The notes under the pieces are model-generated. The model was not told where the DNA came from. It saw nothing but the letters and a program-made list of their open reading frames with translations, and made no database searches. A DNA stretch of 64,000 nucleotides from positions 1 to 64,000 of the forward strand of contig NZ_SOQX01000009.1 in the NCBI RefSeq assembly GCF_004366735.1, given 5' to 3'. Below, in pieces: positions 1 to 64,000 of this stretch. How positions within the stretch are numbered: the stretch's first letter is position 1; every line of letters begins with the position of its first letter. The DNA is from Thiohalophilus thiocyanatoxydans (GTDB lineage Bacteria; Pseudomonadota; Gammaproteobacteria; UBA6429; Thiohalophilaceae). The position numbers were made by a program, and so were the translations under genes.

Positions 1-158
1 TCGTTCCATCATTGTAATACGTTTGTAGTGCTCTGACATGCAACACCCCCTTGGGTTAAGGTATTATGGTATTGCACTAGGACTTAGAGACCACCAAATT
101 AATAATTCATTACTCCTCTGCGCCTCCGCGACCTCCGCGATAATTCCCAGAGAGTCAG
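1..158. other. Left edge, no gene; remnant of an octamer repeat
   Basis: I see no convincing coding sequence here. Bases 115-139 carry a shortened copy of the C-T-C-T-G-C-G / C-T-C-C-G-C-G repeat that recurs complete at 339-371 and 571-603, so the tandem array that follows was probably longer or has decayed at this end. The bases before about 100 show nothing I can interpret. Confidence 0.4.
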
Positions 159-622
159 CTAATAGATCGGCTCCTCACCTTCGGGGCGGTAGCGGAAGCG
201 CGGGTGGCTCCACCAGTACTGTTCGGGTTTGCGGCGGATGGCGCAGAGGCGCGGAGAAAAGAAAATTTATTATGGTTCTTAGCGGATAGGCGATGCTGCA
301 AAGATTTGTGAGCTTGTTTAAATCCTGTTAATTATTATTCTCTGCGTCTCCGCGCCTCTGCGACCTCCGCGTTAATTTCCAGAGAGTTAGCTAATAGATC
401 GGCTCCTCACCTTCGGGGCGGTAGCGGAAGCGCGGGTGGCTCCACCAGTACTGTTCGGGTTTGCGGCGGATGGCGCAGAGGCGCGGAGAAAAGAAAATTT
501 ATTATGGTTCTTAGCGGATAGGCGATGCTGCAAAGATTTGTGAGCTTGTTTAAATCCTGTTAATTATTATTCTCTGCGTCTCCGCGCCTCTGCGACCTCC
601 GCGTTAATTTCCAGAGAGTTAG
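159..622. repeat. Two identical 232-bp tandem units: acyltransferase 3' tail plus octamer-repeat element
   Basis: The units at 159-390 and 391-622 appear identical by eye. Each starts with about 82 bases that copy the last codons and stop of the acyltransferase gene at 623 (the tail encoding the YWWSHPRFRYRP motif), then carries an element of about 148 bases (241-388 and 473-620). The element begins with GCGCAGAGGCGCGGAG and ends with an inverted, longer version of the same octamer repeat, around an AT-rich interior. The gene copies break off at a GGCGGATG shared with the intact gene, with two mismatches just before it. The likely origin is unequal recombination or slippage of the gene tail plus its downstream element. 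An assembly artefact is possible because the units are identical. Confidence 0.9.
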
Positions 623-1492
623 CTAATAGATCGGCTCCTCACCTTCGGGGCGGTAGCGGAAGCGCGGGTGGCTCCACCAGTACTGTTCGGGTTTCTGGCG
701 GATGATGCGCTCCAGTTCACGGTTCATCGCGGCCGCAGCCTGTTCGGGATCGGGATCGGCGATGGCGTTATCCAGCGGTTCGAAATGGAGGGCAAAGCCG
801 CGTGCGCGAGGCAGGCGTTCGGCCCAGGCGCAAATGACGGGCGCGTTGTGCTGATGAGCAAGGCGTGTGGGTAGCACTGGCGTGTTGGTGCGGATACCGA
901 AAAACGGGACCACCACGCCGGCCCCGGCACCGGGATTCTGATCCGGCAGAATCCCGACAATGCGATGCGCCCGTTTGAGGGCCCGCACCGAGGCGCGTAC
1001 CCCGCGCGCGGTGGTGGTGACCAGTTCGGCGCCGAAGCGCTGGCGACCGCGCAGGATGAAATCATCGAGCCAGGCAGAACGCTGGGTACGATAAAGACTG
1101 GTGATGGGATAATGGCGGGAACAGTAGAGGCCGATCATTTCCCAGTTGCCCAGGTGAGGGACCAGCAAGATCACGCCAGTCTCCTTTTCGAGTGCCGAGC
1201 GGAGCCAGTGTTCCCCTTCAACATGGCGAACCAGGTTGATCACCCGGGCAGCGGGACCGTGCCACAGGCGAAAGGATTCGAGCAGGGTTCGGGCCGTGGC
1301 GATCAGGCTGCGTCGTGCCAGCCGTCGACGGGCCCGGTTATCCAGCTCCGGCAGACAGACGGCCAGGTTGCGCCGGGCGATTCGCGCCGGCTTTGCCCGC
1401 AGCATCCACACTAGCTGACCCAGCAGCCAGCCGGTGCTGTGGAGTATCGGTAAGGGCAGGCGGGCAAGCAGTAACAGCCAGAATTCACGCAT
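623..1492 (-). CDS. Lipid A biosynthesis lauroyl/myristoyl acyltransferase (LpxL/HtrB family)
   Basis: This 289-residue protein belongs to the LpxL/LpxM/HtrB family, which transfers secondary acyl chains from acyl-ACP to the lipid A precursor at the inner-membrane face. It has a hydrophobic N-terminal anchor (about residues 4-30), the family HX4E catalytic motif as HLGNWE (H113, E118), a LPDQNPG stretch near 182, and the C-terminal YWWSHPRFRYRP signature near 271. Which acyl chain it transfers cannot be read from the sequence, so I give no symbol. Its last 82 bases are duplicated twice downstream in the tandem array. The upstream hairpin at 1519-1552 separates it from the small gene transcribed in the same direction. 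Confidence 0.9.
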   Translation of the reverse strand: MREFWLLLLARLPLPILHSTGWLLGQLVWMLRAKPARIARRNLAVCLPELDNRARRRLARRSLIATARTLLESFRLWHGPAARVINLVRHVEGEHWLRSALEKETGVILLVPHLGNWEMIGLYCSRHYPITSLYRTQRSAWLDDFILRGRQRFGAELVTTTARGVRASVRALKRAHRIVGILPDQNPGAGAGVVVPFFGIRTNTPVLPTRLAHQHNAPVICAWAERLPRARGFALHFEPLDNAIADPDPEQAAAAMNRELERIIRQKPEQYWWSHPRFRYRPEGEEPIY

Positions 1493-1518
1493 GGGTCATT
1501 GTCAGATGTGAAAAGTAA

Positions 1519-1552
1519 AAAATCCTGTACACCTGACAGGGTACAGGATTTT
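1519..1552 (-). terminator. Hairpin terminator of the small gene at 1621
   Basis: A perfect 12-bp stem (AAAATCCTGTAC and its complement) surrounds a 10-base loop. The A/T ends of the stem give a U-rich 3' side in both directions. It lies downstream of the leftward 61-residue gene and just upstream of the acyltransferase start, so it should end transcription of the former. Confidence 0.75.
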
Positions 1553-1620
1553 CCTTCTGGCCGCGCCGGTCGGCCGGCGGGCGAACCGGACAAGGTGGTG
1601 GGGGCTTGAGCGGGTTCCGG

Positions 1621-1806
1621 TTAGGGGGCCTCCCCATCCAGGCAGGCCTGCTCATTGCGGGCGGCGTTCACCCGGTTGAGCAGGTTCAGGTAAACGGCCG
1701 CATCCTGTCGGCTGTCCAGCGGGCCTTCCATCCCGGCCGGTGTTTCAATGCACCAGCCCTCGCCACACTGGACCATCATTGGCGCTTCTCGGTTGACGTG
1801 TTTCAT
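1621..1806 (-). CDS. Small conserved-type hypothetical protein (61 aa)
   Basis: A soluble acidic protein of 61 residues with two cysteines near the N-terminus (C14, C19) and a third near the end. It has the run GWCIETPAGMEGPLDS followed by a likely helix (AAVYLNLLNRVNAARNE). A strong GGAGG ribosome-binding site lies 6-7 bases before the ATG, which argues it is real. I recognise the pattern only as that of short unannotated gammaproteobacterial proteins and cannot give a function. A perfect CRP-type palindrome sits 122 bases upstream of its start. Confidence 0.65.
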   Translation of the reverse strand: MKHVNREAPMMVQCGEGWCIETPAGMEGPLDSRQDAAVYLNLLNRVNAARNEQACLDGEAP

Positions 1807-1927
1807 CCGATACCTCCCGACAGGCTCATCCTGCTACACGAATTGGAGAACATTCCGGGCAAACCTCCCAACATATTGGGGCTGCCTGGAGACCTTATCG
1901 GCAATCATAGCGCCCCGATAATAAAAA

Positions 1928-1943
1928 TGTGAATAAATTCACA
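1928..1943. promoter_or_regulatory. Perfect CRP/Vfr-type palindrome
   Basis: TGTGAATAAATTCACA matches the CRP-family consensus TGTGA-N6-TCACA exactly and is palindromic in its inner bases too. It lies in the AT-rich gap between ttcA and the 61-residue gene. A second, weaker TTCACA/TTTCACA run follows within 10 bases. The only gene start it can serve nearby is the leftward small gene at 1806. No CRP gene is in the window, so the cognate regulator is inferred. Confidence 0.6.
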
Positions 1944-2064
1944 ATTTTTCACATTTCTTTTATGGGAGGGGCATCTTCCCCACATAAGGGGCGTTGTTTT
2001 TGTATTAATGAACCAAAAAAACCACTTTTTAAAAATATTGTGTATTTGATGTAAGTGTTTTAGC

Positions 2065-2094
2065 GGGTATATTTTAATGTGGGAAAATATACCC
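2065..2094 (-). terminator. 11-bp inverted repeat at the end of ttcA
   Basis: GGGTATATTTT at 2065-2075 pairs perfectly with 2084-2094 around an 8-base loop. It overlaps the first base of the ttcA stop codon. On the minus strand no long U-run follows, so it is a 3'-end hairpin but not a textbook intrinsic terminator. Confidence 0.5.
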
Positions 2095-2876
2095 TATTCT
2101 GCTCCGTCTTTAGAGTAGAGTGGGCGCATGGCGGTCATCAGGCTCCTGAAAAGCTGCTTGTTGTGGGACTCTTCCTGTGCCAGCAATTGCTTCATGTGGT
2201 CCCGCTCGGTAGGCATGGCGAAGCAGGCGGGGCAGGAGTCGGGGATGACCGGCAGGATCTGCCGGGTGGCGAAGTCGGCGGTTTGCCGTTCGCGCGCATA
2301 GACCAGCGGCCGGATGATGCGTACGTCGCCGTCGCGGTTGGTATAGCAGGCCTTCATGGTACGCAGCTGGCCCCCGTGGAAGGCTGACATCAGGAAGCTT
2401 TCGGCCAGATCGTCCAGGTGCTGGGCGAGGGCCAGCACATTGTAGCCCTCGCGCCGACAGGTGGCGTACATAATGCCGCGCTTGATGCGTGAGCAGTAGG
2501 CGCAGAACGAGTCGTGCTTCATCTGGCTTTTGGCGTTCTCGGCGATCGGCTGGCTCTCGAAGAAGTAGGGAATCCCCAGCTGCGCCAGATACGCCTTGAG
2601 CGTTTGCGGGTGAAAACCCTCGATCTGCGGGTCCACGGTCAGTGCCGCCAGCTCGAAGCGGATCGGGGCATGACGCTGCAGATGGCGCAGGATATGTAAC
2701 AGCGACAGGGAATCCTTGCCGCCGGAGAGGCCCAGCAGGATCCGATCGCCCTCGCGGATCATGTTGAAATCGGCGATGGCCCGGCCCACCGGTCGCAGCA
2801 GCGCCTTGGGAATTTTCAGCGCGCTTACCCGGTCGGCGGAAATTTCCTCGCGGCTGGTTGAAACAGAACTCGACAT
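2094..2876 (-). CDS. ttcA: tRNA 2-thiocytidine biosynthesis protein TtcA
   Basis: ATP-dependent thiolase that converts C32 of certain tRNAs to 2-thiocytidine with an iron-sulfur cluster. The PP-loop SGGKDS is at residues 51-56. The cluster cysteines are visible as C125-x-x-C128 (CAYC) and C215 in DSCPAC, matching the family's CxxC plus a distal Cys. The 260-residue length is somewhat shorter than the E. coli protein, the difference lying at the C-terminal end. It stands alone, followed by an inverted repeat. Confidence 0.95.
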   Translation of the reverse strand: MSSSVSTSREEISADRVSALKIPKALLRPVGRAIADFNMIREGDRILLGLSGGKDSLSLLHILRHLQRHAPIRFELAALTVDPQIEGFHPQTLKAYLAQLGIPYFFESQPIAENAKSQMKHDSFCAYCSRIKRGIMYATCRREGYNVLALAQHLDDLAESFLMSAFHGGQLRTMKACYTNRDGDVRIIRPLVYARERQTADFATRQILPVIPDSCPACFAMPTERDHMKQLLAQEESHNKQLFRSLMTAMRPLYSKDGAE

Positions 2877-2979
2877 AACCGCGCCAGTTTAACGTGCCGG
2901 CGGGCCGAGAACCATATAGCGGGTTTGTGATCTGCCCGCGACCGCCCGGTCAGGCAACGGAATATGTTATGTTCTGCCT

Positions 2980-3402
2980 ATGCAGGAACAGGAACCCGAA
3001 CCCGAGTTTGAATACGGCGACAGGTCTTTGCGTCTGAATCTTGCCTTGATCGTGGGTATCTACTTTTTGATCGCGATTGGTTTGCAGCCGCTGATTGACT
3101 TTTTGCTTGTCCCCGATCCGGAAGCCGCCGATCCCTATCGGGTGATGGCGCTGGCGGAAGAAAAGCAAAAACTGACCGGCTATGTTTACAGTATATGGCG
3201 TATGTTGCCCATCCTGTTTTTTCTCTGGTACGGCTGGCGCATCATTGCCTCTTTACGCGTGCCGCCGGCCGGAACCCGCTCGCCGTTTACCGTACGTATA
3301 ATTAAAGGTAAGCCTGCGCGCATGTTTGGTATGCTGCTGATTCTGGTTGCGCTGTTGCTGCTGTATCGGGAGTTACTTACCCTGACTAAATTAACAGGCT
3401 GA
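2980..3402 (+). CDS. Hypothetical inner-membrane protein, about three TM segments
   Basis: A 140-residue protein with an acidic N-terminus (EQEPEPEFEYGD) and three hydrophobic segments at about residues 20-43, 72-88 and 112-132. The loop between segments 1 and 2 is charged (DPEAADPYRVMALAEEKQKL). I recognise no family. No strong ribosome-binding site precedes the ATG, but the membrane pattern, good codon use and isolated position between ttcA and metH support a real gene. Confidence 0.6.
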   Translation: MQEQEPEPEFEYGDRSLRLNLALIVGIYFLIAIGLQPLIDFLLVPDPEAADPYRVMALAEEKQKLTGYVYSIWRMLPILFFLWYGWRIIASLRVPPAGTRSPFTVRIIKGKPARMFGMLLILVALLLLYRELLTLTKLTG

Positions 3403-3531
3403 TCCGCTGTTGTTTCCCCCGGTTTGAGGCACAGCCGGGATAATGAATCTGCCATATAGCGCAATGCCGCTCTTTTTCGCCAGATAGCATCCTTACCATG
3501 ATCGAGGGAAATAGAGATGCCCCCTGTTTTC

Positions 3532-3540
3532 TGGTATACT
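3532..3540 (+). promoter_or_regulatory. Extended -10 promoter element of metH
   Basis: TGGTATACT fits the extended -10 pattern TGN-TATAAT with five of six matches in the hexamer. It would give a leader of about 70 bases before metH. No clear -35 hexamer is seen, which extended -10 promoters can do without. Confidence 0.5.
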
Positions 3541-3616
3541 GCTGCGCTCTTATCCGCGTGTTCTCCGATTTTTTTACGCATTTCAGTCAATTAACAACGG
3601 CTAAAAAGAACTAGTT

Positions 3617-6600
3617 ATGAGTCAATTTGAAGAAGCTTTAAAGCAACGTATTCTCGTGCTGGATGGCGCCATGGGCAGTCTGATCCAGACCTATAAACTC
3701 GAAGAAGAAGACTATCGCGGCGATCGTTTCGCTGACTGGCAATCCGATGTCAAAGGCAACAACGATCTGTTGTCACTGACCCAGCCCAAGATCGTTCGCG
3801 ATATTCACACCGCCTATCTCGAGGCCGGTGCCGACATTGTCGAGACCAACACCTTTAACGCCAACTCCATTTCCATGGCCGACTATCACATGGAAGAGCT
3901 GGTCTACGAGATGAACAAGGCCTCCGCCGAGGTGGCGCGTGAGGCCTGTGAAGCGGTGGGTACTGCCGACAAGCCGCGCTTTGTCGCTGGCGTGCTGGGC
4001 CCGACCAACCGTACCGCCAGTCTTTCCCCGGATGTAAACAATCCGGGCTTTCGTAACATCAACTTCGATCAGCTGGTCGAATCCTATACCGAGGCGTTGG
4101 GCGGTCTGGTCGACGGCGGTGTGGATCTGATCCTGGTGGAAACCATTTTCGATACGCTCAACGCCAAGGCGGCGCTGTTTGCCATCGACAGCTATTTTGT
4201 CGGTCAAGAAGACAAGCGCCTGCCGGTGATGATCTCCGGGACCATTACCGATGCCTCCGGTCGAACCCTGTCGGGCCAGACCGTCGAGGCGTTTTATAAC
4301 TCGCTGCGGCATGTCAAACCGATCAGCTTCGGCTTCAACTGTGCTCTGGGCGCCGGCGAACTGCGCCAGCACATCGAAGAGCTGAGCGGCATCGCCACAT
4401 GTCACGTTAACGCCCATCCCAACGCCGGTCTGCCGAACGAGTTCGGGGAGTACGACGAATCACCCGAAGAGATGGCCGGGCAGATCGAAGAGTGGGCCAA
4501 AAGCGGCTTTCTGAATATCATCGGCGGTTGCTGTGGTACCACTCCGGGGCACATCAAGGCGATTGCCGAAGCCGTCGCGCCTTACGAGCCGCGCAAGCTG
4601 CCCGAAGATGAACACATAACCCGCCTGAGTGGCCTGGAGCCCTGTAACATCGACAAGGACTCGCTGTTTGTCAATGTCGGCGAGCGGACCAACGTGACCG
4701 GCTCGGCCAAATTCAAGCGCCTGATTCTCGAAGAGCAGTACGACACGGCACTGGATGTGGCGCGCGAGCAGGTGGAAAACGGTGCCCAGATCATCGACGT
4801 CAACATGGACGAAGGCATGCTCGATGGCGAGAACGCCATGGTGACCTTCCTGAACCTGATTGCCAGCGAGCCGGATATCTCCCGCGTACCGGTGATGATC
4901 GACTCCTCCAAGTGGCACATTATCGAGGCCGGCCTCAAATGTGTTCAGGGCAAGGGTGTGGTCAACTCCATCTCCATGAAGGAAGGCGAGGAAGAATTTA
5001 TTCGCCAGGCCGAACTCTGCCGCCGCTACGGCGCGGCCGTGGTAGTCATGGCCTTTGACGAAACCGGCCAGGCTGATACCAAAGAGCGCAAGGTTGAAAT
5101 CTGCGAGCGGGCCTACAAGATTCTGACCGAGCAGATTGGTTTCCCGCCGGAAGACATTATCTTCGATCCGAATATTTTCGCCATCGCGACCGGTATCGAA
5201 GAGCATAACAATTACGGTGTTGACTTTATCGAGGCGGTCCGCGAGATCAAGAGCAGGCTGCCGTATGCATTGATCAGTGGCGGCGTTTCCAACGTCTCGT
5301 TCTCGTTCCGGGGTAACAACCCGGTGCGCGAAGCGATCCACGCCGTGTTCCTGTATCACGCTATCAAGGCGGGCATGGATATGGGGATCGTCAACGCCGG
5401 TCAGCTGGCGGTTTATGATGACCTGCCCGAGGAGCTGCGCGAGGCGGTGGAAGACGTGGTGCTCAATCGCCGCGACGATTCCACCGAGCGTCTGCTGGAT
5501 CTGGCCGACAAGTACAAGGGTGACGGCAGCGGCGCCAAGAAGGAAGAGGATCTGGAATGGCGCAGCTGGCCGGTGGCCAAGCGGTTGGAACACGCGCTGG
5601 TCAAGGGCATCGACGCCTATGTGAATGACGATACCGAAGAGGCGCGTCAGGCGTTCAACAGGCCGCTGGAAGTGATCGAAGGTCCGCTGATGGACGGCAT
5701 GAACGTGGTCGGCGATCTGTTCGGTGACGGCAAGATGTTCCTGCCCCAGGTGGTCAAATCGGCACGCGTGATGAAAAAAGCCGTGGCCTACCTGTTCCCC
5801 TTCATCGAAGCCGAGAAGGAAGAAGGCGCCAAGGCCGATGCCAAGGTGCTGATGGCCACTGTGAAAGGTGACGTGCACGATATCGGCAAGAACATCGTCG
5901 GCGTGGTACTGCAGTGTAACAACTTTGAAGTGGTCGACATGGGTGTCATGGTGCCGGCCAATGACATTCTCAAGAAAGCCAAAGAAGAGAATGTGGACAT
6001 CGTGGGTCTGTCCGGCCTGATCACCCCGTCGCTGGACGAGATGGTGCATATGGCCAAGGAGATGGAACGTAACGGTTTTGATGTCCCATTGATGATCGGT
6101 GGTGCCACCACTTCCAAGGCGCATACCGCGGTGAAGATCGAGCAGCACTATCATGCACCGACCGTGTGGGTGAAGGACGCCTCGCGGGCCGTGGGTGTGG
6201 CACAGAACCTGATCAGCGAGTTGCATCGGGAAAAATTCGTCACAGAATTACGTGCCGAGTATGACAAGGTCCGCGAGAATCACGCCGGTCGTCGCGCCAA
6301 GACCAACTGGGTAACGCTGGAAGAGGCACGGGCCAACAAGACCAAGATCGACTGGTCCGATTACACGCCGCCGGTTCCCGCACAGCCGGGGATCCAGGTG
6401 TTTGATGACATGCCGCTGGAGTTCCTGCGCCCGTACATCGACTGGACCCCGTTCTTCCACACCTGGGAGATGAAAGGTTCCTATCCCAAGATTCTGGATG
6501 ATCCCGATAAGGGCCCCGAGGCGAAGAAGCTGTTAAATGATGCCCAGCAGATGCTGGATCAGATCATCGAGGAGCGCTGGCTCAAGGCCAAGGCCATCGT

Positions 6601-7324
6601 CGGTCTGTGGCCCGCCAACAGCATCAACGACGATGACATCGAGCTCTATGAAGATGACTCTCGCTCCAAGGTGAGGATGACCCTGTGCCATCTGCGTCAG
6701 CAGACCCAGCGTCCGCCGGGTAAGCCCAACCGCTGCCTGACAGACTTTATCGCGCCGAAAGAGAGTGGCAAGCCGGATTATATCGGTGGTTTTGTCGTAA
6801 CCACCGGACTCGGCATCGATGAGCACATCGAGCGCTTCGAAAAGCAGAACGACGATTATCGTTCGATCATGCTCAAGGCACTGGCCGATCGACTGGCCGA
6901 GGCCTTTGCCGAGCACATGCACGATCGCATGCGCCATATCAACTGGGGTTACGAGCCCAGCGACTGGACGCCGGATTACGGTCTGAAGAGCGAAAACTTC
7001 GACAGCGACAAGCTGGTGCGCGAAGAGTACCAGGGGATCCGTCCGGCACCCGGCTATCCGGCCTGTCCGGAACATACCGAGAAGTTGAAGTTGTGGGAAC
7101 TGCTGGATGCCGAAACCCATACCGGCGTCAAATTGACCGACTCTATGGCCATGTGGCCGGCGGCGGCAGTCAGTGGCTGGTACTTCAGTCACCCCGAGTC
7201 CAGCTACTTCGGTGTCGGCAAGATCAACCGCGATCAGGTTGAGGACTATGCCAAACGTAAAGGCATGTCCGTGGCCGAAGTCGAACGCTGGCTGGGTCAA
7301 AGCCTGGGTTATGACGCCGACTAG
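3617..7324 (+). CDS. metH: Cobalamin-dependent methionine synthase
   Basis: Transfers a methyl group from 5-methyltetrahydrofolate through cob(I)alamin to homocysteine, giving methionine. The 1235 residues match the family's four-module length. The homocysteine domain has the zinc cysteines C242 (GFNCALG) and C305-C306 (GGCCGTTP). The pterin-binding domain starts near residue 350 ([17 protein letters not shown]). The cap and cobalamin domain has the lower axial ligand H754 in GDVHDIGKN. The C-terminal AdoMet reactivation domain carries [12 protein letters not shown]. The gene is monocistronic, with an extended -10 promoter upstream and a strong terminator downstream. I saw no SAH or cobalamin riboswitch signature in the 214-base leader region. 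Confidence 0.98.
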
Positions 7325-7349
7325 AACGGGATACCCTGTCCCGGAAAGT

Positions 7350-7382
7350 AAAAAGCCAGTGCAGCAATGCACTGGCTTTTTT
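7350..7382 (+). terminator. Rho-independent terminator of metH
   Basis: AAAAAGCCAGTGC pairs with GCACTGGCTTTTT around the loop AGCAAT and ends in a T run. It begins 26 bases after the metH stop codon. The A-tract on the left also allows bidirectional function. Confidence 0.95.
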
Positions 7383-7482
7383 GTTTTGGGAACTGGGTTA
7401 TGCTCTATAGTATGAGGCACGCAATTCGAAGCGACGACAAGGCGTGTAGCATTTTTATTCCTGTACGAGTTGATGGCATTTT

Positions 7483-8244
7483 ATGTTGAGCTTTCTCAAA
7501 CAGTGGCGAGATCAACGTATCGTGCGGCGCGCAGGCTACAGTGAATCCGAATGGCAGGGCGCATTTGAACGATTGCCGCTGTTGGATCGGCTGAGTGACG
7601 ATGAGAAGGTGCAACTGCGGCGGCTTGCCACACTGTTCTTGCACCACAAGTCTCTGGAAGGCGCCGACGATCTGGTGTTGACGACCGAACTCAAGCTGGT
7701 GATCGCCCTGCAGGCCTGCCTGCCGATCCTGAACCTGGGACTGGACTGGTATGCCGGCTGGGTCTCGGTGGTGATTCATCGTGCCGGTTTCACACCGATG
7801 CACAGCGAGATGGACGAGTACGGCATAGTGCATCGGGTCAGGGAGCCGTTGAGCGGCGAGTCCTGGGAACGGGGGCCGGTGGTGTTATCCGCCGATGCCG
7901 CCCTGGAAGGCGGTGCCATCGACGGGCACAATCTGGTGATTCACGAGTTTGCCCACAAGCTCGATATGCAAAACGGCGTGGCCAACGGCATGCCGCCCCT
8001 GCATCGGGAAATGTCCGCAGTTCAGTGGAGCGAGGCACTCAGTGCCGCTTACGCGGATCTGCGCGAGCGCGTTGAACACGGCAAACCCACCCCCATCGAC
8101 CACTATGGGGCAACCGCCCCGGCCGAATTTTTTGCTGTATTGAGTGAGGTCTTTTTTGAGAGCCCGGTGGCGATCCGCGACGCCTATCCGGCTGTGTACC
8201 GGCAACTGGCGCTGTTTTACCGGCAGAACCCGCTCGATGCTTAA
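7483..8244 (+). CDS. mtfA: MtfA-family zinc peptidase (Mlc titration factor A homologue)
   Basis: A 253-residue cytoplasmic metallopeptidase of the MtfA (YeeI/DUF980) family. The zinc motif HEFAH is at residues 154-158 and the third ligand is E215 in TAPAEFFAVLSE, as in E. coli MtfA. In E. coli this protein binds the glucose repressor Mlc. No Mlc or PTS gene is visible here, so the partner in this organism is unknown. It stands between the metH terminator and the amylosucrase gene, with which it could be cotranscribed (about 58 bases between stop and start). Confidence 0.9.
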   Translation: MLSFLKQWRDQRIVRRAGYSESEWQGAFERLPLLDRLSDDEKVQLRRLATLFLHHKSLEGADDLVLTTELKLVIALQACLPILNLGLDWYAGWVSVVIHRAGFTPMHSEMDEYGIVHRVREPLSGESWERGPVVLSADAALEGGAIDGHNLVIHEFAHKLDMQNGVANGMPPLHREMSAVQWSEALSAAYADLRERVEHGKPTPIDHYGATAPAEFFAVLSEVFFESPVAIRDAYPAVYRQLALFYRQNPLDA

Positions 8245-8302
8245 ATTACACCGTCCGATGGCATATAGTGAGTAGAAGAGAGTGTCCGGAAAAGGAAACG
8301 GT

Positions 8303-10270
8303 GTGAATAATACGATCCGCAATGTTGATCCTCTGTGGCTGCAGAAAGAGAGCGCCACTACGCTCGCGCGTTTGTTGCCGCGCCTTGAGGCCGGTTTTCA
8401 GGAGCAGGTGGATAGCGCGGAGTGGGAAGGCTATGTAGAGCGGCTCAGGCGTCACTTCCCCAGCCTGTTTGAGCGTCTGTATGCGCTGTACGGCGAGAAA
8501 TACGATTTCTTCTATCATCTCGAGAACATTCTGAAGTCCACCACTCGAATGTGGTCTCAACGTCCGGGTGAATTACGGGCCCTGGATGCCATGCGCGAAG
8601 TCGATCGCGAATGGTATCTGTCAAACCGGATGGTGGGGGCCATGTGTTATGTGGATCTGTTTGCCGGCGATCTGCAAAAACTGCGTGCCCGGATCCCCTA
8701 TCTGACCGAATTGGGGATTACCTACCTGCATTTGATGCCGTTGTTCAAAATGCCGGAAGGGGATAATGATGGCGGCTACGCGATAAGCAGTTATCGTGAA
8801 GTGCATGCGCAACTCGGCACAATGGATGATCTGCAGTCGCTGGCGACCGAGTTGAGGCATCACGGTATTTCACTGGTGCTGGATTTTATTTTAAATCACA
8901 CTTCGGATGAGCATGACTGGGCCAAAGCCGCATTGGACGGGAATCCGGATTATCAGGCCTATTACCGGATGTATCCGGACCGCGCTCTGCCGGATGCCTA
9001 TGAGCGCAGCATGGGAGAAATATTTCCCGAGGATCATCCCGGTGCGTTTACCTATCATAACCGGATGAAAAAATGGGTCTGGACCACATTCAATAACTAT
9101 CAATGGGATCTCAATTACGAGAATCCGGCACTGTTTAATCAGATGCTCGAGGAGATGCTGTTTCTGGCCAATCAGGGTGTTGAGGTTCTGCGCCTGGACG
9201 CACTGGCATTTTTATGGAAGCAGCTGGGCACCGATTGTCAGAATCTGCCCGAAGCGCACTGGGTGATCCAGGCCTTCAACGCCATCGCCAGTATTGCCGC
9301 GCCGGCGATGGTCTTCAAGTCGGAAGCGATCGTGCATCCCGATGAAGTGAAAAAATATATTGGTGTCGATGAGTGTCCCCTGTCGTACCATCCGCAATTG
9401 ATGGCGTTGTTGTGGGAGGCGCTGGCGACCCGTGATGTGCGGGTATTGTACAATGCGATGAAGGATGATTTTAATATTCCCGCCGGCTGTACCTGGGTCA
9501 ATTATGTCCGCAGTCATGATGATATTGGCTGGGCATTTTCCGATGAGGATGTCATTGCCGCGGCGTTCGATCCCGGCGAACATCGACGCTTTCTGACAGA
9601 TTTCTATACCGGCCGCTATCCGGGCAGTTTCGCTCGCGGCGCGCCGTTTCAGGAGAACAAACAGACCGGTGATGCGCGCATCTCGGGTACCTGTGCCTCA
9701 CTGTGCGGTCTGGAGAAGGCGCTGGCGGAGAAGGATGAAGTGGAGATCGAACTGGCGGTACAGCGCATTTTGTTACTCCACGGCGTGGTTATTACACTGG
9801 GCGGCATTCCTTTACTGTATATCGGCGATGAGATCGGTACATTGAACAATCAGGAGTATGAACAGGATAGCGCCAAGGTGGGGGATACACGCTGGCTGCA
9901 CCGCGCCGAGTTTGACTGGGAGCTGGCCGAAAAACGCGGGGACAGCCAGAGCGTCACCGGGCGCATCTACCAGGGCATTCTGCGCCTGATTCAGCTGCGT
10001 CAGCAAAACCCGGCTTTCAATAACGCGGAGACCGAGTTCACCGACAGCGGCAACAAACACGTCTTCAGTTTCTTTCGCAGCAACAATCAATACAGTGTGT
10101 TTATTCTGGCCAACTTCAGCGAGCATGAGCAAAAGCTGGAGGCGCGACGCCTGCGTATGCTGGGATTGCGCAAGACCATGGTCGATCTGTTCGGGGGACA
10201 CACCATCACGGCCACACGCGAACTGGTCATGGCGCCGTATCAGATACTGGTGTTGTCCAGAGGAGCGTAA
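8303..10270 (+). CDS. Amylosucrase (GH13 glucan synthase)
   Basis: Glycoside hydrolase family 13 enzyme that builds an alpha-1,4-glucan from sucrose and releases fructose. In numbering from the chosen start the nucleophile is D299 in LRLDALAFLWKQ, the acid/base is E341 in FKSEAIVHPDEV and the transition-state stabiliser is D406 in RSHDDIGW. These match the Neisseria amylosucrase signatures. I chose GTG at 8303 because AAGGAAAC lies about 6 bases before it; an in-frame GTG at 8282 would add seven residues. No sucrose synthesis or uptake gene is nearby. A related sucrose hydrolase is possible. Confidence 0.88.
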   Translation: MNNTIRNVDPLWLQKESATTLARLLPRLEAGFQEQVDSAEWEGYVERLRRHFPSLFERLYALYGEKYDFFYHLENILKSTTRMWSQRPGELRALDAMREVDREWYLSNRMVGAMCYVDLFAGDLQKLRARIPYLTELGITYLHLMPLFKMPEGDNDGGYAISSYREVHAQLGTMDDLQSLATELRHHGISLVLDFILNHTSDEHDWAKAALDGNPDYQAYYRMYPDRALPDAYERSMGEIFPEDHPGAFTYHNRMKKWVWTTFNNYQWDLNYENPALFNQMLEEMLFLANQGVEVLRLDALAFLWKQLGTDCQNLPEAHWVIQAFNAIASIAAPAMVFKSEAIVHPDEVKKYIGVDECPLSYHPQLMALLWEALATRDVRVLYNAMKDDFNIPAGCTWVNYVRSHDDIGWAFSDEDVIAAAFDPGEHRRFLTDFYTGRYPGSFARGAPFQENKQTGDARISGTCASLCGLEKALAEKDEVEIELAVQRILLLHGVVITLGGIPLLYIGDEIGTLNNQEYEQDSAKVGDTRWLHRAEFDWELAEKRGDSQSVTGRIYQGILRLIQLRQQNPAFNNAETEFTDSGNKHVFSFFRSNNQYSVFILANFSEHEQKLEARRLRMLGLRKTMVDLFGGHTITATRELVMAPYQILVLSRGA

Positions 10271-10292
10271 AAATAGTCGGCAGAATAAAAAA

Positions 10293-10528
10293 GTTCTGAG
10301 TTCTGAGTGCTAAGTGCTGAGGGTAAACAGGCAGGCAGTTTTTAGTTGGTAGAGGAGAGTATAGGAGGGGCTTTCAGCTGTGATTAAAAATCAGGCCTCC
10401 TACGATGGCGCCTCCTAAAGCGAGCAGGTCTGGTTACGCGGATGCGCAACCGGACCTGCCGGTTTAAGCGTCGAGATACAGGTGTCAGGATCCAGTACTC
10501 AGAACTTGGCACTCAGAACTCAGTACTT
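10293..10528. repeat. Inverted heptamer repeats flanking REP-like hairpins
   Basis: Heptamer units of the CTGAGTT type run from 10293 to 10321 and appear inverted (ACTCAGA type) at 10493-10528, ending 5 bases from the fccB stop. Between them, at about 10361-10417, lies a REP-like stretch with TAGGAGG at 10362 and complementary CCTCCTA at 10396 and again at 10411. The whole gap between amylosucrase and fccB is thus filled by repeat sequence and has no gene. Confidence 0.75.
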
Positions 10529-10532
10529 GTTC

Positions 10533-11825
10533 TTAGCCCCAGGTATCGCTGGTGATGCTGGCGTACCAGCCGCGGGTGTAGCGCGCCTCCTGTTCGCGGA
10601 AGTCGGGGCCGACGTCCCCGGGGCTGACGCCGCCGGCCTCTTTGACCGCGTAGATCCCCTCCTCATCACTGTAGCGATAGACCGCGGCCACCGAGATACC
10701 GTAGTCGGGACCCACCAGGCTGTAACAGGTGTTTACATAGGAGGGCTCGGGCATAGTGGTGTTGTGCAGGGCCGAGACGATGGCGGCGGCGCAGACCTTG
10801 CCGTGGTTGTTGGCGGCGAAGCCCGACTTGGGCATGGCTCCGGCCAGCGAGGCGTCGCCGATGACATGGATGTCGGGATGCCGACTTGACTCGAAGGTAC
10901 GCTGGTTCACCGGGCACCAGCCGGTATCGTCAACCAGATCGGCGGCATGGGCAATCTTGCCGGCCTTCTGTGGCGGGATAAGATTGACCACGCTGCCGGC
11001 ATGCTCCTCGCCCAGTTCGTTATAGAGGGCTCTGCCGGCGATATCGACACCGGTAATGCGACCGCCGGCATCCCCGCTGACCCATTCAATCATGTCGCCA
11101 TAGAGTGCTTCCCAGCCCTGCATGAATAATGGTTGCTTGGAGAACTTGGTCTTGGCATCCAGGATCAATACCTTGGATTTGGGTTTGTTCTGTTTCAGAT
11201 AACTGGCAATCATGCTGGCCCGTTCATAGGGGCCCGGTGGGCAACGAAACGGGTTGGCGGGGGGCGCGATGATGACGGTCCCGCCGTCGGGCATGGCGGT
11301 CAGTTGCCTGCGCAGGGTTACGGTTTGTGGACCGCCGTTCCAGGCGTGAGGCAGTTTTTCGGCATCACCGGGGCTCATATTCTCGATATCCTCCCAGCGG
11401 AAATCGATGCCCGGCGAGACCACCAGGCGATCATATTCCAGCGTGGTGCCGTCGGCCAGTTGCACTTTTTTGCCGGTCGGATCGATCTCGCGTGCGCTGG
11501 TGTGCAGTACCTTGATACCCCGTTTGCTGTGGGCTTCATAACTGTGACTGATACTGTCCATCTCGCGCAGCCCGCCTAGCACAAGATTGCTGAAGGGACA
11601 GGTGACAAAATTCTGTTTGGGCTCGACCAGGGTGATATCGAGGTCGGGATCGAAGCGCTGCAGGTACTTGGCACAGGTGGCACCGCCGAATCCACCGCCG
11701 ATAATCACCACCCGTCCGGAAGTCGTTGACTGTTTGGAACAGGCGACGAGGCCGATCGATGAGGCCAGGACACTGCCGCCACCAACTAACTGAATAAACT
11801 GTCTGCGATTAATGTGATTCATCAT
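10533..11825 (-). CDS. fccB: Flavocytochrome c sulfide dehydrogenase, flavoprotein subunit
   Basis: Periplasmic flavoprotein that oxidises sulfide to sulfur or polysulfide and passes electrons to its cytochrome subunit. The N-terminus has a twin-arginine signal (NRRQFIQLVGGG). The FAD-binding GGGFGG is at 43-48. C76 in TCPFSN matches the cysteine that binds FAD covalently in Allochromatium FccB. C195 (FRCPPGPYERAS) and C304 (GWCPV) match its redox disulfide. The C-terminal WYASITSDTWG also fits the family. It follows fccA by 11 bases and was probably cotranscribed with it. The neighbouring persulfide dioxygenase and c-type cytochrome support a sulfide-oxidising role. Confidence 0.95.
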   Translation of the reverse strand: MMNHINRRQFIQLVGGGSVLASSIGLVACSKQSTTSGRVVIIGGGFGGATCAKYLQRFDPDLDITLVEPKQNFVTCPFSNLVLGGLREMDSISHSYEAHSKRGIKVLHTSAREIDPTGKKVQLADGTTLEYDRLVVSPGIDFRWEDIENMSPGDAEKLPHAWNGGPQTVTLRRQLTAMPDGGTVIIAPPANPFRCPPGPYERASMIASYLKQNKPKSKVLILDAKTKFSKQPLFMQGWEALYGDMIEWVSGDAGGRITGVDIAGRALYNELGEEHAGSVVNLIPPQKAGKIAHAADLVDDTGWCPVNQRTFESSRHPDIHVIGDASLAGAMPKSGFAANNHGKVCAAAIVSALHNTTMPEPSYVNTCYSLVGPDYGISVAAVYRYSDEEGIYAVKEAGGVSPGDVGPDFREQEARYTRGWYASITSDTWG

Positions 11826-11836
11826 ACTGGTAACTC

Positions 11837-12148
11837 CTAGTTCAGACCGGCAAAGTAATCGGCTATCAGGGTGATTTCCTCGTCGCTGTAGCCTGTGGCG
11901 TGACGCTGCATGACCGTCGAATCGCGCTCGCCCGAGCGAAATTCCATCAGAGCGTTTTCGATAAATTCCGCGGATTTGCCATGGAGCTTCGGAATGGCAC
12001 CGGGGCTCTTGCCGTCGGTGCCGTGACAGGCGGCACAGGAGTTGCTCAACATGGCGCCCTGGCTGATTTCAGCCGCCGACGCATTGAACGAGACAGAGAA
12101 TGATGCGACTGTGAATAACAAAGCCGCCGGGAAGGGTAGTCGGGACAT
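11837..12148 (-). CDS. fccA: Monoheme cytochrome c subunit of sulfide dehydrogenase
   Basis: A 103-residue periplasmic c-type cytochrome with a signal peptide to about residue 26. It has one haem site CAACH (C38, C41, H42) and a probable Met axial ligand near M80 (VMQRH). It directly precedes fccB. The Allochromatium FccA is diheme, whereas this one has a single site, as in several other sulfur oxidisers. I chose the ATG at 12148 because GAGGAG sits 7 bases before it; the upstream in-frame ATG at 12163 overlaps that ribosome-binding site. Confidence 0.93.
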
Positions 12149-12295
12149 GGATGATCTCCTCATAATTCAGTCAAACGACCGGGCAAGTAAAAAGCGTGAA
12201 TAAAATCTAGACCATTAACCCTGTATTGAAAAGGTCTTCGATCTTTGTTTTCGGGGATGAATACGGATTCAGCATGAGCTAATGTAATTAAACAC

Positions 12296-12311
12296 TGTGA
12301 CGCTGGTCACA
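12296..12311. promoter_or_regulatory. Perfect CRP-type palindrome between fccA and a DUF302 gene
   Basis: TGTGACGCTGGTCACA is a 16-base palindrome that matches TGTGA-N6-TCACA exactly. It lies 19 bases before the DUF302 start and about 150 bases before fccA, in their shared divergent region. So close to the DUF302 start it could act as an operator; for fccA it sits where an activator could bind. Confidence 0.6.
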
Positions 12312-12329
12312 ACTGACAAGGAGTTACCA

Positions 12330-12824
12330 ATGAATAGACTGATTCTATTGTTGTTATCCATCGGCTTGCTTGCGACAGGTGCGGCAAAAGCGGCTGATGC
12401 GCCCGACGTTAAACTGGAACAGACGGTCATCAAGATGCCGCTGGAAGACGGTGTAAGCATGGATGATGCAGTTGATTCGATGAAGCTCCGAGCCAACATT
12501 CACAACATGGGTCTTGTCGCCGAGTTGCCGCTGTCCAAACAGGTGGAAGCCATGGGCCGCGATGCACGGCGTATGGATATCTTTCAGTTCTGCGATCCCC
12601 TCACGGCGCAGCGCATGGTGGAAGAGAATATTAACTTTGCAGCCTACCTGCCGTGTCGTATCGCCCTGGTCGAGGATGAGAACGGACAGGGCTGGCTGGT
12701 GATGATGAATCTCGATATGATGTTGCAGAGCACCACGCTGAGTGATGAGCTCAAGGCCGAGGCAACCCGGGTGCGCGATGCTCTGATGGAGATCATGCAG
12801 GCGGGGGCCGAGGGAGCGCTGTAA
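12330..12824 (+). CDS. Exported DUF302-family protein
   Basis: A 164-residue protein with a signal peptide (MNRLILLLLSIGLLATGAAKA). The mature part has the DUF302 pattern: MDIFQFCDPLTAQRMVEENINFAAYLPCRIALVED, with cysteines in FCDP and LPCR. DUF302 proteins are often encoded beside sulfur- and redox-metabolism genes, but their function is unknown. The start at 12330 follows AAGGAG by 7 bases; an in-frame GTG at 12297 lies inside the CRP-type palindrome and is unlikely. It diverges from fccAB and leads a rightward group that also holds a hydrolase and a persulfide dioxygenase. Confidence 0.85.
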   Translation: MNRLILLLLSIGLLATGAAKAADAPDVKLEQTVIKMPLEDGVSMDDAVDSMKLRANIHNMGLVAELPLSKQVEAMGRDARRMDIFQFCDPLTAQRMVEENINFAAYLPCRIALVEDENGQGWLVMMNLDMMLQSTTLSDELKAEATRVRDALMEIMQAGAEGAL

Positions 12825-12848
12825 CAGAACCCCACGGTTGTTTGCTGT

Positions 12849-13853
12849 ATGAATTTTAGACAACGCGGATTGTGGCACCGGGATCGCGCTCGCGGTGGCA
12901 AATGGCTGCTCATTGCACTGTTGGTCGTCGTTGTTGCGGTACCGTCTGCGTGGCTGATCTGGCCGGTACGGGGCGATCCCAGCGAACGCTTTATTGAGCG
13001 ACGTGGTGAAATCGAGCAGGTGGAGGTGACCAGGCAGTGGCAGACGGCCGATTCCCGTTATCAACATCTGACGCTGTCATCCACCTCCGGCCTGCAGGTC
13101 GAGCTGACAGTGCGTCGGCCACTGGAGGGGGAGGCGTCGCGCCCCCTGATATTGTTGCTGGGCGGGGCCGGAACCGGCCGCGAGGCGGCGGAGCTGGTTC
13201 AGGATCCCGGCGAGATGATCGTCGCCTCAATCGCCTATCCCTATCAGGGGCCCGAGGAACTTGAAGGCTGGGGAGTGTTGTGGCATTTCGACGCGATCCA
13301 GCGGGCGATACTGGATACCACGCCGGCCCTGTTGCTGGCCCAGGAATATCTTGCCCATCAGGAGTATGTGGACACCGCGCAGATGGAGTTGATCGGGGTC
13401 AGTCTCGGGGCCTTTTTTGTTGCCACGGCGGGGGCCATGGAGGAGCGTTTCAGTCGGGTCTGGCTGGTGCAGGGTGCCGCCGATCCACGTGCCATCTATG
13501 AATACCGCTTGCGCGAGCAGATTGCTTTTGAACCGGCCCGTGTACTGGCAGCCCGGCTGCTCGGTTTCTTGACTGCCGCCGAAGACCTGAAGCCGGAGCG
13601 CTGGGTGGGGAAAATCTCGCCGCGACCGGTGGTAGTGCTCAATTCGCGTGGCGACAGCGCCTATCCGCCGGCGAGTGTTGTCGCCCTGCATGCCTCGCTG
13701 CAGAAACCGTATGATCTGGAATGGTTGTCGGGTAAGCATGTGACGCCGGGCCGGGCGGAGGTCCTGAAACAACTGAACGAGCGGGTAATCCAGCGGATTG
13801 TTGCCGAGCAAACGCGCCCCGGGATGTCCAACCCGCTGGATAACCCGAATTGA
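12849..13853 (+). CDS. Membrane-anchored alpha/beta hydrolase, function unknown
   Basis: A 334-residue protein with one N-terminal membrane segment (about residues 18-38), so the domain probably faces the periplasm. It keeps an alpha/beta-hydrolase core: LLLGGAGTG, the nucleophile elbow GVSLG near residue 182, a likely acidic residue in NSRGDSAYP and the last histidine in SGKHVTPG. Substrate unknown. It follows the DUF302 gene by 24 bases and lies 61 bases before the persulfide dioxygenase, so it may belong to the sulfide island. Confidence 0.7.
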   Translation: MNFRQRGLWHRDRARGGKWLLIALLVVVVAVPSAWLIWPVRGDPSERFIERRGEIEQVEVTRQWQTADSRYQHLTLSSTSGLQVELTVRRPLEGEASRPLILLLGGAGTGREAAELVQDPGEMIVASIAYPYQGPEELEGWGVLWHFDAIQRAILDTTPALLLAQEYLAHQEYVDTAQMELIGVSLGAFFVATAGAMEERFSRVWLVQGAADPRAIYEYRLREQIAFEPARVLAARLLGFLTAAEDLKPERWVGKISPRPVVVLNSRGDSAYPPASVVALHASLQKPYDLEWLSGKHVTPGRAEVLKQLNERVIQRIVAEQTRPGMSNPLDNPN

Positions 13854-13914
13854 GACATACCGCCCGTGATCTGATCGGGATTATATCTCAGAACATCTGA
13901 ACAAAGGAGCCGTT

Positions 13915-14667
13915 ATGCTGTTTCGTCAACTGATTGAACCGGACTCATCCACCTATACTTATCTGCTGCATTGTCCGGACAGCGGCAAGAGCGCGCTGAT
14001 TGACCCGGTGCTGGATACCGTGGAGCGGGATCTGAAACTGCTCAACGAACTGGGTCTGAAGCTGGATTTCACTCTGGATACCCATGTGCATGCCGATCAT
14101 CTGACCGGTGCCAAACGACTCAAGGAGTTGACCGGCAGCCGGATCGTCGGGCCGGCCATTGACCAGCTACCCTGTACGGATATCGGGGTCAGGGAGGGCG
14201 AAACATTTCGTCTGGGCAATATCGAGATTCACCCGCTGTATACCCCGGGACATACCGATCATCATCACGCTTATCTGATCGATAACGGCACGCACAAGAT
14301 GTTGTTCAGCGGCGATGCGCTGTTGATTGAAGCCTGCGGGCGGACCGATTTCCAGTCCGGTGATGCGGCAACGTTATACCGCAGTATTCACGACAAGTTC
14401 TTTACCCTGCCGGATGAAACCCTGGTCTATCCCTGCCACGATTATGAGGGCCGTTTTGTTACCACCATTGCGCAGGAGAAGATTCGTAATCCGCGGCTGG
14501 GCAATAACAAAAGTCTGGATGAATTTGTCGAGATCATGAACAACATGGATCTGCCCTATCCGCGCAAGATCGATTTTGCCGTACCCGGTAACGAACAGTG
14601 CGGTGCCTGTCCGGAAAATGTACCCGATGAATACCGAACGCCCTGTGATCGGCATGATCAGGGCTGA
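13915..14667 (+). CDS. Persulfide dioxygenase (ETHE1/SDO family)
   Basis: Metallo-beta-lactamase-fold iron enzyme that oxidises glutathione persulfide to sulfite, the cytoplasmic step after sulfide or sulfane-sulfur uptake. Visible ligands are H57, H59, D61 and H62 in THVHADH, H113 in PGHTDHHH, D134 in FSGDALL and H175 in PCHDYEGR. The ETHE1 signature CGRTDFQSGD follows D134. AAGGAG precedes the ATG by 6 bases. It ends with GNEQCGACPEN and several further charged residues. Its place beside fccAB fits disposal of polysulfide made in the periplasm. Confidence 0.93.
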   Translation: MLFRQLIEPDSSTYTYLLHCPDSGKSALIDPVLDTVERDLKLLNELGLKLDFTLDTHVHADHLTGAKRLKELTGSRIVGPAIDQLPCTDIGVREGETFRLGNIEIHPLYTPGHTDHHHAYLIDNGTHKMLFSGDALLIEACGRTDFQSGDAATLYRSIHDKFFTLPDETLVYPCHDYEGRFVTTIAQEKIRNPRLGNNKSLDEFVEIMNNMDLPYPRKIDFAVPGNEQCGACPENVPDEYRTPCDRHDQG

Positions 14668-14679
14668 TGCGATCCGGCT

Positions 14680-14707
14680 TTGTCGGGGAAAACTTTTCGC
14701 CCGACAA
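14680..14707 (+). terminator. Hairpin after the persulfide dioxygenase gene
   Basis: TTGTCGGG at 14680-14687 pairs with CCCGACAA at 14700-14707 around a 12-base loop, 12 bases after the stop codon. There is no U-run downstream, so it is a possible rather than a clear intrinsic terminator. Confidence 0.45.
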
Positions 14708-14782
14708 GCTCGGACATACGCCACTCAATGTCGCAGTAACCACGTCAATTATTCCTGCTGTTTTGTGTACACAGTGTTCAGT

Positions 14783-14796
14783 TTGATCCAGATCAA
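14783..14796 (+). promoter_or_regulatory. Perfect FNR/Anr box upstream of cytochrome c4
   Basis: TTGATCCAGATCAA matches the FNR/Anr consensus TTGAT-N4-ATCAA exactly. It is 109 bases before the cytochrome start. A 10-base palindrome TGTGTACACA lies just upstream at 14764-14773. The position suits an oxygen-responsive activator, but the transcription start is not known. Confidence 0.65.
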
Positions 14797-14904
14797 ATCG
14801 AAGCAATTTTCCTTCAAAAAAACCGTCCGATAACCGATACAGTCCGTATCGCGGTACAGCGCTCGCCTGAATCCGCTTATTTGAATTGTTTATGAGGAAA
14901 TAGT

Positions 14905-15576
14905 ATGTACCGAAAACTGACTGTCGGGTTTTGCCTTCTAATCTTGCTGGGTCTGTCGGGGCCGCTGTTGGCGGTGGAGGACGAGATCAAGGGGTTGATG
15001 CTGATCATCGAGCAGCGCATGGAGGATCCGGCAGCCAGGCAGGAGGCCATGCGGGCTGGTCGCGACCGGGCACTGCTGTGCAGCTATTGTCATGGTGATG
15101 ACGGTAACAGCGTCAAACCGGAGGTTCCCAACCTGGCCGCTCAGAATCCGGTCTATCTGCTGGATCAGATCAACAAGTTCGCGCGAGGCGAGCGGGAAAA
15201 TTTTGTCATGAACTCCCTGGCCAAGGAATTTAGTCTGGATGACAAAGTGAATCTGGCGATTTACTACGCCCGTCAGGAGGTGGATGACAAAGCGGTTGAC
15301 GAACAACTGGCGGCGCGTGGGGAGAAGCTTTATAACAGCAGATGTACCAGCTGCCATGGCGAAAACGGTCGGGGAAGCGCCGAATATGCCCGACTGGCGG
15401 GACAACAGCCGGAGTATGTGAGCCTGACACTCAAGCGTTTCCGTGCCACCGCCCGGGGTTCTGCAGAGGTCGATGAGACAGTGCGCCGCAGTCCGATCAT
15501 GGAGTCCATCGTCGAGGGGCTGGATGACACACAGATGGAGGCGCTGGCAGCCTATCTGGCGGGGCTGGAGGGGTAA
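14905..15576 (+). CDS. Diheme cytochrome c4-type protein
   Basis: A 223-residue periplasmic protein with a signal peptide to about residue 23 and two haem sites, CSYCH (C59, C62, H63) and CTSCH (C147, C150, H151), one in each half. The two halves repeat a class I cytochrome fold, as in c4. Methionines such as M102 and the one in SPIMES are likely axial ligands. Cytochrome c4 carries electrons to cbb3-type and other terminal oxidases and can accept them from flavocytochrome c. The FNR box upstream suggests expression at low oxygen. Confidence 0.88.
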   Translation: MYRKLTVGFCLLILLGLSGPLLAVEDEIKGLMLIIEQRMEDPAARQEAMRAGRDRALLCSYCHGDDGNSVKPEVPNLAAQNPVYLLDQINKFARGERENFVMNSLAKEFSLDDKVNLAIYYARQEVDDKAVDEQLAARGEKLYNSRCTSCHGENGRGSAEYARLAGQQPEYVSLTLKRFRATARGSAEVDETVRRSPIMESIVEGLDDTQMEALAAYLAGLEG

Positions 15577-15596
15577 GTCGGCGAAGCGTGTAACCG

Positions 15597-16031
15597 TCAG
15601 GGCAGCTTGAAGCCGCCACCCCCCCCGGGGAAGCCGCCGGGCCCGCCGCCCATATCACCGGGGCCACCCATGCCACCGCCGGTACCACCGGCTTCGGGGA
15701 CCACGATTTGCGAGGCGGCTTCGCGACGCATTTCCTTGAGTTCTTCAAGTGCCTGTTCCACGGCCTGTTTGGCCGCATCGGCATACTTGTCGAGGGCCTG
15801 TTCCAGTGAGTCGGCCTCGATCTCGAAATTCAGCGGGAGCGCGCCCATCGGGGTCATCATTTGCGACTGGCCGAGATAGCGTACCGATCGCGAGGCGTCG
15901 TCACTGCCGTCGGACGTCACCGGGGTCAGGCGGCGCAGGGTTCCGACCCGCTGGTCGGTAAAGACCTCCTCGCGGTAGAGATCGTCGGTATTCATGCGCA
16001 GGTTTTCGATATCGATGCTTTGTTCGCTCAT
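15597..16031 (-). CDS. Hypothetical protein with Gly-rich C-terminal tail
   Basis: I chose the ATG giving MSEQSIDIENLR (144 residues); an in-frame start at 16106 would add 25 residues with no supporting ribosome-binding site. The first half is a compact charged domain (LYREEVFTDQRVGTLRRLTPV, RYLGQSQMMTPMGALPLNFEIEA). A long helix follows (LEQALDKYADAAKQAVEQALEELKEM). The last 35 or so residues are almost all Gly and Pro (GGGMGGPGDMGGGPGG). No signal peptide is seen. I do not recognise the family; a coiled-coil or assembly role is only a guess. Confidence 0.65.
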   Translation of the reverse strand: MSEQSIDIENLRMNTDDLYREEVFTDQRVGTLRRLTPVTSDGSDDASRSVRYLGQSQMMTPMGALPLNFEIEADSLEQALDKYADAAKQAVEQALEELKEMRREAASQIVVPEAGGTGGGMGGPGDMGGGPGGFPGGGGGFKLP

Positions 16032-16141
16032 GAGCCTGGCCTTGCTGTAGTGGTTAGAAGCGGAATAAAGCGAGTTTAACAAATCCATGCGGGGAAGTGA
16101 CAGCACGGTTTAAATATCTGTTCCTGGATAGTGCGCAGAGT

Positions 16142-16223
16142 CGCAGGCCAGGTTGGTGCAGCGCTACCTGACATTCTCCGTATCGGTAAGGCTGTCACGC
16201 AGGCTGGCGCCAGCGTGACCTGC
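16142..16223. repeat. Two-module dispersed palindromic element, copy 1
   Basis: Module A (minus-strand reading GAGAATGTCAGGTAGCGCTG...) occupies about 16143-16178 and module B (GGTCACGCTGGCGCCAGCCT...) about 16191-16222. Both recur at 54752-54851, where their order is reversed relative to the strand. Module B is itself nearly palindromic. The element lies in the 238-base gap between the Gly-rich protein and the ATP-grasp gene. Confidence 0.8.
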
Positions 16224-16269
16224 AATTTTAGCAAGAAAATTAAGATGCGCATCAATCAGGAAAAGTTAT

Positions 16270-17295
16270 TTAGCTGTAGTGCATGGCGCGCAGTCCCAGG
16301 TTAAGCAGCTTCTGGATCAGTTGCTCGTAGTTGTAGCCGGCTTTTTGCGCGGCATAGGCCACATCGTCGTCGCGGCTGATGGCGGCGTTGGCGTTGGCCT
16401 CCAGCACATAGATTTTCCCGTCGCCTGCCAGACGCAAATCCAGCCGGGCGTAGCCGGACATCTCCAGGACCCGATAGACTCGTTTGGCAAGGTGATTGAT
16501 CTGCGCCTCAACGCCCTGGGGCAGGTTGCGGGCAAACCGGTAATCAATGCCCCACTTGTCGCGGTATTTTTCGTTCCACTTGACCTGGTAGGTGGCGATA
16601 CGGTGCATACTGTCATCGAGTTTATCGAAGACCAGTTCCCGGATCGGCAGAACCTCCAGCCGCTGATTGCCCATGACCGTGATGTACAGTTCACGGCCTT
16701 CGACATACTGTTCGGCAATGGCATCCTCGCCGGTCATCTGGTGCAGCTGTTGCACGCGCTCGATCAACTCTTCGGCGTTCGCCACATAGGAGGACTGGGC
16801 AATCCCGACCGATCCCTGCTCGATCTTGGATTTGACGATCATCGGATAGGGCAGGTGTGCCGCGCGCTTGAGTGTGGCCTTGCGTGAGGCGGGAAACACC
16901 CGGAAGCGGGGGACACGGATCCGGTGATACGCCATCAGTTTCTTGGACAAGGCCTTGTCACGCGAGAGTAACAGGCCACGGGCGTTACAGCCGGTATACG
17001 GCACGCCGAGCATGTGCAGATAACTGACAATATAAAAATCGAGCGCGCCGAAGCCGGCAAAATCTTCCAGCATGTTGAAGGCTACATCCGGTTGCCAGGA
17101 TTCGACGGCCTGGCGGATGGGTGCGATATCATCATGCACCGGTACGATGATCGCCTGATGGCCGAGTTTTTGCAGCGCCTGCTGGACGTCCATTTCCGTG
17201 CGGTATTTGTCGTGGCGGGGATCCTCGGGATCCTTCAGATCCCCGGGCGGCACCATCTCCGGATGCAACAACATCATGACTTTGAGCTTTTTCAT
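16270..17295 (-). CDS. ATP-grasp ligase, D-alanine-D-alanine-ligase-like
   Basis: A 341-residue enzyme with the ATP-grasp fold of the Ddl group. It has the lid and nucleotide-binding stretch PMIVKSKIEQGSVGIAQ near 150-166, the adenine-binding EQYVEGREL near 195 and the metal-binding LEANANAAISRDDD near 300. It differs from cell-wall Ddl in its N-terminus (HPEMVPPGDLKDPEDPRHDKYRTE) and in its neighbour, so a non-peptidoglycan peptide or amino acid substrate is likely. It overlaps the upstream zinc peptidase gene by 4 bases (ATGA), so translation is coupled. Confidence 0.8.
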   Translation of the reverse strand: MKKLKVMMLLHPEMVPPGDLKDPEDPRHDKYRTEMDVQQALQKLGHQAIIVPVHDDIAPIRQAVESWQPDVAFNMLEDFAGFGALDFYIVSYLHMLGVPYTGCNARGLLLSRDKALSKKLMAYHRIRVPRFRVFPASRKATLKRAAHLPYPMIVKSKIEQGSVGIAQSSYVANAEELIERVQQLHQMTGEDAIAEQYVEGRELYITVMGNQRLEVLPIRELVFDKLDDSMHRIATYQVKWNEKYRDKWGIDYRFARNLPQGVEAQINHLAKRVYRVLEMSGYARLDLRLAGDGKIYVLEANANAAISRDDDVAYAAQKAGYNYEQLIQKLLNLGLRAMHYS

Positions 17296-18326
17296 AAGGC
17301 GATATGAAAACCTCCGCTGTGTAGTTTGCTCATCACCAGCATGGTCAGACAGGCGGCCAGTTCAGGGCGGGTTTCGTCATCGCTACCGACGACGTGCAGT
17401 TGCATCTCATCACAGCGTTTTATCATGCCGTTGATAACTTCATTGATTCGATAGCGATATTCATGCGTCCAGCGTTCGACAATGCCGAGCAGCTCGCGGC
17501 GATGGCGACGGATATAGCGTGAGGCCTTCTCGTTGCCTCGGTACTCGGGGTCGGCGGAAAAAAGTTGCCTCAGATCCGTGTCGGAAAATTCCGGGCTGTC
17601 CAGTCCGTAGCGGTAGATCTTGTCGTCATAGTATTCGCGCAGGGTGGTGCGGATTTTCTCCACCGGGGTATCCGTCTGGCGGTTGCGCAGTCGCGGCGGC
17701 CTGTCATGGATCGCGTTCATCAGTTCATCGACATAGTGGAGTTTTTTCAACGCCGGCCAGTTGCGGTAGCGGCGTTGCCAGTCCGAGCGGGGATTGAGCC
17801 AGACGGCAAAGGTCTCGGCCCAGTCCTCGTGCGGATGACTCTGGGCATACCAGTTGGGCAGGTTGCGTACGTAACGCTTGCTGTAGGGTTTGGGCAGGTA
17901 GGTGTCAGGATACGGGGTGGACGGTCGGCCGAAGGCCTGTTTCCAGTCGCGGCGCTGATCCAGTCGATAGGCGTTGAGCAGGGCATGGCCGGTTTCATGG
18001 CGCATCAGTTTCAGGCACCAGGCGCGATCCCCGCCTTCCACTTCCAGCATGAATTCGCGTTCCAGTCGCCGCAGGCGGGAATGGGCCAGAAAAAACGGTA
18101 TGGCAAACCCGGGAATGCCGTCGGGACAGAACCACTCATCCGACAGCCAGACATGCGGGCGAAAGCGCAGTGCTTTTTGTTCCAGCTCCCGATAGAGCTG
18201 TTTGAGCGGGGCGACCAGCGGACTGCCTTCGATGCGCAGTCCGAGATCACAAATACGCAGTTCCAGCAATCGCTCCCTGGACAGCCGGGGCCAGTTTTGC
18301 GGGGCTATGTTGGATTTTTCCGGCAT
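17292..18326 (-). CDS. Putative zinc-binding metallopeptidase (Peptidase_Mx-like)
   Basis: A soluble protein of 344 residues with a gluzincin-type HETGH motif (RHETGHALLNAYRLD) and a downstream glutamate in HEDWAETFAVWLNP that can be the third zinc ligand. It resembles proteins annotated as putative zinc-binding metallopeptidase (Pfam Peptidase_Mx). I chose the ATG of MPEKSNIAPQNW; the longer frame starts at a TTG next to an inverted repeat. It is translationally coupled to the ATP-grasp gene, suggesting that one enzyme makes a peptide bond that the other cuts or that both act on one protein. The substrate is unknown. Confidence 0.75.
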   Translation of the reverse strand: MPEKSNIAPQNWPRLSRERLLELRICDLGLRIEGSPLVAPLKQLYRELEQKALRFRPHVWLSDEWFCPDGIPGFAIPFFLAHSRLRRLEREFMLEVEGGDRAWCLKLMRHETGHALLNAYRLDQRRDWKQAFGRPSTPYPDTYLPKPYSKRYVRNLPNWYAQSHPHEDWAETFAVWLNPRSDWQRRYRNWPALKKLHYVDELMNAIHDRPPRLRNRQTDTPVEKIRTTLREYYDDKIYRYGLDSPEFSDTDLRQLFSADPEYRGNEKASRYIRRHRRELLGIVERWTHEYRYRINEVINGMIKRCDEMQLHVVGSDDETRPELAACLTMLVMSKLHSGGFHIAL

Positions 18327-18385
18327 CGCTCGAATAGTAAACCATTTAATCGTACAGGCTAAAAAGTCATGGATGATGTCATTCA

Positions 18386-18438
18386 GTCCGCCAATGCACA
18401 AAACATTTATTCGCGTTGATTTGCGTGCATTGGCGGAC
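18386..18438. repeat. 14-bp perfect inverted repeat
   Basis: GTCCGCCAATGCAC at 18386-18399 is exactly complementary to 18425-18438, with a 25-base spacer. It lies between the end of the LysR gene and the zinc peptidase start, all leftward. It may be a hairpin that ends the LysR transcript or an operator for the peptidase-ligase pair. No U-run follows. Confidence 0.6.
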
Positions 18439-18472
18439 CGGCCCTTTATCAGGATTGCGCATTACTGCATCG

Positions 18473-19312
18473 TCAATAAGCGGGCATTTCATCCAGAAGT
18501 TGTTCGATCAGCTCCGACTTTGCGTTCTGGCTATTGTAAACCGCGTAAGCGGTACGTTCGATCGCCGGTGCATCGTTGATCCGGTGCAGGCGCCCTTCAT
18601 CCAGATAGGGTTGCACCATCGACTCGGCCAGATAGGCACTGCCGCCATTGTTGAGCAAAAATGCCAGGGCGATTCGTCCCTGGCCGATGTGCAGCCGCGG
18701 GGTGGGTTGATCAGGAAACTGTTGCGCATGGCGGATTAGAAACGCGGTTCCCCAGTCCACCAGAATGTAATCCCGGGCCAGCGCCTGGTCGGCATTGCTT
18801 GCCTGTGAGGCGACCATGATCAGATTGAGCGTGGCCACGGCACGGATCGTCAGAGTGTCATTTTGCGGGGCGTCGAAGACAAAGGCGATATCCAGGGTGT
18901 TGTTCAGGATGCGCCGGATCAACACGTCGCTGTCGTGGGTTTCGCCATGCAGGGCCAGCTCGTCGTGTTCCCGGTGCAGTTGCTGTATCCACGTCTGCAA
19001 CAGGATATCCCACAAACTGACGATACCGCCGATGCCGAACGGCAGTTGTCCGCTCTGGCTGAGGCCAACCTCCTGCCGGGCCCGGTTCCAGGCGGTGGTG
19101 ATTACCTCGGCATAACGGAGCATCTTCTCCCCGGCCGGAGTGAGCTGGATGTTGTTGCGTTCGCGGATAAACAGCGCGGTGCCCAGTTGCTGTTCCAGCT
19201 GGCGGATGCGGGCGCTGACCGCGGACTGGGTGACATGAAGGTTTTTGGCCGCCTGGCCGAAATGGCGGGTGCGGCTGACCTCGAGAAAAGTGACAAAGTC
19301 GTGAATATCCAT
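18473..19312 (-). CDS. LysR-family transcriptional regulator, HdfR-like
   Basis: A 279-residue regulator from the ATG of MDIHDFVTFLEV. The N-terminal winged helix-turn-helix reads SRTRHFGQAAKNLHVTQSAVSARIRQLEQQLG, followed by NNIQLTPAGEKMLRYAE. Both closely resemble the E. coli HdfR motif. The C-terminal effector domain is of normal length. An in-frame ATG at 19375 would add 21 residues that do not look like the family. HdfR controls flagellar and other genes in enterobacteria, but nothing here shows its targets. The peptidase-ligase pair downstream on the same strand is a candidate. Confidence 0.85.
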   Translation of the reverse strand: MDIHDFVTFLEVSRTRHFGQAAKNLHVTQSAVSARIRQLEQQLGTALFIRERNNIQLTPAGEKMLRYAEVITTAWNRARQEVGLSQSGQLPFGIGGIVSLWDILLQTWIQQLHREHDELALHGETHDSDVLIRRILNNTLDIAFVFDAPQNDTLTIRAVATLNLIMVASQASNADQALARDYILVDWGTAFLIRHAQQFPDQPTPRLHIGQGRIALAFLLNNGGSAYLAESMVQPYLDEGRLHRINDAPAIERTAYAVYNSQNAKSELIEQLLDEMPAY

Positions 19313-19531
19313 GATGCCGGCGTCTCCCCCGGGAGCCCTCATCAAACTAAAGCAGCGGTTCGACACCCATATCAATTGAAAAAAACGATGGTGTCAATAA
19401 ATTTATTTTGCTTTACGGCACGCCTCCTTGCCTCTAAATAGCGCAGTTAAATCAAGCGCAGTGAATGGCCCGGTTAGCGGGGCGTTACAGTCGGCCTTCG
19501 CGGCCGAACTCCTCCTGGAGGGTGAAGCAAA

Positions 19532-19726
19532 ATGTATGTAGTACAGGGTGAAGGCATGCTCGATAAAGACGAACTGTTGCTGGACGACGACCTGAACGCC
19601 AGCGATGTTTTCGACAACGAAAGCTCGGCCGTGCGCTACAGCCACACCGCCCGCAAGCGGCTGGAAGAGCATATGGAAATGCTGCGGTTGCGCAGGTTGC
19701 TGGATGATTACGATTACGACAAGTGA
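19532..19726 (+). CDS. Small acidic protein resembling the PA3496 family
   Basis: A 64-residue protein with a very acidic first half (LDKDELLLDDDLNASDVFDNES) and a basic helical second half (RKRLEEHMEMLRLRRLLDDYDYDK). The ending matches a short gammaproteobacterial family that has been annotated as PA3496-like putative envelope integrity protein. The function is not established. GGAGG lies 10 bases before the ATG; an ATG eight codons later is an alternative. A small hairpin at 19491-19507 precedes it and a clear terminator follows. Confidence 0.75.
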   Translation: MYVVQGEGMLDKDELLLDDDLNASDVFDNESSAVRYSHTARKRLEEHMEMLRLRRLLDDYDYDK

Positions 19727-19729
19727 GCG

Positions 19730-19759
19730 AACGCCCGGTTATTGATCGGGCGTTATTTT
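19730..19759 (+). terminator. Rho-independent terminator
   Basis: AACGCCCG at 19730-19737 pairs with CGGGCGTT at 19747-19754 around a 9-base loop, followed by ATTTT. It ends the 64-residue gene and overlaps the last codons of the convergent gene at 19739. Confidence 0.85.
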
Positions 19760-20065
19760 CAGGCGAACAAAAAAGGCCCGTTTCGCCTCTTCGAATGCCC
19801 GGGCATACCGGTCATCACGGTGCAGCTGTTCCTGCAACCGCGTTTCGAACTCGGCGAAAGCCTGCTGCACGTCCCGTGCGTCGATATGGGGGGCATCATC
19901 CGTTACCGGGCCGGGCGGATTGACATCACTGATCACGTTCGCCGAACGCGGAATCAGCCGCTGCTCACCGCTGTCCACCTGATGCGCGATCAACGGAGTG
20001 GATTTGATATAGGTTTCCCCCTGGTACTCGAACTGTTGCCCCACGGCCAGCAGGCTGAATTTCAT
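19739..20065 (-). CDS. Hypothetical protein, 108 aa
   Basis: A soluble protein with an N-terminal beta-rich part (MKFSLLAVGQQFEYQGETYIKSTPLIAHQV...RLIPRSANVISDV) and a charged helical end. A GGAG ribosome-binding site lies 9 bases before the ATG, inside the 3' end of the PfkB kinase gene, 7 bases downstream of its stop. The two were probably cotranscribed. I do not recognise a characterised family. Confidence 0.65.
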   Translation of the reverse strand: MKFSLLAVGQQFEYQGETYIKSTPLIAHQVDSGEQRLIPRSANVISDVNPPGPVTDDAPHIDARDVQQAFAEFETRLQEQLHRDDRYARAFEEAKRAFFVRLKITPDQ

Positions 20066-20071
20066 TGCACG

Positions 20072-20953
20072 TTACTCCGATTCGGTACGGTTGAGATGAG
20101 CAAAACCGGTTTGACCCACCTTGCGCCCGGCCAGTTCACAGGCTGTTGCTAATGCCGGTGCGATCGAGCGGCCCTCCAGCAGGGCATGAATCAGGCCCGC
20201 GTTGAAGGTGTCCCCGGCGCCCAGGGTATCGACGATCTGTTCCGGCACAAAAGCCGGTTGATGATAGCGATCACCGTGACGGTCGCAGGCCCAGGCACCC
20301 TGTTCAGCCCAGCTGCAGACCAGGATGGCGGCGATACCCTGCTGTCGCAGGGCGTCGAACAGATCATTCGCGCAAGTATAGCCCTGCTGCAGGGCAAAGG
20401 CGCGGGAGAACAGCAGAATGTCCGCGTAGCCATAGAGCCGTTCGATTCCGGGACGGAGTTTTTCGATCTCGATGGAGATCGGCTGATCGACACGCTGCTC
20501 GCTCAGGCGACGCAACATCGGTTCACTGGCCTCGATATTGCGGCCCTCAAAATGAAACCAGTCATACTGCTCGATTTGCGGGTAGGGAAAGTCCCCGGCC
20601 TGCAGCTCCGGCAGATCCCGGTAATGGACAATGGTGCGCGACCCGTTGGCCCGGTTCAGGGTGATGCAGGAGGTCGGGGTGTGAGCCGGGTCGAGGGTGA
20701 CGATTTGATCGGTCTGTACGCCATGGGCCTGCAGATCCCGGCGGATCTGTGCGCCGGCGGCATCATCGGCCAGGGTGCAGAGCAGGCTGACCTGATGGCC
20801 GAACTGGCTCAGGACACAGGCGCTGTTGGCGGCGTTGCCGCCACAGCGGCGCTCCTGCACCAGAGCCCGCAGCTCTTCGTCTTCCGCGGGGTAGTGGTCG
20901 AGGTGATTGATGATGTCGAGGGTGGCGATGCCGATGTTCAGTATGCGACTCAT
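20072..20953 (-). CDS. PfkB/ribokinase-family carbohydrate kinase
   Basis: A 293-residue sugar kinase. The N-terminus is a ribokinase-fold start (MSRILNIGIATLDIINHLDHYP) with the glycine-rich GGNAANSACVLSQFG near 38-52. The C-terminal signature DTLGAGDTFNAGLIHAL carries the catalytic Asp (D in GAGD) and the anion hole. The sequence resembles ketohexokinase-like members more than ribokinase, but the substrate cannot be read. It is followed by the 108-residue gene. No sugar transporter is nearby. Confidence 0.85.
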   Translation of the reverse strand: MSRILNIGIATLDIINHLDHYPAEDEELRALVQERRCGGNAANSACVLSQFGHQVSLLCTLADDAAGAQIRRDLQAHGVQTDQIVTLDPAHTPTSCITLNRANGSRTIVHYRDLPELQAGDFPYPQIEQYDWFHFEGRNIEASEPMLRRLSEQRVDQPISIEIEKLRPGIERLYGYADILLFSRAFALQQGYTCANDLFDALRQQGIAAILVCSWAEQGAWACDRHGDRYHQPAFVPEQIVDTLGAGDTFNAGLIHALLEGRSIAPALATACELAGRKVGQTGFAHLNRTESE

Positions 20954-21020
20954 GAGCGTGATTGCGGAGGAAACGGGCCGCGCAGCTTAGCGCAATCGGC
21001 CGCCGGACAAAACGCCCGTT

Positions 21021-21311
21021 TCACTGGCCGGACTGATAGGGCTGCTGGCCGTTGTCGATCACATCCTGGCGGGCTTCGCTCATGGCCTCGGGCAACTCCA
21101 GGGCCTGGAACAGGGCCTGGCGGGCGGCCAGCAGCTGATCCATCGCCGCCTGCTGGAACTCGTCGCTCATCTGCAGCTTGCGGGCCTTGACCACCGCTTC
21201 GGAGGCCTGCATCAGATTCAGGGCGGCCCGGGCCAGCACCCCCTGCGCGCCGGCCTGGGCGGCACCGGCCAGCAGGTTGATCATCTGCATAATTTCTTCT
21301 TGCTGATCCAT
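21021..21311 (-). CDS. Small all-helical hypothetical protein
   Basis: A 96-residue protein predicted as nearly all helix, Ala- and Gln-rich (INLLAGAAQAGAQGVLARAALNLMQASEAV), with no signal peptide or cysteine. It starts 8 bases after the tmcA stop, so it is probably cotranscribed with tmcA. Function unknown. Confidence 0.6.
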   Translation of the reverse strand: MDQQEEIMQMINLLAGAAQAGAQGVLARAALNLMQASEAVVKARKLQMSDEFQQAAMDQLLAARQALFQALELPEAMSEARQDVIDNGQQPYQSGQ

Positions 21312-21319
21312 GAGTTCTT

Positions 21320-23506
21320 CTATCCCCCTGATTGCCAGGCCCTGCGCGCGGCTTCGCGTAATCGTTGTCGGGCGTGTTTTTGTCCCTTCAGCTTAAACTC
21401 GTCACAGAGTGTCGGCCAGTCGCATTTGTCCACGATCCGCCGGGTCAGCAGCTGCCGGTCAGTCGGATCCAGCCGTTCGGCGTATTCCGGCGTTGCGAGC
21501 AGGCGGGTAATCAGCTTTTCCAGGGGCCAGGCGCAGACCTCGTAACCACGCAGCCCGTGGACAAAGGAGTCGATGTCCTCGCGATCGGCGTCTGTTAGCG
21601 CCTGCTGCGGACAAGACGCGCCCGGGGGTTGCAAGCGGGCCGCCAGAGTCGGCTCCAGATCCCGCAGGGGACCGGCCCGCAAGCTCGCCCAGTGCTGCTC
21701 GAAGCGCTCCCGGGCGCGGGTGAACACCGTCTGCCCGGCGGAACTCAGGGGTTTGAGCACCAGCACCGAATGGCGACCGCTGGTGTGCTCGCGGGTCAGT
21801 CCGAGGCGCACCGGGATCAGCCCGGCCTGTAGCCAGAACGGCAGCAGCTCGGCACCGGCGCTGAAACTGGCGCCGACGGCGTCGAGCTGTGCCTCGGCCT
21901 CGAGCTGCGCGATGAGCTGCTGCAGCAGGCTGCTGCCCAGGCCGCGTCGCTGCAGGGCCGGGTGCACCCCGATGCGCATGATGCGGGCATAGCAATAGCG
22001 GGCGGCATCGGGCACGCCGGCGTGAAAGGCGAGGCTCTGGGCCAGCAGGTGGCCCGGCGGGCGGCGCCGGCCCCGATAGATCGCCTCGGCGGTAGGCGCA
22101 TCAAAGCCGCCTTCCTGGCCCAGTATCGCGACCGCGACCGGCTGCCCGTCATACTCCAGGGCAAACAGACGCAGCCCGGGGGCATCCAGTAAACGCTGCA
22201 GATCCGCCGGACGCGTCCGGTAATGGGCCAGGACCAGCAGGCCGAACAGCTGCCGCAGCCGCGTGGGCGAACGGATCAGCGCGGCCCGATCCAGCTCGAC
22301 AAATGCGCAGTTCGACGGCGTGATCCGGTCCGTCCCGGCCGGGGGCGCGGCCTCGGCATCCAGCAGCAGGGCGCGAAACACAAACTGTTCCAGGGGATCG
22401 GGCCCCTGGGCATCGCCGGCCCGCCAGCGGATCGGCTCGTTCAGGTGCAACGCCTCCCAGCCCGGGGCAAGGCTGTCGAGCGTGGGCCCGAAGCGCAGGG
22501 CGAAGCCGCGCCCGGTCCCCTCATAGCCGTGCACCGTGGTCGCGAAAGCCAGCCGCGGATAGCAGCTCAGTAACCGCTCCAGCACCGGCAGCGGCAGGGC
22601 CGCCGCCTCGTCAATCAGCAGCAGATCGAGTGGCGGCTGTTGCCCCAGCAGGGCGTCGGCGGCCATGAACTGCAAAAAACCGCCGGCGTATTGCAGCCGG
22701 TTGCGACGACTTTCGGCCCGGGGCAGCAGCTCGGCGGTCCGCTCGAACAGTGCGGCACAGGCCTGTGGTCGGGGGGCGCAGACCGCGATCCGAAAGCCGG
22801 GCTGTTGTTCGAGTAAGCGGGCGGCGGCGATCCCCAGCGCGGCCGATTTGCCCCGGCCGCGGTCGGAGGTGATCACCAGCGGCCGGGCTTCGCGGCGGCT
22901 GCCCAGCGCAATCAATGCCGTCACTGCCCGTTGCTGATCCGCACTGCGGCAGGGCCCCGGCATCTGACGCGGGGCGGCGGCTCGATAGGGGTGGTGGCTG
23001 GTCCGGATCCAATCCGGCTCTTGCAGCAGCATCAGTGCCGGATCCGCTTCGATACAGTTCACCAGATGGTGAACAAAGCGCGAGGGGGCGGCGGCATACG
23101 GGTTGGCCGTCGACACGGCGGGCCACTCGGCCAGCGCCGGTGTGAGCATCAGCAACAGTCCGCCGCCGGCCAGCGTGCCGCTGGCCACACCCAGGGCGTC
23201 CGCCTCGACACCGGCATGGAAATCAAAAATCAGCAGCCGGCGTTGTTGGCCGAGCAGCTGATCGGCCTTGCTCATGGCCGTCTGTTCGGGACCCTCGGGG
23301 GAGTGAGTGAGCCATAACCGGCTGCGGGCGTCATGGCTGCGCCACAACGGTTCAGCCAGGGCCCGGCCCCAGGCGGGATCGCCGGCGGCCACCACCAGCG
23401 CCCGCTGATCGGCACGACCGGCCTGTTGCTGCAGCGCTTCGATGGCGGCGTCCAGGCTTGCGGAGGCGGGATCAGGGGGGGATGGCATTTTTGCGGTCAG
23501 GATCAA
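21320..23506 (-). CDS. tmcA: tRNA(Met) cytidine acetyltransferase TmcA
   Basis: Makes N4-acetylcytidine at position 34 of the elongator tRNA-Met, using acetyl-CoA and ATP. It has the family order: an N-terminal domain, a RecD-like ATPase with Walker A SDRGRGKSAALG and a DEAA-type Walker B (LLIDEAAALPLP), then a GNAT acetyltransferase domain (RIGVHPALQRRGLGSSLLQQL), and a C-terminal tRNA-binding tail. The 728-residue length is slightly above that of E. coli (671). The longest frame starts at TTG; an ATG six codons in (23488) is equally plausible and neither has a strong ribosome-binding site. It diverges from the rhodanese gene. Confidence 0.95.
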   Translation of the reverse strand: MILTAKMPSPPDPASASLDAAIEALQQQAGRADQRALVVAAGDPAWGRALAEPLWRSHDARSRLWLTHSPEGPEQTAMSKADQLLGQQRRLLIFDFHAGVEADALGVASGTLAGGGLLLMLTPALAEWPAVSTANPYAAAPSRFVHHLVNCIEADPALMLLQEPDWIRTSHHPYRAAAPRQMPGPCRSADQQRAVTALIALGSRREARPLVITSDRGRGKSAALGIAAARLLEQQPGFRIAVCAPRPQACAALFERTAELLPRAESRRNRLQYAGGFLQFMAADALLGQQPPLDLLLIDEAAALPLPVLERLLSCYPRLAFATTVHGYEGTGRGFALRFGPTLDSLAPGWEALHLNEPIRWRAGDAQGPDPLEQFVFRALLLDAEAAPPAGTDRITPSNCAFVELDRAALIRSPTRLRQLFGLLVLAHYRTRPADLQRLLDAPGLRLFALEYDGQPVAVAILGQEGGFDAPTAEAIYRGRRRPPGHLLAQSLAFHAGVPDAARYCYARIMRIGVHPALQRRGLGSSLLQQLIAQLEAEAQLDAVGASFSAGAELLPFWLQAGLIPVRLGLTREHTSGRHSVLVLKPLSSAGQTVFTRARERFEQHWASLRAGPLRDLEPTLAARLQPPGASCPQQALTDADREDIDSFVHGLRGYEVCAWPLEKLITRLLATPEYAERLDPTDRQLLTRRIVDKCDWPTLCDEFKLKGQKHARQRLREAARRAWQSGG

Positions 23507-23605
23507 GGTGGTTGAGAGTCCGGCCGGTCATACTACACGAGGATCGGGGGCGGGCGGCAGCCTGAGCGGCGACCCGGAGCGGATCACAGTTTGGTTATTT
23601 CGGGG

Positions 23606-23633
23606 TTGAAATATTAGAGTACACTAATATACT
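23606..23633 (+). promoter_or_regulatory. Rhodanese promoter with operator-like palindrome
   Basis: A -35-like TTGAAA (23606-23611) and a -10-like TATACT (23628-23633) are 16 bases apart. The spacer is almost wholly taken up by a palindrome, ATATTAG-N6-CTAATAT at 23611-23630. This placement is typical of a repressor operator that blocks polymerase. ArsR-family persulfide sensors use AT-rich palindromes at promoters of this kind, but the regulator is inferred and not in the window. Confidence 0.6.
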
Positions 23634-23661
23634 ATTGTTACAGTTCTAACCGGAGAGTGGT

Positions 23662-24000
23662 ATGCACTGGAACATCAAGGAAATCGACGCCCGCGAACTG
23701 GCCGAGTGGTATGACAGTAAGGCGGAAGGCTTTCGTGTGATCGATGTTCGCGAAATGAACGAGATCAGCGGCGGGACCGTACCGGGTGCCGATCCCCTGC
23801 CCATGGCGACCGTGCCGGTGCGGTTCAACGAACTGGAAAAGGACAAGGATCTGGTCGTGGTCTGCCGCAGCGGTGCCCGCTCGGCCCAGGTCTGCATGTA
23901 CCTGCAGCAGCAGGGGTTTGAACGGGTCTACAACCTGCGTGGCGGGATGCTCGCCTGGACCTCCAGCGGACAGCAGATCGCCCTGCCCCGCGCCGTCTGA
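23662..24000 (+). CDS. Single-domain rhodanese-like sulfurtransferase
   Basis: A 112-residue cytoplasmic rhodanese. The active-site loop is CRSGARS with catalytic C68; the usual DVRE motif is at 28-31 and the C-terminal YNLRGGMLAW is intact. Such proteins carry persulfide sulfur between partners or use thiosulfate or glutathione persulfide as donor. GGAGAG precedes the ATG by 7 bases. The promoter palindrome suggests control by a small repressor, perhaps one sensing sulfane sulfur, which suits the sulfide-oxidising setting. Confidence 0.92.
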   Translation: MHWNIKEIDARELAEWYDSKAEGFRVIDVREMNEISGGTVPGADPLPMATVPVRFNELEKDKDLVVVCRSGARSAQVCMYLQQQGFERVYNLRGGMLAWTSSGQQIALPRAV

Positions 24001-24208
24001 TTTCATTCCCTTGCCTCTTGTTCTACCGGTTCCGCCAGGCCCGTTCACGGCCGGCTGAACCGGTCTGGAGCAATTTCTCAAGTATTTTCAGGAATATGCC
24101 GTTATTGTTTTTACACGTTTGATAAATAGCGGACTTGCGCCTGGCGTGATAATAATAAAATCCTCTCCAGCAGTTTGACCGTGGTTGCGTGCGCCTCACT
24201 GCGGGCAA

Positions 24209-24447
24209 CGCTGGCTGGTCCCGCGATTGCTGATTGGCGTACTGGCTCTGGTCAGCGGCTATAATTTTCTGCTTTTCATACCCTGGCCGAGCTGTTCGCG
24301 ATTACGCTGGTTGTTCTGCGGGCGATGCTGATCCGGTATACCTGCAGTTTTGCGCGTAACCCACGTTTATCTGTATCTGAGAGCGGCATTATGGAACTCA
24401 AGCATACCCTCAGCTTCAGTGGGATGGGGTACCGGCATTTGGTCTGA
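24209..24447 (+). pseudogene. Frameshifted remnant of a MASE3-type membrane sensor domain
   Basis: In one frame the sequence reads RWLVPRLLIGVLALVSGYNF. If one base is restored near 24277 it continues as LLFHTLAELFAITLVV and later GIMELKHTLSFSGMG before a stop at 24445. These match the two hallmarks of MASE3 N-terminal domains (LLFHxxAELFxI and LLDLLHTLxYKGMG), which sit before PAS, GGDEF or kinase modules. No later domain is present. The rest of the 527-base gap between the rhodanese and the next gene shows only an 8-bp inverted repeat (24025-24032 with 24057-24064). Confidence 0.55.
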
Positions 24448-24527
24448 CAGGCTGTCATGTTTATCCGGGTCTATCTATAATAAAGCCTGACCCGAATGGA
24501 GCCTCTCTCCCTAAACCGGCAGTTCTT

Positions 24528-25769
24528 ATGAGTGATTCCGACAATACCTTCGCGCAGGCGCGCAGAGAAAATGATGAGCGCTTGCTTGGCCAACTTGATG
24601 CCTTGCGTAACGGCGAGGATATGCAGGTTCTGGAGCCCTTTGCTCGCGCCTATCTCGGCATGTTTTACGAGATTGAGGACGAGCTTGCTCCGGCGGAAAA
24701 AGTCGCGATACTGGCCAATCGTGAGGTCAGTGACGCCGTGCTGGCGGGATTTGTTGCCGCCCTGCAACGCGATGATATTCCCCCGCCGTATGAAATCGGT
24801 GAACGCCTGGCCAGGGATGAAAGCATCCCCGGTGGTTACGTGGTACTCGCCGGCATGGATCGGCTGATGCAAATCGACCCTGACCAGCTTGAACAGCTTC
24901 CGGACTCGATATTGCAGTCGGCGCTCTGCTTTCATTTCGCCAATCAGACTTCGCAGCATGATGAATGGTTTGACAAGCTATTGGCTGATATTGCCATATC
25001 CGCACCGGCACTCAATGGTTTCTGGCAGGGGCTGATAAACAAAAACGCGCAAATGCTGCCGGGACTGCGCAAGCTTCTTGACGACCCTGGATGCGCCGAT
25101 CTGAATCGGGAAGTATTATTGCCGATACTGATTCGCTGGCAAAGCTGCAAAATGAAAACGTTCAAGGAGCTGATTTTTGCTGTGTTGCGTTACGCGGAGC
25201 ATGATGAGTTGCTGCAGGCGACGCGGGATATGGTTAATGATCCGAATGGCATCAAGGAAGAAAATAAACGTCTGTACTGGTTGGCAATCGCATTTTTGTT
25301 GTCACCGGAAGAGTTTGCCCAGGATCTGTCCACGTATATCGGTCGCGAGAAACAAAAAGTACTGCCGTTACTGGACTTTATGATGCGAGTCAGTGGTCCG
25401 GATGCCGAGACCGGTATCGAACTTTCACCGATGATGGATGCCCAGTTATTACGCATCATCGCGCCGATCTTTCCACCACAGGAACATTCCTATGGTCACC
25501 TGGGTGGTATTGATGTCAATTCACGCAATGTCATGCGCCTGTTCCACAGGCTGGCCACCGACACCCGGTCCGAGGCGGCTGAGGCGCTTAAATGGTTGCG
25601 TAAGGCGCGGGTTATGAAGATTTACAACAATGTTATCAAGCATGCCGAACAGCTGCAGAAAAAAATCAGTCGCGATGAATGCCCGGTGCCGGATTTTGCC
25701 TCCTACCTTGAAGGGTTGGAGAACAGTAACGACCTTATTCAGCGTCGTAACCGCTTCGACATCAAATGA
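24528..25769 (+). CDS. All-helical protein of unknown function
   Basis: A 413-residue soluble protein predicted to be almost all helix, with no membrane segment and no nucleotide-binding motif. The C-terminal third (LFHRLATDTRSEAAEALKWL, later HAEQLQKKISRDECPVPDF and EGLENSNDLIQRRNRF) reminds me of the helical-repeat ends of some large STAND NTPases, where similar helices precede a conserved NxxDL-type turn. That is a weak resemblance, not an assignment. The start has no good ribosome-binding site and the gene follows sensor-domain debris, so it may be a transferred or truncated gene. Confidence 0.6.
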   Translation: MSDSDNTFAQARRENDERLLGQLDALRNGEDMQVLEPFARAYLGMFYEIEDELAPAEKVAILANREVSDAVLAGFVAALQRDDIPPPYEIGERLARDESIPGGYVVLAGMDRLMQIDPDQLEQLPDSILQSALCFHFANQTSQHDEWFDKLLADIAISAPALNGFWQGLINKNAQMLPGLRKLLDDPGCADLNREVLLPILIRWQSCKMKTFKELIFAVLRYAEHDELLQATRDMVNDPNGIKEENKRLYWLAIAFLLSPEEFAQDLSTYIGREKQKVLPLLDFMMRVSGPDAETGIELSPMMDAQLLRIIAPIFPPQEHSYGHLGGIDVNSRNVMRLFHRLATDTRSEAAEALKWLRKARVMKIYNNVIKHAEQLQKKISRDECPVPDFASYLEGLENSNDLIQRRNRFDIK

Positions 25770-25800
25770 ACTGTCGCCTTTTCCTGGATCAAAAATCCAA

Positions 25801-26006
25801 CGCAGAGGCGCAAAGACGCAGAGGAGCGCAGAGTATTTATTCTGGTCGCAGGATTTAATAGCAGAATTGGTTGTTGCGCAATAAAATTGACAGCTGACAA
25901 AATATTGCCCGATCACTCTTGGTTTATATAAATTTCGTTGAAACACTTTGTTCTTTTCTCTGCGTCTTTGCATCCAAACAAGGGGCATAAACGCCTCTGT
26001 GTTAAT
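25801..26006. repeat. Octamer repeat pair (CGCAGAGG family) flanking an AT-rich interior
   Basis: Units such as CGCAGAGG and CGCAAAGA run from 25801 to 25833, starting 31 bases after a stop codon. Inverted units recur at 25957-25971 (TCTCTGCGTCTTTGC) and 25992-26006. The interior of about 125 bases is AT-rich and has no gene. The layout mirrors the elements at 241-388 and 473-620. The 332-base gap between genes holds nothing else that I can name. Confidence 0.75.
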
Positions 26007-26101
26007 ATCTTTCATAAATACAAGATCAGTTTACCTTTATTGCCCGGGCCGGTAAGATCGTCTGGTTTACGAGAATAGAATTGAGACGTGGAGAATATGT
26101 G

Positions 26102-26962
26102 ATGCGGTATGCAATAGGTCTGGTGCTGGTGTTTGTCATGCAGCTGGCCGGGGCGCATGAGGAGCCACAAATCGCGCAAGAATTGTGGTGGAGCGAGGCG
26201 TGGTGGAACGAAGGCAAAATTGAACCTCCGCGTAATTATGACGTTGCGGTTGAGTCTGCCAGCTATGAGAGCGACGGTGTAAAAATTCCGGCCATGCTGG
26301 CGCGGCCGAAGCAGGCCGGCAAGTTTCCGGCGGTATTGTTTCAGCACGGGCGCCGTGGTCTGGATGAGTTGGTCCGGCGTCACGTCAAGCGGCTGGCGGC
26401 GCGCGGCTTCGTGGTGCTGGCACCGGATATTTACCAGGCTCATTTTATCGGCACGCATCCGATCGAGCACGATTATGACCTGGAGAAGGACGTCAATCGG
26501 GGGGTGGACGCGCTGTTGGCACGCGAGGATATCCGCGGTGATCGAGCCTGCCTCTACTCCCATACGCGCGGCGGCTACTATACCCTGAAGGTGGCGACCA
26601 CCTTCGAGCGTCAGAAGTCGGAGGTGGCCTGCTATGTCTCCTATTACCCGCATCTGCAGGACCCCAACGCCCCGGAGCCGCTGCAGGTCTACGGCTATGC
26701 CGAAGAGGTCGATGAGCTGGCGATCCCCGTGCTGGTGTTTATCGGCGAGGATGAGCAGTATCAGCGCCGGCGGGTGATAGAAAGCAGCATCGAGGCCTTG
26801 CACAAAGAAGGCAAGTCGGCGCGCCTCATTGTCTACCCCGGGGTCGGGCGTGGCTTTGATTTTCGTCCCGAACAGGTGCGCACCTTCGCCGATGATCTGG
26901 CCTCGAAGGACGCCATCCAGCGTGCGGCCGACTTCATGCGCCGGCATCTGGGCGCGGATTAG
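26102..26962 (+). CDS. Exported dienelactone-hydrolase-fold protein lacking the catalytic triad
   Basis: A 286-residue protein with a signal peptide (MRYAIGLVLVFVMQLAGA). The fold is clear (AVLFQHGRRGLDELV, VVLAPDIYQAHF, DVNRGVDALL). At the nucleophile elbow, usually G-x-C/S-x-G-G, it reads SHTRGG, so Thr replaces Cys or Ser. At the usual PGxxHGF histidine it reads YPGVGRGF, so His is Arg. It is therefore likely non-hydrolytic or altered. GTGGAGA precedes the ATG chosen; a start at 26081 would add seven residues ahead of the signal. No functional partner is adjacent. Confidence 0.75.
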   Translation: MRYAIGLVLVFVMQLAGAHEEPQIAQELWWSEAWWNEGKIEPPRNYDVAVESASYESDGVKIPAMLARPKQAGKFPAVLFQHGRRGLDELVRRHVKRLAARGFVVLAPDIYQAHFIGTHPIEHDYDLEKDVNRGVDALLAREDIRGDRACLYSHTRGGYYTLKVATTFERQKSEVACYVSYYPHLQDPNAPEPLQVYGYAEEVDELAIPVLVFIGEDEQYQRRRVIESSIEALHKEGKSARLIVYPGVGRGFDFRPEQVRTFADDLASKDAIQRAADFMRRHLGAD

Positions 26963-27075
26963 CCCGGAGTCTGTTCTCGGTCCCCGTTTCGGGGCGGGGA
27001 AGTCGCTCATCGAGGACACCGATTAGGCCGAAGGGATGAACATTTTTTGTCCCGATTGCGATAGAATTGGCAGCT

Positions 27076-28146
27076 ATGAATATGAAATACAATACCGACG
27101 ATCTGCGTATTACCGCGCTCAAGGAAGTCATCCCCCCGGTGCAGTTGCATGGCGACTGCCCGATGACCGATGCCGCTTCGAAAATCATCTTCGAGACCCG
27201 TACGGCGATCCATAATATTCTGCGTGGCCGTGACGACCGGATACTGGTGATCATCGGTCCCTGCTCGGTACATGATCCGGAAGCGGCGGTGGAGTACGCC
27301 GGGCGCCTGAAGGCGCTGCGTGAGGAGCTGGGCGAGGATCTGCTGGTCGTTATGCGGGTCTATTTCGAAAAACCGCGCACCACGGTTGGCTGGAAGGGGC
27401 TGATCAACGATCCGGAACTGGATGAAAGTTTTAATATCAACAAGGGGCTGCATCTGGCGCGCAAGCTGTTGCTGGATGTGAACAACCTCGGGGTGCCGGC
27501 TGGTACCGAATTTTTGGATCTGATTACACCGCAGTATATTGCCGATCTGGTCAGCTGGGGCGCCATCGGCGCGCGCACTACCGAAAGCCAGGTGCATCGC
27601 GAGCTGGCCTCCGGGCTCTCCTGCCCGGTCGGTTTCAAGAACGGCACCGACGGTAAACTGAAGATCGCCATTGATGCGATTCGTGCTGCCAGTCAGCCGC
27701 ACAATTTTCTCTCCCTGACCAAGGCGGGTCACTCGGCGATCTTCGCCACCACCGGTAACGAGGATTGCCACATCATTCTGCGTGGCGGCAAGCAGCCCAA
27801 TTACGATGCGGCCAGTATTGATGCCGCCTGCCGGGAATTGCACGAGGCCGGCCTGGATGAAAAGGTGATGATCGACTTCAGTCACGCCAATAGCCAGAAG
27901 GAGTACAGGCGCCAGGTGGATGTCGGCCGGGATGTGGCCGGACAAATCGCGGCCGGCGATCGGCGTATCATGGGCGCGATGATCGAGAGCCATCTGGTGG
28001 CCGGCCGCCAGGATGTGCAGAACGACAGGCCGCTGGTCTACGGCCAGAGCATTACCGATGCCTGTATCGGCTGGGAGGAGAGCGAAGGCTTGCTCAGAGA
28101 ACTGGCGGAGGCAGTACGCCAGCGTCGCAACCACGAGGCCGCCTGA
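27076..28146 (+). CDS. 3-deoxy-7-phosphoheptulonate synthase, class I (AroFGH type)
   Basis: First enzyme of the shikimate pathway; joins phosphoenolpyruvate and erythrose 4-phosphate. The metal- and PEP-binding motifs are present: IIGPCSVHDPEAA, MRVYFEKPRTTVGWKG, AIGARTTESQVHRELASG, GFKNGTDG, and DFSHANSQK. At 356 residues from the ATG of MNMKYNTDDL it is the normal length for the E. coli-type class. A TTG three codons earlier is less likely. Which aromatic amino acid inhibits it cannot be decided here. It is monocistronic and followed at once by a heptamer repeat array. Confidence 0.95.
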   Translation: MNMKYNTDDLRITALKEVIPPVQLHGDCPMTDAASKIIFETRTAIHNILRGRDDRILVIIGPCSVHDPEAAVEYAGRLKALREELGEDLLVVMRVYFEKPRTTVGWKGLINDPELDESFNINKGLHLARKLLLDVNNLGVPAGTEFLDLITPQYIADLVSWGAIGARTTESQVHRELASGLSCPVGFKNGTDGKLKIAIDAIRAASQPHNFLSLTKAGHSAIFATTGNEDCHIILRGGKQPNYDAASIDAACRELHEAGLDEKVMIDFSHANSQKEYRRQVDVGRDVAGQIAAGDRRIMGAMIESHLVAGRQDVQNDRPLVYGQSITDACIGWEESEGLLRELAEAVRQRRNHEAA

Positions 28147-28154
28147 CGACCCGG

Positions 28155-28200
28155 CACTCAGCACTCAGAACTCAGAACTCAGAACTCAGAACTCAGAACT
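28155..28200. repeat. Tandem heptamer array (ACTCAGA family)
   Basis: About six and a half copies of a 7-base unit, ACTCAGC once and then ACTCAGA repeatedly, fill the gap between two convergent genes. The array begins 8 bases after the DAHP synthase stop and ends 1 base before the stop codon of the leftward GGDEF/EAL gene. There is no spacer structure, so it is not CRISPR. Confidence 0.95.
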
Positions 28201-28201
28201 A

Positions 28202-30070
28202 TTACTCCCGGGTGGGCTGGTTAAACCGCTCCAGCCATCCGAGCAGCGCCTCAAAAGGCATGGCGTCGGCGTAATAACTCCCCTGCCCCTGATCGCAGCC
28301 AAGTTCGCGTAACATTTCGGCGATCTCACGGCTTTCCACTCCTTCCCCCACCACCGTAAGTCCGAGATCATGAGCGAGATCGATGATCGCCCGCACCATG
28401 GAGGAGTCATCCGGTTGCTTGTGCATCGACTTGATGAAACTCTTGTCGATCTTTACCTCGCCAAGCGGCAGCTGTTTGAGATAAGTCATCGAGGAGTAGC
28501 CGGTCCCAAAGTCGTCAATCGATAAAACAATTCCGAGTTCATGCAGACGATGCAGGGTATGCAGTGCCCGTTTGTGGTTAACCATCATTGCGGTTTCGGT
28601 GATTTCAAGCGTGATGCGGGAAGGCTCGACGTTGTACTTGTCAATCAGGCTCTGCAGATATTCGACGAGTTCGAGATCCTGAAGATTCCACATGGACAGG
28701 TTAATCGCGACATTCAATGATTGTCCCTGTTGCTGTAACTGCTGGCTGCATTTGAGCGCCTGCTCCATGACCCAGTAGGTCAGCTGATTGATCAGGCCGG
28801 TATTTTCGGCAATATGAATAAAACGGCTGGTGGCTATATAACCGTGATCCGGATGTTCCCAGCGTGCCAGGGCCTCGAGACTGACGGCCTGGCCGTTATC
28901 AAGGTTGACCTTGGGCTGAAAATATAATTGTATGTTTTTATTTTCCAGATCAGTACGCAGATCACTAACCAGCTTGAGTTGCTCGAGTGTACTTGTTTTG
29001 TGTGTTTCGTCGTAGATTGTAATATCGGCACCGATACGCTTGGCGGCGTACATGGCCATTTCGCCATGGCGGATCAGGTTGATGGCATCCAGGGCATGTT
29101 CTGGATACAAGGCCACGCCGATGCTGGCCCCCAGATAGAACTCATGTCCCTCGATTTCGTAACCGTCACTCAATGTTTCCTGTATCCGGGTTGTTGTGGC
29201 GACAACCGATTCTTCCGATATCCTGTCAAGCAGGATGGCGAACTCATTGCTCACAATACGCGCCAGAATATCGTTCTCGCGGATTACGCTGTTCAACCGT
29301 TCGGCGATCAGGCATAGCAGGGCATCGCCGGCATAATGACCGAGTGTGTCATTGATCTCCTTAAGACGTTTTATGTCGATAATAAGCAGGGCAATACACT
29401 CTCCTTTGGGCAGAGAGCGCTCCAGTCGAAGTTCCGTTTGTTCGACCAGCGAGTTGCGATTGGATAGCCCGGTCAGGCTGTCATGCCTTTTCTGGAATTC
29501 CAGTTCCCGGCGTTGCTGGTCAAGGCGTCGGTATAACGAACTCAGGAACATGGCACACCAGATGGCCAGCCATAACAGAATCAGACTGGCGATGACCAGA
29601 GGGAGACCGGAGTGTTTTAAGAACGGGATGAAACCGCTTTTTTCCGTCTGGCGTAACAGATAGAGAGTGAGTTCGCTATTGGGGATCGATTGACTTGACC
29701 ATACCAGAGAAGTCTCTTTTAAATTGGCGTGACCATGGTTCGCGTCGCTTGCCAGCAATGGCGGAGTCAGTTCGGCGACTATCTCATTTGGCAAGGTATT
29801 GAATATGATGGCCTGTTGTCGATCAACAATAAAGAGGTTGTAGGGGAGAACCTGCTGACGGGTTTGAAAATTCCGCAGTAGTTGCCGAACCCTGGCCGGA
29901 TCACTGCCCTCAAGAATACTGGCCAGTTGCATGGCATTGTCCGTGGTGGACTTTGTCAATTCCTCGCTCCGCGTTTCGAGTGCAGTCTGATAGGTGATAT
30001 AACCAAACAGAATGATACCGAGTAGCGCGATACCGATAAAACCGAGAAATAATTTCCTGCTCAGATTCAT
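28202..30070 (-). CDS. Membrane GGDEF/EAL protein, probably a c-di-GMP phosphodiesterase
   Basis: A 622-residue protein with an N-terminal TM segment (about 7-27), a periplasmic sensor region to about 160 and a second TM segment (about 158-178). A GGDEF domain follows from about 195 and an EAL domain from about 375 to 610. The cyclase signature is degenerate, SNEF at 274-277 instead of GGDEF, so synthesis is unlikely. The EAL motifs are intact: SLEALARW, ITETAM, DDFGTGYSSM, KIDKSFI and GEGVES. I infer a phosphodiesterase responding to a periplasmic signal, with the GGDEF part possibly a GTP-binding regulator. Its 3' end touches a heptamer array. Confidence 0.9.
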   Translation of the reverse strand: MNLSRKLFLGFIGIALLGIILFGYITYQTALETRSEELTKSTTDNAMQLASILEGSDPARVRQLLRNFQTRQQVLPYNLFIVDRQQAIIFNTLPNEIVAELTPPLLASDANHGHANLKETSLVWSSQSIPNSELTLYLLRQTEKSGFIPFLKHSGLPLVIASLILLWLAIWCAMFLSSLYRRLDQQRRELEFQKRHDSLTGLSNRNSLVEQTELRLERSLPKGECIALLIIDIKRLKEINDTLGHYAGDALLCLIAERLNSVIRENDILARIVSNEFAILLDRISEESVVATTTRIQETLSDGYEIEGHEFYLGASIGVALYPEHALDAINLIRHGEMAMYAAKRIGADITIYDETHKTSTLEQLKLVSDLRTDLENKNIQLYFQPKVNLDNGQAVSLEALARWEHPDHGYIATSRFIHIAENTGLINQLTYWVMEQALKCSQQLQQQGQSLNVAINLSMWNLQDLELVEYLQSLIDKYNVEPSRITLEITETAMMVNHKRALHTLHRLHELGIVLSIDDFGTGYSSMTYLKQLPLGEVKIDKSFIKSMHKQPDDSSMVRAIIDLAHDLGLTVVGEGVESREIAEMLRELGCDQGQGSYYADAMPFEALLGWLERFNQPTRE

Positions 30071-30574
30071 GAGAGAGGGTCTTCAACCTTCCTTAGTTCA
30101 AGGTGTTAGACAAACTTTGGGTGGGCGACGTGCGTTCTTTCCCGTGACTCGATGGAGAACCCCGAAGCGGATTTATCATAACATCGTCAATGAGCTGCAG
30201 TATGAAAAAATCGGTATAGTTCAAAAGCCAGGGGCGATAATCGTTCGCAAAAATCGCTTGCCAGAGTCCCTGTTGGATCGGGTCATTCAGTTGTGCCTTG
30301 CCATTGATCAGGCGATCATTCTAGCGCGCTGTAGGTAGAATGATAGGGGGAGCCCCCGGCTCGGGGCACCGGTCAGTCAACCCGGGCATCTCCGCTGTTC
30401 CGGCCGGGGAAGTGCCCGGCTGTCATGGGGCGTGAAGTTACCAATGGCATCAGGAACTCAAATCTGCTATATACATGAAAATAATTGGGTCAATTTGTCA
30501 GATTTGCCGTATCCGGGATGAAACGGGATCGGGGTTTACGGCGTTGACTGTCGTCTTTGGGGGTGAGAATAACT
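30071..30574. other. Gene-free stretch with GC-rich hairpins
   Basis: No convincing gene lies here. The left part should hold the promoter of the leftward GGDEF/EAL gene. A GC-rich block at about 30350-30420 can fold: GCCCC at 30352-30356 with GGGGC at 30363-30367, and CCGGGCA at 30382-30388 with TGCCCGG at 30413-30419. It could be a structured leader or a terminator remnant. I looked for c-di-GMP riboswitch signatures and saw none. The right part is the leader of the response regulator. Confidence 0.4.
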
Positions 30575-31285
30575 GTGCATATCGCGCTGGTGGAAGATGA
30601 TCCGGCAATGCTGGAATTGCTTGTTTTGTGGTTGGAAGAGGCCGGTCACGACTGCGTCTGCTATCGTGAAGGTCAGGAATTTATTCGCCAGGCCAGCCAC
30701 AAAAACTTCGATGTGGTTCTGCTGGACTGGCTGTTGCCGAATCTCTCCGGTGAGCAAATTCTCTCGCGACTGAAGCATCAGGCGGAATGGGATACCCCTA
30801 TCGTGTTTGTCACTGCCCGCGACTCCGAAGAGGATATGGTCCGAATGCTCAATCAGGGGGCCGATGATTATCTGGTCAAACCGATACATCAGCCGGTACT
30901 GATGGCCCGGATCAATGCGGTGACTCGTCGCTCGCACAAGGCTGCAACGGAGGGGGGCTTCACCCTGAACGAGTTCAGGGTCGATCCGGAATCACGACTG
31001 GTCACCCGTCATGAAGAGCCGATCAAGCTGACCGATAAAGAGTTCAAGCTGGTGACCCTGATGTTCCAGAATATGGGCCGTCTGCTGTCGCGCGACTACA
31101 TCCTTTCCTCGGTCTGGGGTTACGATGCCAGCCTCAATACCCGCACCGTGGATACCCACGTGAGCCGGATCCGCAAAAAACTCGAGCTGTTTCCGGAGCA
31201 GGGCTGGCGGCTCAGCTCCATTTACCACCAGGGCTACCGGCTGGAGCAGATTTCTGCCGAAGAGCCGGGTTCGGCCACCGGCTGA
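30575..31285 (+). CDS. Orphan OmpR-type response regulator
   Basis: A 236-residue DNA-binding response regulator. The receiver domain has the acidic pair in ALVEDDP, phospho-acceptor D51 in VVLLDWLLPN, FVTARD and the conserved lysine in YLVKPI. The C-terminal winged helix has KLTDKEFKLVTLMFQNMGRLLSRDYIL and RTVDTHVSRIRKKL. I chose the GTG at 30575 because the G-rich GGGGGTGAG lies before it; the longest frame starts at TTG 30557. No histidine kinase is adjacent, so the partner is unknown; the hybrid kinase at 36766 is a possible but unlinked candidate. Confidence 0.88.
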   Translation: MHIALVEDDPAMLELLVLWLEEAGHDCVCYREGQEFIRQASHKNFDVVLLDWLLPNLSGEQILSRLKHQAEWDTPIVFVTARDSEEDMVRMLNQGADDYLVKPIHQPVLMARINAVTRRSHKAATEGGFTLNEFRVDPESRLVTRHEEPIKLTDKEFKLVTLMFQNMGRLLSRDYILSSVWGYDASLNTRTVDTHVSRIRKKLELFPEQGWRLSSIYHQGYRLEQISAEEPGSATG

Positions 31286-31527
31286 GCGGGTGCCCACTAT
31301 CCCGACGCCGGGCGTCATCCCCGGGCAGTGGCCGAACGACCGCCCGGCCCACCGGGCCACTGGAATCCGCGACTGGTAGAGCGACCTCCCTCGAAGCTTT
31401 TTTTTAGTGTGTTCAGTGACCTGGGGAGCCCGGCGGGTTTTTCATGCTATCCCGGGCCGGGATTTTTGGGCGTGATGTAATCTTCTTTGGAACTGAAATA
31501 TCCTGCCTGTTTTTTCTCCAAATCTAG

Positions 31528-31533
31528 TATAAT
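31528..31533 (+). promoter_or_regulatory. Consensus -10 box upstream of typA
   Basis: TATAAT in TCTAGTATAATAGG is a perfect -10 hexamer, 43 bases before the typA start. No good -35 is seen at the usual distance. The region 31286-31500 between the response regulator and this box holds no gene, only GC-rich hairpin-like sequence such as GACGCCGGGCGTC. Confidence 0.5.
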
Positions 31534-31575
31534 AGGCCCCTTTTGCCGCTCTCGCGGCCCCGCTGGAGAACTTTT

Positions 31576-33390
31576 GTGATCGAGAATCTGCGCAACATCG
31601 CCATTATTGCCCACGTTGACCATGGCAAGACCACCCTGGTGGACAAGCTGCTGGGCCAGTCCGGAACGCTGGAGAGCCGGGGGGAGGTGCAGGAGCGGAT
31701 CATGGACTCCAACGATCTGGAAAAAGAGCGCGGCATCACCATCCTGGCCAAGAATACCGCCATCAAGTGGGGGGATTATCGGATCAATATCGTTGACACC
31801 CCCGGGCATGCCGATTTCGGCGGCGAGGTGGAGCGGGTGCTGTCGATGGTCGACTCGGTGCTGCTGCTGGTGGACGCGGTGGACGGGCCCATGCCCCAGA
31901 CCCGCTTCGTGACCGAGAAGGCCCTGGCCCGCGGTCTCAAGCCGATCGTGGTGATTAACAAGATCGACCGCCCCGGCGCGCGGCCCGACTGGGTGCTGGA
32001 TCAGACCTTCGATCTGTTCGATCGCCTGGGCGCTTCCGACGAGCAGCTCGACTTCCCGGTGGTCTACGCCTCGGCACTGAACGGCTATGCCGGTCTCGAT
32101 TCCGATGTACGCGACGGCGATATGACCCCGTTGTTTCAGACCATTGTCGATCGGGTCAATTTTCCCGATGTGGATCCCGACGCCCCGCTGCAGATGCAGA
32201 TCAGCCAGCTCGATTACAACAGCTACGTGGGCGTTATCGGCATCGGCCGCATCACTCGCGGCAAGCTGCGTACCAACACCAGCGTGGTGATCGTGGATCG
32301 CCACGGCAAGCGGCGTAACGGCCGGGTCCAGCAGGTGCTGGGCTTTCTCGGCCTGGAACGTCACGAGGTGCCCGAGGCCCAGGCCGGGGACATCATTGCC
32401 ATCACCGGTATCGACGGCATGAATATCTCCGACACCCTGTGCGATCCGGCCAATGTCGAAGCCCTGCCGGCCCTGCTGGTGGACGAGCCCACCGTGAGCG
32501 TGATGTTCGTGGTCAACAACTCCCCCTTCGCCGGGCAGGACGGCAAGTACGTCACCTCGCGCCAGATCCAGGAGCGCCTGGAGCGGGAGCTGATCCACAA
32601 CGTCGCCCTGCGCGTCGAGCCGACCGGGGATCCGGACAAGTTCCGGGTCTCCGGCCGCGGCGAACTGCATTTGTCGATTCTGATCGAGAACATGCGCCGC
32701 GAAGGCTACGAGCTGGGCGTCTCCCGGCCCGAGGTCATCTATCGCGAGGTGGACGGCCAGCGTCATGAGCCATACGAACAGCTGACCGTGGATGTGGAAG
32801 AGCAGCACCAGGGCGGGGTGATGGAAAAACTCGGCCAGCGCGGCGCCGAACTGACCAACATGGCGCCCGACGGCAAGGGCCGGGTCCGGCTCGACTTTAT
32901 GATTCCCTCGCGCGGACTGATCGGCTTTCGCACCGAGTTTCTCACCGCCACCCAGGGCTCCGGTCTGCTTTACAGCGTCTTCGATCATTACGGCCCGCTG
33001 CGCGGCGGCAGCTTCGGGCAGCGTAACAACGGTGTGCTGATTGCCAATGGCAACGGCAAGGCCCTGGCCTATGCCCTGTTTAACCTGCAGGAGCGCGGGC
33101 GGCTTTTCATCGGTCACGGCACGGATGTGTATGAGGGCATGATCATCGGCATCCATGCGCGCGACAACGATCTGGTAGTCAACCCGCTCAAGGCCAAGCA
33201 GCTCACCAACGTCCGTGCCGCCGGGACCGACGAGAACATCCTGCTGACCCCGCCGATCAACCTGAGCCTGGAACAGGCCCTGGAGTTCATCGATGACGAT
33301 GAACTGGTGGAGGTGACCCCGCACCATATCCGTCTGCGCAAGAAATTCCTCAAGGAGCACGAGCGCAAGAAAGCGGCCCGCGCCAGCTGA
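31576..33390 (+). CDS. typA: Ribosome-associated GTPase TypA/BipA
   Basis: Translational GTPase of the elongation-factor family, needed for growth at low temperature or stress and for 50S assembly. The 604 residues match the family. The G1 motif AHVDHGKTT is at the N-terminus, then the switch [20 protein letters not shown] (G3) and [10 protein letters not shown] (G4). The BipA C-terminal domain ([19 protein letters not shown]...[12 protein letters not shown]) is complete. The GTG at 31576 follows CTGGAG by about 9 bases. The frame is open 33 bases further upstream, but that extension lacks homology. Confidence 0.97.
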
Positions 33391-33470
33391 CAACGGTCCA
33401 TGAACGCCCGACCGCCTTGCCCGGTGCAAAAGGCGGCTTCCCGCCTTGGCGTGTATGGGGGAAGGCTTTA

Positions 33471-33486
33471 TGATGGATATCCATCA
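33471..33486. promoter_or_regulatory. 16-bp perfect palindrome, candidate operator
   Basis: TGATGGATATCCATCA is perfectly palindromic and lies 30 bases before the start codon of the membrane protein at 33517, in its likely promoter region. A 7-bp GC hairpin at 33430-33447 (AAGGCGG with CCGCCTT) lies between typA and this site. The cognate protein is unknown. Confidence 0.5.
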
Positions 33487-33516
33487 ATAAAAAGCACGCA
33501 GCACAAGGAGGCGGTC

Positions 33517-34074
33517 ATGGTTGGTAAAAAGAACATCGTTTTCGGTTTTATCTATCTGGTCTTTACCGCGGCACTGGGACTGGTCATGGTGGACAAGTAT
33601 GATGACTATGGTGCGGCGGTGCAGGAGAAGCAGTCCGCCGTGGGTCGCCTGCAACAGTTGCAGACCGATGATTTCGAGGAGATGCTGGAACCGTTGAGTG
33701 GCGAGGAGATCGCCAGGGCCAATACTGCGGGGATTCTCTCATTCAATAAGCTGTTCAATTCACAGAGCGAAATTGATGCCATCAAGGGCGGGGCCCACGC
33801 CCACGGTAATCTGGAATCCCTGCTGAATATTGCCGTCGGACTGGTGCTCGGTTTTCTGGCGATCAATGTGATCTTCAAGCAGGTCATCAGCTGGATCTTC
33901 ATCGCCGGCGCCCTGTTGCATTCGGGCATGTTGTATCTGGAGACGCTTTTCGGCATGGGCTGGGCCGGGGCCGTTCTGAATACCGGCATCGGGCCGTTTC
34001 TGATCCTGATCGGTCTGGCGCTGGCCGGCATTGCCGCGGCCATCGGCTTTCGGGGCGAGCCGGTGAAGGACTAG
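33517..34074 (+). CDS. Membrane protein of unknown function with conserved-looking histidines
   Basis: A 185-residue protein with an N-terminal TM segment (about 8-24), an acidic periplasmic or cytoplasmic loop, then three hydrophobic segments (about 103-123, 126-142, 150-178). Striking features are GGAHAHGNLESLLNI at the start of the second segment and LLHSGMLYLETLFGMGW further on, which place His residues at membrane edges and could bind metal or haem. GGAGG lies 5-6 bases before the ATG; the longer frame back to 33400 is unlikely. I recognise no family. Confidence 0.7.
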   Translation: MVGKKNIVFGFIYLVFTAALGLVMVDKYDDYGAAVQEKQSAVGRLQQLQTDDFEEMLEPLSGEEIARANTAGILSFNKLFNSQSEIDAIKGGAHAHGNLESLLNIAVGLVLGFLAINVIFKQVISWIFIAGALLHSGMLYLETLFGMGWAGAVLNTGIGPFLILIGLALAGIAAAIGFRGEPVKD

Positions 34075-34083
34075 GACGACCGA

Positions 34084-35040
34084 GTGGAGGCCCTCTATCC
34101 GGCGATCAAGCCCTATGTGACCCACAGCTTTGCCGTCGAGGCGCCGCATGTCCTGCATGTTGAGGAGTGCGGCAGTCCCGAAGGTATCCCGGTGCTGTTC
34201 GTCCACGGCGGCCCGGGTGCCGGCTGTGAGCCCTATCATCGCCAGTTCTTCGATCCTGAAAAGTACCGTATCATCCTGTTCGATCAACGCGGGGCGGGGC
34301 TTTCCACCCCACACGCGTCGCTGGAGAACAATACCACCCAGGCTCTGCTGGCGGACATGGAAGCGCTGCGCGAATATCTGGGCATCGAACAGTGGGTGCT
34401 GTTCGGCGGCTCCTGGGGCTCCACCCTGTCGCTGGTGTATGCCGAGACCCACCCCGAACGGGTACTGGGGCTGATCCTGCGGGGGATCTTTTTGTGCCGG
34501 CCAGAGGAAATCCAGTGGTTCTATCAGCACGGCGCGCACCGTTTCTTTCCGGACTACTGGGAAGAGTATCTGCGCCCGATCCCGCCAGAAGAGCGCGAAG
34601 ACATGCTGCAGGCCTATTACCAGCGGCTGGTCGGCGATGACGAGATCGCCCGCCTGACCGCCGCCAAGGCCTGGTCGTTGTGGGAGGGGCGCGCCGCCAC
34701 GCTGCGGCCCAGCAAGGGCGTGCTGAATCACTTCGGGGATACCCATACCGCGCTCAGTCTGGCCCGCATCGAGGCACATTATTTTGTTCACAATGCGTTC
34801 CTGACCGACAACCAGATCCTTAATGAGGCGTCCCGCCTGGCGCAGATCCCCGGCCATATCGTGCAGGGCCGTTACGACATGATCTGTCCGCTGGAAAGTG
34901 CCTGGCAACTGCACCGGGCCTGGCCCCGGGCGGAGTTGTCCATTATTCCCGATGCCGGCCATTCGGCGACGGAGCCGGGGACGGTGGATGCCCTGATCCG
35001 GGCGGTTCGGCGTATGGCCAGCGAACTCGACCGTTCATGA
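34084..35040 (+). CDS. pip: Proline iminopeptidase
   Basis: Alpha/beta-hydrolase serine peptidase that removes N-terminal proline from peptides. The family motifs are HGGPGAGC at 41-48, DQRGAG at 67-72 and the nucleophile GGSWGS with S110. The catalytic Asp is in [10 protein letters not shown] and the His in DAGHSA. At 318 residues it is of normal length. It starts at GTG with a purine-rich stretch before it. Its stop overlaps the dtd start (ATGA), so the two are coupled. Confidence 0.95.
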
Positions 35041-35492
35041 TCGCCCTCATTCAGCGCGTCAGCCGGGCCAGTGTCACGGTCTCGCAGAAGACCATCGGCG
35101 AGATCGGCCCGGGACTGCTGGCGCTGATCGGTGTCGAACAGGGCGACGCCGAGCCCCAGGTGACGCGTCTGCTGGAACGGCTGCTGGGTTACCGGGTATT
35201 TGCCGACGCCGAAGGTAAAATGAATCGGGGCCTGCGTGACACCGGCGGGGGGCTGTTGCTGGTGCCCCAGTTCACTCTGGCGGCGGACACCCGCAAGGGG
35301 ATGCGCCCGGGTTTCAGTTGCGCGGCGCCGCCCGCCGAAGGCGAGCGGCTGTTTGAATTGTTCCTGGTACAGGCCCAACAACGGCATCGGCCGGTTGCCA
35401 GTGGCCGTTTCGGTGCCGACATGCAGGTCAGCCTGGTCAATGACGGACCGGTCACCTTCTGGCTCCAGGTACCGCCCGGGGCGGAAAACTAA
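35037..35492 (+). CDS. dtd: D-aminoacyl-tRNA deacylase
   Basis: Hydrolyses D-amino acids and glycine mischarged on tRNA. The 151 residues contain the two cross-subunit signatures: [18 protein letters not shown] (residues 77-94, catalytic T80) and NDGPVTFWL near 136, with the Gly-cisPro pair. The usual SQFTL begins here with Pro instead of Ser, which I note but do not think abolishes function. Overlaps pip by 4 bases. Confidence 0.95.
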
Positions 35493-35511
35493 ATACCCGT
35501 ACAGTTGCGGA

Positions 35512-35605
35512 TGTGACGAGGTTATCCAGGACACGCAGTGAATACCTCCCTGTATGCTCGACGGCCGCTTCCTTGCGGCCAACGGTCCTGGATAACCTCG
35601 TCACA
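35512..35605. repeat. 21-bp perfect inverted repeat with nested hairpin
   Basis: Arms at 35512-35532 and 35585-35605 are exactly complementary over 21 bases (each contains GAGGTTATCCAGG or its complement). The 52-base interior has its own hairpin: GGCCGC at 35563-35568 with GCGGCC at 35575-35580 around TTCCTT. It begins 20 bases after the dtd stop. No coding potential. The layout fits a REP-like or miniature mobile element; as RNA it would form one long stem. Confidence 0.85.
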
Positions 35606-35677
35606 CCCCGTTGAAACAAAGTGATCTGATATTCGGAACTTCTATTTAGTCGCAAGGTAAAATATCGATGCCAATGA

Positions 35678-35703
35678 ACACGAGTAAACTGGCTGACTCG
35701 TGT
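35678..35703. promoter_or_regulatory. 8-bp inverted repeat before the lipoprotein gene
   Basis: ACACGAGT at 35678-35685 and ACTCGTGT at 35696-35703 flank a 10-base spacer, about 65 bases before the lipoprotein start. It could be an operator in the promoter region; nothing shows which regulator. Confidence 0.35.
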
Positions 35704-35768
35704 ATGCGTTGGGGAATGTTTTGCTGTACCTGTTCAGAGTCGTTCGATTAAACAACACGGGATGAACC

Positions 35769-36416
35769 ATGGCGAGAGTCGTTTTCTTTTTAATCCTCCT
35801 GATCTCACTGTCCGGCTGTGAACAGCAGGAGGTGCCGGCCGAGCAGATCTATCCCTGGCAGATCGAGCTGTTGCCCGACGGCGGAAGCCGGGTTTTCGGT
35901 ATCGAATTTAACCGCACCACGCTGGCAGAGGCGCGCAAGATCCTGGGCTCGCATCATGATGAAGGTCTGTTCGAAAATCGTGACGGCAGCATGTCGCTGG
36001 AGATCTATTTCAATGAAGTGACACTCGGCGGTATCAGCGGCAAGTTTATTCTGACCCTCGATGCGGATGAGGCGCAATTGCAGGCCCTCAAGGAGCGGGC
36101 AGGCAACAGCCGGACCGTGGACAGCGGTGCCCGGCGCTATCGGCCCTCATCGGCCGATCGCGAATTACTGTACGAGATGACGATCAGCGGGCTCGGCTAC
36201 ATTCCCTATGTGAATCTGGATGAAGAGATGGTCCACCAGCGGTTTGGCGAACCCGCAGAGATTATGCGCATCGGTGAGGACAAGCGGCATTTTTTATATC
36301 CGGACAAAGGGCTGGATTTATTGTTAGACGGGGAGGGCAAGGAGCTCTTGCAATATGTGGCGCCGCGGGATTTTGAGCGCCTGCAGTTACCTTTACTCAG
36401 GCAGTTTGATTCGTGA
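35769..36416 (+). CDS. Putative lipoprotein, function unknown
   Basis: A 215-residue protein with a lipoprotein signal: hydrophobic FFLILLISLSGC with the lipobox cysteine at residue 17. The mature part is mixed alpha/beta and acidic (EFNRTTLAEARKILGSHHDEGLFE, GISGKFILTLDADE, NLDEEMVHQRFGEPAEI). The repeated 'RxxLGxPxE'-like pattern resembles substrate-independent SmpA/OmlA-type binding folds, but I cannot assign it. It stands alone, followed by a decayed GGDEF remnant on the other strand. Confidence 0.7.
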   Translation: MARVVFFLILLISLSGCEQQEVPAEQIYPWQIELLPDGGSRVFGIEFNRTTLAEARKILGSHHDEGLFENRDGSMSLEIYFNEVTLGGISGKFILTLDADEAQLQALKERAGNSRTVDSGARRYRPSSADRELLYEMTISGLGYIPYVNLDEEMVHQRFGEPAEIMRIGEDKRHFLYPDKGLDLLLDGEGKELLQYVAPRDFERLQLPLLRQFDS

Positions 36417-36418
36417 AT

Positions 36419-36700
36419 AGCGGATCTTTGGCTTCCCGATAACTGATTCGGTCGCGCCTGCCCTGCCTGGCGTCGTAAAGCGCGTTGTCAGCCTGTAGCA
36501 GAAGTATGGCCGTGACATTGCAAGCGGTTCATCAATCCTGCCCTCAGACAGACGCAGCCGCCCCGGTGTTGATGAGGCCTGTTTCGGTCACCGAAGGCGT
36601 CGGCGATCTGGGCGGCCTCTCGCGGGCCGCTCTATACCGGTAATACGCCAGACTCTCTCCGCCGCGCGAAGCACGGTACATGATACCTGTCACACTGAAG
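36419..36700 (-). pseudogene. Decayed GGDEF-domain (diguanylate cyclase) remnant
   Basis: On the minus strand 36443-36493 reads ADNALYDARQGRRDRIS, the canonical C-terminal end of a GGDEF domain (ADxALYxAKxxGRNR). Upstream in other frames are MYRASRGGESLAYYRYR and AAQIADAFGDRNR, weakly recalling the GGEEF loop and following helix. Frameshifts and stops break the reading. It fills the 349-base gap between the lipoprotein and the hybrid kinase. Confidence 0.6.
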
Positions 36701-36765
36701 CTTCGTATATTACGGCTGACACCAGTTTCCTGGCCCTTGAGCCTGCAGACCACAACTGCGGGTTT

Positions 36766-38502
36766 TCAGGGTATGGAGAGTTGTTGCTCATTACTGTGCT
36801 CCGGCACGTTCTCAAACAGTGAGTTGATTACCGCCTGTAGCGTGTCGTGACTGACCGGTTTGGCCAGGAAGTGATCCATTCCGGCAGCCAGACAGCTGCT
36901 TCGGTCCTCGGTTGTGGCATTGGCGGTCAGGGCGATAATCGGTACGTGCTGCCCCGGTGGTTCCTGCTTGCGCCAGGCGCGGCTTACCTCGATGCCGTTG
37001 AGTGCCGGCATTCGCATATCCATCAACACCAGATCATAGCGGTTTTGTAGAAGCATTTGCAGCGCCTGATCACCCCGGGTGACATGGGTGACATCATGCC
37101 CGTCCATGCGCAGGAAGGTTGTGATGACCTTGGCGTTAATTTCACTATCTTCGGCCAGAAGTACCTTCAAGGCTATCTTATCAGTCACACTGCTTTGTGC
37201 GGCCTGTTCACTGGCGGGGGCCTTCTCCTGGTTACCGGCCGCGGGCAATGGCAGGCCAAACCAGAAGCAGGTGCCTTCTCCGGATGTACTATCGACGCCC
37301 ATTCTGCCGCTCATGGCCTGGACCAGATTAAAGGAGATGGTCGTGCCCAGGCCGGTGCCGGATTTTTGTGCCGGATGATCGTCATGGCACTGATAGAAGG
37401 GGTTGAAAATATCCGCCAGTTTATTCCGCTCGATCCCGATACCGGTATCGCGGACCTCAAAGTGGACCAGATAAATGTTGTCCTGCCGGTTACGTAGTGA
37501 AACATTGATGGTGACGCCACCTGTGTCGGTATATTTTATGGCGTTGCTTATCAGGTTGAGCAGTATCTGACGCAGGCGGTTGGGATCGCCGATGAAGTAG
37601 CGCGGCAGCGAATTATCGATATGGCAATTGATTTCGATACCCTTCTCGGCGGCGGCGGGAGCAAAGATGCTGGTCACTCCCCGGCACACGGCAGGCAGAT
37701 CAAATCGGGTTTTCTGGAACTTGTATTTCCCCGCCTCGATTTTCGACAGATCCAGCACATCATTGATGATCGAGTGCAGGGTGGTGGAAGCTTCCTTCAG
37801 ATTAATGACGTACTCTCGCTGCCTGTCGTCCAGATCGGTTTTATCCAGCAGTTCGGTCATGCCGATGATGCCGCTCATGGGGGTGCGGATTTCATGACTC
37901 ATGGTGGCGAGAAATTCGCTCTTGGCCCGGTTGGCCTTGTCCGCCTCGGAGCGGGCGGATTTGATGCGGCCGATCATGACATTCAGATAAAATGGCAGGG
38001 CCATCAGAAAGATCAGATAGGCAATCGCATCGATGTAATGGGAGTACCACGTATCGGTATAGATCAGGATTAACAAAAAGGCGACGACACTCGCCGCGGT
38101 CGCCGAGAACAGCTCCCAGCGCCCGTAACGTACCCCGTAGCCGATATAAATCCAGGGGTAGAACAGGAAGTAGGGGCTGAACGGACCGGCATCAGTGATG
38201 ATCATCGCGGTACTAATGGCGGCAATATCCAGCGGAATGGTCACATACGGACGGATTCTGGAGTCCGGATAAACAAATACACTGATCAGTACTGCCAGGG
38301 TATAGAGCAGGAATATCGCGGCGAAAAGGTAATATTCTTCGTGGTTGTCCGGATAGTAGCCGGTATGAATGCCGGCGCCGATATGACCAAAGGCGAATAG
38401 CCAGATAATCAGCCGGGTGATGGCCTGATTGAAATCCGGATTGGACCACATGCGGGTGGTTTTCAGATAACCGAGAAAATCCCGGCTTTGTTCTTGTATC
38501 AT
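36766..38502 (-). CDS. Hybrid sensor histidine kinase
   Basis: A 578-residue membrane kinase. About six TM segments occupy residues 28-178 as an integral membrane sensor with little periplasmic sequence. HisKA has H203 in [12 protein letters not shown], and an ATPase domain follows ([40 protein letters not shown]). The C-terminal receiver has [12 protein letters not shown], the phospho-acceptor in [15 protein letters not shown] and LAKPVS. The ligand is unknown. No separate response regulator or Hpt gene adjoins. The neighbouring GGDEF remnant may be an old output partner. Confidence 0.92.
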
Positions 38503-38608
38503 AGGCCATTCCCTGGGGGCTTCCCCACGACAACTATGCGGAATATTATCGCGCCAGTATGACTGGCAACCTGTGACAAATTCAATACAAAATTAATGGT
38601 ATTTCGAG

Positions 38609-39016
38609 ATGTCCGTCAAGCAGTCTATCCCGGTCACACTGACCCCCGAGAACAAATGCAGCTTCTGTCCCGGCACAAAGTGCTGTAATTACATCACCCA
38701 GGAGATCGATGCCCCGCGCTCGAAAGATGATTTTGATCATCTTCTCTGGCAGCTGGCCCACGAGAATCTCCAGGCCTATAAAGACGAGGATGGCTGGTTC
38801 CTGGTGGTCATCACGCGTTGCACCCATTTACTGGGTGACGGCAATTGCGGCATCTACGAGACCCGACCGCAGGTGTGCCGGGACTACAGCAACGATTACT
38901 GCGAATTCGACGCCCCGGCCGAAGAGGGGTTTGAGTACTATTTCCAGAGCTACAAGGAACTCGACGACTATTGTCGAAAACGTTTCAAGGGCTGGGATCA
39001 GCGGTTTAAAACATAG
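38609..39016 (+). CDS. YkgJ-family cysteine-cluster protein
   Basis: A 135-residue cytoplasmic protein with the zinc/iron-chelating cysteine pattern of the family: CSFCPGTKCC near residues 17-26, CTHLLGDGNCGIYETRPQVCRDY and a later CEF. The IYExRPxxCR motif is the hallmark. The function of the family is unproven. It stands alone; its stop codon is the first part of a heptamer repeat. Confidence 0.85.
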   Translation: MSVKQSIPVTLTPENKCSFCPGTKCCNYITQEIDAPRSKDDFDHLLWQLAHENLQAYKDEDGWFLVVITRCTHLLGDGNCGIYETRPQVCRDYSNDYCEFDAPAEEGFEYYFQSYKELDDYCRKRFKGWDQRFKT

Positions 39017-39037
39017 TTCTGAGTTCTGAGTGCTGAG
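39016..39037. repeat. Heptamer array fused to a stop codon
   Basis: GTTCTGAGTTCTGAGTGCTG carries three 7-base units of the CTGAGTT family. Its first G is the last base of the TAG stop of the YkgJ-family gene, so there is no gap. Confidence 0.85.
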
Positions 39038-39118
39038 CGGGTAGGCCGGACTGAGCAACGCGGTGTCCGGCAATCCGATAGAGATGCCTGGTGCCAGGGG
39101 TTTTGTTGCGACTGATTT

Positions 39119-39263
39119 TATATCTCCCCTCCCCCGCATCAAGTGCGGGACGGGCTCTGGCCTGTATGCCCTCGAGGGCCCCCGGGAAGGGCAGGGAATG
39201 ATCTTGCTACTGGCACGATCCGTTCCCCCTCCCACAGGGAGGGGGCCAGGGGGAGGGGATATA
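39119..39263. repeat. Intergenic element with TATATC-C/T-rich imperfect terminal inverted repeats
   Basis: The left end (TATATCTCCCCTCCCCC) and right end (GGGGGAGGGGATATA) are complementary except for two missing bases. Inside, CCCCCTCCC at 39225-39233 pairs with 39237-39245 around a 3-base loop, a very stable hairpin. No coding sequence. C-rich hairpins of this kind are frequent intergenic repeats in beta- and gammaproteobacteria. Confidence 0.65.
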
Positions 39264-39268
39264 AAAAA

Positions 39269-39289
39269 CCTCGTTACTCGTCCCTGTTA
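39269..39289. repeat. Heptamer repeat (GTAACGA family, inverted) abutting a stop codon
   Basis: CCTCGTTACTCGTCCCTGT carries the inverted heptamers of the ACGAGTA family seen also at 42061 and 46736. It runs into the stop codon of the leftward HAD gene at 39287-39289. Confidence 0.7.
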
Positions 39290-39940
39290 TTTCGGGAAGA
39301 TGTCGCTGAAGCAGCGCACGGCCTCGAACTCCTCGACATCCTTGGGCGGCAGCTGGCTGTCCGGGTGTTTTACCGCCAGCAGGTGGCCGATCCCGTATTC
39401 CCGGGCGGAACGCAAGACCGGCAGGCTGTCGTCGATCAACAGGGTGCGGGCGTTATCGTAAGGCAGGCGGGCGTGCAGCCGGTGCCAGAACGCCTGCTCC
39501 TCCTTGGGTGTGCCGAACTCGTGGGAGCAGACGACATGCTCGATATGGTTGTGCAGGGCGGTGCGTTCGAACTTGAGTTCCATGCTTTTGGGATGGGCGT
39601 TGGTGACCAGCACGCTGGTTTTGCCATGCTGCCGTAGCTGATCGAGAAACTCGGTCACATAGGGGTGGACGGCAATCAGGTGTTCGATCTCCGCCTTGAG
39701 GGCGGCGATATCCATCCCCAGGGTCTCGCTCCAGTAATCGACGCAGTACCAGTTGAGTGTGCCCTCGATACGACGAAAAACCGGGTAGAGCGCCTGCTTG
39801 GCGGCCTCCAGCTCCATGGCGTGGTGCTGGGCATAGCGGCGCGGCACATGCTCGGTCCAGAAATAGGTATCGAAGTTCAGATCCAGCAGGGTGCCGTCCA
39901 TATCCAGCAAAACGGTGTCAATATTATTCCAGTCGAGCAT
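39287..39940 (-). CDS. yrfG: HAD-family GMP/IMP nucleotidase YrfG
   Basis: A 217-residue haloacid-dehalogenase-type phosphatase. Motif I is DMDGTLLDL with D13 and D15, motif II is VTNAHP, motif III the lysine in GTPKEE, and motif IV LLIDDSLPVL. The cap region (FWTEHVPRRYAQHH...YWSETLGMDI) matches YrfG, which dephosphorylates GMP and IMP in E. coli. It is monocistronic. Confidence 0.88.
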   Translation of the reverse strand: MLDWNNIDTVLLDMDGTLLDLNFDTYFWTEHVPRRYAQHHAMELEAAKQALYPVFRRIEGTLNWYCVDYWSETLGMDIAALKAEIEHLIAVHPYVTEFLDQLRQHGKTSVLVTNAHPKSMELKFERTALHNHIEHVVCSHEFGTPKEEQAFWHRLHARLPYDNARTLLIDDSLPVLRSAREYGIGHLLAVKHPDSQLPPKDVEEFEAVRCFSDIFPK

Positions 39941-40033
39941 CGGCGTATCGGGGGTCGGGTTTGTGGCGGCTAACGTACCGGATTGCGCGATTTTGATCTA
40001 GGCTTGAAATCAGGGCAGAACCTGGAGGCGGTT

Positions 40034-40729
40034 ATGAGCAAGTTCAATAAACTGATCCTGGGCGGGCTGATGGTACTGGCTGCCGCGCCGCTGGTTGCCC
40101 AGCAGCCGACCAGTGAGGAGCTGGAGCGCTGGTTTGAAAGCGATGACCCCCATCCGCCCGGTCAGTCGGCGGCGAATGTCAATGAAGGCAATCTGGTCTT
40201 TCTCCAGCAGCCTCCCGGCAAGCCGGTGCATCACCATCACAACAAGCTGGTTATCAATGAACTGAGTCTGGCGACCGGCTGGGTCTGGTTGCAGCAGTGC
40301 CATGACAACATGGATGAGTTCGGTCGGGTTCAGGTTCTGTTCAAGAAGGGGCGCGTCCGGGACCTCGCGATTACCCGCGCCGAGAATATCGGTGAAAGCT
40401 GGGTCGAGGGGAACAGTGTGCAGTTACGCGATGTCCAGGCCGGCGCGCAGTTGTGTGTTTCCGGCTGGACCCGGGCGCTGGAGAGCCGCGAAGGCGGTCG
40501 CTATACCATGCAAAACGGGCCGTTCATGCGCAAGTTCCTGGATGGCTATTATCCCATGCGGGTCAGCATGGATATCGACTACAGCGGAACCGGTCTGCAG
40601 CTGGTCTCGGTATCCCCTCAAAAGCAGAAAGGGTTTGAGGTCGATGAACGTGCCGATAGTGTCAGTTTTGATGCCTGGTTCGAAGGGCGGCTGAATACCG
40701 AGTTGATGTTCCGGGTGGCGATTAACTGA
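40034..40729 (+). CDS. Exported hypothetical protein
   Basis: A 231-residue protein with a signal peptide (MSKFNKLILGGLMVLAAAPLVAQQ). The mature part has a His-rich stretch, VHHHHNKLVINE, and a beta-rich body (GWVWLQQCHDNMDEFGRVQVLF, GFEVDERADSVSFDAWFEGRL). GGAGG lies 6 bases before the chosen ATG; the longer frame from 39983 adds 17 unlikely residues. I recognise no characterised family. The gene stands between yrfG and cysQ. Confidence 0.75.
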   Translation: MSKFNKLILGGLMVLAAAPLVAQQPTSEELERWFESDDPHPPGQSAANVNEGNLVFLQQPPGKPVHHHHNKLVINELSLATGWVWLQQCHDNMDEFGRVQVLFKKGRVRDLAITRAENIGESWVEGNSVQLRDVQAGAQLCVSGWTRALESREGGRYTMQNGPFMRKFLDGYYPMRVSMDIDYSGTGLQLVSVSPQKQKGFEVDERADSVSFDAWFEGRLNTELMFRVAIN

Positions 40730-40829
40730 CGCATTGCGGTGCGGTATATGACGACAGGTGCGTGGAGTTGCCCGGAGAATACTGGCACAATACGCGCCTG
40801 CATTCGGCCGCCCAGGTGTTCGCGCACCC

Positions 40830-41633
40830 ATGAGTCACCAGCAACTGAAAACCCTTATCGATCCTGTGAAAAAGATTGCCTATGAAGCCGGCCGGCGAAT
40901 CATGGGGATCTACGAACAGGGGTTCTCGGTGGAGGAGAAGGCGGACAGCACGCCGCTGACCGAAGCGGATATGGCGGCCCATGAGGCGGTCGAAGCCGGC
41001 CTCAGAGCATTGACGCCGCAGTTGCCGATTCTCTCCGAGGAGTCAAAGCCGATGAGCTTTGCTGAACGGGCCGACTGGCCGACGTACTGGCTGGTGGATC
41101 CGCTGGACGGGACCCGTGAGTTCATCAAGCGCAACGGCGAGTTCACCGTGAATATCGCGCTGATTGACGACCACGAGCCGATCCTCGGTGTGGTATACGC
41201 CCCGGTGATCGGCAGTCTTTATTATGCGGCCCACGGTCTGGGTGCCTACAAGCGCAGCGGCCTGGATGAACCAGAACAGATCCGGGTGAGGGAACATTGC
41301 CCTGATAAAATGATCATCGCCGGCAGCCGCTCGCATCAGACGCCCGAGTTCAAGAACTTCATCGCCCAGCTCGATAATTACGAAATCATCAGCATGGGCA
41401 GCGCGCTCAAATCCTGCCTGGTGGCCGAAGGCACGGCCGATCTGTATGCCCGTCTCGGGCCGACGTCCGAATGGGATACCGCCGCGGCCCAGGTTATTGT
41501 GGAGGAGGCCGGCGGGCAGATGACCGACACCCACATGCAGCCGTTGCGCTACAACACCAAGGAAGAGCTGCTCAATCCCCACTTTCTGGTCTTCGGCGAT
41601 CGCTCGATCGACTGGGCGGAGTATCTTCAGTGA
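40830..41633 (+). CDS. cysQ: 3'(2'),5'-bisphosphate nucleotidase CysQ
   Basis: Inositol-monophosphatase-fold enzyme that hydrolyses the PAPS by-product PAP, supporting sulfate assimilation. Metal-binding motifs are present: LSEESKPM, DPLDGTREFIKRNGEFTVN and later GPTSEWDTAAAQVIVEEAGG. I chose the ATG of MSHQQLKTLIDPV (267 residues); the open frame extends 24 codons upstream without homology. It is convergent with the next small gene and overlaps it by 7 bases. Confidence 0.95.
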   Translation: MSHQQLKTLIDPVKKIAYEAGRRIMGIYEQGFSVEEKADSTPLTEADMAAHEAVEAGLRALTPQLPILSEESKPMSFAERADWPTYWLVDPLDGTREFIKRNGEFTVNIALIDDHEPILGVVYAPVIGSLYYAAHGLGAYKRSGLDEPEQIRVREHCPDKMIIAGSRSHQTPEFKNFIAQLDNYEIISMGSALKSCLVAEGTADLYARLGPTSEWDTAAAQVIVEEAGGQMTDTHMQPLRYNTKEELLNPHFLVFGDRSIDWAEYLQ

Positions 41634-41830
41634 TAATGGCGGCTGTCGTACACCGCCATGATGGCCTTGAGTTCCTCTAACACTTGCTCTTGTTCGAACC
41701 GGTTCAGGCTGGCCAGTTCAGGCACAGCGTCGCCGGTCTCCATCTGCTCGATCACCTCGCGCACCGCGGTGCATCCCTGATTACAGAGGTGATCGAGATA
41801 CTGGCTGAGCTTGGGATCATCGATGGTCAT
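41627..41830 (-). CDS. Small hypothetical protein, 67 aa
   Basis: An acidic helical protein with two cysteines (LCNQGC) near residue 16 and MTIDDPKLSQYLDHLCNQGCTAVREVIEQM at the start. No Shine-Dalgarno sequence is visible. It overlaps the end of cysQ by 7 bases in convergent orientation, and its codon use looks coding. Likely a small conserved protein of unknown role. Confidence 0.55.
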   Translation of the reverse strand: MTIDDPKLSQYLDHLCNQGCTAVREVIEQMETGDAVPELASLNRFEQEQVLEELKAIMAVYDSRHYH

Positions 41831-41976
41831 AGGCGGGAGTCGTCAAAGCTCCGTGGATCCATGGGTGGTTTCTAGATTCTAGCAGCCAGAGCCTAGTTAC
41901 CTTGTGGCGAGGCGTCCCCCGATCCTGATGCGTTGCTACGGACTTCGGGTTGATAACCGGATTGTGTTCGGGAAAA

Positions 41977-42052
41977 TGGTGGCCGGGGACAGAATCGAAC
42001 TGCCGACACGGGGATTTTCAATCCCCTGCTCTACCGACTGAGCTACCCGGCC
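41977..42052 (-). tRNA. tRNA-Phe (GAA)
   Basis: The minus strand folds into a 76-base cloverleaf: acceptor GGCCGGG with CCCGGCC, D-arm GCTC/GAGC, anticodon stem GGGGA/TCCCC with loop TTGAAAA (anticodon GAA), T-arm with TTCGATT, discriminator A and an encoded CCA. Close to enterobacterial tRNA-Phe in the anticodon arm. Confidence 0.97.
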
Positions 42053-42060
42053 TATAAACA

Positions 42061-42161
42061 GTGACGAGTTACGAGGGACGAGTAACGAGTAAAACCGGGT
42101 TGTGCCGCCACAGTTTGGTTTTTGTGAGGAACTTCAGTGTAGTGCCTCGTCACTCGTCCCT
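42061..42161. repeat. Heptamer array (GTAACGA family) with inverted partner
   Basis: Four 7-base units (GTGACGA, GTTACGA, GGGACGA, GTAACGA) run from 42061 to 42090, beginning 8 bases from the tRNA-Phe 5' end. A shorter inverted copy (CCTCGTCACTCGTCCCTT) lies at 42144-42161. The interior of about 55 bases has no gene. Confidence 0.8.
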
Positions 42162-42226
42162 TGGCCCTTGCGTAGGGGCAAGAGCCGCGTATTTAACGTG
42201 AAAAGCGACCCCGGCGTCAAGTCGAA

Positions 42227-42499
42227 TCAGGCGGAGGGCGGGACGTAGCCTTCGGGGGTGTCGGCGCCTTCGCCGAAGAGGAACTTCTCCATTTGCGCCT
42301 CCAGCATTTTGCGGTGCTCGGGATCCATGGGGCTGAGGCGGTATTCGTTGATCAGCATGGTCTGGTGCTGGATCCACATCTGCCAGGCCTCCTTGGAGAC
42401 ATTCTCGAAAATACGCTTGCCCAGTTCGCCCGGATAGGGGGGCATGTCCAGCCCTTCGGCCTCTTTGTCGAGTTTTACGCAATGCACCATACGGGCCAT
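42227..42499 (-). CDS. yggX: Fe(II)-trafficking protein YggX
   Basis: A 90-residue protein of the YggX family, which protects iron-sulfur clusters from oxidative damage. It starts [39 protein letters not shown], with the conserved Cys at position 7. It lies 20 bases downstream of mutY; this mutY-yggX pair is the usual gammaproteobacterial order, and MutY is itself a cluster protein. Confidence 0.96.
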
Positions 42500-42519
42500 G
42501 AAAGTCTCCTTCGCTTGGA

Positions 42520-43605
42520 CTATTGGTCGGATTCGGTTGCCAGCTGTTGCAACAGGGCCTTGATCGGTGCGGGCAGGCCCCGCGCGTCAGGCCGGCGTGT
42601 GTTATACCAGACTCTTTTACTCGGTTCCATCATCCGCGTGGGGGCCCCCCGGATCGCGCCGCACAGCGGCTGGATGTCGAGATGAAAGTGGCTGAAGGTG
42701 TGACGCAACGGGGCCTGCGGGGTCAGCTCCTCCGTCTCCAGGCCGAGCTGGCTGGCGCACCACTGCTGTGGCGGGGTGTCCGGCGGGCACTCGGGAAAGC
42801 TCCACAGCCCGCCCCAGATGCCCGCCGGCGGGCGCTGCTCCAGCAGCACCTCGCCGGCGGCGTTTTGCAGGATCAGCATGGTGGTCTGGCGCACCGGCAG
42901 GGCCTTGCGCGGTTTGCGGCCGGGGTAGTCGTGGGGATTGCCCTGCCGGCGGGCCTGGCAGCCGTCGGCCAGCGGGCAGCCCGGGCAGTCGGGCTGGCGG
43001 CGCCGGCAGACGGTCGCGCCCAGATCCATGATCGCCTGGGTATAGTCCCGCACCCGCCGGCCCGGGGTGGCGGCCTCGGCCAGTTCCCAGAGGCGCCGCT
43101 CCACCGCCTTTTCGCCCGGCCAGCCATCGACGGCATGGTAGCGGGCGAGCACCCGTTTGGCATTGCCGTCGAGAATGGCAAAGCGTTGATCCCGGGCCTG
43201 GGCCAGAATCGCCCCGGCGGTGGAGCGGCCGATCCCGGGCAGGGCGAGCACTTGCTCGAAATCGGCCGGAAAATCGCCGGCGTGCTGATCCCGGATCTGT
43301 TGCGCCGCCCTGTGCAGATTGCGCGCCCGGGCGTAGTAACCCAGCCCGGTCCACAGGTGCAGCACCTCGTCCAGCTCGGCGTCGGCCAGCGAGCGGATAG
43401 CCGGGAAGCGGGCCATGAAGCGTTCGAAATAGGGAATCACCGTGGCTACCTGGGTCTGTTGCAGCATGATCTCGGAGATCCAGACCCGGTAGGCACTGCG
43501 ATCCTTCTGCCAGGGGAGATCGTGGCGACCGCACTGGTCGAACCAGGCGAGCAGACGCTGGTCGAAGCGGGCGGGTTGCTGCGTGGGGTGGTTGTCAGGG
43601 GACAT
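42520..43605 (-). CDS. mutY: A/G-specific adenine glycosylase MutY
   Basis: Removes adenine mispaired with 8-oxoguanine. The catalytic E45 is in [12 protein letters not shown] and D145 in [10 protein letters not shown]. The helix-hairpin-helix is [13 protein letters not shown]. The 4Fe-4S cysteines are C199, C206, C209 and C215 with the family spacing C-X6-C-X2-C-X5-C. The C-terminal NUDT1-like domain ([13 protein letters not shown]...[13 protein letters not shown]) is complete; length 361 is normal. It overlaps the preceding SRPBCC gene by 11 bases. Confidence 0.97.
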
Positions 43606-44209
43606 CGGGGGCGCGTTGTTCCAGGTTGTTGATCAAAGTGGTGCTCTCGTTGAGCAGTTTGTGTTTGAAGATGGCCGTACCGATCAGCGGCGGCACCCAG
43701 AAACGCGGCTGCAGATCGGCGCTGAGGGTGACACGGGTGCCGTGCCCGGCCGGCGCAATATGCCACAGGGTGCGCCCCGAGTGAAAATCGCTCTGTTGGG
43801 GATCGTCGATCAGGCGGATATAGCCCTGGCCCAGGGAAGTGGCGATCTGTACCTGGGTGACCCGGCGGCAGAATACCAGCACACAGCCTTCGCTGATCAC
43901 CTCCACCCGCTGCCGCTCTCCCTGTGTGTCGATCACCCGGCTGCTGACGATCACCTCGCTTAGCCTGTGCAGCTGATCGTAGTCGGTAAGTTGCCGGTAA
44001 ACCGCGTTCGTCGGTACGTCGATCTGCATTTGCAGGTGGATTAGAAAATGATCGCCGTCACGGCGCACCTGCGAGTGCAGTATCTCCCCCGCATGCAGGG
44101 CGGCGGGACACAGGCAGGCCACCACCAGCGCCCCGAACCAGCGGCAGGCTAAATTAGTTGAACAGCTTCTTGAGTGCGTCGCCAGCCTTCTCCTCCAGCT
44201 TCTTTTCAA
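43595..44209 (-). CDS. Exported SRPBCC/START-like protein
   Basis: A protein of up to 204 residues with an export signal ([21 protein letters not shown]) and a SRPBCC-like body ([33 protein letters not shown]...[21 protein letters not shown]). Such proteins bind hydrophobic ligands. The start is uncertain: the longest frame begins with TTG 56 bases inside the 3' end of the AsmA gene, where GGAGGAG lies nearby; otherwise only GTG codons within the signal remain. It is probably coupled to the AsmA gene and overlaps mutY downstream. Confidence 0.7.
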
Positions 44210-46418
44210 TCTTCTCTTTTTCCTGCTCGATTTTTTCGTCGGCTTTCTTTTTCACTTCGGCCCGGGCTTCGGCTTCCGCCTTGTCCAGCGCCTTGCGGCT
44301 CTCGGCACGCAGGTAGTCGCTGAAGTCCGGTTGCGGGGTCAGGCTGTCGAGCGGCCCCTTGAAGTGAATCTTGAACGGCGTCTTGTCCATCTGTTCATAG
44401 CGCTTGCCCTCGGCCACTTCGCCCTTGGAGGTCAGTTTGATAAAGGCGGTGTAGTCACTGTACAGGCGGACCAGGTCGAAGCTGCCTTCGCCGCGGATGC
44501 GTCCGAAGGGCAGGCGTGCCCGCAGATCGTTGTTGCGCGCCAGGCCGTTTTTGATCTGCAGCGTACCGGTCACCTCGGATAAGTAACTGGCGTTGTCCGC
44601 CTGCGGATTCTTGATGCTGGCGAACTGCTGTTGGATCTTGTCCAGGCGGGTTTTGGCTTCCACCAGGTTGGCGGCGTCGGTGACCGCCTTGAGGTCGTTG
44701 TCGATCTCGTTGACCACGTTTTGCAGTTGCGCCATGTCGATGCCTTTCACCTCGGCTTCCTGGACAGCAAACCGGCTGTTGCCGCTCAGGGTCTTGCGAA
44801 TAGCCTCGGGATCGTTCCCCCGTGCGCTCAGCTCGAGCGAAAGATCGGTGCGACCGCGCAGTTTGTCATCGCCCCACAGATCCTTGAGCAGGGGCCCGAT
44901 CTGCACCCCGGCCAGGGTTTCATTCAGCGTCAGGCGCGGGGTGTCGTCGCGGACATCCAGGGTAATGTCGCCACTGTAACTGCCCTCGTACAGTTGCGCC
45001 CCCAGCGGGTGCAGGCGAACCCGACCATCCCGGGCGCGCGTGCTGATCCGGATCGCGCGTGAGTGCAGGTTCATGGCCTTGAGCCGCTCGATGCGCAAGG
45101 TGCCTTCGATGTCCAGGGGGCGAATGGCTTCGACCGGGATCATGCCCGTGGAGGCCGCCGCGGCAGTGGCCGGTGTGGCGGGGACGGCCTGGCTGTCGGA
45201 TGCGGACTTGTCGGCAGGCGGGGCCGCCTCGCCGGCGTCGGGCGGCGGCAGGTAACGGTCCACGTCGATTTGATCGAGGGTCAACGCATAGGTGATCGCG
45301 GGCTGGCTGAAGTCGCTGATCGCCAGTTCGCCGCTGAGCTCACTTTCATCGAACTGTACAAACAGCTCCGGGATAGTGACCTGCTGGAGATCGCCGTTGA
45401 TAGCGGCATTCAGCTGCGCTGTTTGCAGTGCCTGCTCGTCAGCCATCGGCGGCAGTTCGATCTGCAGTTGTTGCAGTAGCATTCTGGGAGAGAACGGTTC
45501 CACTGCCACGCTGGCTTGATAAGTGGGCGCCTGCAGAATCCGGCTGGCCTCGATGTCCGTTTGCATTTGTACGTCGAATGTCTCCAGCGAGAGGGCCTCG
45601 GCCGTGGCCGTTTGGCGGGCCAGATCCAGCTGGATCCGCGGCCCGCTCAGCCGGATGTCGGCCTGATCGCCGGGGATCAGGGGGCTTTTCATGTCGACAT
45701 GAAATTGCAGCTTCTCGGCCAGTAACTGTTGTTGTTCCAGGTGGGCGGTGAGCTGCAGCGAGAGGCGGCCGCTGGCATCAAACTGCGGCTCGCGGCTTTG
45801 CAGACGAAAGTCGGCGCTGAGTGGAATGGGGGTGGCCAGGGCGATGCGGCCAAGGGTCAGATTGAGCGGATCCAGTTCAATGTATTGCCCGCTGGTTTGA
45901 TCGTCCCAGATCACCCGCGCCTGGCGCATTTCCACGCCCGCCACGGCCAGCGCCGCAAGCGGCGAGGGGCCACCGCTCTCCGGCGCCGCGTCAGGCGCCT
46001 GGCTTTGTGGCGCCGGTTGCAGCAGATCGTCCCAGTTACTGACGCCTTCAGCATTGCGTTGCAGGGTCACATCCAGCCCGTTCAGGATAATCTGACCGAC
46101 TTCCAGCTCGGCGAACAGCAAGGGCCAGAGCCGGACCCGCACCTCGACCTGTTCCACCGCGGCAAAGGTCTCGGGTTCGAAACCGGGCGCATTGGCCAGC
46201 CGGGTTTCGCCCAGTTCCACGCCCAGCCAGGGAAAGAAACTCCAGCTGATATCGCCGGCAATGTTCAGTTCCCGCCCGGTCTGCGCCTCGACCGTGTCGC
46301 TGATCGTCTCTTTATAGTCGTTGGGATCGATCACCAGGGTGACCACCGCAATACTGGCCAGCACCAGTAACACCAGTGCCGCCACTATGATCAAAAAGAT
46401 TTTCAAAATCGATTTCAT
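44154..46418 (-). CDS. AsmA-family inner-membrane-anchored protein
   Basis: A 754-residue protein with one N-terminal TM segment (KSILKIFLIIVAALVLLVLASIAVVTLV) and a long periplasmic part. The N-terminal domain has the AsmA signature DPNDYKETISDTVEAQTGRELNIAGDISWSFFPWLGVELG. The C-terminal half holds RVRLHPLGAQLYEGSYSGDITL and LDLSARGND-like repeats, and ends in a charged coiled coil ([24 protein letters not shown]). The family is linked to phospholipid transfer and outer-membrane homeostasis. I chose the ATG of MKSILKI; an ATG five codons earlier exists. Confidence 0.92.
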   Translation of the reverse strand: MKSILKIFLIIVAALVLLVLASIAVVTLVIDPNDYKETISDTVEAQTGRELNIAGDISWSFFPWLGVELGETRLANAPGFEPETFAAVEQVEVRVRLWPLLFAELEVGQIILNGLDVTLQRNAEGVSNWDDLLQPAPQSQAPDAAPESGGPSPLAALAVAGVEMRQARVIWDDQTSGQYIELDPLNLTLGRIALATPIPLSADFRLQSREPQFDASGRLSLQLTAHLEQQQLLAEKLQFHVDMKSPLIPGDQADIRLSGPRIQLDLARQTATAEALSLETFDVQMQTDIEASRILQAPTYQASVAVEPFSPRMLLQQLQIELPPMADEQALQTAQLNAAINGDLQQVTIPELFVQFDESELSGELAISDFSQPAITYALTLDQIDVDRYLPPPDAGEAAPPADKSASDSQAVPATPATAAAASTGMIPVEAIRPLDIEGTLRIERLKAMNLHSRAIRISTRARDGRVRLHPLGAQLYEGSYSGDITLDVRDDTPRLTLNETLAGVQIGPLLKDLWGDDKLRGRTDLSLELSARGNDPEAIRKTLSGNSRFAVQEAEVKGIDMAQLQNVVNEIDNDLKAVTDAANLVEAKTRLDKIQQQFASIKNPQADNASYLSEVTGTLQIKNGLARNNDLRARLPFGRIRGEGSFDLVRLYSDYTAFIKLTSKGEVAEGKRYEQMDKTPFKIHFKGPLDSLTPQPDFSDYLRAESRKALDKAEAEARAEVKKKADEKIEQEKEKIEKKLEEKAGDALKKLFN

Positions 46419-46632
46419 GGATTGTCCTGTCACTCTGCGAACGGGCTAACGTATTGTATTAAGTATGAGTGTATTACAGGGGTAAACCGCTGTCTGTTGG
46501 TTAGTGCGCCGAAAACGGGGCTGAGGGGGTCGCGACACCGAGCGGGCGATCCGTGATCCCGGGTGGGATTCGGCGAGTCACAGGCGCTGAGGGGGCCGGT
46601 TCGATGCCCGGCAGGACGGGGCGGCCTGAAAG

Positions 46633-46706
46633 TGGAGCGGGTGATGGGAATCGAACCCACATTAGAAGCTTGGGAAGCTCCGGTTCTACCATTGAACTAC
46701 ACCCGC
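46633..46706 (-). tRNA. tRNA-Gly (CCC)
   Basis: The minus strand forms a 74-base cloverleaf: acceptor GCGGGTG with CACCCGC, D-arm GTTC/GAAC, anticodon stem GGAGC/GCTTC with loop TTCCCAA (anticodon CCC), T-arm with TTCGATT, discriminator T and an encoded CCA. Confidence 0.95.
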
Positions 46707-46708
46707 GG

Positions 46709-46731
46709 GCTCGCGCTATTCTAGCGCGAGC
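46709..46731 (-). promoter_or_regulatory. 10-bp palindrome holding the tRNA-Gly -10 box
   Basis: GCTCGCGCTA pairs with TAGCGCGAGC around TTC. Read on the minus strand, the centre spells TAGAAT, a good -10 hexamer about 10 bases before the mature tRNA 5' end. The GC-rich sequence after the -10 box resembles the discriminator of stringently controlled stable-RNA promoters. No clear -35 is seen. Confidence 0.5.
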
Positions 46732-46735
46732 AGGG

Positions 46736-46830
46736 GCGAGGTACTAGGGACGAGTGACGAGGAAAACCCGGACCCGGGTTGCTTATCGGTTCAGCCTTGT
46801 TCCTGTAGGAGCGCTTTACAAGCGCGATGG
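46736..46830. repeat. Heptamer repeat followed by a REP-like hairpin
   Basis: GCGAGGTACTAGGGACGAGT and following bases (46736-46762) belong to the GTAACGA heptamer family. At 46804-46830 a REP-type sequence (TGTAGGAGCGCTTTACAAGC) folds with GCGCTT and AAGCGC around a 3-base loop, like the REPs of pseudomonads. No gene is visible from here to thiS. Confidence 0.65.
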
Positions 46831-47026
46831 TCAGAGGCAGGGCTTGTTGCTGCGGCAAGGGCCTTCCACGAGTCTTTCGGGCAGCGCCGGATACGCGCCC
46901 CTGGCGCTTTTTCGACCGGGCTCCCTTGATCCTGACGAAGTCTGCCCGCAACTGGTAAGATAGCGAGCTTTAGCGTGGCGGCGGCCGCGTTTCCCTTACT
47001 TTTATCTGGTGTTTGGCGGCAGGATT

Positions 47027-47227
47027 ATGCAGATCATCGTCAATGGCGAGCAGAAACAGATTGAGCCGGGTCTGACGGCGGCGGCGCTGGTCGAGCAGAT
47101 GGGCCTCGGCGGGCGGCGTATCGCCATGGAGGTGAATCAGGAGATCCTGCCGCGCAGCCGCTATGGGGAGCACGCCTTTACCGACGGCGATCGGGTCGAA
47201 ATCGTCCACGCCGTGGGCGGTGGTTGA
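47027..47227 (+). CDS. thiS: Sulfur carrier protein ThiS
   Basis: A 66-residue ubiquitin-like carrier whose C-terminal GG (VHAVGGG) is thiocarboxylated to deliver sulfur for the thiamine thiazole ring. It begins MQIIVNGEQKQIEPGLTAAALVEQMGL, with AGGA just upstream. It lies 57 bases before thiG. I saw no TPP riboswitch signature ahead of it. Confidence 0.93.
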   Translation: MQIIVNGEQKQIEPGLTAAALVEQMGLGGRRIAMEVNQEILPRSRYGEHAFTDGDRVEIVHAVGGG

Positions 47228-47284
47228 TCTGCCGGGCCGCCCGGCAGGGTATAATCCACTTTTTCACCCGCCCGATTTTCAGGA

Positions 47285-48085
47285 ATGAGCATGAGCAGCA
47301 GTAAACAGGACACCCCGTTGACCATTGCCGGCAAGGAATACCGTTCCCGGCTGCTGGTGGGCAGCGGCAAATACAAAGATCTGGAAGAGACCCGCCTGGC
47401 CACCGAGGCCTCCGGCGCCGAGATCGTTACCGTGGCGGTACGCCGCAGCAACATCGGCCAGAACCCGGACGAGCCGAACCTGCTCGACGCCATCCCGACG
47501 GATAAATACACCATCCTGCCCAACACCGCCGGCTGCTATACCGCCGACGACGCGGTGCGCACCTGCCGCCTGGCCCGCGAGCTGCTGGACGGCCACAACC
47601 TGGTCAAACTGGAAGTACTGGGCGACGAGAAGACTTTGTTCCCCGATGTGCAGCAGACCCTCAAGGCGGCCGAGACCCTGATCCAGGACGGCTTCAAGGT
47701 GATGGTCTATACCACCGACGATCTGATTATCGCCAAAGAGCTTGAAGCCATGGGCTGCGTGGCGGTGATGCCGCTGGCCGCACCCATCGGCTCGGGGCTG
47801 GGGATCCGCAATCCCTATAACATCCGCTTTATCATCGAGGAGCTGAGCGTACCGGTACTGGTGGACGCCGGAGTCGGGACCGCCTCCGATGCGGCGGTGG
47901 CGATGGAGCTGGGTTGCGACGGGGTGCTGATGAACACCGCCATCGCCGGCGCGCAGAATCCGGTGCTGATGGCCTCGGCCATGAAAAAGGCGATCGAGGC
48001 GGGCCGGGAGGCCTACCTGGCCGGGCGCATGCCGCGCAAGCAGTACGCCAGTGCCTCGTCGCCGCTGGATGGGACCTTTTTCTAG
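47285..48085 (+). CDS. thiG: Thiazole synthase ThiG
   Basis: Forms the thiazole phosphate of thiamine from deoxyxylulose phosphate, dehydroglycine and ThiS thiocarboxylate. The TIM-barrel Schiff-base lysine is K108 in [10 protein letters not shown]. The phosphate-binding motifs [15 protein letters not shown] and [30 protein letters not shown] are present. The start may be the second ATG (47291), since AGGA is better spaced to it. thiS-thiG is a partial operon; other thi genes are elsewhere. Confidence 0.97.
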
Positions 48086-48103
48086 GCCGCCTCTGAATCA
48101 AAG

Positions 48104-48207
48104 GGTCATTGCGAGGAACAAAGTGACGAAGCAATCTCTAGCCGATTGATTTGTCTTCATCAGATTGCCACGCGAAGTTTATGCCCGTCAGGGTGCTCGC
48201 AATGACC
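48104..48207. repeat. MITE-like element with 12-bp perfect terminal inverted repeats
   Basis: GGTCATTGCGAG at 48104-48115 is exactly complementary to CTCGCAATGACC at 48196-48207. The 104-base unit lies 18 bases after thiG. Its interior includes AAGCAATCT and AGATTGCC as a second inverted pair, so the whole can fold. Elements starting GTCATTGCGAG are common dispersed repeats in many bacteria. No gene inside. Confidence 0.8.
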
Positions 48208-48283
48208 TGGAACCGCCCTTAAGAATACGTGAGACATTGGACATTGTTCCATCTGGTTGGCGCGAGCCATTGTATGAGCCAGG

Positions 48284-48886
48284 TCAGCTTTTCCCGATCA
48301 GGCTCTCTTCCCCTTTGACCAGCCGGGCAATGTTACTGCGGTGGCGCCAGAAGGAGAGCACCACCATGGCGAGGGTGGCGAGGATCAGTGCCCACTGCGC
48401 GCCTGCAAACAGCCAGACAAAGAGCGGTGCCAGCGCCATGGCCACCAGCGCCGAGAGCGAGGAGATTTTCAGCCCCTTGGCGATAAACAGCCAGGTGGCC
48501 GCGGTGGCCAGACCGGCCCAGAGATTAAACCCGAACAGCACCCCCAGCAGGGTCGCCACCCCCTTGCCGCCCCTGAACTGGAAAAACACCGGATACAGAT
48601 GGCCGACAAAGGCCGCGAAGCCAACCAGTCCCAGCACCGGCGGGCTGACCTGAAGAGTGACCGCCAGCAGGACCGGCAGCAGCCCCTTGAGCATATCGCC
48701 CAGCAGGGTGACGGCGGCGGCTTTCCTGCTGCCCAGACGCAGCACATTGGTGGCGCCGGGATTGCCCGAGCCCTGGCCGCGCGGGTCGGGCAGGCCCGCC
48801 AGCTTGCAGACGATGATGGCCGATGAGAGCGAGCCGAGCAGATAGGCGCCCGCGATGAGCGTGTAATCGATGATATCCATGGACAA
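48284..48886 (-). CDS. plsY: Acyl-phosphate:glycerol-3-phosphate acyltransferase PlsY
   Basis: Integral membrane enzyme that begins phospholipid synthesis by acylating glycerol-3-phosphate from acyl-phosphate. The three cytoplasmic motifs are visible: GSLSSAIIV, GSGNPGATNVLRLG and FQFRGGKGVAT. About five TM segments and 200 residues fit the family. A second ATG two codons later is an equal start. It diverges from folB, as in many gammaproteobacteria. Confidence 0.96.
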   Translation of the reverse strand: MSMDIIDYTLIAGAYLLGSLSSAIIVCKLAGLPDPRGQGSGNPGATNVLRLGSRKAAAVTLLGDMLKGLLPVLLAVTLQVSPPVLGLVGFAAFVGHLYPVFFQFRGGKGVATLLGVLFGFNLWAGLATAATWLFIAKGLKISSLSALVAMALAPLFVWLFAGAQWALILATLAMVVLSFWRHRSNIARLVKGEESLIGKS

Positions 48887-48976
48887 ATTATCCCCCCACT
48901 GGAGGCCGAATTATAGAGGGATTGGCGCAAGCCGTGTATAGTTGGGCGCCAGTTGATCAGGCAAAGTTGTACGATT

Positions 48977-49333
48977 ATGGATATTGTTTATCTCAACGAT
49001 CTGCGCATTGATACCGTCATCGGTATCTATGACTGGGAGCGGCGCATCAAGCAGACCGTGGTGCTGGATCTGGAAATGGGCGCCGACATTCGCCAGGCGG
49101 CCGCCAGCGATCACATCGACGACACGCTCAACTACAAGGCGGTGGCCAAACGGATCATCGGCTTTGTGGAAGAGAGCGAATACCAGCTGGTGGAGACTCT
49201 GGCGGAAAAGGTCGCCGAAATCATTCTGGGCGAATTCAACGTGCCCTGGGTGCGGATCCGGCTTAACAAGCAGGGCGCGGTGCGCGGCGCGCGTGACGTG
49301 GGCGTGATCATCGAGCGCGGCACGCAGGCCTGA
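48977..49333 (+). CDS. folB: Dihydroneopterin aldolase FolB
   Basis: Cleaves dihydroneopterin to hydroxymethyl-dihydropterin in folate synthesis. The 118 residues start MDIVYLNDLRIDTVIGIYDWERRIKQ; the active-site Glu is in IYDWE and the catalytic Lys in LAEKVAEIILGEF or the later RLNKQGAVRGARDVGVIIER. It ends 1 base before folK, so they form an operon. Confidence 0.94.
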   Translation: MDIVYLNDLRIDTVIGIYDWERRIKQTVVLDLEMGADIRQAAASDHIDDTLNYKAVAKRIIGFVEESEYQLVETLAEKVAEIILGEFNVPWVRIRLNKQGAVRGARDVGVIIERGTQA

Positions 49334-49334
49334 C

Positions 49335-49826
49335 ATGGCCCAGATCTACATCAGCATCGGCAGCAATATCGACGCGGAACACAACATCCGCGGCGCGGTC
49401 CATGCGCTGAGAGAGCAGTACGGCGAACTGACCCTCTCCAGCGTCTATGAAAGCGCCTCGGTCGGCTTCGAGGGTGACAACTTTCTCAACCTGGTTGTCG
49501 GGTTGAAAACGGATCAGCCCGTTCAACAGGTCCTTGATACCCTGCACGATATCGAAAACCAATACGGACGCAAACGCACTGGCCCGCGTTTTTCATCCAG
49601 AACCCTGGACCTGGATCTGCTGCTGTACGACGATCTGGATCTGCATGATCAGGGCATCGACCTCCCGCGCGAGGAGATCACCCATAACGCCTTCGTCCTG
49701 CAACCCCTGGCCGAGATCGCCCCGGACCTCCGGCATCCCCAGCAACAGCTGAGCATGGCCCAACTGTGGCAACAATTCGACAAGGCCAGCCAGTCACTCT
49801 GGCCGATTCCTTTCGTATGGGAATAA
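49335..49826 (+). CDS. folK: 2-amino-4-hydroxy-6-hydroxymethyldihydropteridine diphosphokinase FolK
   Basis: Pyrophosphorylates hydroxymethyl-dihydropterin, the step after FolB. The family motifs are ISIGSNIDAEHNI, YESASVGFEGDNFLNLVVGL, RTGPRFSSRTLDLDLLLYDD (the metal-binding DLD) and FVLQPLAEIAPDL. Length 163 is typical. An octamer repeat cluster begins 8 bases after its stop. Confidence 0.95.
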   Translation: MAQIYISIGSNIDAEHNIRGAVHALREQYGELTLSSVYESASVGFEGDNFLNLVVGLKTDQPVQQVLDTLHDIENQYGRKRTGPRFSSRTLDLDLLLYDDLDLHDQGIDLPREEITHNAFVLQPLAEIAPDLRHPQQQLSMAQLWQQFDKASQSLWPIPFVWE

Positions 49827-49834
49827 AGAGCTTT

Positions 49835-50170
49835 ACCACGAAGGCGCGAAGACACGAAGTATTAAATACTGAAAATCAACACTATGAAACTGCCTTGTTT
49901 GCATCGTGGCCTGGTTTTTTGAACGGGGATCAAGAGCTTAACCACGAAGTCGCGAAGACACGAAGTGTTACTACTGAATAAAACAACATCCTGAAAAAGC
50001 TTTCGCTTTTCTTCGCGTCTTCGTGCCTTCGTGGTGAATCATTACCACGAAGACGCGAAGTGTTAGCACTGAGTAAAACAAGCACTGAAAAGATTTGTTT
50101 TTCTTGGTGTCTTGGTGGTTTTTAAATAATTCGTTGTTTACTTCGAGTCTTCGCGCCTTCGTGGTGAATC
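49835..50170. repeat. Octamer repeat cluster (CACGAAGG family), direct and inverted copies
   Basis: Units of the CACGAAGG/CGCGAAGA type occur in direct orientation at 49835-49860, 49941-49966 and 50044-50060. They are inverted at 50011-50037, in a diverged form near 50103-50120, and at 50141-50165. The cluster fills the whole gap between two convergent genes, 8 bases after one stop and about 5 bases before the other. Phrases such as GAGCTT-ACCACGAAG are repeated with the units, so whole modules were duplicated. Confidence 0.85.
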
Positions 50171-50174
50171 AATT

Positions 50175-50909
50175 TTATGAATTCAGCGAGCGCCCGCCAT
50201 CGACGGCGAGGATCTGGCCGGTCATGTAGTCGGCGTCGCGGATGAGATAGAGAATCGCTTTGGCAATGTCGTCCGGACTGCCGCGGCGTTTGAGGAAGGT
50301 ACGCGAGATAATTTTTTCCTTGTCCTCATCTTCCAGGTTTTCCGGCCACAGGATGGCGCCGGGGGCGACGCCGTTGACGCGGATCTCGGGGCCGAGTTCG
50401 GCGGCCAGGGCCTTGGTCATCATGCCCAGTGACGCCTTGGCCATGCTGTAGAGGGGAAAGTTGCGCAGCGGCCGTTCGGCGTGGATGTCGACGATGTTGA
50501 CGATGCAGCCCTGCTGCTCTTGCAGATACGGCGCCGCCGCCTGGCTCAGGAAAAACGGCGCCTTGACGTTGGATCCCATCAGGTCGTCCCACTGCGCAAT
50601 ACTGGCCGACTCGACGGGAGTGGGATAAAAGGTCGAGGCGTTGTTGATCAGCACATCCAGTCGCCCCCAGACCTGCGCGGCCTGTTTGGCCAGTTGCCGC
50701 AGCTCGTTGGTGTGGTGCAGATCGGCCTGTGCCAGCACGACCGAATCGGCGCGCTGGTGTTCCAGTTCCAGTTGCAGTTGTTCTGCCGCCTCGCGCGAGT
50801 GGCGATAATGCAGCACGATGTTCATGCCCTGCTCGTGCAGCAGGCGTGCGGTCGTGGCGCCGATCCGGTGGGCCGCGCCGGTAATCAAAACCACCTTGTG
50901 TTCAGACAT
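50175..50909 (-). CDS. Short-chain dehydrogenase, probable pteridine reductase
   Basis: A 244-residue Rossmann-fold NAD(P)H oxidoreductase. The cofactor loop is TGAAHRIGATTARLL, with the HYRHSREAAE stretch of NADPH-preferring pteridine reductases. The middle has NNASTFYPTP and the catalytic YSMAK. The C-terminal MTGQILAVDGGRSL is typical. The GAAHRIG loop and the neighbouring folB-folK suggest a FolM/PTR1-type dihydrofolate or dihydrobiopterin reductase; a general SDR cannot be excluded. Confidence 0.82.
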   Translation of the reverse strand: MSEHKVVLITGAAHRIGATTARLLHEQGMNIVLHYRHSREAAEQLQLELEHQRADSVVLAQADLHHTNELRQLAKQAAQVWGRLDVLINNASTFYPTPVESASIAQWDDLMGSNVKAPFFLSQAAAPYLQEQQGCIVNIVDIHAERPLRNFPLYSMAKASLGMMTKALAAELGPEIRVNGVAPGAILWPENLEDEDKEKIISRTFLKRRGSPDDIAKAILYLIRDADYMTGQILAVDGGRSLNS

Positions 50910-50965
50910 GCTGTGTTATCCTTCGGTTTTCGCCACCAGCCGTACACTTTAAACGTAATCAGCCG

Positions 50966-52210
50966 ATGAATACAGCGGATCCCCATTCCGGGCGCGGAGC
51001 GCCGAGCGAGCGCTTTCCCCGGCGCCTGCGCCAGCGTCAGGCGGCTCTGGCCGACTGGCCCGAGCCCGATGCGACGGCACGCCAGCACAGTCTGCGTCTG
51101 ATCGAGGCGATCCGCGAACAGATCGCCGCCGCCGGCGGTGCGATCCCCTTCCATGACTACATGCAGGCGGCCCTGTATACACCGGGACTGGGTTACTACG
51201 CTGCCGGCAGCAGCAAGTTCGGCGCCGCCGGCGATTTTGTCACCGCGCCGGAGATTTCGTCTTTATTTGCTGAATGTCTCGCCGAAGCCCTGTCGCCTGT
51301 ATTGAATAGTCGGCCTGACTGGGATCTGCTGGAAGCGGGGGCCGGCAGCGGCATCCTGGCCGCGCGGTTGTTACAGGAGTGGCAGGCACAGGATTGTCTG
51401 CCGCGACACTATTATATACTGGAGCTGAGCGGCGATCTGCGCGAACGCCAGCAGCAACAGATCGCACAACACTGTCCTGAACTGCTGCCCCGGGTGCAGT
51501 GGCTGCAAGGCTGGCCAGATGATTTTAACGGCATCGTGCTGGCCAACGAGTTGCTGGACGCGATGCCCGTGCACCGGGTTCACAAACGCGCGGGCCAGTG
51601 GTACGAGCAGACGGTCGGGTTCGAGCAGGATGGTTTCGTTAGCGGCGAACAGCCGTCGGTCAACGAGGCATTGCAATGCCAGCTGGCGGCTATCGAAGAG
51701 CCGCAGCCGTTACCCGATGATTATCTGAGCGAAATCAATCTTGATGCGGCGCAGTGGATCGAGTCGCTCGGCGAACAGATGCAACAGGGCATCGTGTTGT
51801 TGCTCGATTACGGCTATCCGCGCCACGAGTATTACCATCCCCAGCGCCAGCGCGGCACGCTCATGTGCCACTATCGCCATCGTGCCCACGACGATCCCTT
51901 CGTCTATCCGGGATTGCAGGATATCACCGCGCATGTGGATTTTACCCATGTGGCGGACAGCGCCCTGGCCGCCGGGTTTGGCGTGGCGGGCTATACCACC
52001 CAGGCCCACTTTCTGCTGGATGCCGGTCTGATGCAGCGTCTCGAACAGCATGGCGGTGATGAAGCCGACTATCTGCAATGTGCCGGCGAAGTCAGGCGCC
52101 TGACCCTGCCGCAGGAGATGGGCGAGATCTTCAAGGTGATGTTGCTCAATAAAGGCAGCGAAGTATTGCCGAAAGGCTTCGGCGGGCGTGATTTACGCCA
52201 TCAATTATAA
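50966..52210 (+). CDS. MidA/NDUFAF7-family SAM-dependent methyltransferase
   Basis: A 414-residue member of the COG1565 (DUF185) methyltransferases. Signatures are IPFHDYMQAALYTPGLGYYAAGSSKFGAAGDFVTAPEISSLF near 60-100, the SAM-binding LLEAGAGSGILAARLL, and later LANELLDAMPVHRV and LLDYGYPRHEYYHPQR. The human homologue methylates an arginine of complex I subunit NDUFS2; the bacterial target is not known. It lies 12 bases before uppP. Confidence 0.88.
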   Translation: MNTADPHSGRGAPSERFPRRLRQRQAALADWPEPDATARQHSLRLIEAIREQIAAAGGAIPFHDYMQAALYTPGLGYYAAGSSKFGAAGDFVTAPEISSLFAECLAEALSPVLNSRPDWDLLEAGAGSGILAARLLQEWQAQDCLPRHYYILELSGDLRERQQQQIAQHCPELLPRVQWLQGWPDDFNGIVLANELLDAMPVHRVHKRAGQWYEQTVGFEQDGFVSGEQPSVNEALQCQLAAIEEPQPLPDDYLSEINLDAAQWIESLGEQMQQGIVLLLDYGYPRHEYYHPQRQRGTLMCHYRHRAHDDPFVYPGLQDITAHVDFTHVADSALAAGFGVAGYTTQAHFLLDAGLMQRLEQHGGDEADYLQCAGEVRRLTLPQEMGEIFKVMLLNKGSEVLPKGFGGRDLRHQL

Positions 52211-52222
52211 CGAGAACCACGC

Positions 52223-53017
52223 ATGTTGCTGATACAGATTATTATTCTGGCGATTATCCAGGGGCTGACCGAGTTTCTGCCCATCTCCAGTTCCGCGCAT
52301 CTGATCCTGGTGCCGCAGCTGAGCGACTGGCCCGATCAGGGGCTGGCGTTTGATGTGGCGGTGCATGTCGGCACCCTCTCTGCGGTGGTCTGGTATTTCC
52401 GTTGTGAGGTGATCACCATGGCGCGTGACTGGGGCAGTTCCTGTGTACAGCGCCAGCAGACGGGTGAGAGCCGCCTGGCCTGGGCGGTGATCCTGGGCAG
52501 TATTCCGGTGGCGGTCTTCGGTCTGCTGCTGCATGATCTGGTCGATACCACCTTGCGCTCGCCGCTGGTCATCGCCTGGGCGACCATTGGTTTCGGCTTG
52601 CTGTTGTGGCTGGCCGATGTGATCGGCCGCCGGGTGCGTGACGAACACCGCCTCGGCTGGAAAGATGTGGTGGTGATCGGCCTGGCCCAGGCCGTGGCCC
52701 TGATCCCCGGTACCTCGCGCTCGGGGATCACCATGACCGCCGGCTTGTTAATGGGCCTGACCCGCACTGCCGCGGCACGATTCTCCTTTTTATTGTCTAT
52801 CCCGGCGATCCTCATGGCCGGGGCCTACAAAACCCTGAAGCTGATTGAGCAGGGTAGTGTGGAGTGGTTGCCGCTGTTACTCGGCGCGGTGATCTCGGCG
52901 TTCACTGCGTATCTGTGTATTCACTGGTTTTTGAAGCTGCTGGATCGCATCGGCATGCTGCCCTTTGTCATCTACCGGCTGTTGCTGGGCGCCGGTCTGT
53001 TATACGTCTTTATGTAA
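52223..53017 (+). CDS. uppP: Undecaprenyl-diphosphatase UppP/BacA
   Basis: Integral membrane phosphatase that recycles the lipid carrier for peptidoglycan synthesis. It has the two family signatures, TEFLPISSSAHLIL and PGTSRSGITMTAGLL, and about seven to eight TM segments over 264 residues. It is embedded in a rightward run from the methyltransferase to cmoB with short gaps. Confidence 0.96.
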   Translation: MLLIQIIILAIIQGLTEFLPISSSAHLILVPQLSDWPDQGLAFDVAVHVGTLSAVVWYFRCEVITMARDWGSSCVQRQQTGESRLAWAVILGSIPVAVFGLLLHDLVDTTLRSPLVIAWATIGFGLLLWLADVIGRRVRDEHRLGWKDVVVIGLAQAVALIPGTSRSGITMTAGLLMGLTRTAAARFSFLLSIPAILMAGAYKTLKLIEQGSVEWLPLLLGAVISAFTAYLCIHWFLKLLDRIGMLPFVIYRLLLGAGLLYVFM

Positions 53018-53023
53018 GCGATT

Positions 53024-53758
53024 ATGAACGACAAACCCCGCGATAACATCTATGCCACGCCGCAATCGATGATTGTGGACTTTGCCTTTGATGAGAAAGT
53101 GGCCGGGGTGTTTCCGGATATGATCCGCCGCTCGGTGCCCGGTTATGAGACCGTGATCACCCTGCTGGGATTGCTGGCGGAAGGTTACGCACAACCCGAC
53201 AGCCGAATCTATGATTTTGGCAGTTCCCTGGGCGCGGCCACGCTCTCCATGCGCAACCGGGTCGCGCATGACAGTTGCCGCATTATCGCGGTGGACAATT
53301 CCACCGCCATGACCGAACGCTGTCGCCAGATACTGGCACAGGACGACTCGCCGGTTGAGGTGGATGTGATCTGCGCCGATATTCGCGACATCAAGGTGGA
53401 GCGGGCCTCGCTGGTGGTGCTCAACTTTACCTTGCAGTTTATTCCGGCCGATGAACGTCAGGCGCTGCTGGATCATATTTACGCCGGCCTGCTGCCCGGC
53501 AGTGCACTGGTATTGTCGGAAAAACTCGCGTTCGAGAAGAATAGCGAACAGCAGTTTCAGACCGACATGCACCTGGCGTTTAAAAAAGCCAACGGCTACA
53601 GCGAACTGGAGATCAGCCAGAAACGCACCGCGCTGGAGAAGGTGCTGATTCCCGACAGCTTCGAGACACATCGCAAACGTTTGCAACAGGCCGGTTTCAA
53701 AGATGTCTACCAATGGTTTCAATGTTTTAACTTTGTCTCCCTGCTGGCCGTCAAATGA
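53024..53758 (+). CDS. cmoA: Carboxy-S-adenosyl-L-methionine synthase CmoA
   Basis: Makes carboxy-SAM from SAM and prephenate for tRNA wobble modification. Family features: FDEKVAGVFPDMIRRSVPGYETVI, the SAM loop YDFGSSLGAATLSMR, and the LVVLNFTLQFIPADERQALLDHIY stretch. Length 244 is typical. It overlaps cmoB by 4 bases (ATGA). Confidence 0.97.
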   Translation: MNDKPRDNIYATPQSMIVDFAFDEKVAGVFPDMIRRSVPGYETVITLLGLLAEGYAQPDSRIYDFGSSLGAATLSMRNRVAHDSCRIIAVDNSTAMTERCRQILAQDDSPVEVDVICADIRDIKVERASLVVLNFTLQFIPADERQALLDHIYAGLLPGSALVLSEKLAFEKNSEQQFQTDMHLAFKKANGYSELEISQKRTALEKVLIPDSFETHRKRLQQAGFKDVYQWFQCFNFVSLLAVK

Positions 53759-54729
53759 ACGATTATTCCGGTTTGTACCAACGTATAGCGAATACTCCGC
53801 TGGCCGATTGGACACAACAATTGCCGGAACAGATCGAAAAAGGTCTGGATGCGAAACGTTACGGGGATCTGCCCAAATGGCAGGCCGCCGTGGACGCCAT
53901 GCCGAAGGTGCAACCGGTCAGTTGCGACTTCACTCAAGACGCTGTGCGCATCGGCGATGGCAGCGAGCTGAATGATGAGCAGCGGGAGGCGTTAAAGCAG
54001 CAGCTAAAACAACTGCATCCCTGGCGCAAGGGACCCTTCGAGCTGTTCGGTATCCACATCGATACCGAATGGCACTCTGACTGGAAGTGGGACCGATTAA
54101 AAGATCACATTAGCCCGCTCGCCGGACGAACGGTGCTGGATGTGGGTTGCGGCAACGGCTATCACTGCTGGCGTATGCGAGGTGCCGGCGCCGAACTGGT
54201 GATCGGCGTCGATCCCACTCCGCTGTTTACCCTGCAGTATGAAGTCATGCACCGCTATGCCGGCGACCAGGGGGTGTATGTACTGCCGCTGGGGATCAAC
54301 GCTGTGCCGGAAAAACCGGGCGCCTTCGATACTGTCTTCTCCATGGGGGTGTTGTATCACCGTCGCTCGCCTCTCGACCATCTTTTGCAACTGCGTGACT
54401 GCCTCGCCTCCGGCGGCGAGCTGGTGCTGGAAACCCTGATCGTTGACGGCGACGAGAATACGGCTCTGTTTCCCGAAGACCGCTATGCGCGCATGGGCAA
54501 TGTCTGGTTCCTGCCCTCGGTGCCCATGCTCGAGCGCTGGCTGCGCCGCTGTCGCTTCAGCAACATCCGCACGGTCGATGTGACGACTACCACGATAGAA
54601 GAACAACGGGCCACCGACTGGATGACCTTCCAGTCCCTGGCCGACTTTCTCGACCCCGCCGATCACAGCAAGTCAATCGAAGGTTATCCGGCCCCAAGGC
54701 GGGCGATCATCATTGCACAGAAAGCCTGA
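53755..54729 (+). CDS. cmoB: tRNA U34 carboxymethyltransferase CmoB
   Basis: Uses carboxy-SAM from CmoA to make 5-oxyacetyl-uridine at position 34. Motifs: WRKGPFELFGIHIDTEWHSDWKWDR, LDVGCGNGYHCWRMRGAGAELVIGVDP, FDTVFSMGVLYHRRSP. The 324 residues match the family. Coupled to cmoA. Confidence 0.97.
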   Translation: MNDYSGLYQRIANTPLADWTQQLPEQIEKGLDAKRYGDLPKWQAAVDAMPKVQPVSCDFTQDAVRIGDGSELNDEQREALKQQLKQLHPWRKGPFELFGIHIDTEWHSDWKWDRLKDHISPLAGRTVLDVGCGNGYHCWRMRGAGAELVIGVDPTPLFTLQYEVMHRYAGDQGVYVLPLGINAVPEKPGAFDTVFSMGVLYHRRSPLDHLLQLRDCLASGGELVLETLIVDGDENTALFPEDRYARMGNVWFLPSVPMLERWLRRCRFSNIRTVDVTTTTIEEQRATDWMTFQSLADFLDPADHSKSIEGYPAPRRAIIIAQKA

Positions 54730-54751
54730 ATATTCCGGCCGGACCAGTAGC

Positions 54752-54851
54752 GAGAATGTCTGGTAGCGCTGCGTGCAACCTGACCTACGGTTAAATGCGG
54801 GGATTTTACAAAAAAGCCGTAGGTCACGCTGGCGACAGCCTGCGTGACACC
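54752..54851. repeat. Two-module dispersed palindromic element, copy 2
   Basis: Module A (GAGAATGTCTGGTAGCGCTG...) covers about 54752-54790 and module B (GCCGTAGGTCACGCTGGCGA...) about 54816-54851, separated by an AT-rich 25-base spacer. Module identity to copy 1 at 16142-16223 is high by eye (about 24 of 26 in the core of B). A short CTGTC/GACAG hairpin follows near 54850-54860. The rest of the gap to 54955 shows no gene. Confidence 0.8.
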
Positions 54852-54954
54852 TGTCTGACAGGCTGGGTGTCTGAATACCCCAAACACATTGACAATGAAT
54901 AAACGGGATCTCTGCAAGATCATTGCTGTCTGACTCAACACGAAGGCAGGGATC

Positions 54955-55962
54955 TCAGCTTCGTATAACATTCTTCGGCTGGTAGTCGCACCGCTCACAA
55001 TCCATTCTCTGATATACCGTATCGTCGATAATCTGGTTACAGATATGCTCGCGACGGGTATCGCGGATATGCGGTTTGATCCAGGAGCTGATATAGAGCT
55101 TGCCGCGGGATTCGTGCAGCCTGTCCTTGTAGTCGGGTTCGACGGTGCGTTCGATATACTCCTCGTCCAGTTGCACGCCCGGCAGATGTTCACATAATTT
55201 GCCAAGCATCCAGTCAAGAGTGATGTCGGACAGCCCCTTCTCCTTGTAGCTGCCGCCGATGTTCGAGTGCACGCCGGCAAACCAGCGCTGTTCCACGACT
55301 TGCTCCTCGCTGAGGTTGCTGGCTTGCCACAGTGTCGGGCTGAAGGAGCGCCGCTTCTCGTCGACGGCCACGGCATGAAAGGCGTGTTTCACGTGCGGCG
55401 AGAGTTTTGTGTCGTGGAATTTGTACATCCAGGCGGTGGCCCAGTTGAGTGATTTCAACGGAATCCCCAGCGCGCCAACTGTGTCCCAGACGCCGAGAAA
55501 GTGCACGTCCCGGTCAACATGACTGTAGCGTTCGCGGTAGGCTTCGATTTTTGCCGGGTCGGTATCGTGGCTGCGATACATCGCATACGTCTTTTCGATC
55601 TTGCTGATGTACTTTTTGCGCAGAATGCCGAATTGACCAATCAGTCCTGCCAGGCTGCGAGCGGTATAGGCGCCGCGGCTGAAGCCGAACAACACCAGTC
55701 TGTCGCCGGGCTGGTAGTGTTCCACGACGAATCGATAGGCCTCCTGGACGTTCTTGAACAGACCGTGACCGAAGGCTCCGCCGGTGATCCTGTCCAGCCA
55801 GTTGCGGGTGCCGACTCCTTCGTCATACCAGGTCAGTTGTTCCGGGGTACTGAGGATGAGGCGCGCCATTTTGGCCACGTTGCTGGGGGAGGTGACACCG
55901 TCGTCTTTTTGGTCGGCGGTATTCCAGGTACCGTCAGTACAGATAAAGAGTATTTTGCCCAT
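54955..55962 (-). CDS. DUF2235-family alpha/beta hydrolase
   Basis: A 335-residue protein with the DUF2235 N-terminus KILFICTDGTWN and the serine nucleophile elbow GFSRGAYTAR (S95). The catalytic Asp is probably in VHFLGVWDTVGALGIP and the His in DEGVG...VHSNIGG or a later histidine. Some members are Tle1 phospholipase effectors of type VI secretion; others are stand-alone. No T6SS or immunity-like gene is adjacent here, so an effector role is not supported. Monocistronic. Confidence 0.85.
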   Translation of the reverse strand: MGKILFICTDGTWNTADQKDDGVTSPSNVAKMARLILSTPEQLTWYDEGVGTRNWLDRITGGAFGHGLFKNVQEAYRFVVEHYQPGDRLVLFGFSRGAYTARSLAGLIGQFGILRKKYISKIEKTYAMYRSHDTDPAKIEAYRERYSHVDRDVHFLGVWDTVGALGIPLKSLNWATAWMYKFHDTKLSPHVKHAFHAVAVDEKRRSFSPTLWQASNLSEEQVVEQRWFAGVHSNIGGSYKEKGLSDITLDWMLGKLCEHLPGVQLDEEYIERTVEPDYKDRLHESRGKLYISSWIKPHIRDTRREHICNQIIDDTVYQRMDCERCDYQPKNVIRS

Positions 55963-56109
55963 CCGTGAGAGACCTTTTTTTTATAAAGTGTAAAAATCTA
56001 CTCCCCGTCCGGGACGAAATCAAGTGCCCGGTATTGCCCCTCAGCAGAGTCGCGGCACGCGTGACTACCGACCAGGCTGTGGTTTGTGGCACATTCTAGC
56101 CTGCCACTT

Positions 56110-56139
56110 TTCACATATCACAATACTGCCGGCTATACT
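56110..56139 (+). promoter_or_regulatory. Promoter that may give a leaderless transcript
   Basis: TTCACA (56110-56115, five of six matches to the -35 consensus) and TATACT (56134-56139, five of six for -10) are 18 bases apart. Transcription would start about 7 bases after the -10 box, at or next to the ATG of 56146, leaving no leader. Confidence 0.5.
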
Positions 56140-56145
56140 CGCACT

Positions 56146-56736
56146 ATGTACCGGGTACTTGAAAAAATGCGTGAACTGACCTGGCCGTCGACCTGGTATG
56201 GCTGGCGGCTGGGTTTGCAGTCGTGGTGGTACACGCGCGACAAGTCCCGGCTGACTTTGATGAGTATTGTGTTCGCTGTCCTGCTGGCAATGCCGCTGGG
56301 TATTCACGGGCTGATCAGCCACGCGCAGGACAGCAAGCAGGCCCTCTACGATCTACGTTGCCTGACGCAGAACATCTACCATGAAGCACGTGGGGAATCG
56401 GCAGCCGGTCAGTACGCGGTGGCGGAAGTCACTCTGAACCGCGTGGCCTCGCGCCATTTCCCGGATACGATATGCAAGGTTGTCCACGAACAGCGCTGGG
56501 ACAGTATACGCAAGCGCCATGTCGGCGCCTTCTCATGGACCGAACTGGAGCTCAAGGCGGATGCCGGGGATCCGGCGTACAAAACTGCGCGCAAGATCGC
56601 GGAGGATGTTTATTACCAACGTAACGAACCGCGGGTGGAAGATGCCTTGTTCTATCATGCAACATATATTCGCCCCAGCTGGGCACGTACCAAGACGAAA
56701 GTCGCCAGCATCGGGCAGCATATATTCTATAAATGA
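56146..56736 (+). CDS. Membrane-anchored cell wall hydrolase (SleB/Hydrolase_2 family)
   Basis: A 196-residue protein with a TM segment at about residues 36-58 and a C-terminal Hydrolase_2 domain: CLTQNIYHEARGESAAGQYAVAEVTLNRVASRHFPDTICKVV. The Glu in YHEARGE is the likely catalytic residue. The family cleaves peptidoglycan (spore cortex-lytic SleB in Bacillus), and non-sporeformers carry it for wall remodelling. An in-frame GTG at 56086 would add 20 residues. No Shine-Dalgarno sequence precedes the ATG, which fits a leaderless message. Confidence 0.85.
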   Translation: MYRVLEKMRELTWPSTWYGWRLGLQSWWYTRDKSRLTLMSIVFAVLLAMPLGIHGLISHAQDSKQALYDLRCLTQNIYHEARGESAAGQYAVAEVTLNRVASRHFPDTICKVVHEQRWDSIRKRHVGAFSWTELELKADAGDPAYKTARKIAEDVYYQRNEPRVEDALFYHATYIRPSWARTKTKVASIGQHIFYK

Positions 56737-56755
56737 ATCGAATTTCAGGTGAATA

Positions 56756-59700
56756 TTAACTGGAATATATCAGGGTAAGTTTATTTGTTTCTGAGTCAGA
56801 GAGTAATTTCCAAATATCGCCAGCGGGAAGAGGTTTGCTAAACAGATAACCCTGGATGTGATCACAGCCATGGGAGCGCAAAAAATCAAGCTGTGCTGTA
56901 TCTTCAACACCTTCCGCTATGACCTCCATGCCAAGACTGTGCCCAAGACTGATGATGGCCTGGGCAATGATAGCATCGCCAGGATCGTTCATTATATCCT
57001 GAACAAAACTTTTATCAATCTTGAGTTGGTTGACGGGTAATCGTTTGACATAGGCTAATGATGAGTAACCTGTACCAAAATCATCAATGGAAAGATGTAC
57101 ACCCAGGCTATTTATCCGGTTTAGGGTATTGATAATATTTTCCTGGTCTTCCATTAGCATACTTTCAGTTATTTCAAGTTCAAGAAGGCCTGGTTCAAAA
57201 CCGGTCTCTGTTAGAATATTTTCGAGTTTTTCTACCAACTGCGATTGTTTTAATTCTCTGACGGAAAGATTGATTGAGAGTTTAATAGGATCTATTCCAG
57301 TGGCCTGCCATTTTTTCAGTTGCAGAGTGGCGGTTCGTGTAACCCAACCCCCGATGCGAAGAATTTGACCACTGTTTTCTGCTATTGGTATGAACTCAAG
57401 TGGCGATATCATGCCGAAATCTGGATGGTTCCAGCGTAACAACGCTTCCAGTCCTGATATTTTACCCGTGATCAGAGAGACCTGTGGTTGATAATAAATA
57501 TCGAGCTGCTGGTTATCGATCGCAAAGCGAATATCTTTTTCAAGTTTGAGTGTACGAGCAGTAATGGTTTGGAGTTCAGTGCTATAAAAAAAGTAATTAT
57601 TCCCTCCAAGGCGCTTCGCATGATACATGGCAATATCAGCATACCTGGAAAGGGTGTCAAAATCATCACCATCATCCGGGTATATGGTGATGCCTGTTGA
57701 CAGGGTTGCTGTCATTTCATAGTTGTTGATGTTGTATGGCTTGGAAATTTCCGTTTGAATCTTTTCTGCGACATGTGCAGAGCCATCGGCGTTAGTATCA
57801 GGCAATAATATAATAAACTCATCGCCGCCTTGGCGAGAAATCGTGTCCTGGTTACGGAGTAAGGATGACAGGCGTTGTGCTACTTCTGTTAGAAGAAGAT
57901 CGCCAACCTTGTGACCAAGGCTGTCATTGATATTCTTGAAATTATCGAGATCGCAATAGAGTATCGCTATTTTCTTATTCTGACGTTGTGCCTGGGAGAT
58001 GGCGTACTCGACATGTTCACTGAGTAACACCCTGTTTGGGAGCTTGGTCAAGGGATCGTAGTGAGCGAGCCACTGTATATGTTGTTCATATTCCTTGCGT
58101 TGAGTTATGTCCTCAAAAATCCCAATATAAACAGTAGCATTATATTCCGGGTCATGGGTTTGTATAATACTGAGCCATTCAGGGTAAATCGAACCGTCCT
58201 TACGTCGGTTCCATATTTCGCCTTCCCAATATCCCTGAGAAGAGATTGTTTCCCACATGTTATGATAGAAATCAGATTTATGTTGACCGGAGGAAAGAAC
58301 GTTTGGAGTTATTCCAAGCACCTCCTCTTCAGGATAGCCAGTGATACTGGTGAATGCCTTGTTAACCATGATTATATTGTTGTTTTTATCGGTGATAACA
58401 ATTCCTTCTCGGCTGTTCTCAAAAACATGCGCGGAAAGTCTGACTTTTGATTCTTGCGCCTTTCTCTCGGTGACGTCGGTAAGAAATCCATGCCAAAGAA
58501 CAGAGCCGTCGGATTGTTTATCCGGAGTAGCGTTAGCATTGAACCAGCGTATGTTTCCGTTTTTATCTATTGAGCGCCATTCGTTTCTCCAGATACTCAG
58601 TTCACTGGCAGAGGTTTTTATAGATATATTTATCCTGGCCAAATCGTCAGGATGAATTGATTCAAAAACAGGGGATGCGTCCAGGTGAACAGATTCAGGA
58701 TCTATTCCGAGGAGCGATGAAATCGCATCGCTCACATACGGCATTCTATGGCTGCCATCGGGAAATAACTGGTACTCGTAAATCATTCCAGGAAGGCGGC
58801 TGGCAATATTTTTAAGACGTTTCTCTGATTGTTTGACGTCTTCAACCACATTTAACAACGCGCGCCGTGATCGTTTCGCAATTTGTAGTTGTTGTTGCAG
58901 CTGATCATTGGCCTTAACGGCATCGCGCTCAGTATTTTTTATATGTGTAATATCAGTCAAGCTTATAACGCTGCCGATAATATCATTGTAAGAATCAATA
59001 TCTCGTATGTAACTTGAACCGACTAGCAGGTCGAAATGCCTTGTTTTACCTCGCAAAGACAGTTCAAGTTGGCCACTTACAGTGTTATCAAGTATGTCTT
59101 TGAGCTGATACAAGTTGTCGTTTTTATCTATAAGCTGAAATATGGCATCGAATGACAGGCCGGTTGGTTCGGTTTCACTCAGACGTCTGGAGGTCGCATT
59201 GGATCTAAGGATTATTCCTGAAGAATCGCATACAACAATTGCCTCGGTGACTTGTTCAAGAATCGTGCGCGTAAGCTTCTCGTCAGCTGCGATTGCCTTG
59301 TTACGTTTCTGTTCGCTCAGATCAGTAACAATAATGCTAAGTGTGTAGTCGCTGTTTTCGTTGCTGTTCTTGCCTATAGTAAGATATGCCGGAATTGGAC
59401 TTCCCGTATTGCTCCGCAATGAGTATTCATGACGAACAGTGCCACTATAATAATCTGCCATGTTACGCAGTGTGTTATCTAAATAATCACGTTCATCAGG
59501 AAAAATCCAATTGTCGATAGCCGTGCCTATAATTTTATGTAAGGGAGATTGTAGTATCTTGGCTATATATTGGTTGGCATAAAGGATAATATTCTGATCA
59601 GAAATAATCAGGGCGCCTTCACCCATTTCTTCAATAAGCTTGCGATATATACTTTCTTCATCCAATAATGAAACAACATATGATTGCTCCTCTCGGGTTT

Positions 59701-59827
59701 GTAATATGGCATCAACCTCACCTTTTCGTATGGAGTTGATTAGTTGTTCATATTCGGCAAGTTTATCCCGTAACCGCTGATTCTCAGTTAAGAGTGATGC
59801 CTTGGTATGCTTTTTTGATGAGGACAT
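56756..59827 (-). CDS. Multi-PAS GGDEF-EAL protein of the kai operon
   Basis: A 1023-residue cytoplasmic protein. The N-terminus is a coiled coil with LRDKLAEYEQLINSIRKGEVDAIL, a module common in sensors encoded near kaiC. Four PAS domains follow (about 65-170, 180-290, 330-450, 465-580). The GGDEF domain is intact (RQGGDEF at 665-671) and so is the EAL domain (LEALLRW near 790, ITESMLM, DDFGTGYSSLAYVKR, KIDKSFV, AEGVED). It could both make and break c-di-GMP. The start lies 19 bases after the kaiB stop, so it should be the last gene of the operon. I infer it as the output of the KaiBC system. Confidence 0.9.
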   Translation of the reverse strand: MSSSKKHTKASLLTENQRLRDKLAEYEQLINSIRKGEVDAILQTREEQSYVVSLLDEESIYRKLIEEMGEGALIISDQNIILYANQYIAKILQSPLHKIIGTAIDNWIFPDERDYLDNTLRNMADYYSGTVRHEYSLRSNTGSPIPAYLTIGKNSNENSDYTLSIIVTDLSEQKRNKAIAADEKLTRTILEQVTEAIVVCDSSGIILRSNATSRRLSETEPTGLSFDAIFQLIDKNDNLYQLKDILDNTVSGQLELSLRGKTRHFDLLVGSSYIRDIDSYNDIIGSVISLTDITHIKNTERDAVKANDQLQQQLQIAKRSRRALLNVVEDVKQSEKRLKNIASRLPGMIYEYQLFPDGSHRMPYVSDAISSLLGIDPESVHLDASPVFESIHPDDLARINISIKTSASELSIWRNEWRSIDKNGNIRWFNANATPDKQSDGSVLWHGFLTDVTERKAQESKVRLSAHVFENSREGIVITDKNNNIIMVNKAFTSITGYPEEEVLGITPNVLSSGQHKSDFYHNMWETISSQGYWEGEIWNRRKDGSIYPEWLSIIQTHDPEYNATVYIGIFEDITQRKEYEQHIQWLAHYDPLTKLPNRVLLSEHVEYAISQAQRQNKKIAILYCDLDNFKNINDSLGHKVGDLLLTEVAQRLSSLLRNQDTISRQGGDEFIILLPDTNADGSAHVAEKIQTEISKPYNINNYEMTATLSTGITIYPDDGDDFDTLSRYADIAMYHAKRLGGNNYFFYSTELQTITARTLKLEKDIRFAIDNQQLDIYYQPQVSLITGKISGLEALLRWNHPDFGMISPLEFIPIAENSGQILRIGGWVTRTATLQLKKWQATGIDPIKLSINLSVRELKQSQLVEKLENILTETGFEPGLLELEITESMLMEDQENIINTLNRINSLGVHLSIDDFGTGYSSLAYVKRLPVNQLKIDKSFVQDIMNDPGDAIIAQAIISLGHSLGMEVIAEGVEDTAQLDFLRSHGCDHIQGYLFSKPLPAGDIWKLLSDSETNKLTLIYSS

Positions 59828-59845
59828 ATGTGTTAAGAGCGTAAG

Positions 59846-60175
59846 CTATCGATGTTTGATATCCAGCCCGACAAGGACCTTGTCAGTGTCGGAGAGATCG
59901 CCGATGATACGCCTGATGGGTTCGGGAACCTGTTTGATCAGCGTTGGAACTGCTATGATTTGATCTCCCTCGGCAAGTTGTGGTTGCTGATAGAGATCAA
60001 TGACTTCCAGTGCATAACGCTCGTTGAGATATTCCTCACAGATCTCCTTGAGATTCTTTATCGCCAGAAGGGATTTCGGAGTCTGACCCGCGACATACAG
60101 GCGAAGCAAATAATGATCTGGTTGCATGGAATTCGGGGTGGCCGTATTGTCTGATGAATGATTCATGATCTGCAT
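59846..60175 (-). CDS. kaiB: KaiB circadian-clock-type protein
   Basis: A thioredoxin-like KaiB of up to 109 residues: [75 protein letters not shown]. The conserved features are LYVAGxTPxSxxAixNL and the [23 protein letters not shown] motif. It has an N-terminal extension of about 20 residues before the core. The start may be ATG 60175 or 60166. It sits 17 bases after the kaiC stop. No kaiA is present, as in most non-cyanobacterial systems. Confidence 0.97.
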
Positions 60176-60191
60176 TCTCGATGTCAGTAAG

Positions 60192-61619
60192 TTACGTACT
60201 TGAGGCGTCTGAGTTGATGATCACTCCCTGGTCGGTTATGTGATAGTCATGTATTGCATTGGAATGGCTCATTCCGCGTGATTTGATGATGGTTACCGTA
60301 TGAGACCGTGATTTTTCGAGCTCGGTATTTCTCAGTAGTAGCCAGGTATCCATTAACGACGAGATACCGATTTCGGTCTGTTCCTCATTTTCTCCACCCT
60401 GGGTAAGGCTGTTGCAAAAAGCGGTGATGCCCTCCGTCTTCAGATAGTCCAGCAATCGCGCGAGCATGACTTTGATAGCGCCGGTGTCGCCTCCGGTGAT
60501 AAAACTGTTTAAGGGATCAATGACCACGGTTTGAGGTTCGAATTCCCTGACAACTTCCAGTATGCCAAGGAGATGAGCCTCAAGGCCGGCAGCTGTCGGT
60601 CGTACGGCATGAATCTGGAGTAACCCCTTGTCCAACCAGTGCCCAAGATCGATACCTATGGAGGCCATATTGCGGCAAATCTGTGCGGGGGATTCTTCAT
60701 AGGCGAAATACAGGACCTTCTCCCCACGTTTTACCGAAACCTGAGCCAAATGTGCCGCGAAGCTTGATTTTCCAGATCCAGCTGTACCGGAGGCGAGGAT
60801 ACTGCTGCCACGATAGTAACCCTTGCCACCAAGCATCTCGTCCAGTCCCGTGATACCGGTGGTAATGCGCTCTTCCAGGGCTGCGTGGAGAAGCGTCAGC
60901 GAGGTTACCGGCAGGATTGAAATGCCCTGTTTACCGATCAGGAAGGGGTACTCATTGGTCCCGTGACTAGAGCCCCGGTATTTGACCACCCGCAGGCGAC
61001 GGGAGGAAAGCTGGTTCTGAACCCGGTGGTCAAGAGCAATAACACAATCCGAGACATATTCCTCGATTCCGTGTCGTGTCAGTGTGTGTTCGCCGGCTTC
61101 GGCCGTCACAATCGCTGTGACATCTTTTTGTTTCAGCCAGCTGAACAGGCGCCGGAGTTCGGACCGCAGACGTCTGGGATCCGGTAGCTGGGCAAACAGT
61201 ACATCAATGGTATCCAGAACCACGCGCTTGGCACCAATTTTGTCGATGGCCGCGCCCAGCCGGATAAATAACCCTTCCAGGTCATAATCGCCGCCTTGTT
61301 CGAGCTGTGTGCCCTGCAGATCCACGTGGTCGATGTAAAGCTGTTTATTATTTATAAGCTCCGGCAAGTCATAACCCAGAGAACTGACATTGACCGCCAG
61401 GTCCTCTCCAACCTCCTCAAACGAGATAAATACGCCCGGTTCGCCGCGCTCCAGCGCTCCTTTTACCAGGAATTGCATTCCCAGCAGGGTTTTTCCGCAG
61501 CCGGCATTCCCGCAAACCAGAGTCGGTCTGTTGCTTGGCAGGCCACCGTCGGTTATTTCGTCCAGGCCTGTAATGCCTGTGGGGATTTTTTTCAGATGCA
61601 GATAGTGTGTCGATTGCAT
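60192..61619 (-). CDS. kaiC: KaiC circadian-clock-type ATPase
   Basis: A 475-residue double RecA-like ATPase. CI has Walker A GNAGCGKT at 37-44 and catalytic E68-E69 (FISFEEV). CII has GTAGSGKS at 278-285 and E308-E309 (YFAYEES). The linker-CII start repeats [12 protein letters not shown]. The CII phosphorylation pair of cyanobacterial KaiC (Ser431-Thr432) aligns with S420-S421 in GISSLMDTW, so phosphorylation may be on two serines, as in KaiC2-like proteins. It is shorter than cyanobacterial KaiC (519) mainly at the C-terminus, where KaiA would bind. It starts 21 bases after the sensor gene. Confidence 0.96.
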
Positions 61620-61639
61620 AATATAACTCGTTGTTGGTT

Positions 61640-63997
61640 TTAAATGTTGCTTTCCTGATCGTCAAGGTTGGTGTAACGGGGCGCTTGCTGATGCTTTTGC
61701 AACAGGGCATTGACTTCCCGTTTGAGTTCTATGATCCGTTCCTCCCGACCAATCGTAGCTGCAAACCAGCGGTTAAGTTCCTCGACCTGCTCTTGCAATT
61801 GTGCTTCCCTGGCTTTTTGTTCGGTGAGGTCCATAATCGTGCCAGTCATACGAATGGGTTTTCTCTCGTTATCACGGCTGATGATACCCCGTATGAGGGT
61901 TGGCACATAATGTCCGTCCTTGTGTTGAAAGCGACATTCAACCGATTCGTGATCGTGCATGGGTTGCCGGGTACGATAAAGGGCTTGTTCAACCTGTGAG
62001 ATATCCTCTGGATGAGCCAGGCGGCGCCACAGTTCGGAATTAACAGATAATTCATTAACCTCATAGCCAAGCATGTACCACCACTGGGGTGAATAGTAGA
62101 GCTCGTTGTTGACAAAATCCCAGTCCCAGGGAGCATCAGTGGAGCCCTGGATGACAAGATCCAGGCGCTGCTGAGTCTTTTGTCGTTCTGTTTCGCGATC
62201 TATGTTCTCCAGTGCAAAGGTGATATCCAGGGCCATCTCCTGCAACAGGTCCTGAGTGGTTGCATCAAAGCTGTTGGCCTGCTCCGAATAGAGGTTGAAA
62301 TTGCCATACAGTTTGCCATTGCGCCATACCGGCAGGCTGGCGGAGGCGGCAAATCCAAAGGCTTCTGCCTGTTCATGCCAGGGTGCTGAAATTGGTTCAT
62401 GTAAAAAATCCTGGCACCAGTAAGGGCGGTTCTCACGCAGCGCGGTTGCGGTTGGGCCCTGGCCACCAGGGCTTTGCGGATCGAGCGAGAGCAAAATTTC
62501 ATCCAGGTACTCGGTCCCCTCACCCGCGCTGGCGATCGGCGTGAGTGTTCGGGTATGCTGGTTAAGGGTGCCGATCCAGGCCATTTTATAGCCACCATAC
62601 TCAACGGCATTATGGCAAATCCGTTCCAGCAGATCGCTCTCTTGCTGAATTCGAACAATTGCCTGATTGGTCTGGCTCAGCGTGGCATAAAGTCTGGATA
62701 GATGTGCAACCTGAGCGGCAGCCTTCTCACGCTCGGTTATGTCATGGGCAATACCCAGGACCCCGACAAGTTCCCCATGCTTGTCGAACATGGGCGTTTT
62801 GGTGGTTTCAAAAATACCCTGGTAACCATTGCTTGAAAAGGTGAGCTGTTCCTCGTTTTGAAGTGGCTTGTTGGAAGCTAGGGCTTTTCGATCATGTTCA
62901 CGGAAAAAATCAGCCAATTGCCGATTAACGAAGTCATAATCTGTTTTACCAATTATGTCTGCCTCGCTGGCTCCGAAGAACTGCTCAAACATAGGGTTGC
63001 ATCGGAGGTAGATACCGTCAGTGTCTTTGAGCCAGATCAGGTCCGGAATAGTCTGGAACAGGGTTTGTAAACGCAGTTGACTGGCTTCGAGCTCTTCCTG
63101 CGCGGCGCGTATGTCAGTAATGTCTTCACCAGATGAGAGGAAGCCGGTAATATTGCCCTTTTCGTCATACAATGTTGAATTGTGCCAGGCGATGAGCCGT
63201 TCTTCACCGTTATGGCTTACAACTCTGTTTTCTGCATATTCAGTGGTTTCAAGATCACCGTGCATCAGTTTGTTGAATACGCCTTTGGCATATACATGTA
63301 CCGACTCGGGCAGGCAATGCTCGAACCAGTCCTTGCCGAGTAACTCATCTTCGCTGTAAGCGAGAACTTTCTGTGCCTTGCGGTTGAGCATGCGGATGCG
63401 GCCGCCAGTGTCGAGCGAAACCAGCATGGTGCCAGCTATGTCGAGATAGTGTTGAGCCTGATGATGAGCCGTCTCAAGCGCGAGCTCAATCTTTTTACGG
63501 TCGTCAATGTCCTGGACCATACCGATAAAGTAGTCGACTTCACCATCCGCGCCACGAATAGCCTTAACCTCAAGATAGCCATAAATGATGCTGCCATCCT
63601 TTCGGATATAGCGTTTGTCCAGTTTATATCCATCACTTTCATTGCGTATAACCTTATCGAATTCAATATGCTCCTGGTCCAGATCATCCGGGAGAGTCAT
63701 CTCCTCCCAGGTCAATTTTTCAAGTTCAACCCGGCTATAACCCAGAATCTCACAGAGTCGATCATTGAAACGCAACAAACGCCTGGATTGAGGTGACGCG
63801 GTACAAATACCAACAAACGGCATATCGTGAAAAAGCTGTAGAAGATTATCGGCTTTGCTACGTTCGACCTGTAAAGTCAAATTGTGTAGCCAGTACTGCT
63901 GACGCCATACCATAAACAGACTGATGCCGATGGTCAGCAAAGCGAACAGACTGACCAGGGTGACCCAGTAGATCAGCTCATAAAGGGGTTGCATCAC
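61640..63997 (-). CDS. Membrane multi-PAS/GAF sensor without kinase domain, first visible gene of the kai operon (possibly cut by the window edge)
   Basis: The 785 visible residues start with a TM segment (about 10-30), then a short coiled coil, three PAS domains (to about 410), a GAF domain (YATLSQTNQAIVRIQQESDLLERICHNAVEYGGYKMAWIG... about 430-600) and a fourth PAS (about 610-735). It ends in EEERIIELKREVNALL-like tail (EERIIELKREVNALLQKHQQAPRY), a coiled coil often found on PAS proteins near kaiC. There is no histidine kinase, GGDEF or other output domain. The ATG at 63997 lies 3 bases from the edge, so extra N-terminal sequence is possible. It should pass a signal to KaiC or another partner by contact. 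Confidence 0.85.
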   Translation of the reverse strand: MMQPLYELIYWVTLVSLFALLTIGISLFMVWRQQYWLHNLTLQVERSKADNLLQLFHDMPFVGICTASPQSRRLLRFNDRLCEILGYSRVELEKLTWEEMTLPDDLDQEHIEFDKVIRNESDGYKLDKRYIRKDGSIIYGYLEVKAIRGADGEVDYFIGMVQDIDDRKKIELALETAHHQAQHYLDIAGTMLVSLDTGGRIRMLNRKAQKVLAYSEDELLGKDWFEHCLPESVHVYAKGVFNKLMHGDLETTEYAENRVVSHNGEERLIAWHNSTLYDEKGNITGFLSSGEDITDIRAAQEELEASQLRLQTLFQTIPDLIWLKDTDGIYLRCNPMFEQFFGASEADIIGKTDYDFVNRQLADFFREHDRKALASNKPLQNEEQLTFSSNGYQGIFETTKTPMFDKHGELVGVLGIAHDITEREKAAAQVAHLSRLYATLSQTNQAIVRIQQESDLLERICHNAVEYGGYKMAWIGTLNQHTRTLTPIASAGEGTEYLDEILLSLDPQSPGGQGPTATALRENRPYWCQDFLHEPISAPWHEQAEAFGFAASASLPVWRNGKLYGNFNLYSEQANSFDATTQDLLQEMALDITFALENIDRETERQKTQQRLDLVIQGSTDAPWDWDFVNNELYYSPQWWYMLGYEVNELSVNSELWRRLAHPEDISQVEQALYRTRQPMHDHESVECRFQHKDGHYVPTLIRGIISRDNERKPIRMTGTIMDLTEQKAREAQLQEQVEELNRWFAATIGREERIIELKREVNALLQKHQQAPRYTNLDDQESNI

Positions 63998-64000
63998 TTC

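Follow-up and report, generated by a model that had tools for sequence, protein, structure and literature searches.

The kaiC and kaiB genes of Thiohalophilus thiocyanatoxydans are followed by a gene for a GGDEF-EAL protein that starts with a short module, EVDAL, which is also common to the histidine kinases behind KaiC-KaiB elsewhere. The KaiC protein lacks its C-terminal tail. We think that these genes probably encode a KaiA-less KaiC2-KaiB switch that gates the turnover of c-di-GMP, with a sensor and a latch-like KaiC.

All four genes lie on the minus strand of the window (the 64,000 nucleotides that we analyzed). As originally predicted, the ORF coordinates and the Pfam domains give the leftward transcription order sensor, KaiC, KaiB, PAS-GGDEF-EAL protein. 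The intergenic gaps are 20 bases (sensor-KaiC), 16 bases (KaiC-KaiB), and 18 bases (KaiB-GGDEF-EAL), each one base shorter than first counted (21, 17, and 19), and the spacing is operon-like. Separate promoters and terminators between the genes had been named as evidence against a single unit. A consensus scan of the three gaps found no terminator-like sites and one candidate promoter, a 9/12 match across the KaiC-KaiB gap (60187-60158). Shuffles of the region averaged 11.5 (sd 3.7) promoter-like matches, and the region itself has 18. So kaiB might have its own promoter, and because of the match in the KaiC-KaiB gap, co-transcription of the cassette is left uncertain.

The output protein and its EVDAL module

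The output protein has 1023 amino acids (56756..59827, minus strand). Pfam matches and intact motifs bear out the prediction of a complete PAS-GGDEF-EAL protein: the GGDEF domain (57599..58066, minus strand; E = 1.4e-50) retains its motif and the RxxD I-site, and the EAL domain (56831..57535, minus strand; E = 1.8e-75) retains its signature residues, so that by motif alignment this is a predicted dual GGDEF-EAL enzyme. All six of the EAL versions that we compared have intact EAL motifs, and three of the six have an intact GGDEF motif. (L085, with PAS only and neither a GGDEF nor an EAL domain, was dropped from this count.) Since the GGDEF motif and the I-site are intact here, net synthesis of c-di-GMP is possible. 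And since the host genome has 47 GGDEF matches, any change that this protein makes to c-di-GMP might be a local one.

EVDAL occupies about 60 residues at the N-terminus (59609..59797, minus strand; E = 3.0e-22). In module-first surveys, which scored up to 16 (class) or up to 15 (phylum) first-look candidates per genome, it was found in 7 of 369 genomes of the class (8 matches, each with E < 1e-8) and in 10 of 398 genomes of the phylum (10 matches with E ≤ 1e-6), counting this genome in both. kaiB adjoins all 17 of the distinct matches with E ≤ 1e-6; the alignment used came from loci found via KaiC, and may be tuned to Kai-linked versions. (In G101, which is among the 17, the neighbor is a 56-residue piece of KaiB.) Three weak matches, with E = 4e-4 to 8e-4, were left out (G356, G185, and G296); by eye, there is no Kai gene around the one in G356. 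Because the GGDEF-EAL protein carries a module that lies beside kaiB in 17/17 matches, it belongs with KaiC-KaiB, and the view of KaiC, KaiB, and this protein as one set holds up.

Among 46 named genomes that were picked by their KaiC, EVDAL lies directly downstream at 41 loci; at three of the other five, no more than 361 bases lie between the KaiC match and the end of the locus. Altogether these genomes have 46 EVDAL matches, in 43 genomes, with five of the matches away from the picked KaiC (two in G407 and one each in G422, G440, and G447). The domains behind EVDAL vary: HisKA, HWE kinase, or GGDEF-EAL, with HD-GYP in a neighboring open frame. KaiBC can also do without the module, as 15 of the 21 class genomes with KaiC at E ≤ 1e-50 have no EVDAL at E ≤ 1e-6.

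The coupling of KaiC-KaiB with such an output protein recurs elsewhere and is not chance. Nor is the pairing with GGDEF-EAL unique to this genome: an EVDAL-PAS-GGDEF-EAL protein is also present in G504, where the GGDEF motif is altered rather than intact as it is here, and in Rhodoferax sp. OV413. G475 has an HD-GYP frame at its Kai locus instead of GGDEF-EAL, and the output frame of G512 (262 amino acids, PAS only) ends near the contig end. Conservation of all four genes across many genomes, which had been hoped for, came down to one other genome: the distant G504 has the same four-gene order. On a quick tree of KaiC (no bootstrap), the GGDEF-EAL label clusters weakly, with 3 changes for 4 rows and 26 of 500 shuffles equally low.

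In a structural model of residues 1-185, a helix (9-34) and a hairpin (40-53) make up EVDAL, with modest confidence, and are followed by PAS (mean pLDDT 86.4, but 62-71 over residues 31-60). A structure search with these residues gave nothing specific to EVDAL: the best 50 of 1529 hits (E ≤ 10) are all PAS proteins.

Kai loci of this kind have a published precedent (De Luca et al. 2011). Gene contexts of the form kaiC-kaiB-(histidine kinase or GGDEF/EAL) are described in the excerpt of PMC3164672, which also places the RtaNt domain on the histidine kinases of a kaiB-less group. Section 17 of that paper mentions no N-terminal module common to both outputs of this group, and neither a sensor in front of kaiC nor a KaiC without its tail. 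The excerpts of PMC5520375, PMC6627678, PMC10132064, and PMC8899612 hold nothing decisive on Kai output, and in the literature that we searched, chiefly open-access, we found no account of an EVDAL module common to both output types. With EVDAL on a GGDEF-EAL protein, a tail-less KaiC, and its four-gene order again in G504, this locus is less ordinary than the published layout.

A KaiC2-type protein without its tail

KaiC has 475 amino acids (60192..61619, minus strand). PF06745 matches it in two stretches (E = 3e-108), and it scores 651.7 bits against NF006799 (cut-off 408) and 324 against TIGR02655 (below the cut-off of 546.25). By alignment, it has the features of the KaiC2 type: two ATPase domains, catalytic EE pairs, and an SS phosphosite pair (ISSLMD), with S420-S421 encoded at 60357..60362 (minus strand). 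But only 9 residues follow position 466 (the end of the CII core) before the stop codon (60192..60221, minus strand), so that the A-loop and the coiled coil are missing. Both are present in the closest relatives seen (58-63% identical), which are Rhodoferax sp. OV413 (L039) and, from another class, G504, G475, and G512 (family f207), with 98-108 residues after position 466. Among the 61 KaiC2-type loci measured (by frame-based HMM searches), 55 have at least 60 residues after this position and 6 have fewer.

The nearest structures are from Rhodobacter (Cereibacter) sphaeroides (8db3, 8dba, and 8fwi), whose KaiBC hourglass resembles this system: its KaiC, the closest that has been solved, is 52.9% identical and has the SS phosphosites, and the kinase behind its kaiC-kaiB also starts with EVDAL (E = 4e-16). 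But its output is an HWE kinase instead of a GGDEF-EAL protein, and its KaiC has the A-loop and coiled coil, with 107 residues after position 466 instead of 9. According to the excerpt of PMC10076222, R. sphaeroides KaiC without the coil phosphorylates but hardly dephosphorylates. Because the A-loop and coiled coil are missing here, this KaiC should stay phosphorylated by default, a prediction that leans on a relative at about 53% identity. So we doubt that this is a true hourglass timer, which would sense night or a drop in energy and set c-di-GMP by time of day. Such a timer, a special case that overlaps with our main proposal, would fit a KaiC2 with the SS pair, with KaiB but not KaiA, whose nearest solved structures are R. 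sphaeroides-type proteins. However, the missing coil is the part that speeds dephosphorylation in R. sphaeroides (PMC10076222, same excerpt), and the A-loop is missing as well, and we rate the timer as the least probable of the alternatives.

KaiB has 109 amino acids (59846..60175, minus strand). It matches PF07689 (E = 1.6e-29; 101.8 bits, cut-off 27) and NF006798 (113, cut-off 110), and falls below the cut-off of TIGR02654 (109.3 versus 145.3). KaiA was correctly predicted to be absent: it has no match in this genome (0/1), and among 14 controls, only Synechococcus elongatus matched.

In Legionella pneumophila, kaiB, kaiC, and a PAS/GGDEF/EAL gene reportedly lie in one unit (Loza-Correa 2014). 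So we also considered a Legionella-like module for stress fitness, in which KaiC would serve stress or redox adaptation, KaiB would be mainly thioredoxin-like, and c-di-GMP would not be controlled by the phospho-state. The reported gene content is similar, and the missing A-loop and coil speak against a full timer. However, this KaiB is distant from Lpp1115 of Legionella (57.1 bits) and nearest to the KaiB of 8fwj (100.9 bits), so we rejected Legionella as the nearest model for KaiB. Furthermore, entry 8fwj lists both a KaiC chain and a KaiB chain, so pairs of this type form a complex. A stress-fitness module of this kind seems unlikely to us.

The upstream sensor and the origin of the cassette

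The sensor gene (61640..64000 within the window, minus strand) does not start at the GTG at 63997, as was proposed; its open frame extends about 1.1 kb past the end of the window, to contig position 65098 (ATG) or 65176 (GTG). From N- to C-terminus, the full protein has hydrophobic segments (beyond the window, judged by eye), a weak dCache-like domain (E = 4.9e-10; 39.8 bits, below the Pfam cut-off of 45), PAS domains, GAF, a last PAS, and a C-terminal tail. A Pfam search of the full-length protein at E = 0.01 shows neither a kinase domain nor GGDEF, EAL, or HD, so the description of a sensor without a kinase stands.

The sensor had been taken as an addition to the Legionella layout. It is not unique: G504 has a related sensor directly upstream of kaiC (dCache-PAS-GAF, ending in HD-GYP; 25% identity over 913 columns, E = 2e-71). 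The pairing of a sensor with kaiBC elsewhere rests on this one genome. The N-terminal 360 residues of the sensor have no match in 39 relatives; of 74 genomes in the family of G504, 10 have a match, which is strong in two. We also considered the C-terminal tail (GREERIIELKREVN type; 61664..61807, minus strand) as a KaiC-specific mark, and rejected it. Across 185 genomes of the class, the tail has matches at 5 places in 4 genomes, this one included; in the other three, we saw no Kai gene nearby (short loci, by eye), and the pattern is not in other called proteins of L006-L053 (whose gene calls include some wrong frames).

The KaiBC-c-di-GMP cassette was probably acquired. It is conceivable, but improbable, that what remains is a relic of horizontal transfer, with the 3' part of the output gene having recombined with a GGDEF-EAL gene, so that the enzyme is now independent of KaiBC. 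The GGDEF-EAL gene (GC 0.42) has a GC3 of 0.40, outside the range of the 36 other window ORFs of over 200 amino acids (0.58-0.85), while KaiC (0.58), KaiB (0.54), and the sensor (0.54) are at or just under its lower edge. KaiC (E ≤ 1e-60) is found in 0 of 35 same-family genomes of other genera, and the KaiC of the lone same-genus genome is 41% identical. However, composition is no clean mark, as a GC3 of 0.51 is also seen in a gene that lies some 6.4 kb past the sensor's start. The short gaps are kept, the four-gene order is found again in G504, and EVDAL is retained both here and in other Kai-linked c-di-GMP proteins. These alternatives are not mutually exclusive, and our estimates for them need not sum to one.

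A proposed route from KaiBC to c-di-GMP

We propose that KaiC would autophosphorylate on the SS pair, and that KaiB would bind KaiC and alter its state. The GGDEF-EAL protein may dock on KaiC-KaiB via EVDAL, filling the slot that most relatives give to a histidine kinase. On balance it would probably act as a phosphodiesterase, at a level that tracks the Kai state. We presume that the dCache-PAS-GAF sensor in the membrane is co-expressed; it could relay a signal, from outside or from the redox state, to either the Kai complex or the enzyme. KaiC itself may be a hexamer that is phosphorylated by default, acting as a latch or as an energy or stress switch and not as a ticking clock.

More tentatively, KaiC2-KaiB systems without KaiA might in general use EVDAL for docking, as SasA has its unrelated KaiB-like domain, with either kinases or c-di-GMP phosphodiesterases attached to it in evolution. 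Here, with a phospho-latch KaiC, the Kai state and a membrane sensor would then set c-di-GMP directly, with no phosphorelay. EVDAL could also persist by shared ancestry of the 5' part of the gene, with no role in docking.

A module that lies beside kaiB, and that stands in front of kinases in some proteins and of c-di-GMP enzymes in others, offers a concrete way into how KaiBC systems without KaiA signal to the rest of the cell, and makes one short segment the candidate for binding to the Kai proteins. The tail-less KaiC is a natural counterpart, and more, of the R. sphaeroides truncation which, in the excerpt cited above, nearly blocks dephosphorylation, and it bears on what the coil and the A-loop are for.

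Gene order and identity of the Kai proteins

Four leftward genes stand at the end of the window, as originally predicted, and Pfam confirms each one: a GGDEF-EAL gene (56756–59827), kaiB (59846–60175), kaiC (60192–61619), and a sensor gene (from 61640, cut at the window end). The gaps between them, which had been put at 19, 17, and 21 bases, measure 18 (GGDEF-EAL/KaiB), 16 (KaiB/KaiC), and 20 (KaiC/sensor). The sensor gene is not wholly inside the window: followed along the contig, the frame stays open up to 65098 (with an ATG start) or 65176 (with GTG). A consensus scan found no terminator-like site within the three gaps, and it found a promoter-like match (9/12) across the KaiC-KaiB gap. The gene at 54955–55962 encodes a phospholipase catalytic domain of the Tle1-like kind (PF09994, E = 8.8e-84).

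The window KaiC scores above the cut-off of the NCBIfam KaiC model NF006799 (651.7 bits vs. 408) and below that of TIGR02655 (324 vs. 546.25 bits). No KaiA was found in the host genome, which agrees with the original prediction. A kai operon with a PAS/GGDEF/EAL gene is known from Legionella. The solved structures nearest to the window KaiC are 8db3, 8dba, and 8fwi (E = 1.3e-165 to 2.3e-164), and the nearest solved KaiB is that of 8fwj. According to PMC10076222, these KaiC structures are from R. sphaeroides, and the SS phosphosite pair, which the window KaiC has, is of the KaiC2 type.

The EVDAL module and its output proteins

The first ~60 residues of the window GGDEF-EAL protein (the EVDAL module) match the start of histidine kinases that lie behind KaiC-KaiB in other phyla. 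In the AlphaFold model, this region is a helix (residues 9–34) and a hairpin (40–53; low pLDDT, ~62–71), followed by PAS. In 46 named genomes, which were picked by KaiC similarity and are biased towards KaiC (all module candidates were scored), there were 46 module matches spread over 43 genomes, and the module was directly downstream on the same strand at 41 loci. Of the five other loci, L025, L043, and L046 break off no more than 361 bases from the KaiC match; KaiC is split over frames at L052; and at L053, KaiB is present and the module was not found.

Because of this bias, we ran separate module-first surveys of 369 genomes from the host's class and 398 from its phylum. At most 15–16 first-look candidates were scored per genome, and both surveys may have missed more distant copies. 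The class survey gave 8 matches (E < 1e-8) in 7 of 369 genomes, and all 8 adjoin kaiB; in G101, the open KaiB is only a 56-residue piece, and no KaiC was seen on the short contig L122. (Three weaker matches, with E = 4e-4 to 8e-4, were left out.) The phylum survey gave 10 matches (E ≤ 1e-6) in 10 of 398 genomes; the window aside, 9 of 9 lie directly after kaiC-kaiB. Counting the window once, since it is in both surveys, 17 of 17 distinct module loci are beside kaiB. Across the class genomes, 6 have the module and KaiC (E ≤ 1e-50), 1 has only the module, 15 have only KaiC, and 347 have neither (Fisher p = 1e-7). The module-only genome, G077, has a KaiC frame without its middle part. This frame (L121 9228–10031) is 267 aa, without a counterpart of residues ~110–415, and KaiB and an EVDAL-GGDEF-EAL gene are still behind it.

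Given the 15 KaiC-only genomes, KaiC proteins from other lineages are mostly without the module. Several module-less KaiC genes in the class sample have GGDEF or EAL genes near them (L086, L089–L094, and L097), as does G001, from the host's genus (L096). At individual loci, such genes may be chance neighbours; the 23 genomes in which GGDEF matches were counted have 0–51 of them, and the host has 47. At L096 8665–14250, genes for a PAS-GGDEF and a GGDEF-EAL protein lie near those of a second, non-orthologous KaiC (41% identity) and KaiB, and the EVDAL module was not found there. At L091, L092, and L093, where KaiC is of a different lineage, kaiC is immediately preceded by a GGDEF-EAL gene in the same orientation.

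What follows the module varies. By profile queries, the 41 downstream loci encode a kinase (33), a GGDEF-EAL protein (1, L039 from Rhodoferax sp. OV413), or neither (7). Of these seven, Pfam identifies L022 and L035 as kinases, L016 and L017 run into the contig end, and L013, L037, and L042 have PAS only. The module is also present in the R. sphaeroides HWE kinase. Module-bearing c-di-GMP proteins are found beside kaiB in the window, at L039, and at L077 (G101, two open frames), L121 (G077), L122 (G364), and L133 (G504); the module-PAS-GAF frame at L132 (G475) has HD-GYP behind it in a frame of its own. The EAL signature residues are intact in all six of the module-bearing c-di-GMP proteins compared (a seventh entry, L085, was dropped as it has no EAL domain), while the GGDEF motif is intact in three (window, L039, and L077) and altered in three (L121, L122, and L133). 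This pattern favours hydrolysis as their common output. But the window protein has both motifs, as well as an RxxD I-site. The host has 47 GGDEF matches (E ≤ 1e-10) in 2.9 Mb, so any enzyme linked to Kai would be one among many in the cell.

A KaiC without its tail, and the origin of the locus

The window KaiC has just 9 residues beyond position 466, whereas its nearest relatives, L132, L133, and L039, have 107, 107, and 98, including DVYVGPEGVLTGSARL (or a near variant) and a coiled coil. KaiB starts 16 bases past the KaiC stop, which leaves no space for a lost frame. Among 64 KaiC2-type loci, 61 were measured (L046, L052, and L079 are cut or broken), and 6 have fewer than 60 residues beyond position 466: the window (9), L011 (34), L034 (26), L038 (11), L043 (15), and L053 (15). 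By structure-sequence comparison, the window KaiC ends at about R. sphaeroides residue 470 or cyanobacterial residue 486. In PMC10076222, R. sphaeroides KaiC truncated at residue 490 shows near-normal phosphorylation and almost no dephosphorylation, and cyanobacterial KaiC without its A-loop is mentioned as hyperphosphorylated; PMC8538168 describes A-loop mutants at 487–495 of cyanobacterial KaiC. We infer that the window KaiC would form a hexamer whose default state is phosphorylated. Its lack of a tail speaks against a simple hourglass of the R. sphaeroides type.

In a quick tree of 75 KaiC proteins (without bootstrap), the window KaiC groups with L039, L132, L133, L134, and L136 (SH-aLRT 97) on a long end branch (0.71). 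It is 63% identical to KaiC from G475 and G512 and 61% identical to that of G504, all from one family of another class, in which KaiC (E ≤ 1e-100) is found in 4 of 74 genomes. Among 58 sampled relatives, 3 have KaiC at E ≤ 1e-60, the host included, and the same-genus KaiC is 41% identical. The GC3 of the GGDEF-EAL gene (0.40) is clearly outside the range of 36 window ORFs of over 200 aa (0.58–0.85; simple caller, positions 1–55000); KaiC (0.58) lies on its lower edge, KaiB (0.54) and the sensor (0.54) fall slightly below it, and a neighbouring gene beyond the sensor is at 0.51. The host probably acquired the locus.

The upstream sensor and the proposed role of the locus

The full sensor has hydrophobic N-terminal segments (by eye), a dCache-like region below the Pfam cut-off, PAS domains, a GAF domain, a last PAS domain, and a charged tail. 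The prediction that it lacks a kinase domain holds for the full-length protein: a domain search at E = 0.01 found no kinase, GGDEF, EAL, or HD domain. G504 encodes, 150 bases ahead of kaiC and in the same orientation, a 1174-aa dCache-PAS-GAF protein that shares 25% identity with the window sensor (913 columns, E = 2e-71) but, unlike it, ends in HD-GYP. With this sensor beside kaiC, the four-gene order does recur in another genome, but once only. Either the window sensor lost its output domain or the G504 sensor gained it. The sensor's N-terminal domain was found only in the host among 40 genomes and in 10 of 74 genomes of the G504 family (2 strong; G504's own copy is the one beside kaiC). The charged C-terminal tail occurs in 4 of 185 class genomes and may be a mark of split sensors. 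At L127 1060–3129 (G006), a short protein with a similar charged tail lies just before a gene that looks kinase-like by eye.

According to PMC3164672, nearly every non-cyanobacterial kaiC-kaiB pair has a kinase or GGDEF/EAL protein behind it, and SasA has a KaiB-like domain; other papers describe a kaiC-B-PAS/HK operon in R. palustris and R. sphaeroides (PMC4794148) and alteration of the S. elongatus clock by c-di-GMP levels (PMC13001216). The literature that we searched held no description of a module common to different output types, of a tail-less KaiC in a KaiC-KaiB-output setting, or of the sensor parallel in G504. We propose that the state of the Kai proteins gates a c-di-GMP enzyme: the EVDAL module would dock the GGDEF-EAL enzyme on the Kai proteins, and the membrane sensor would be an extra input.
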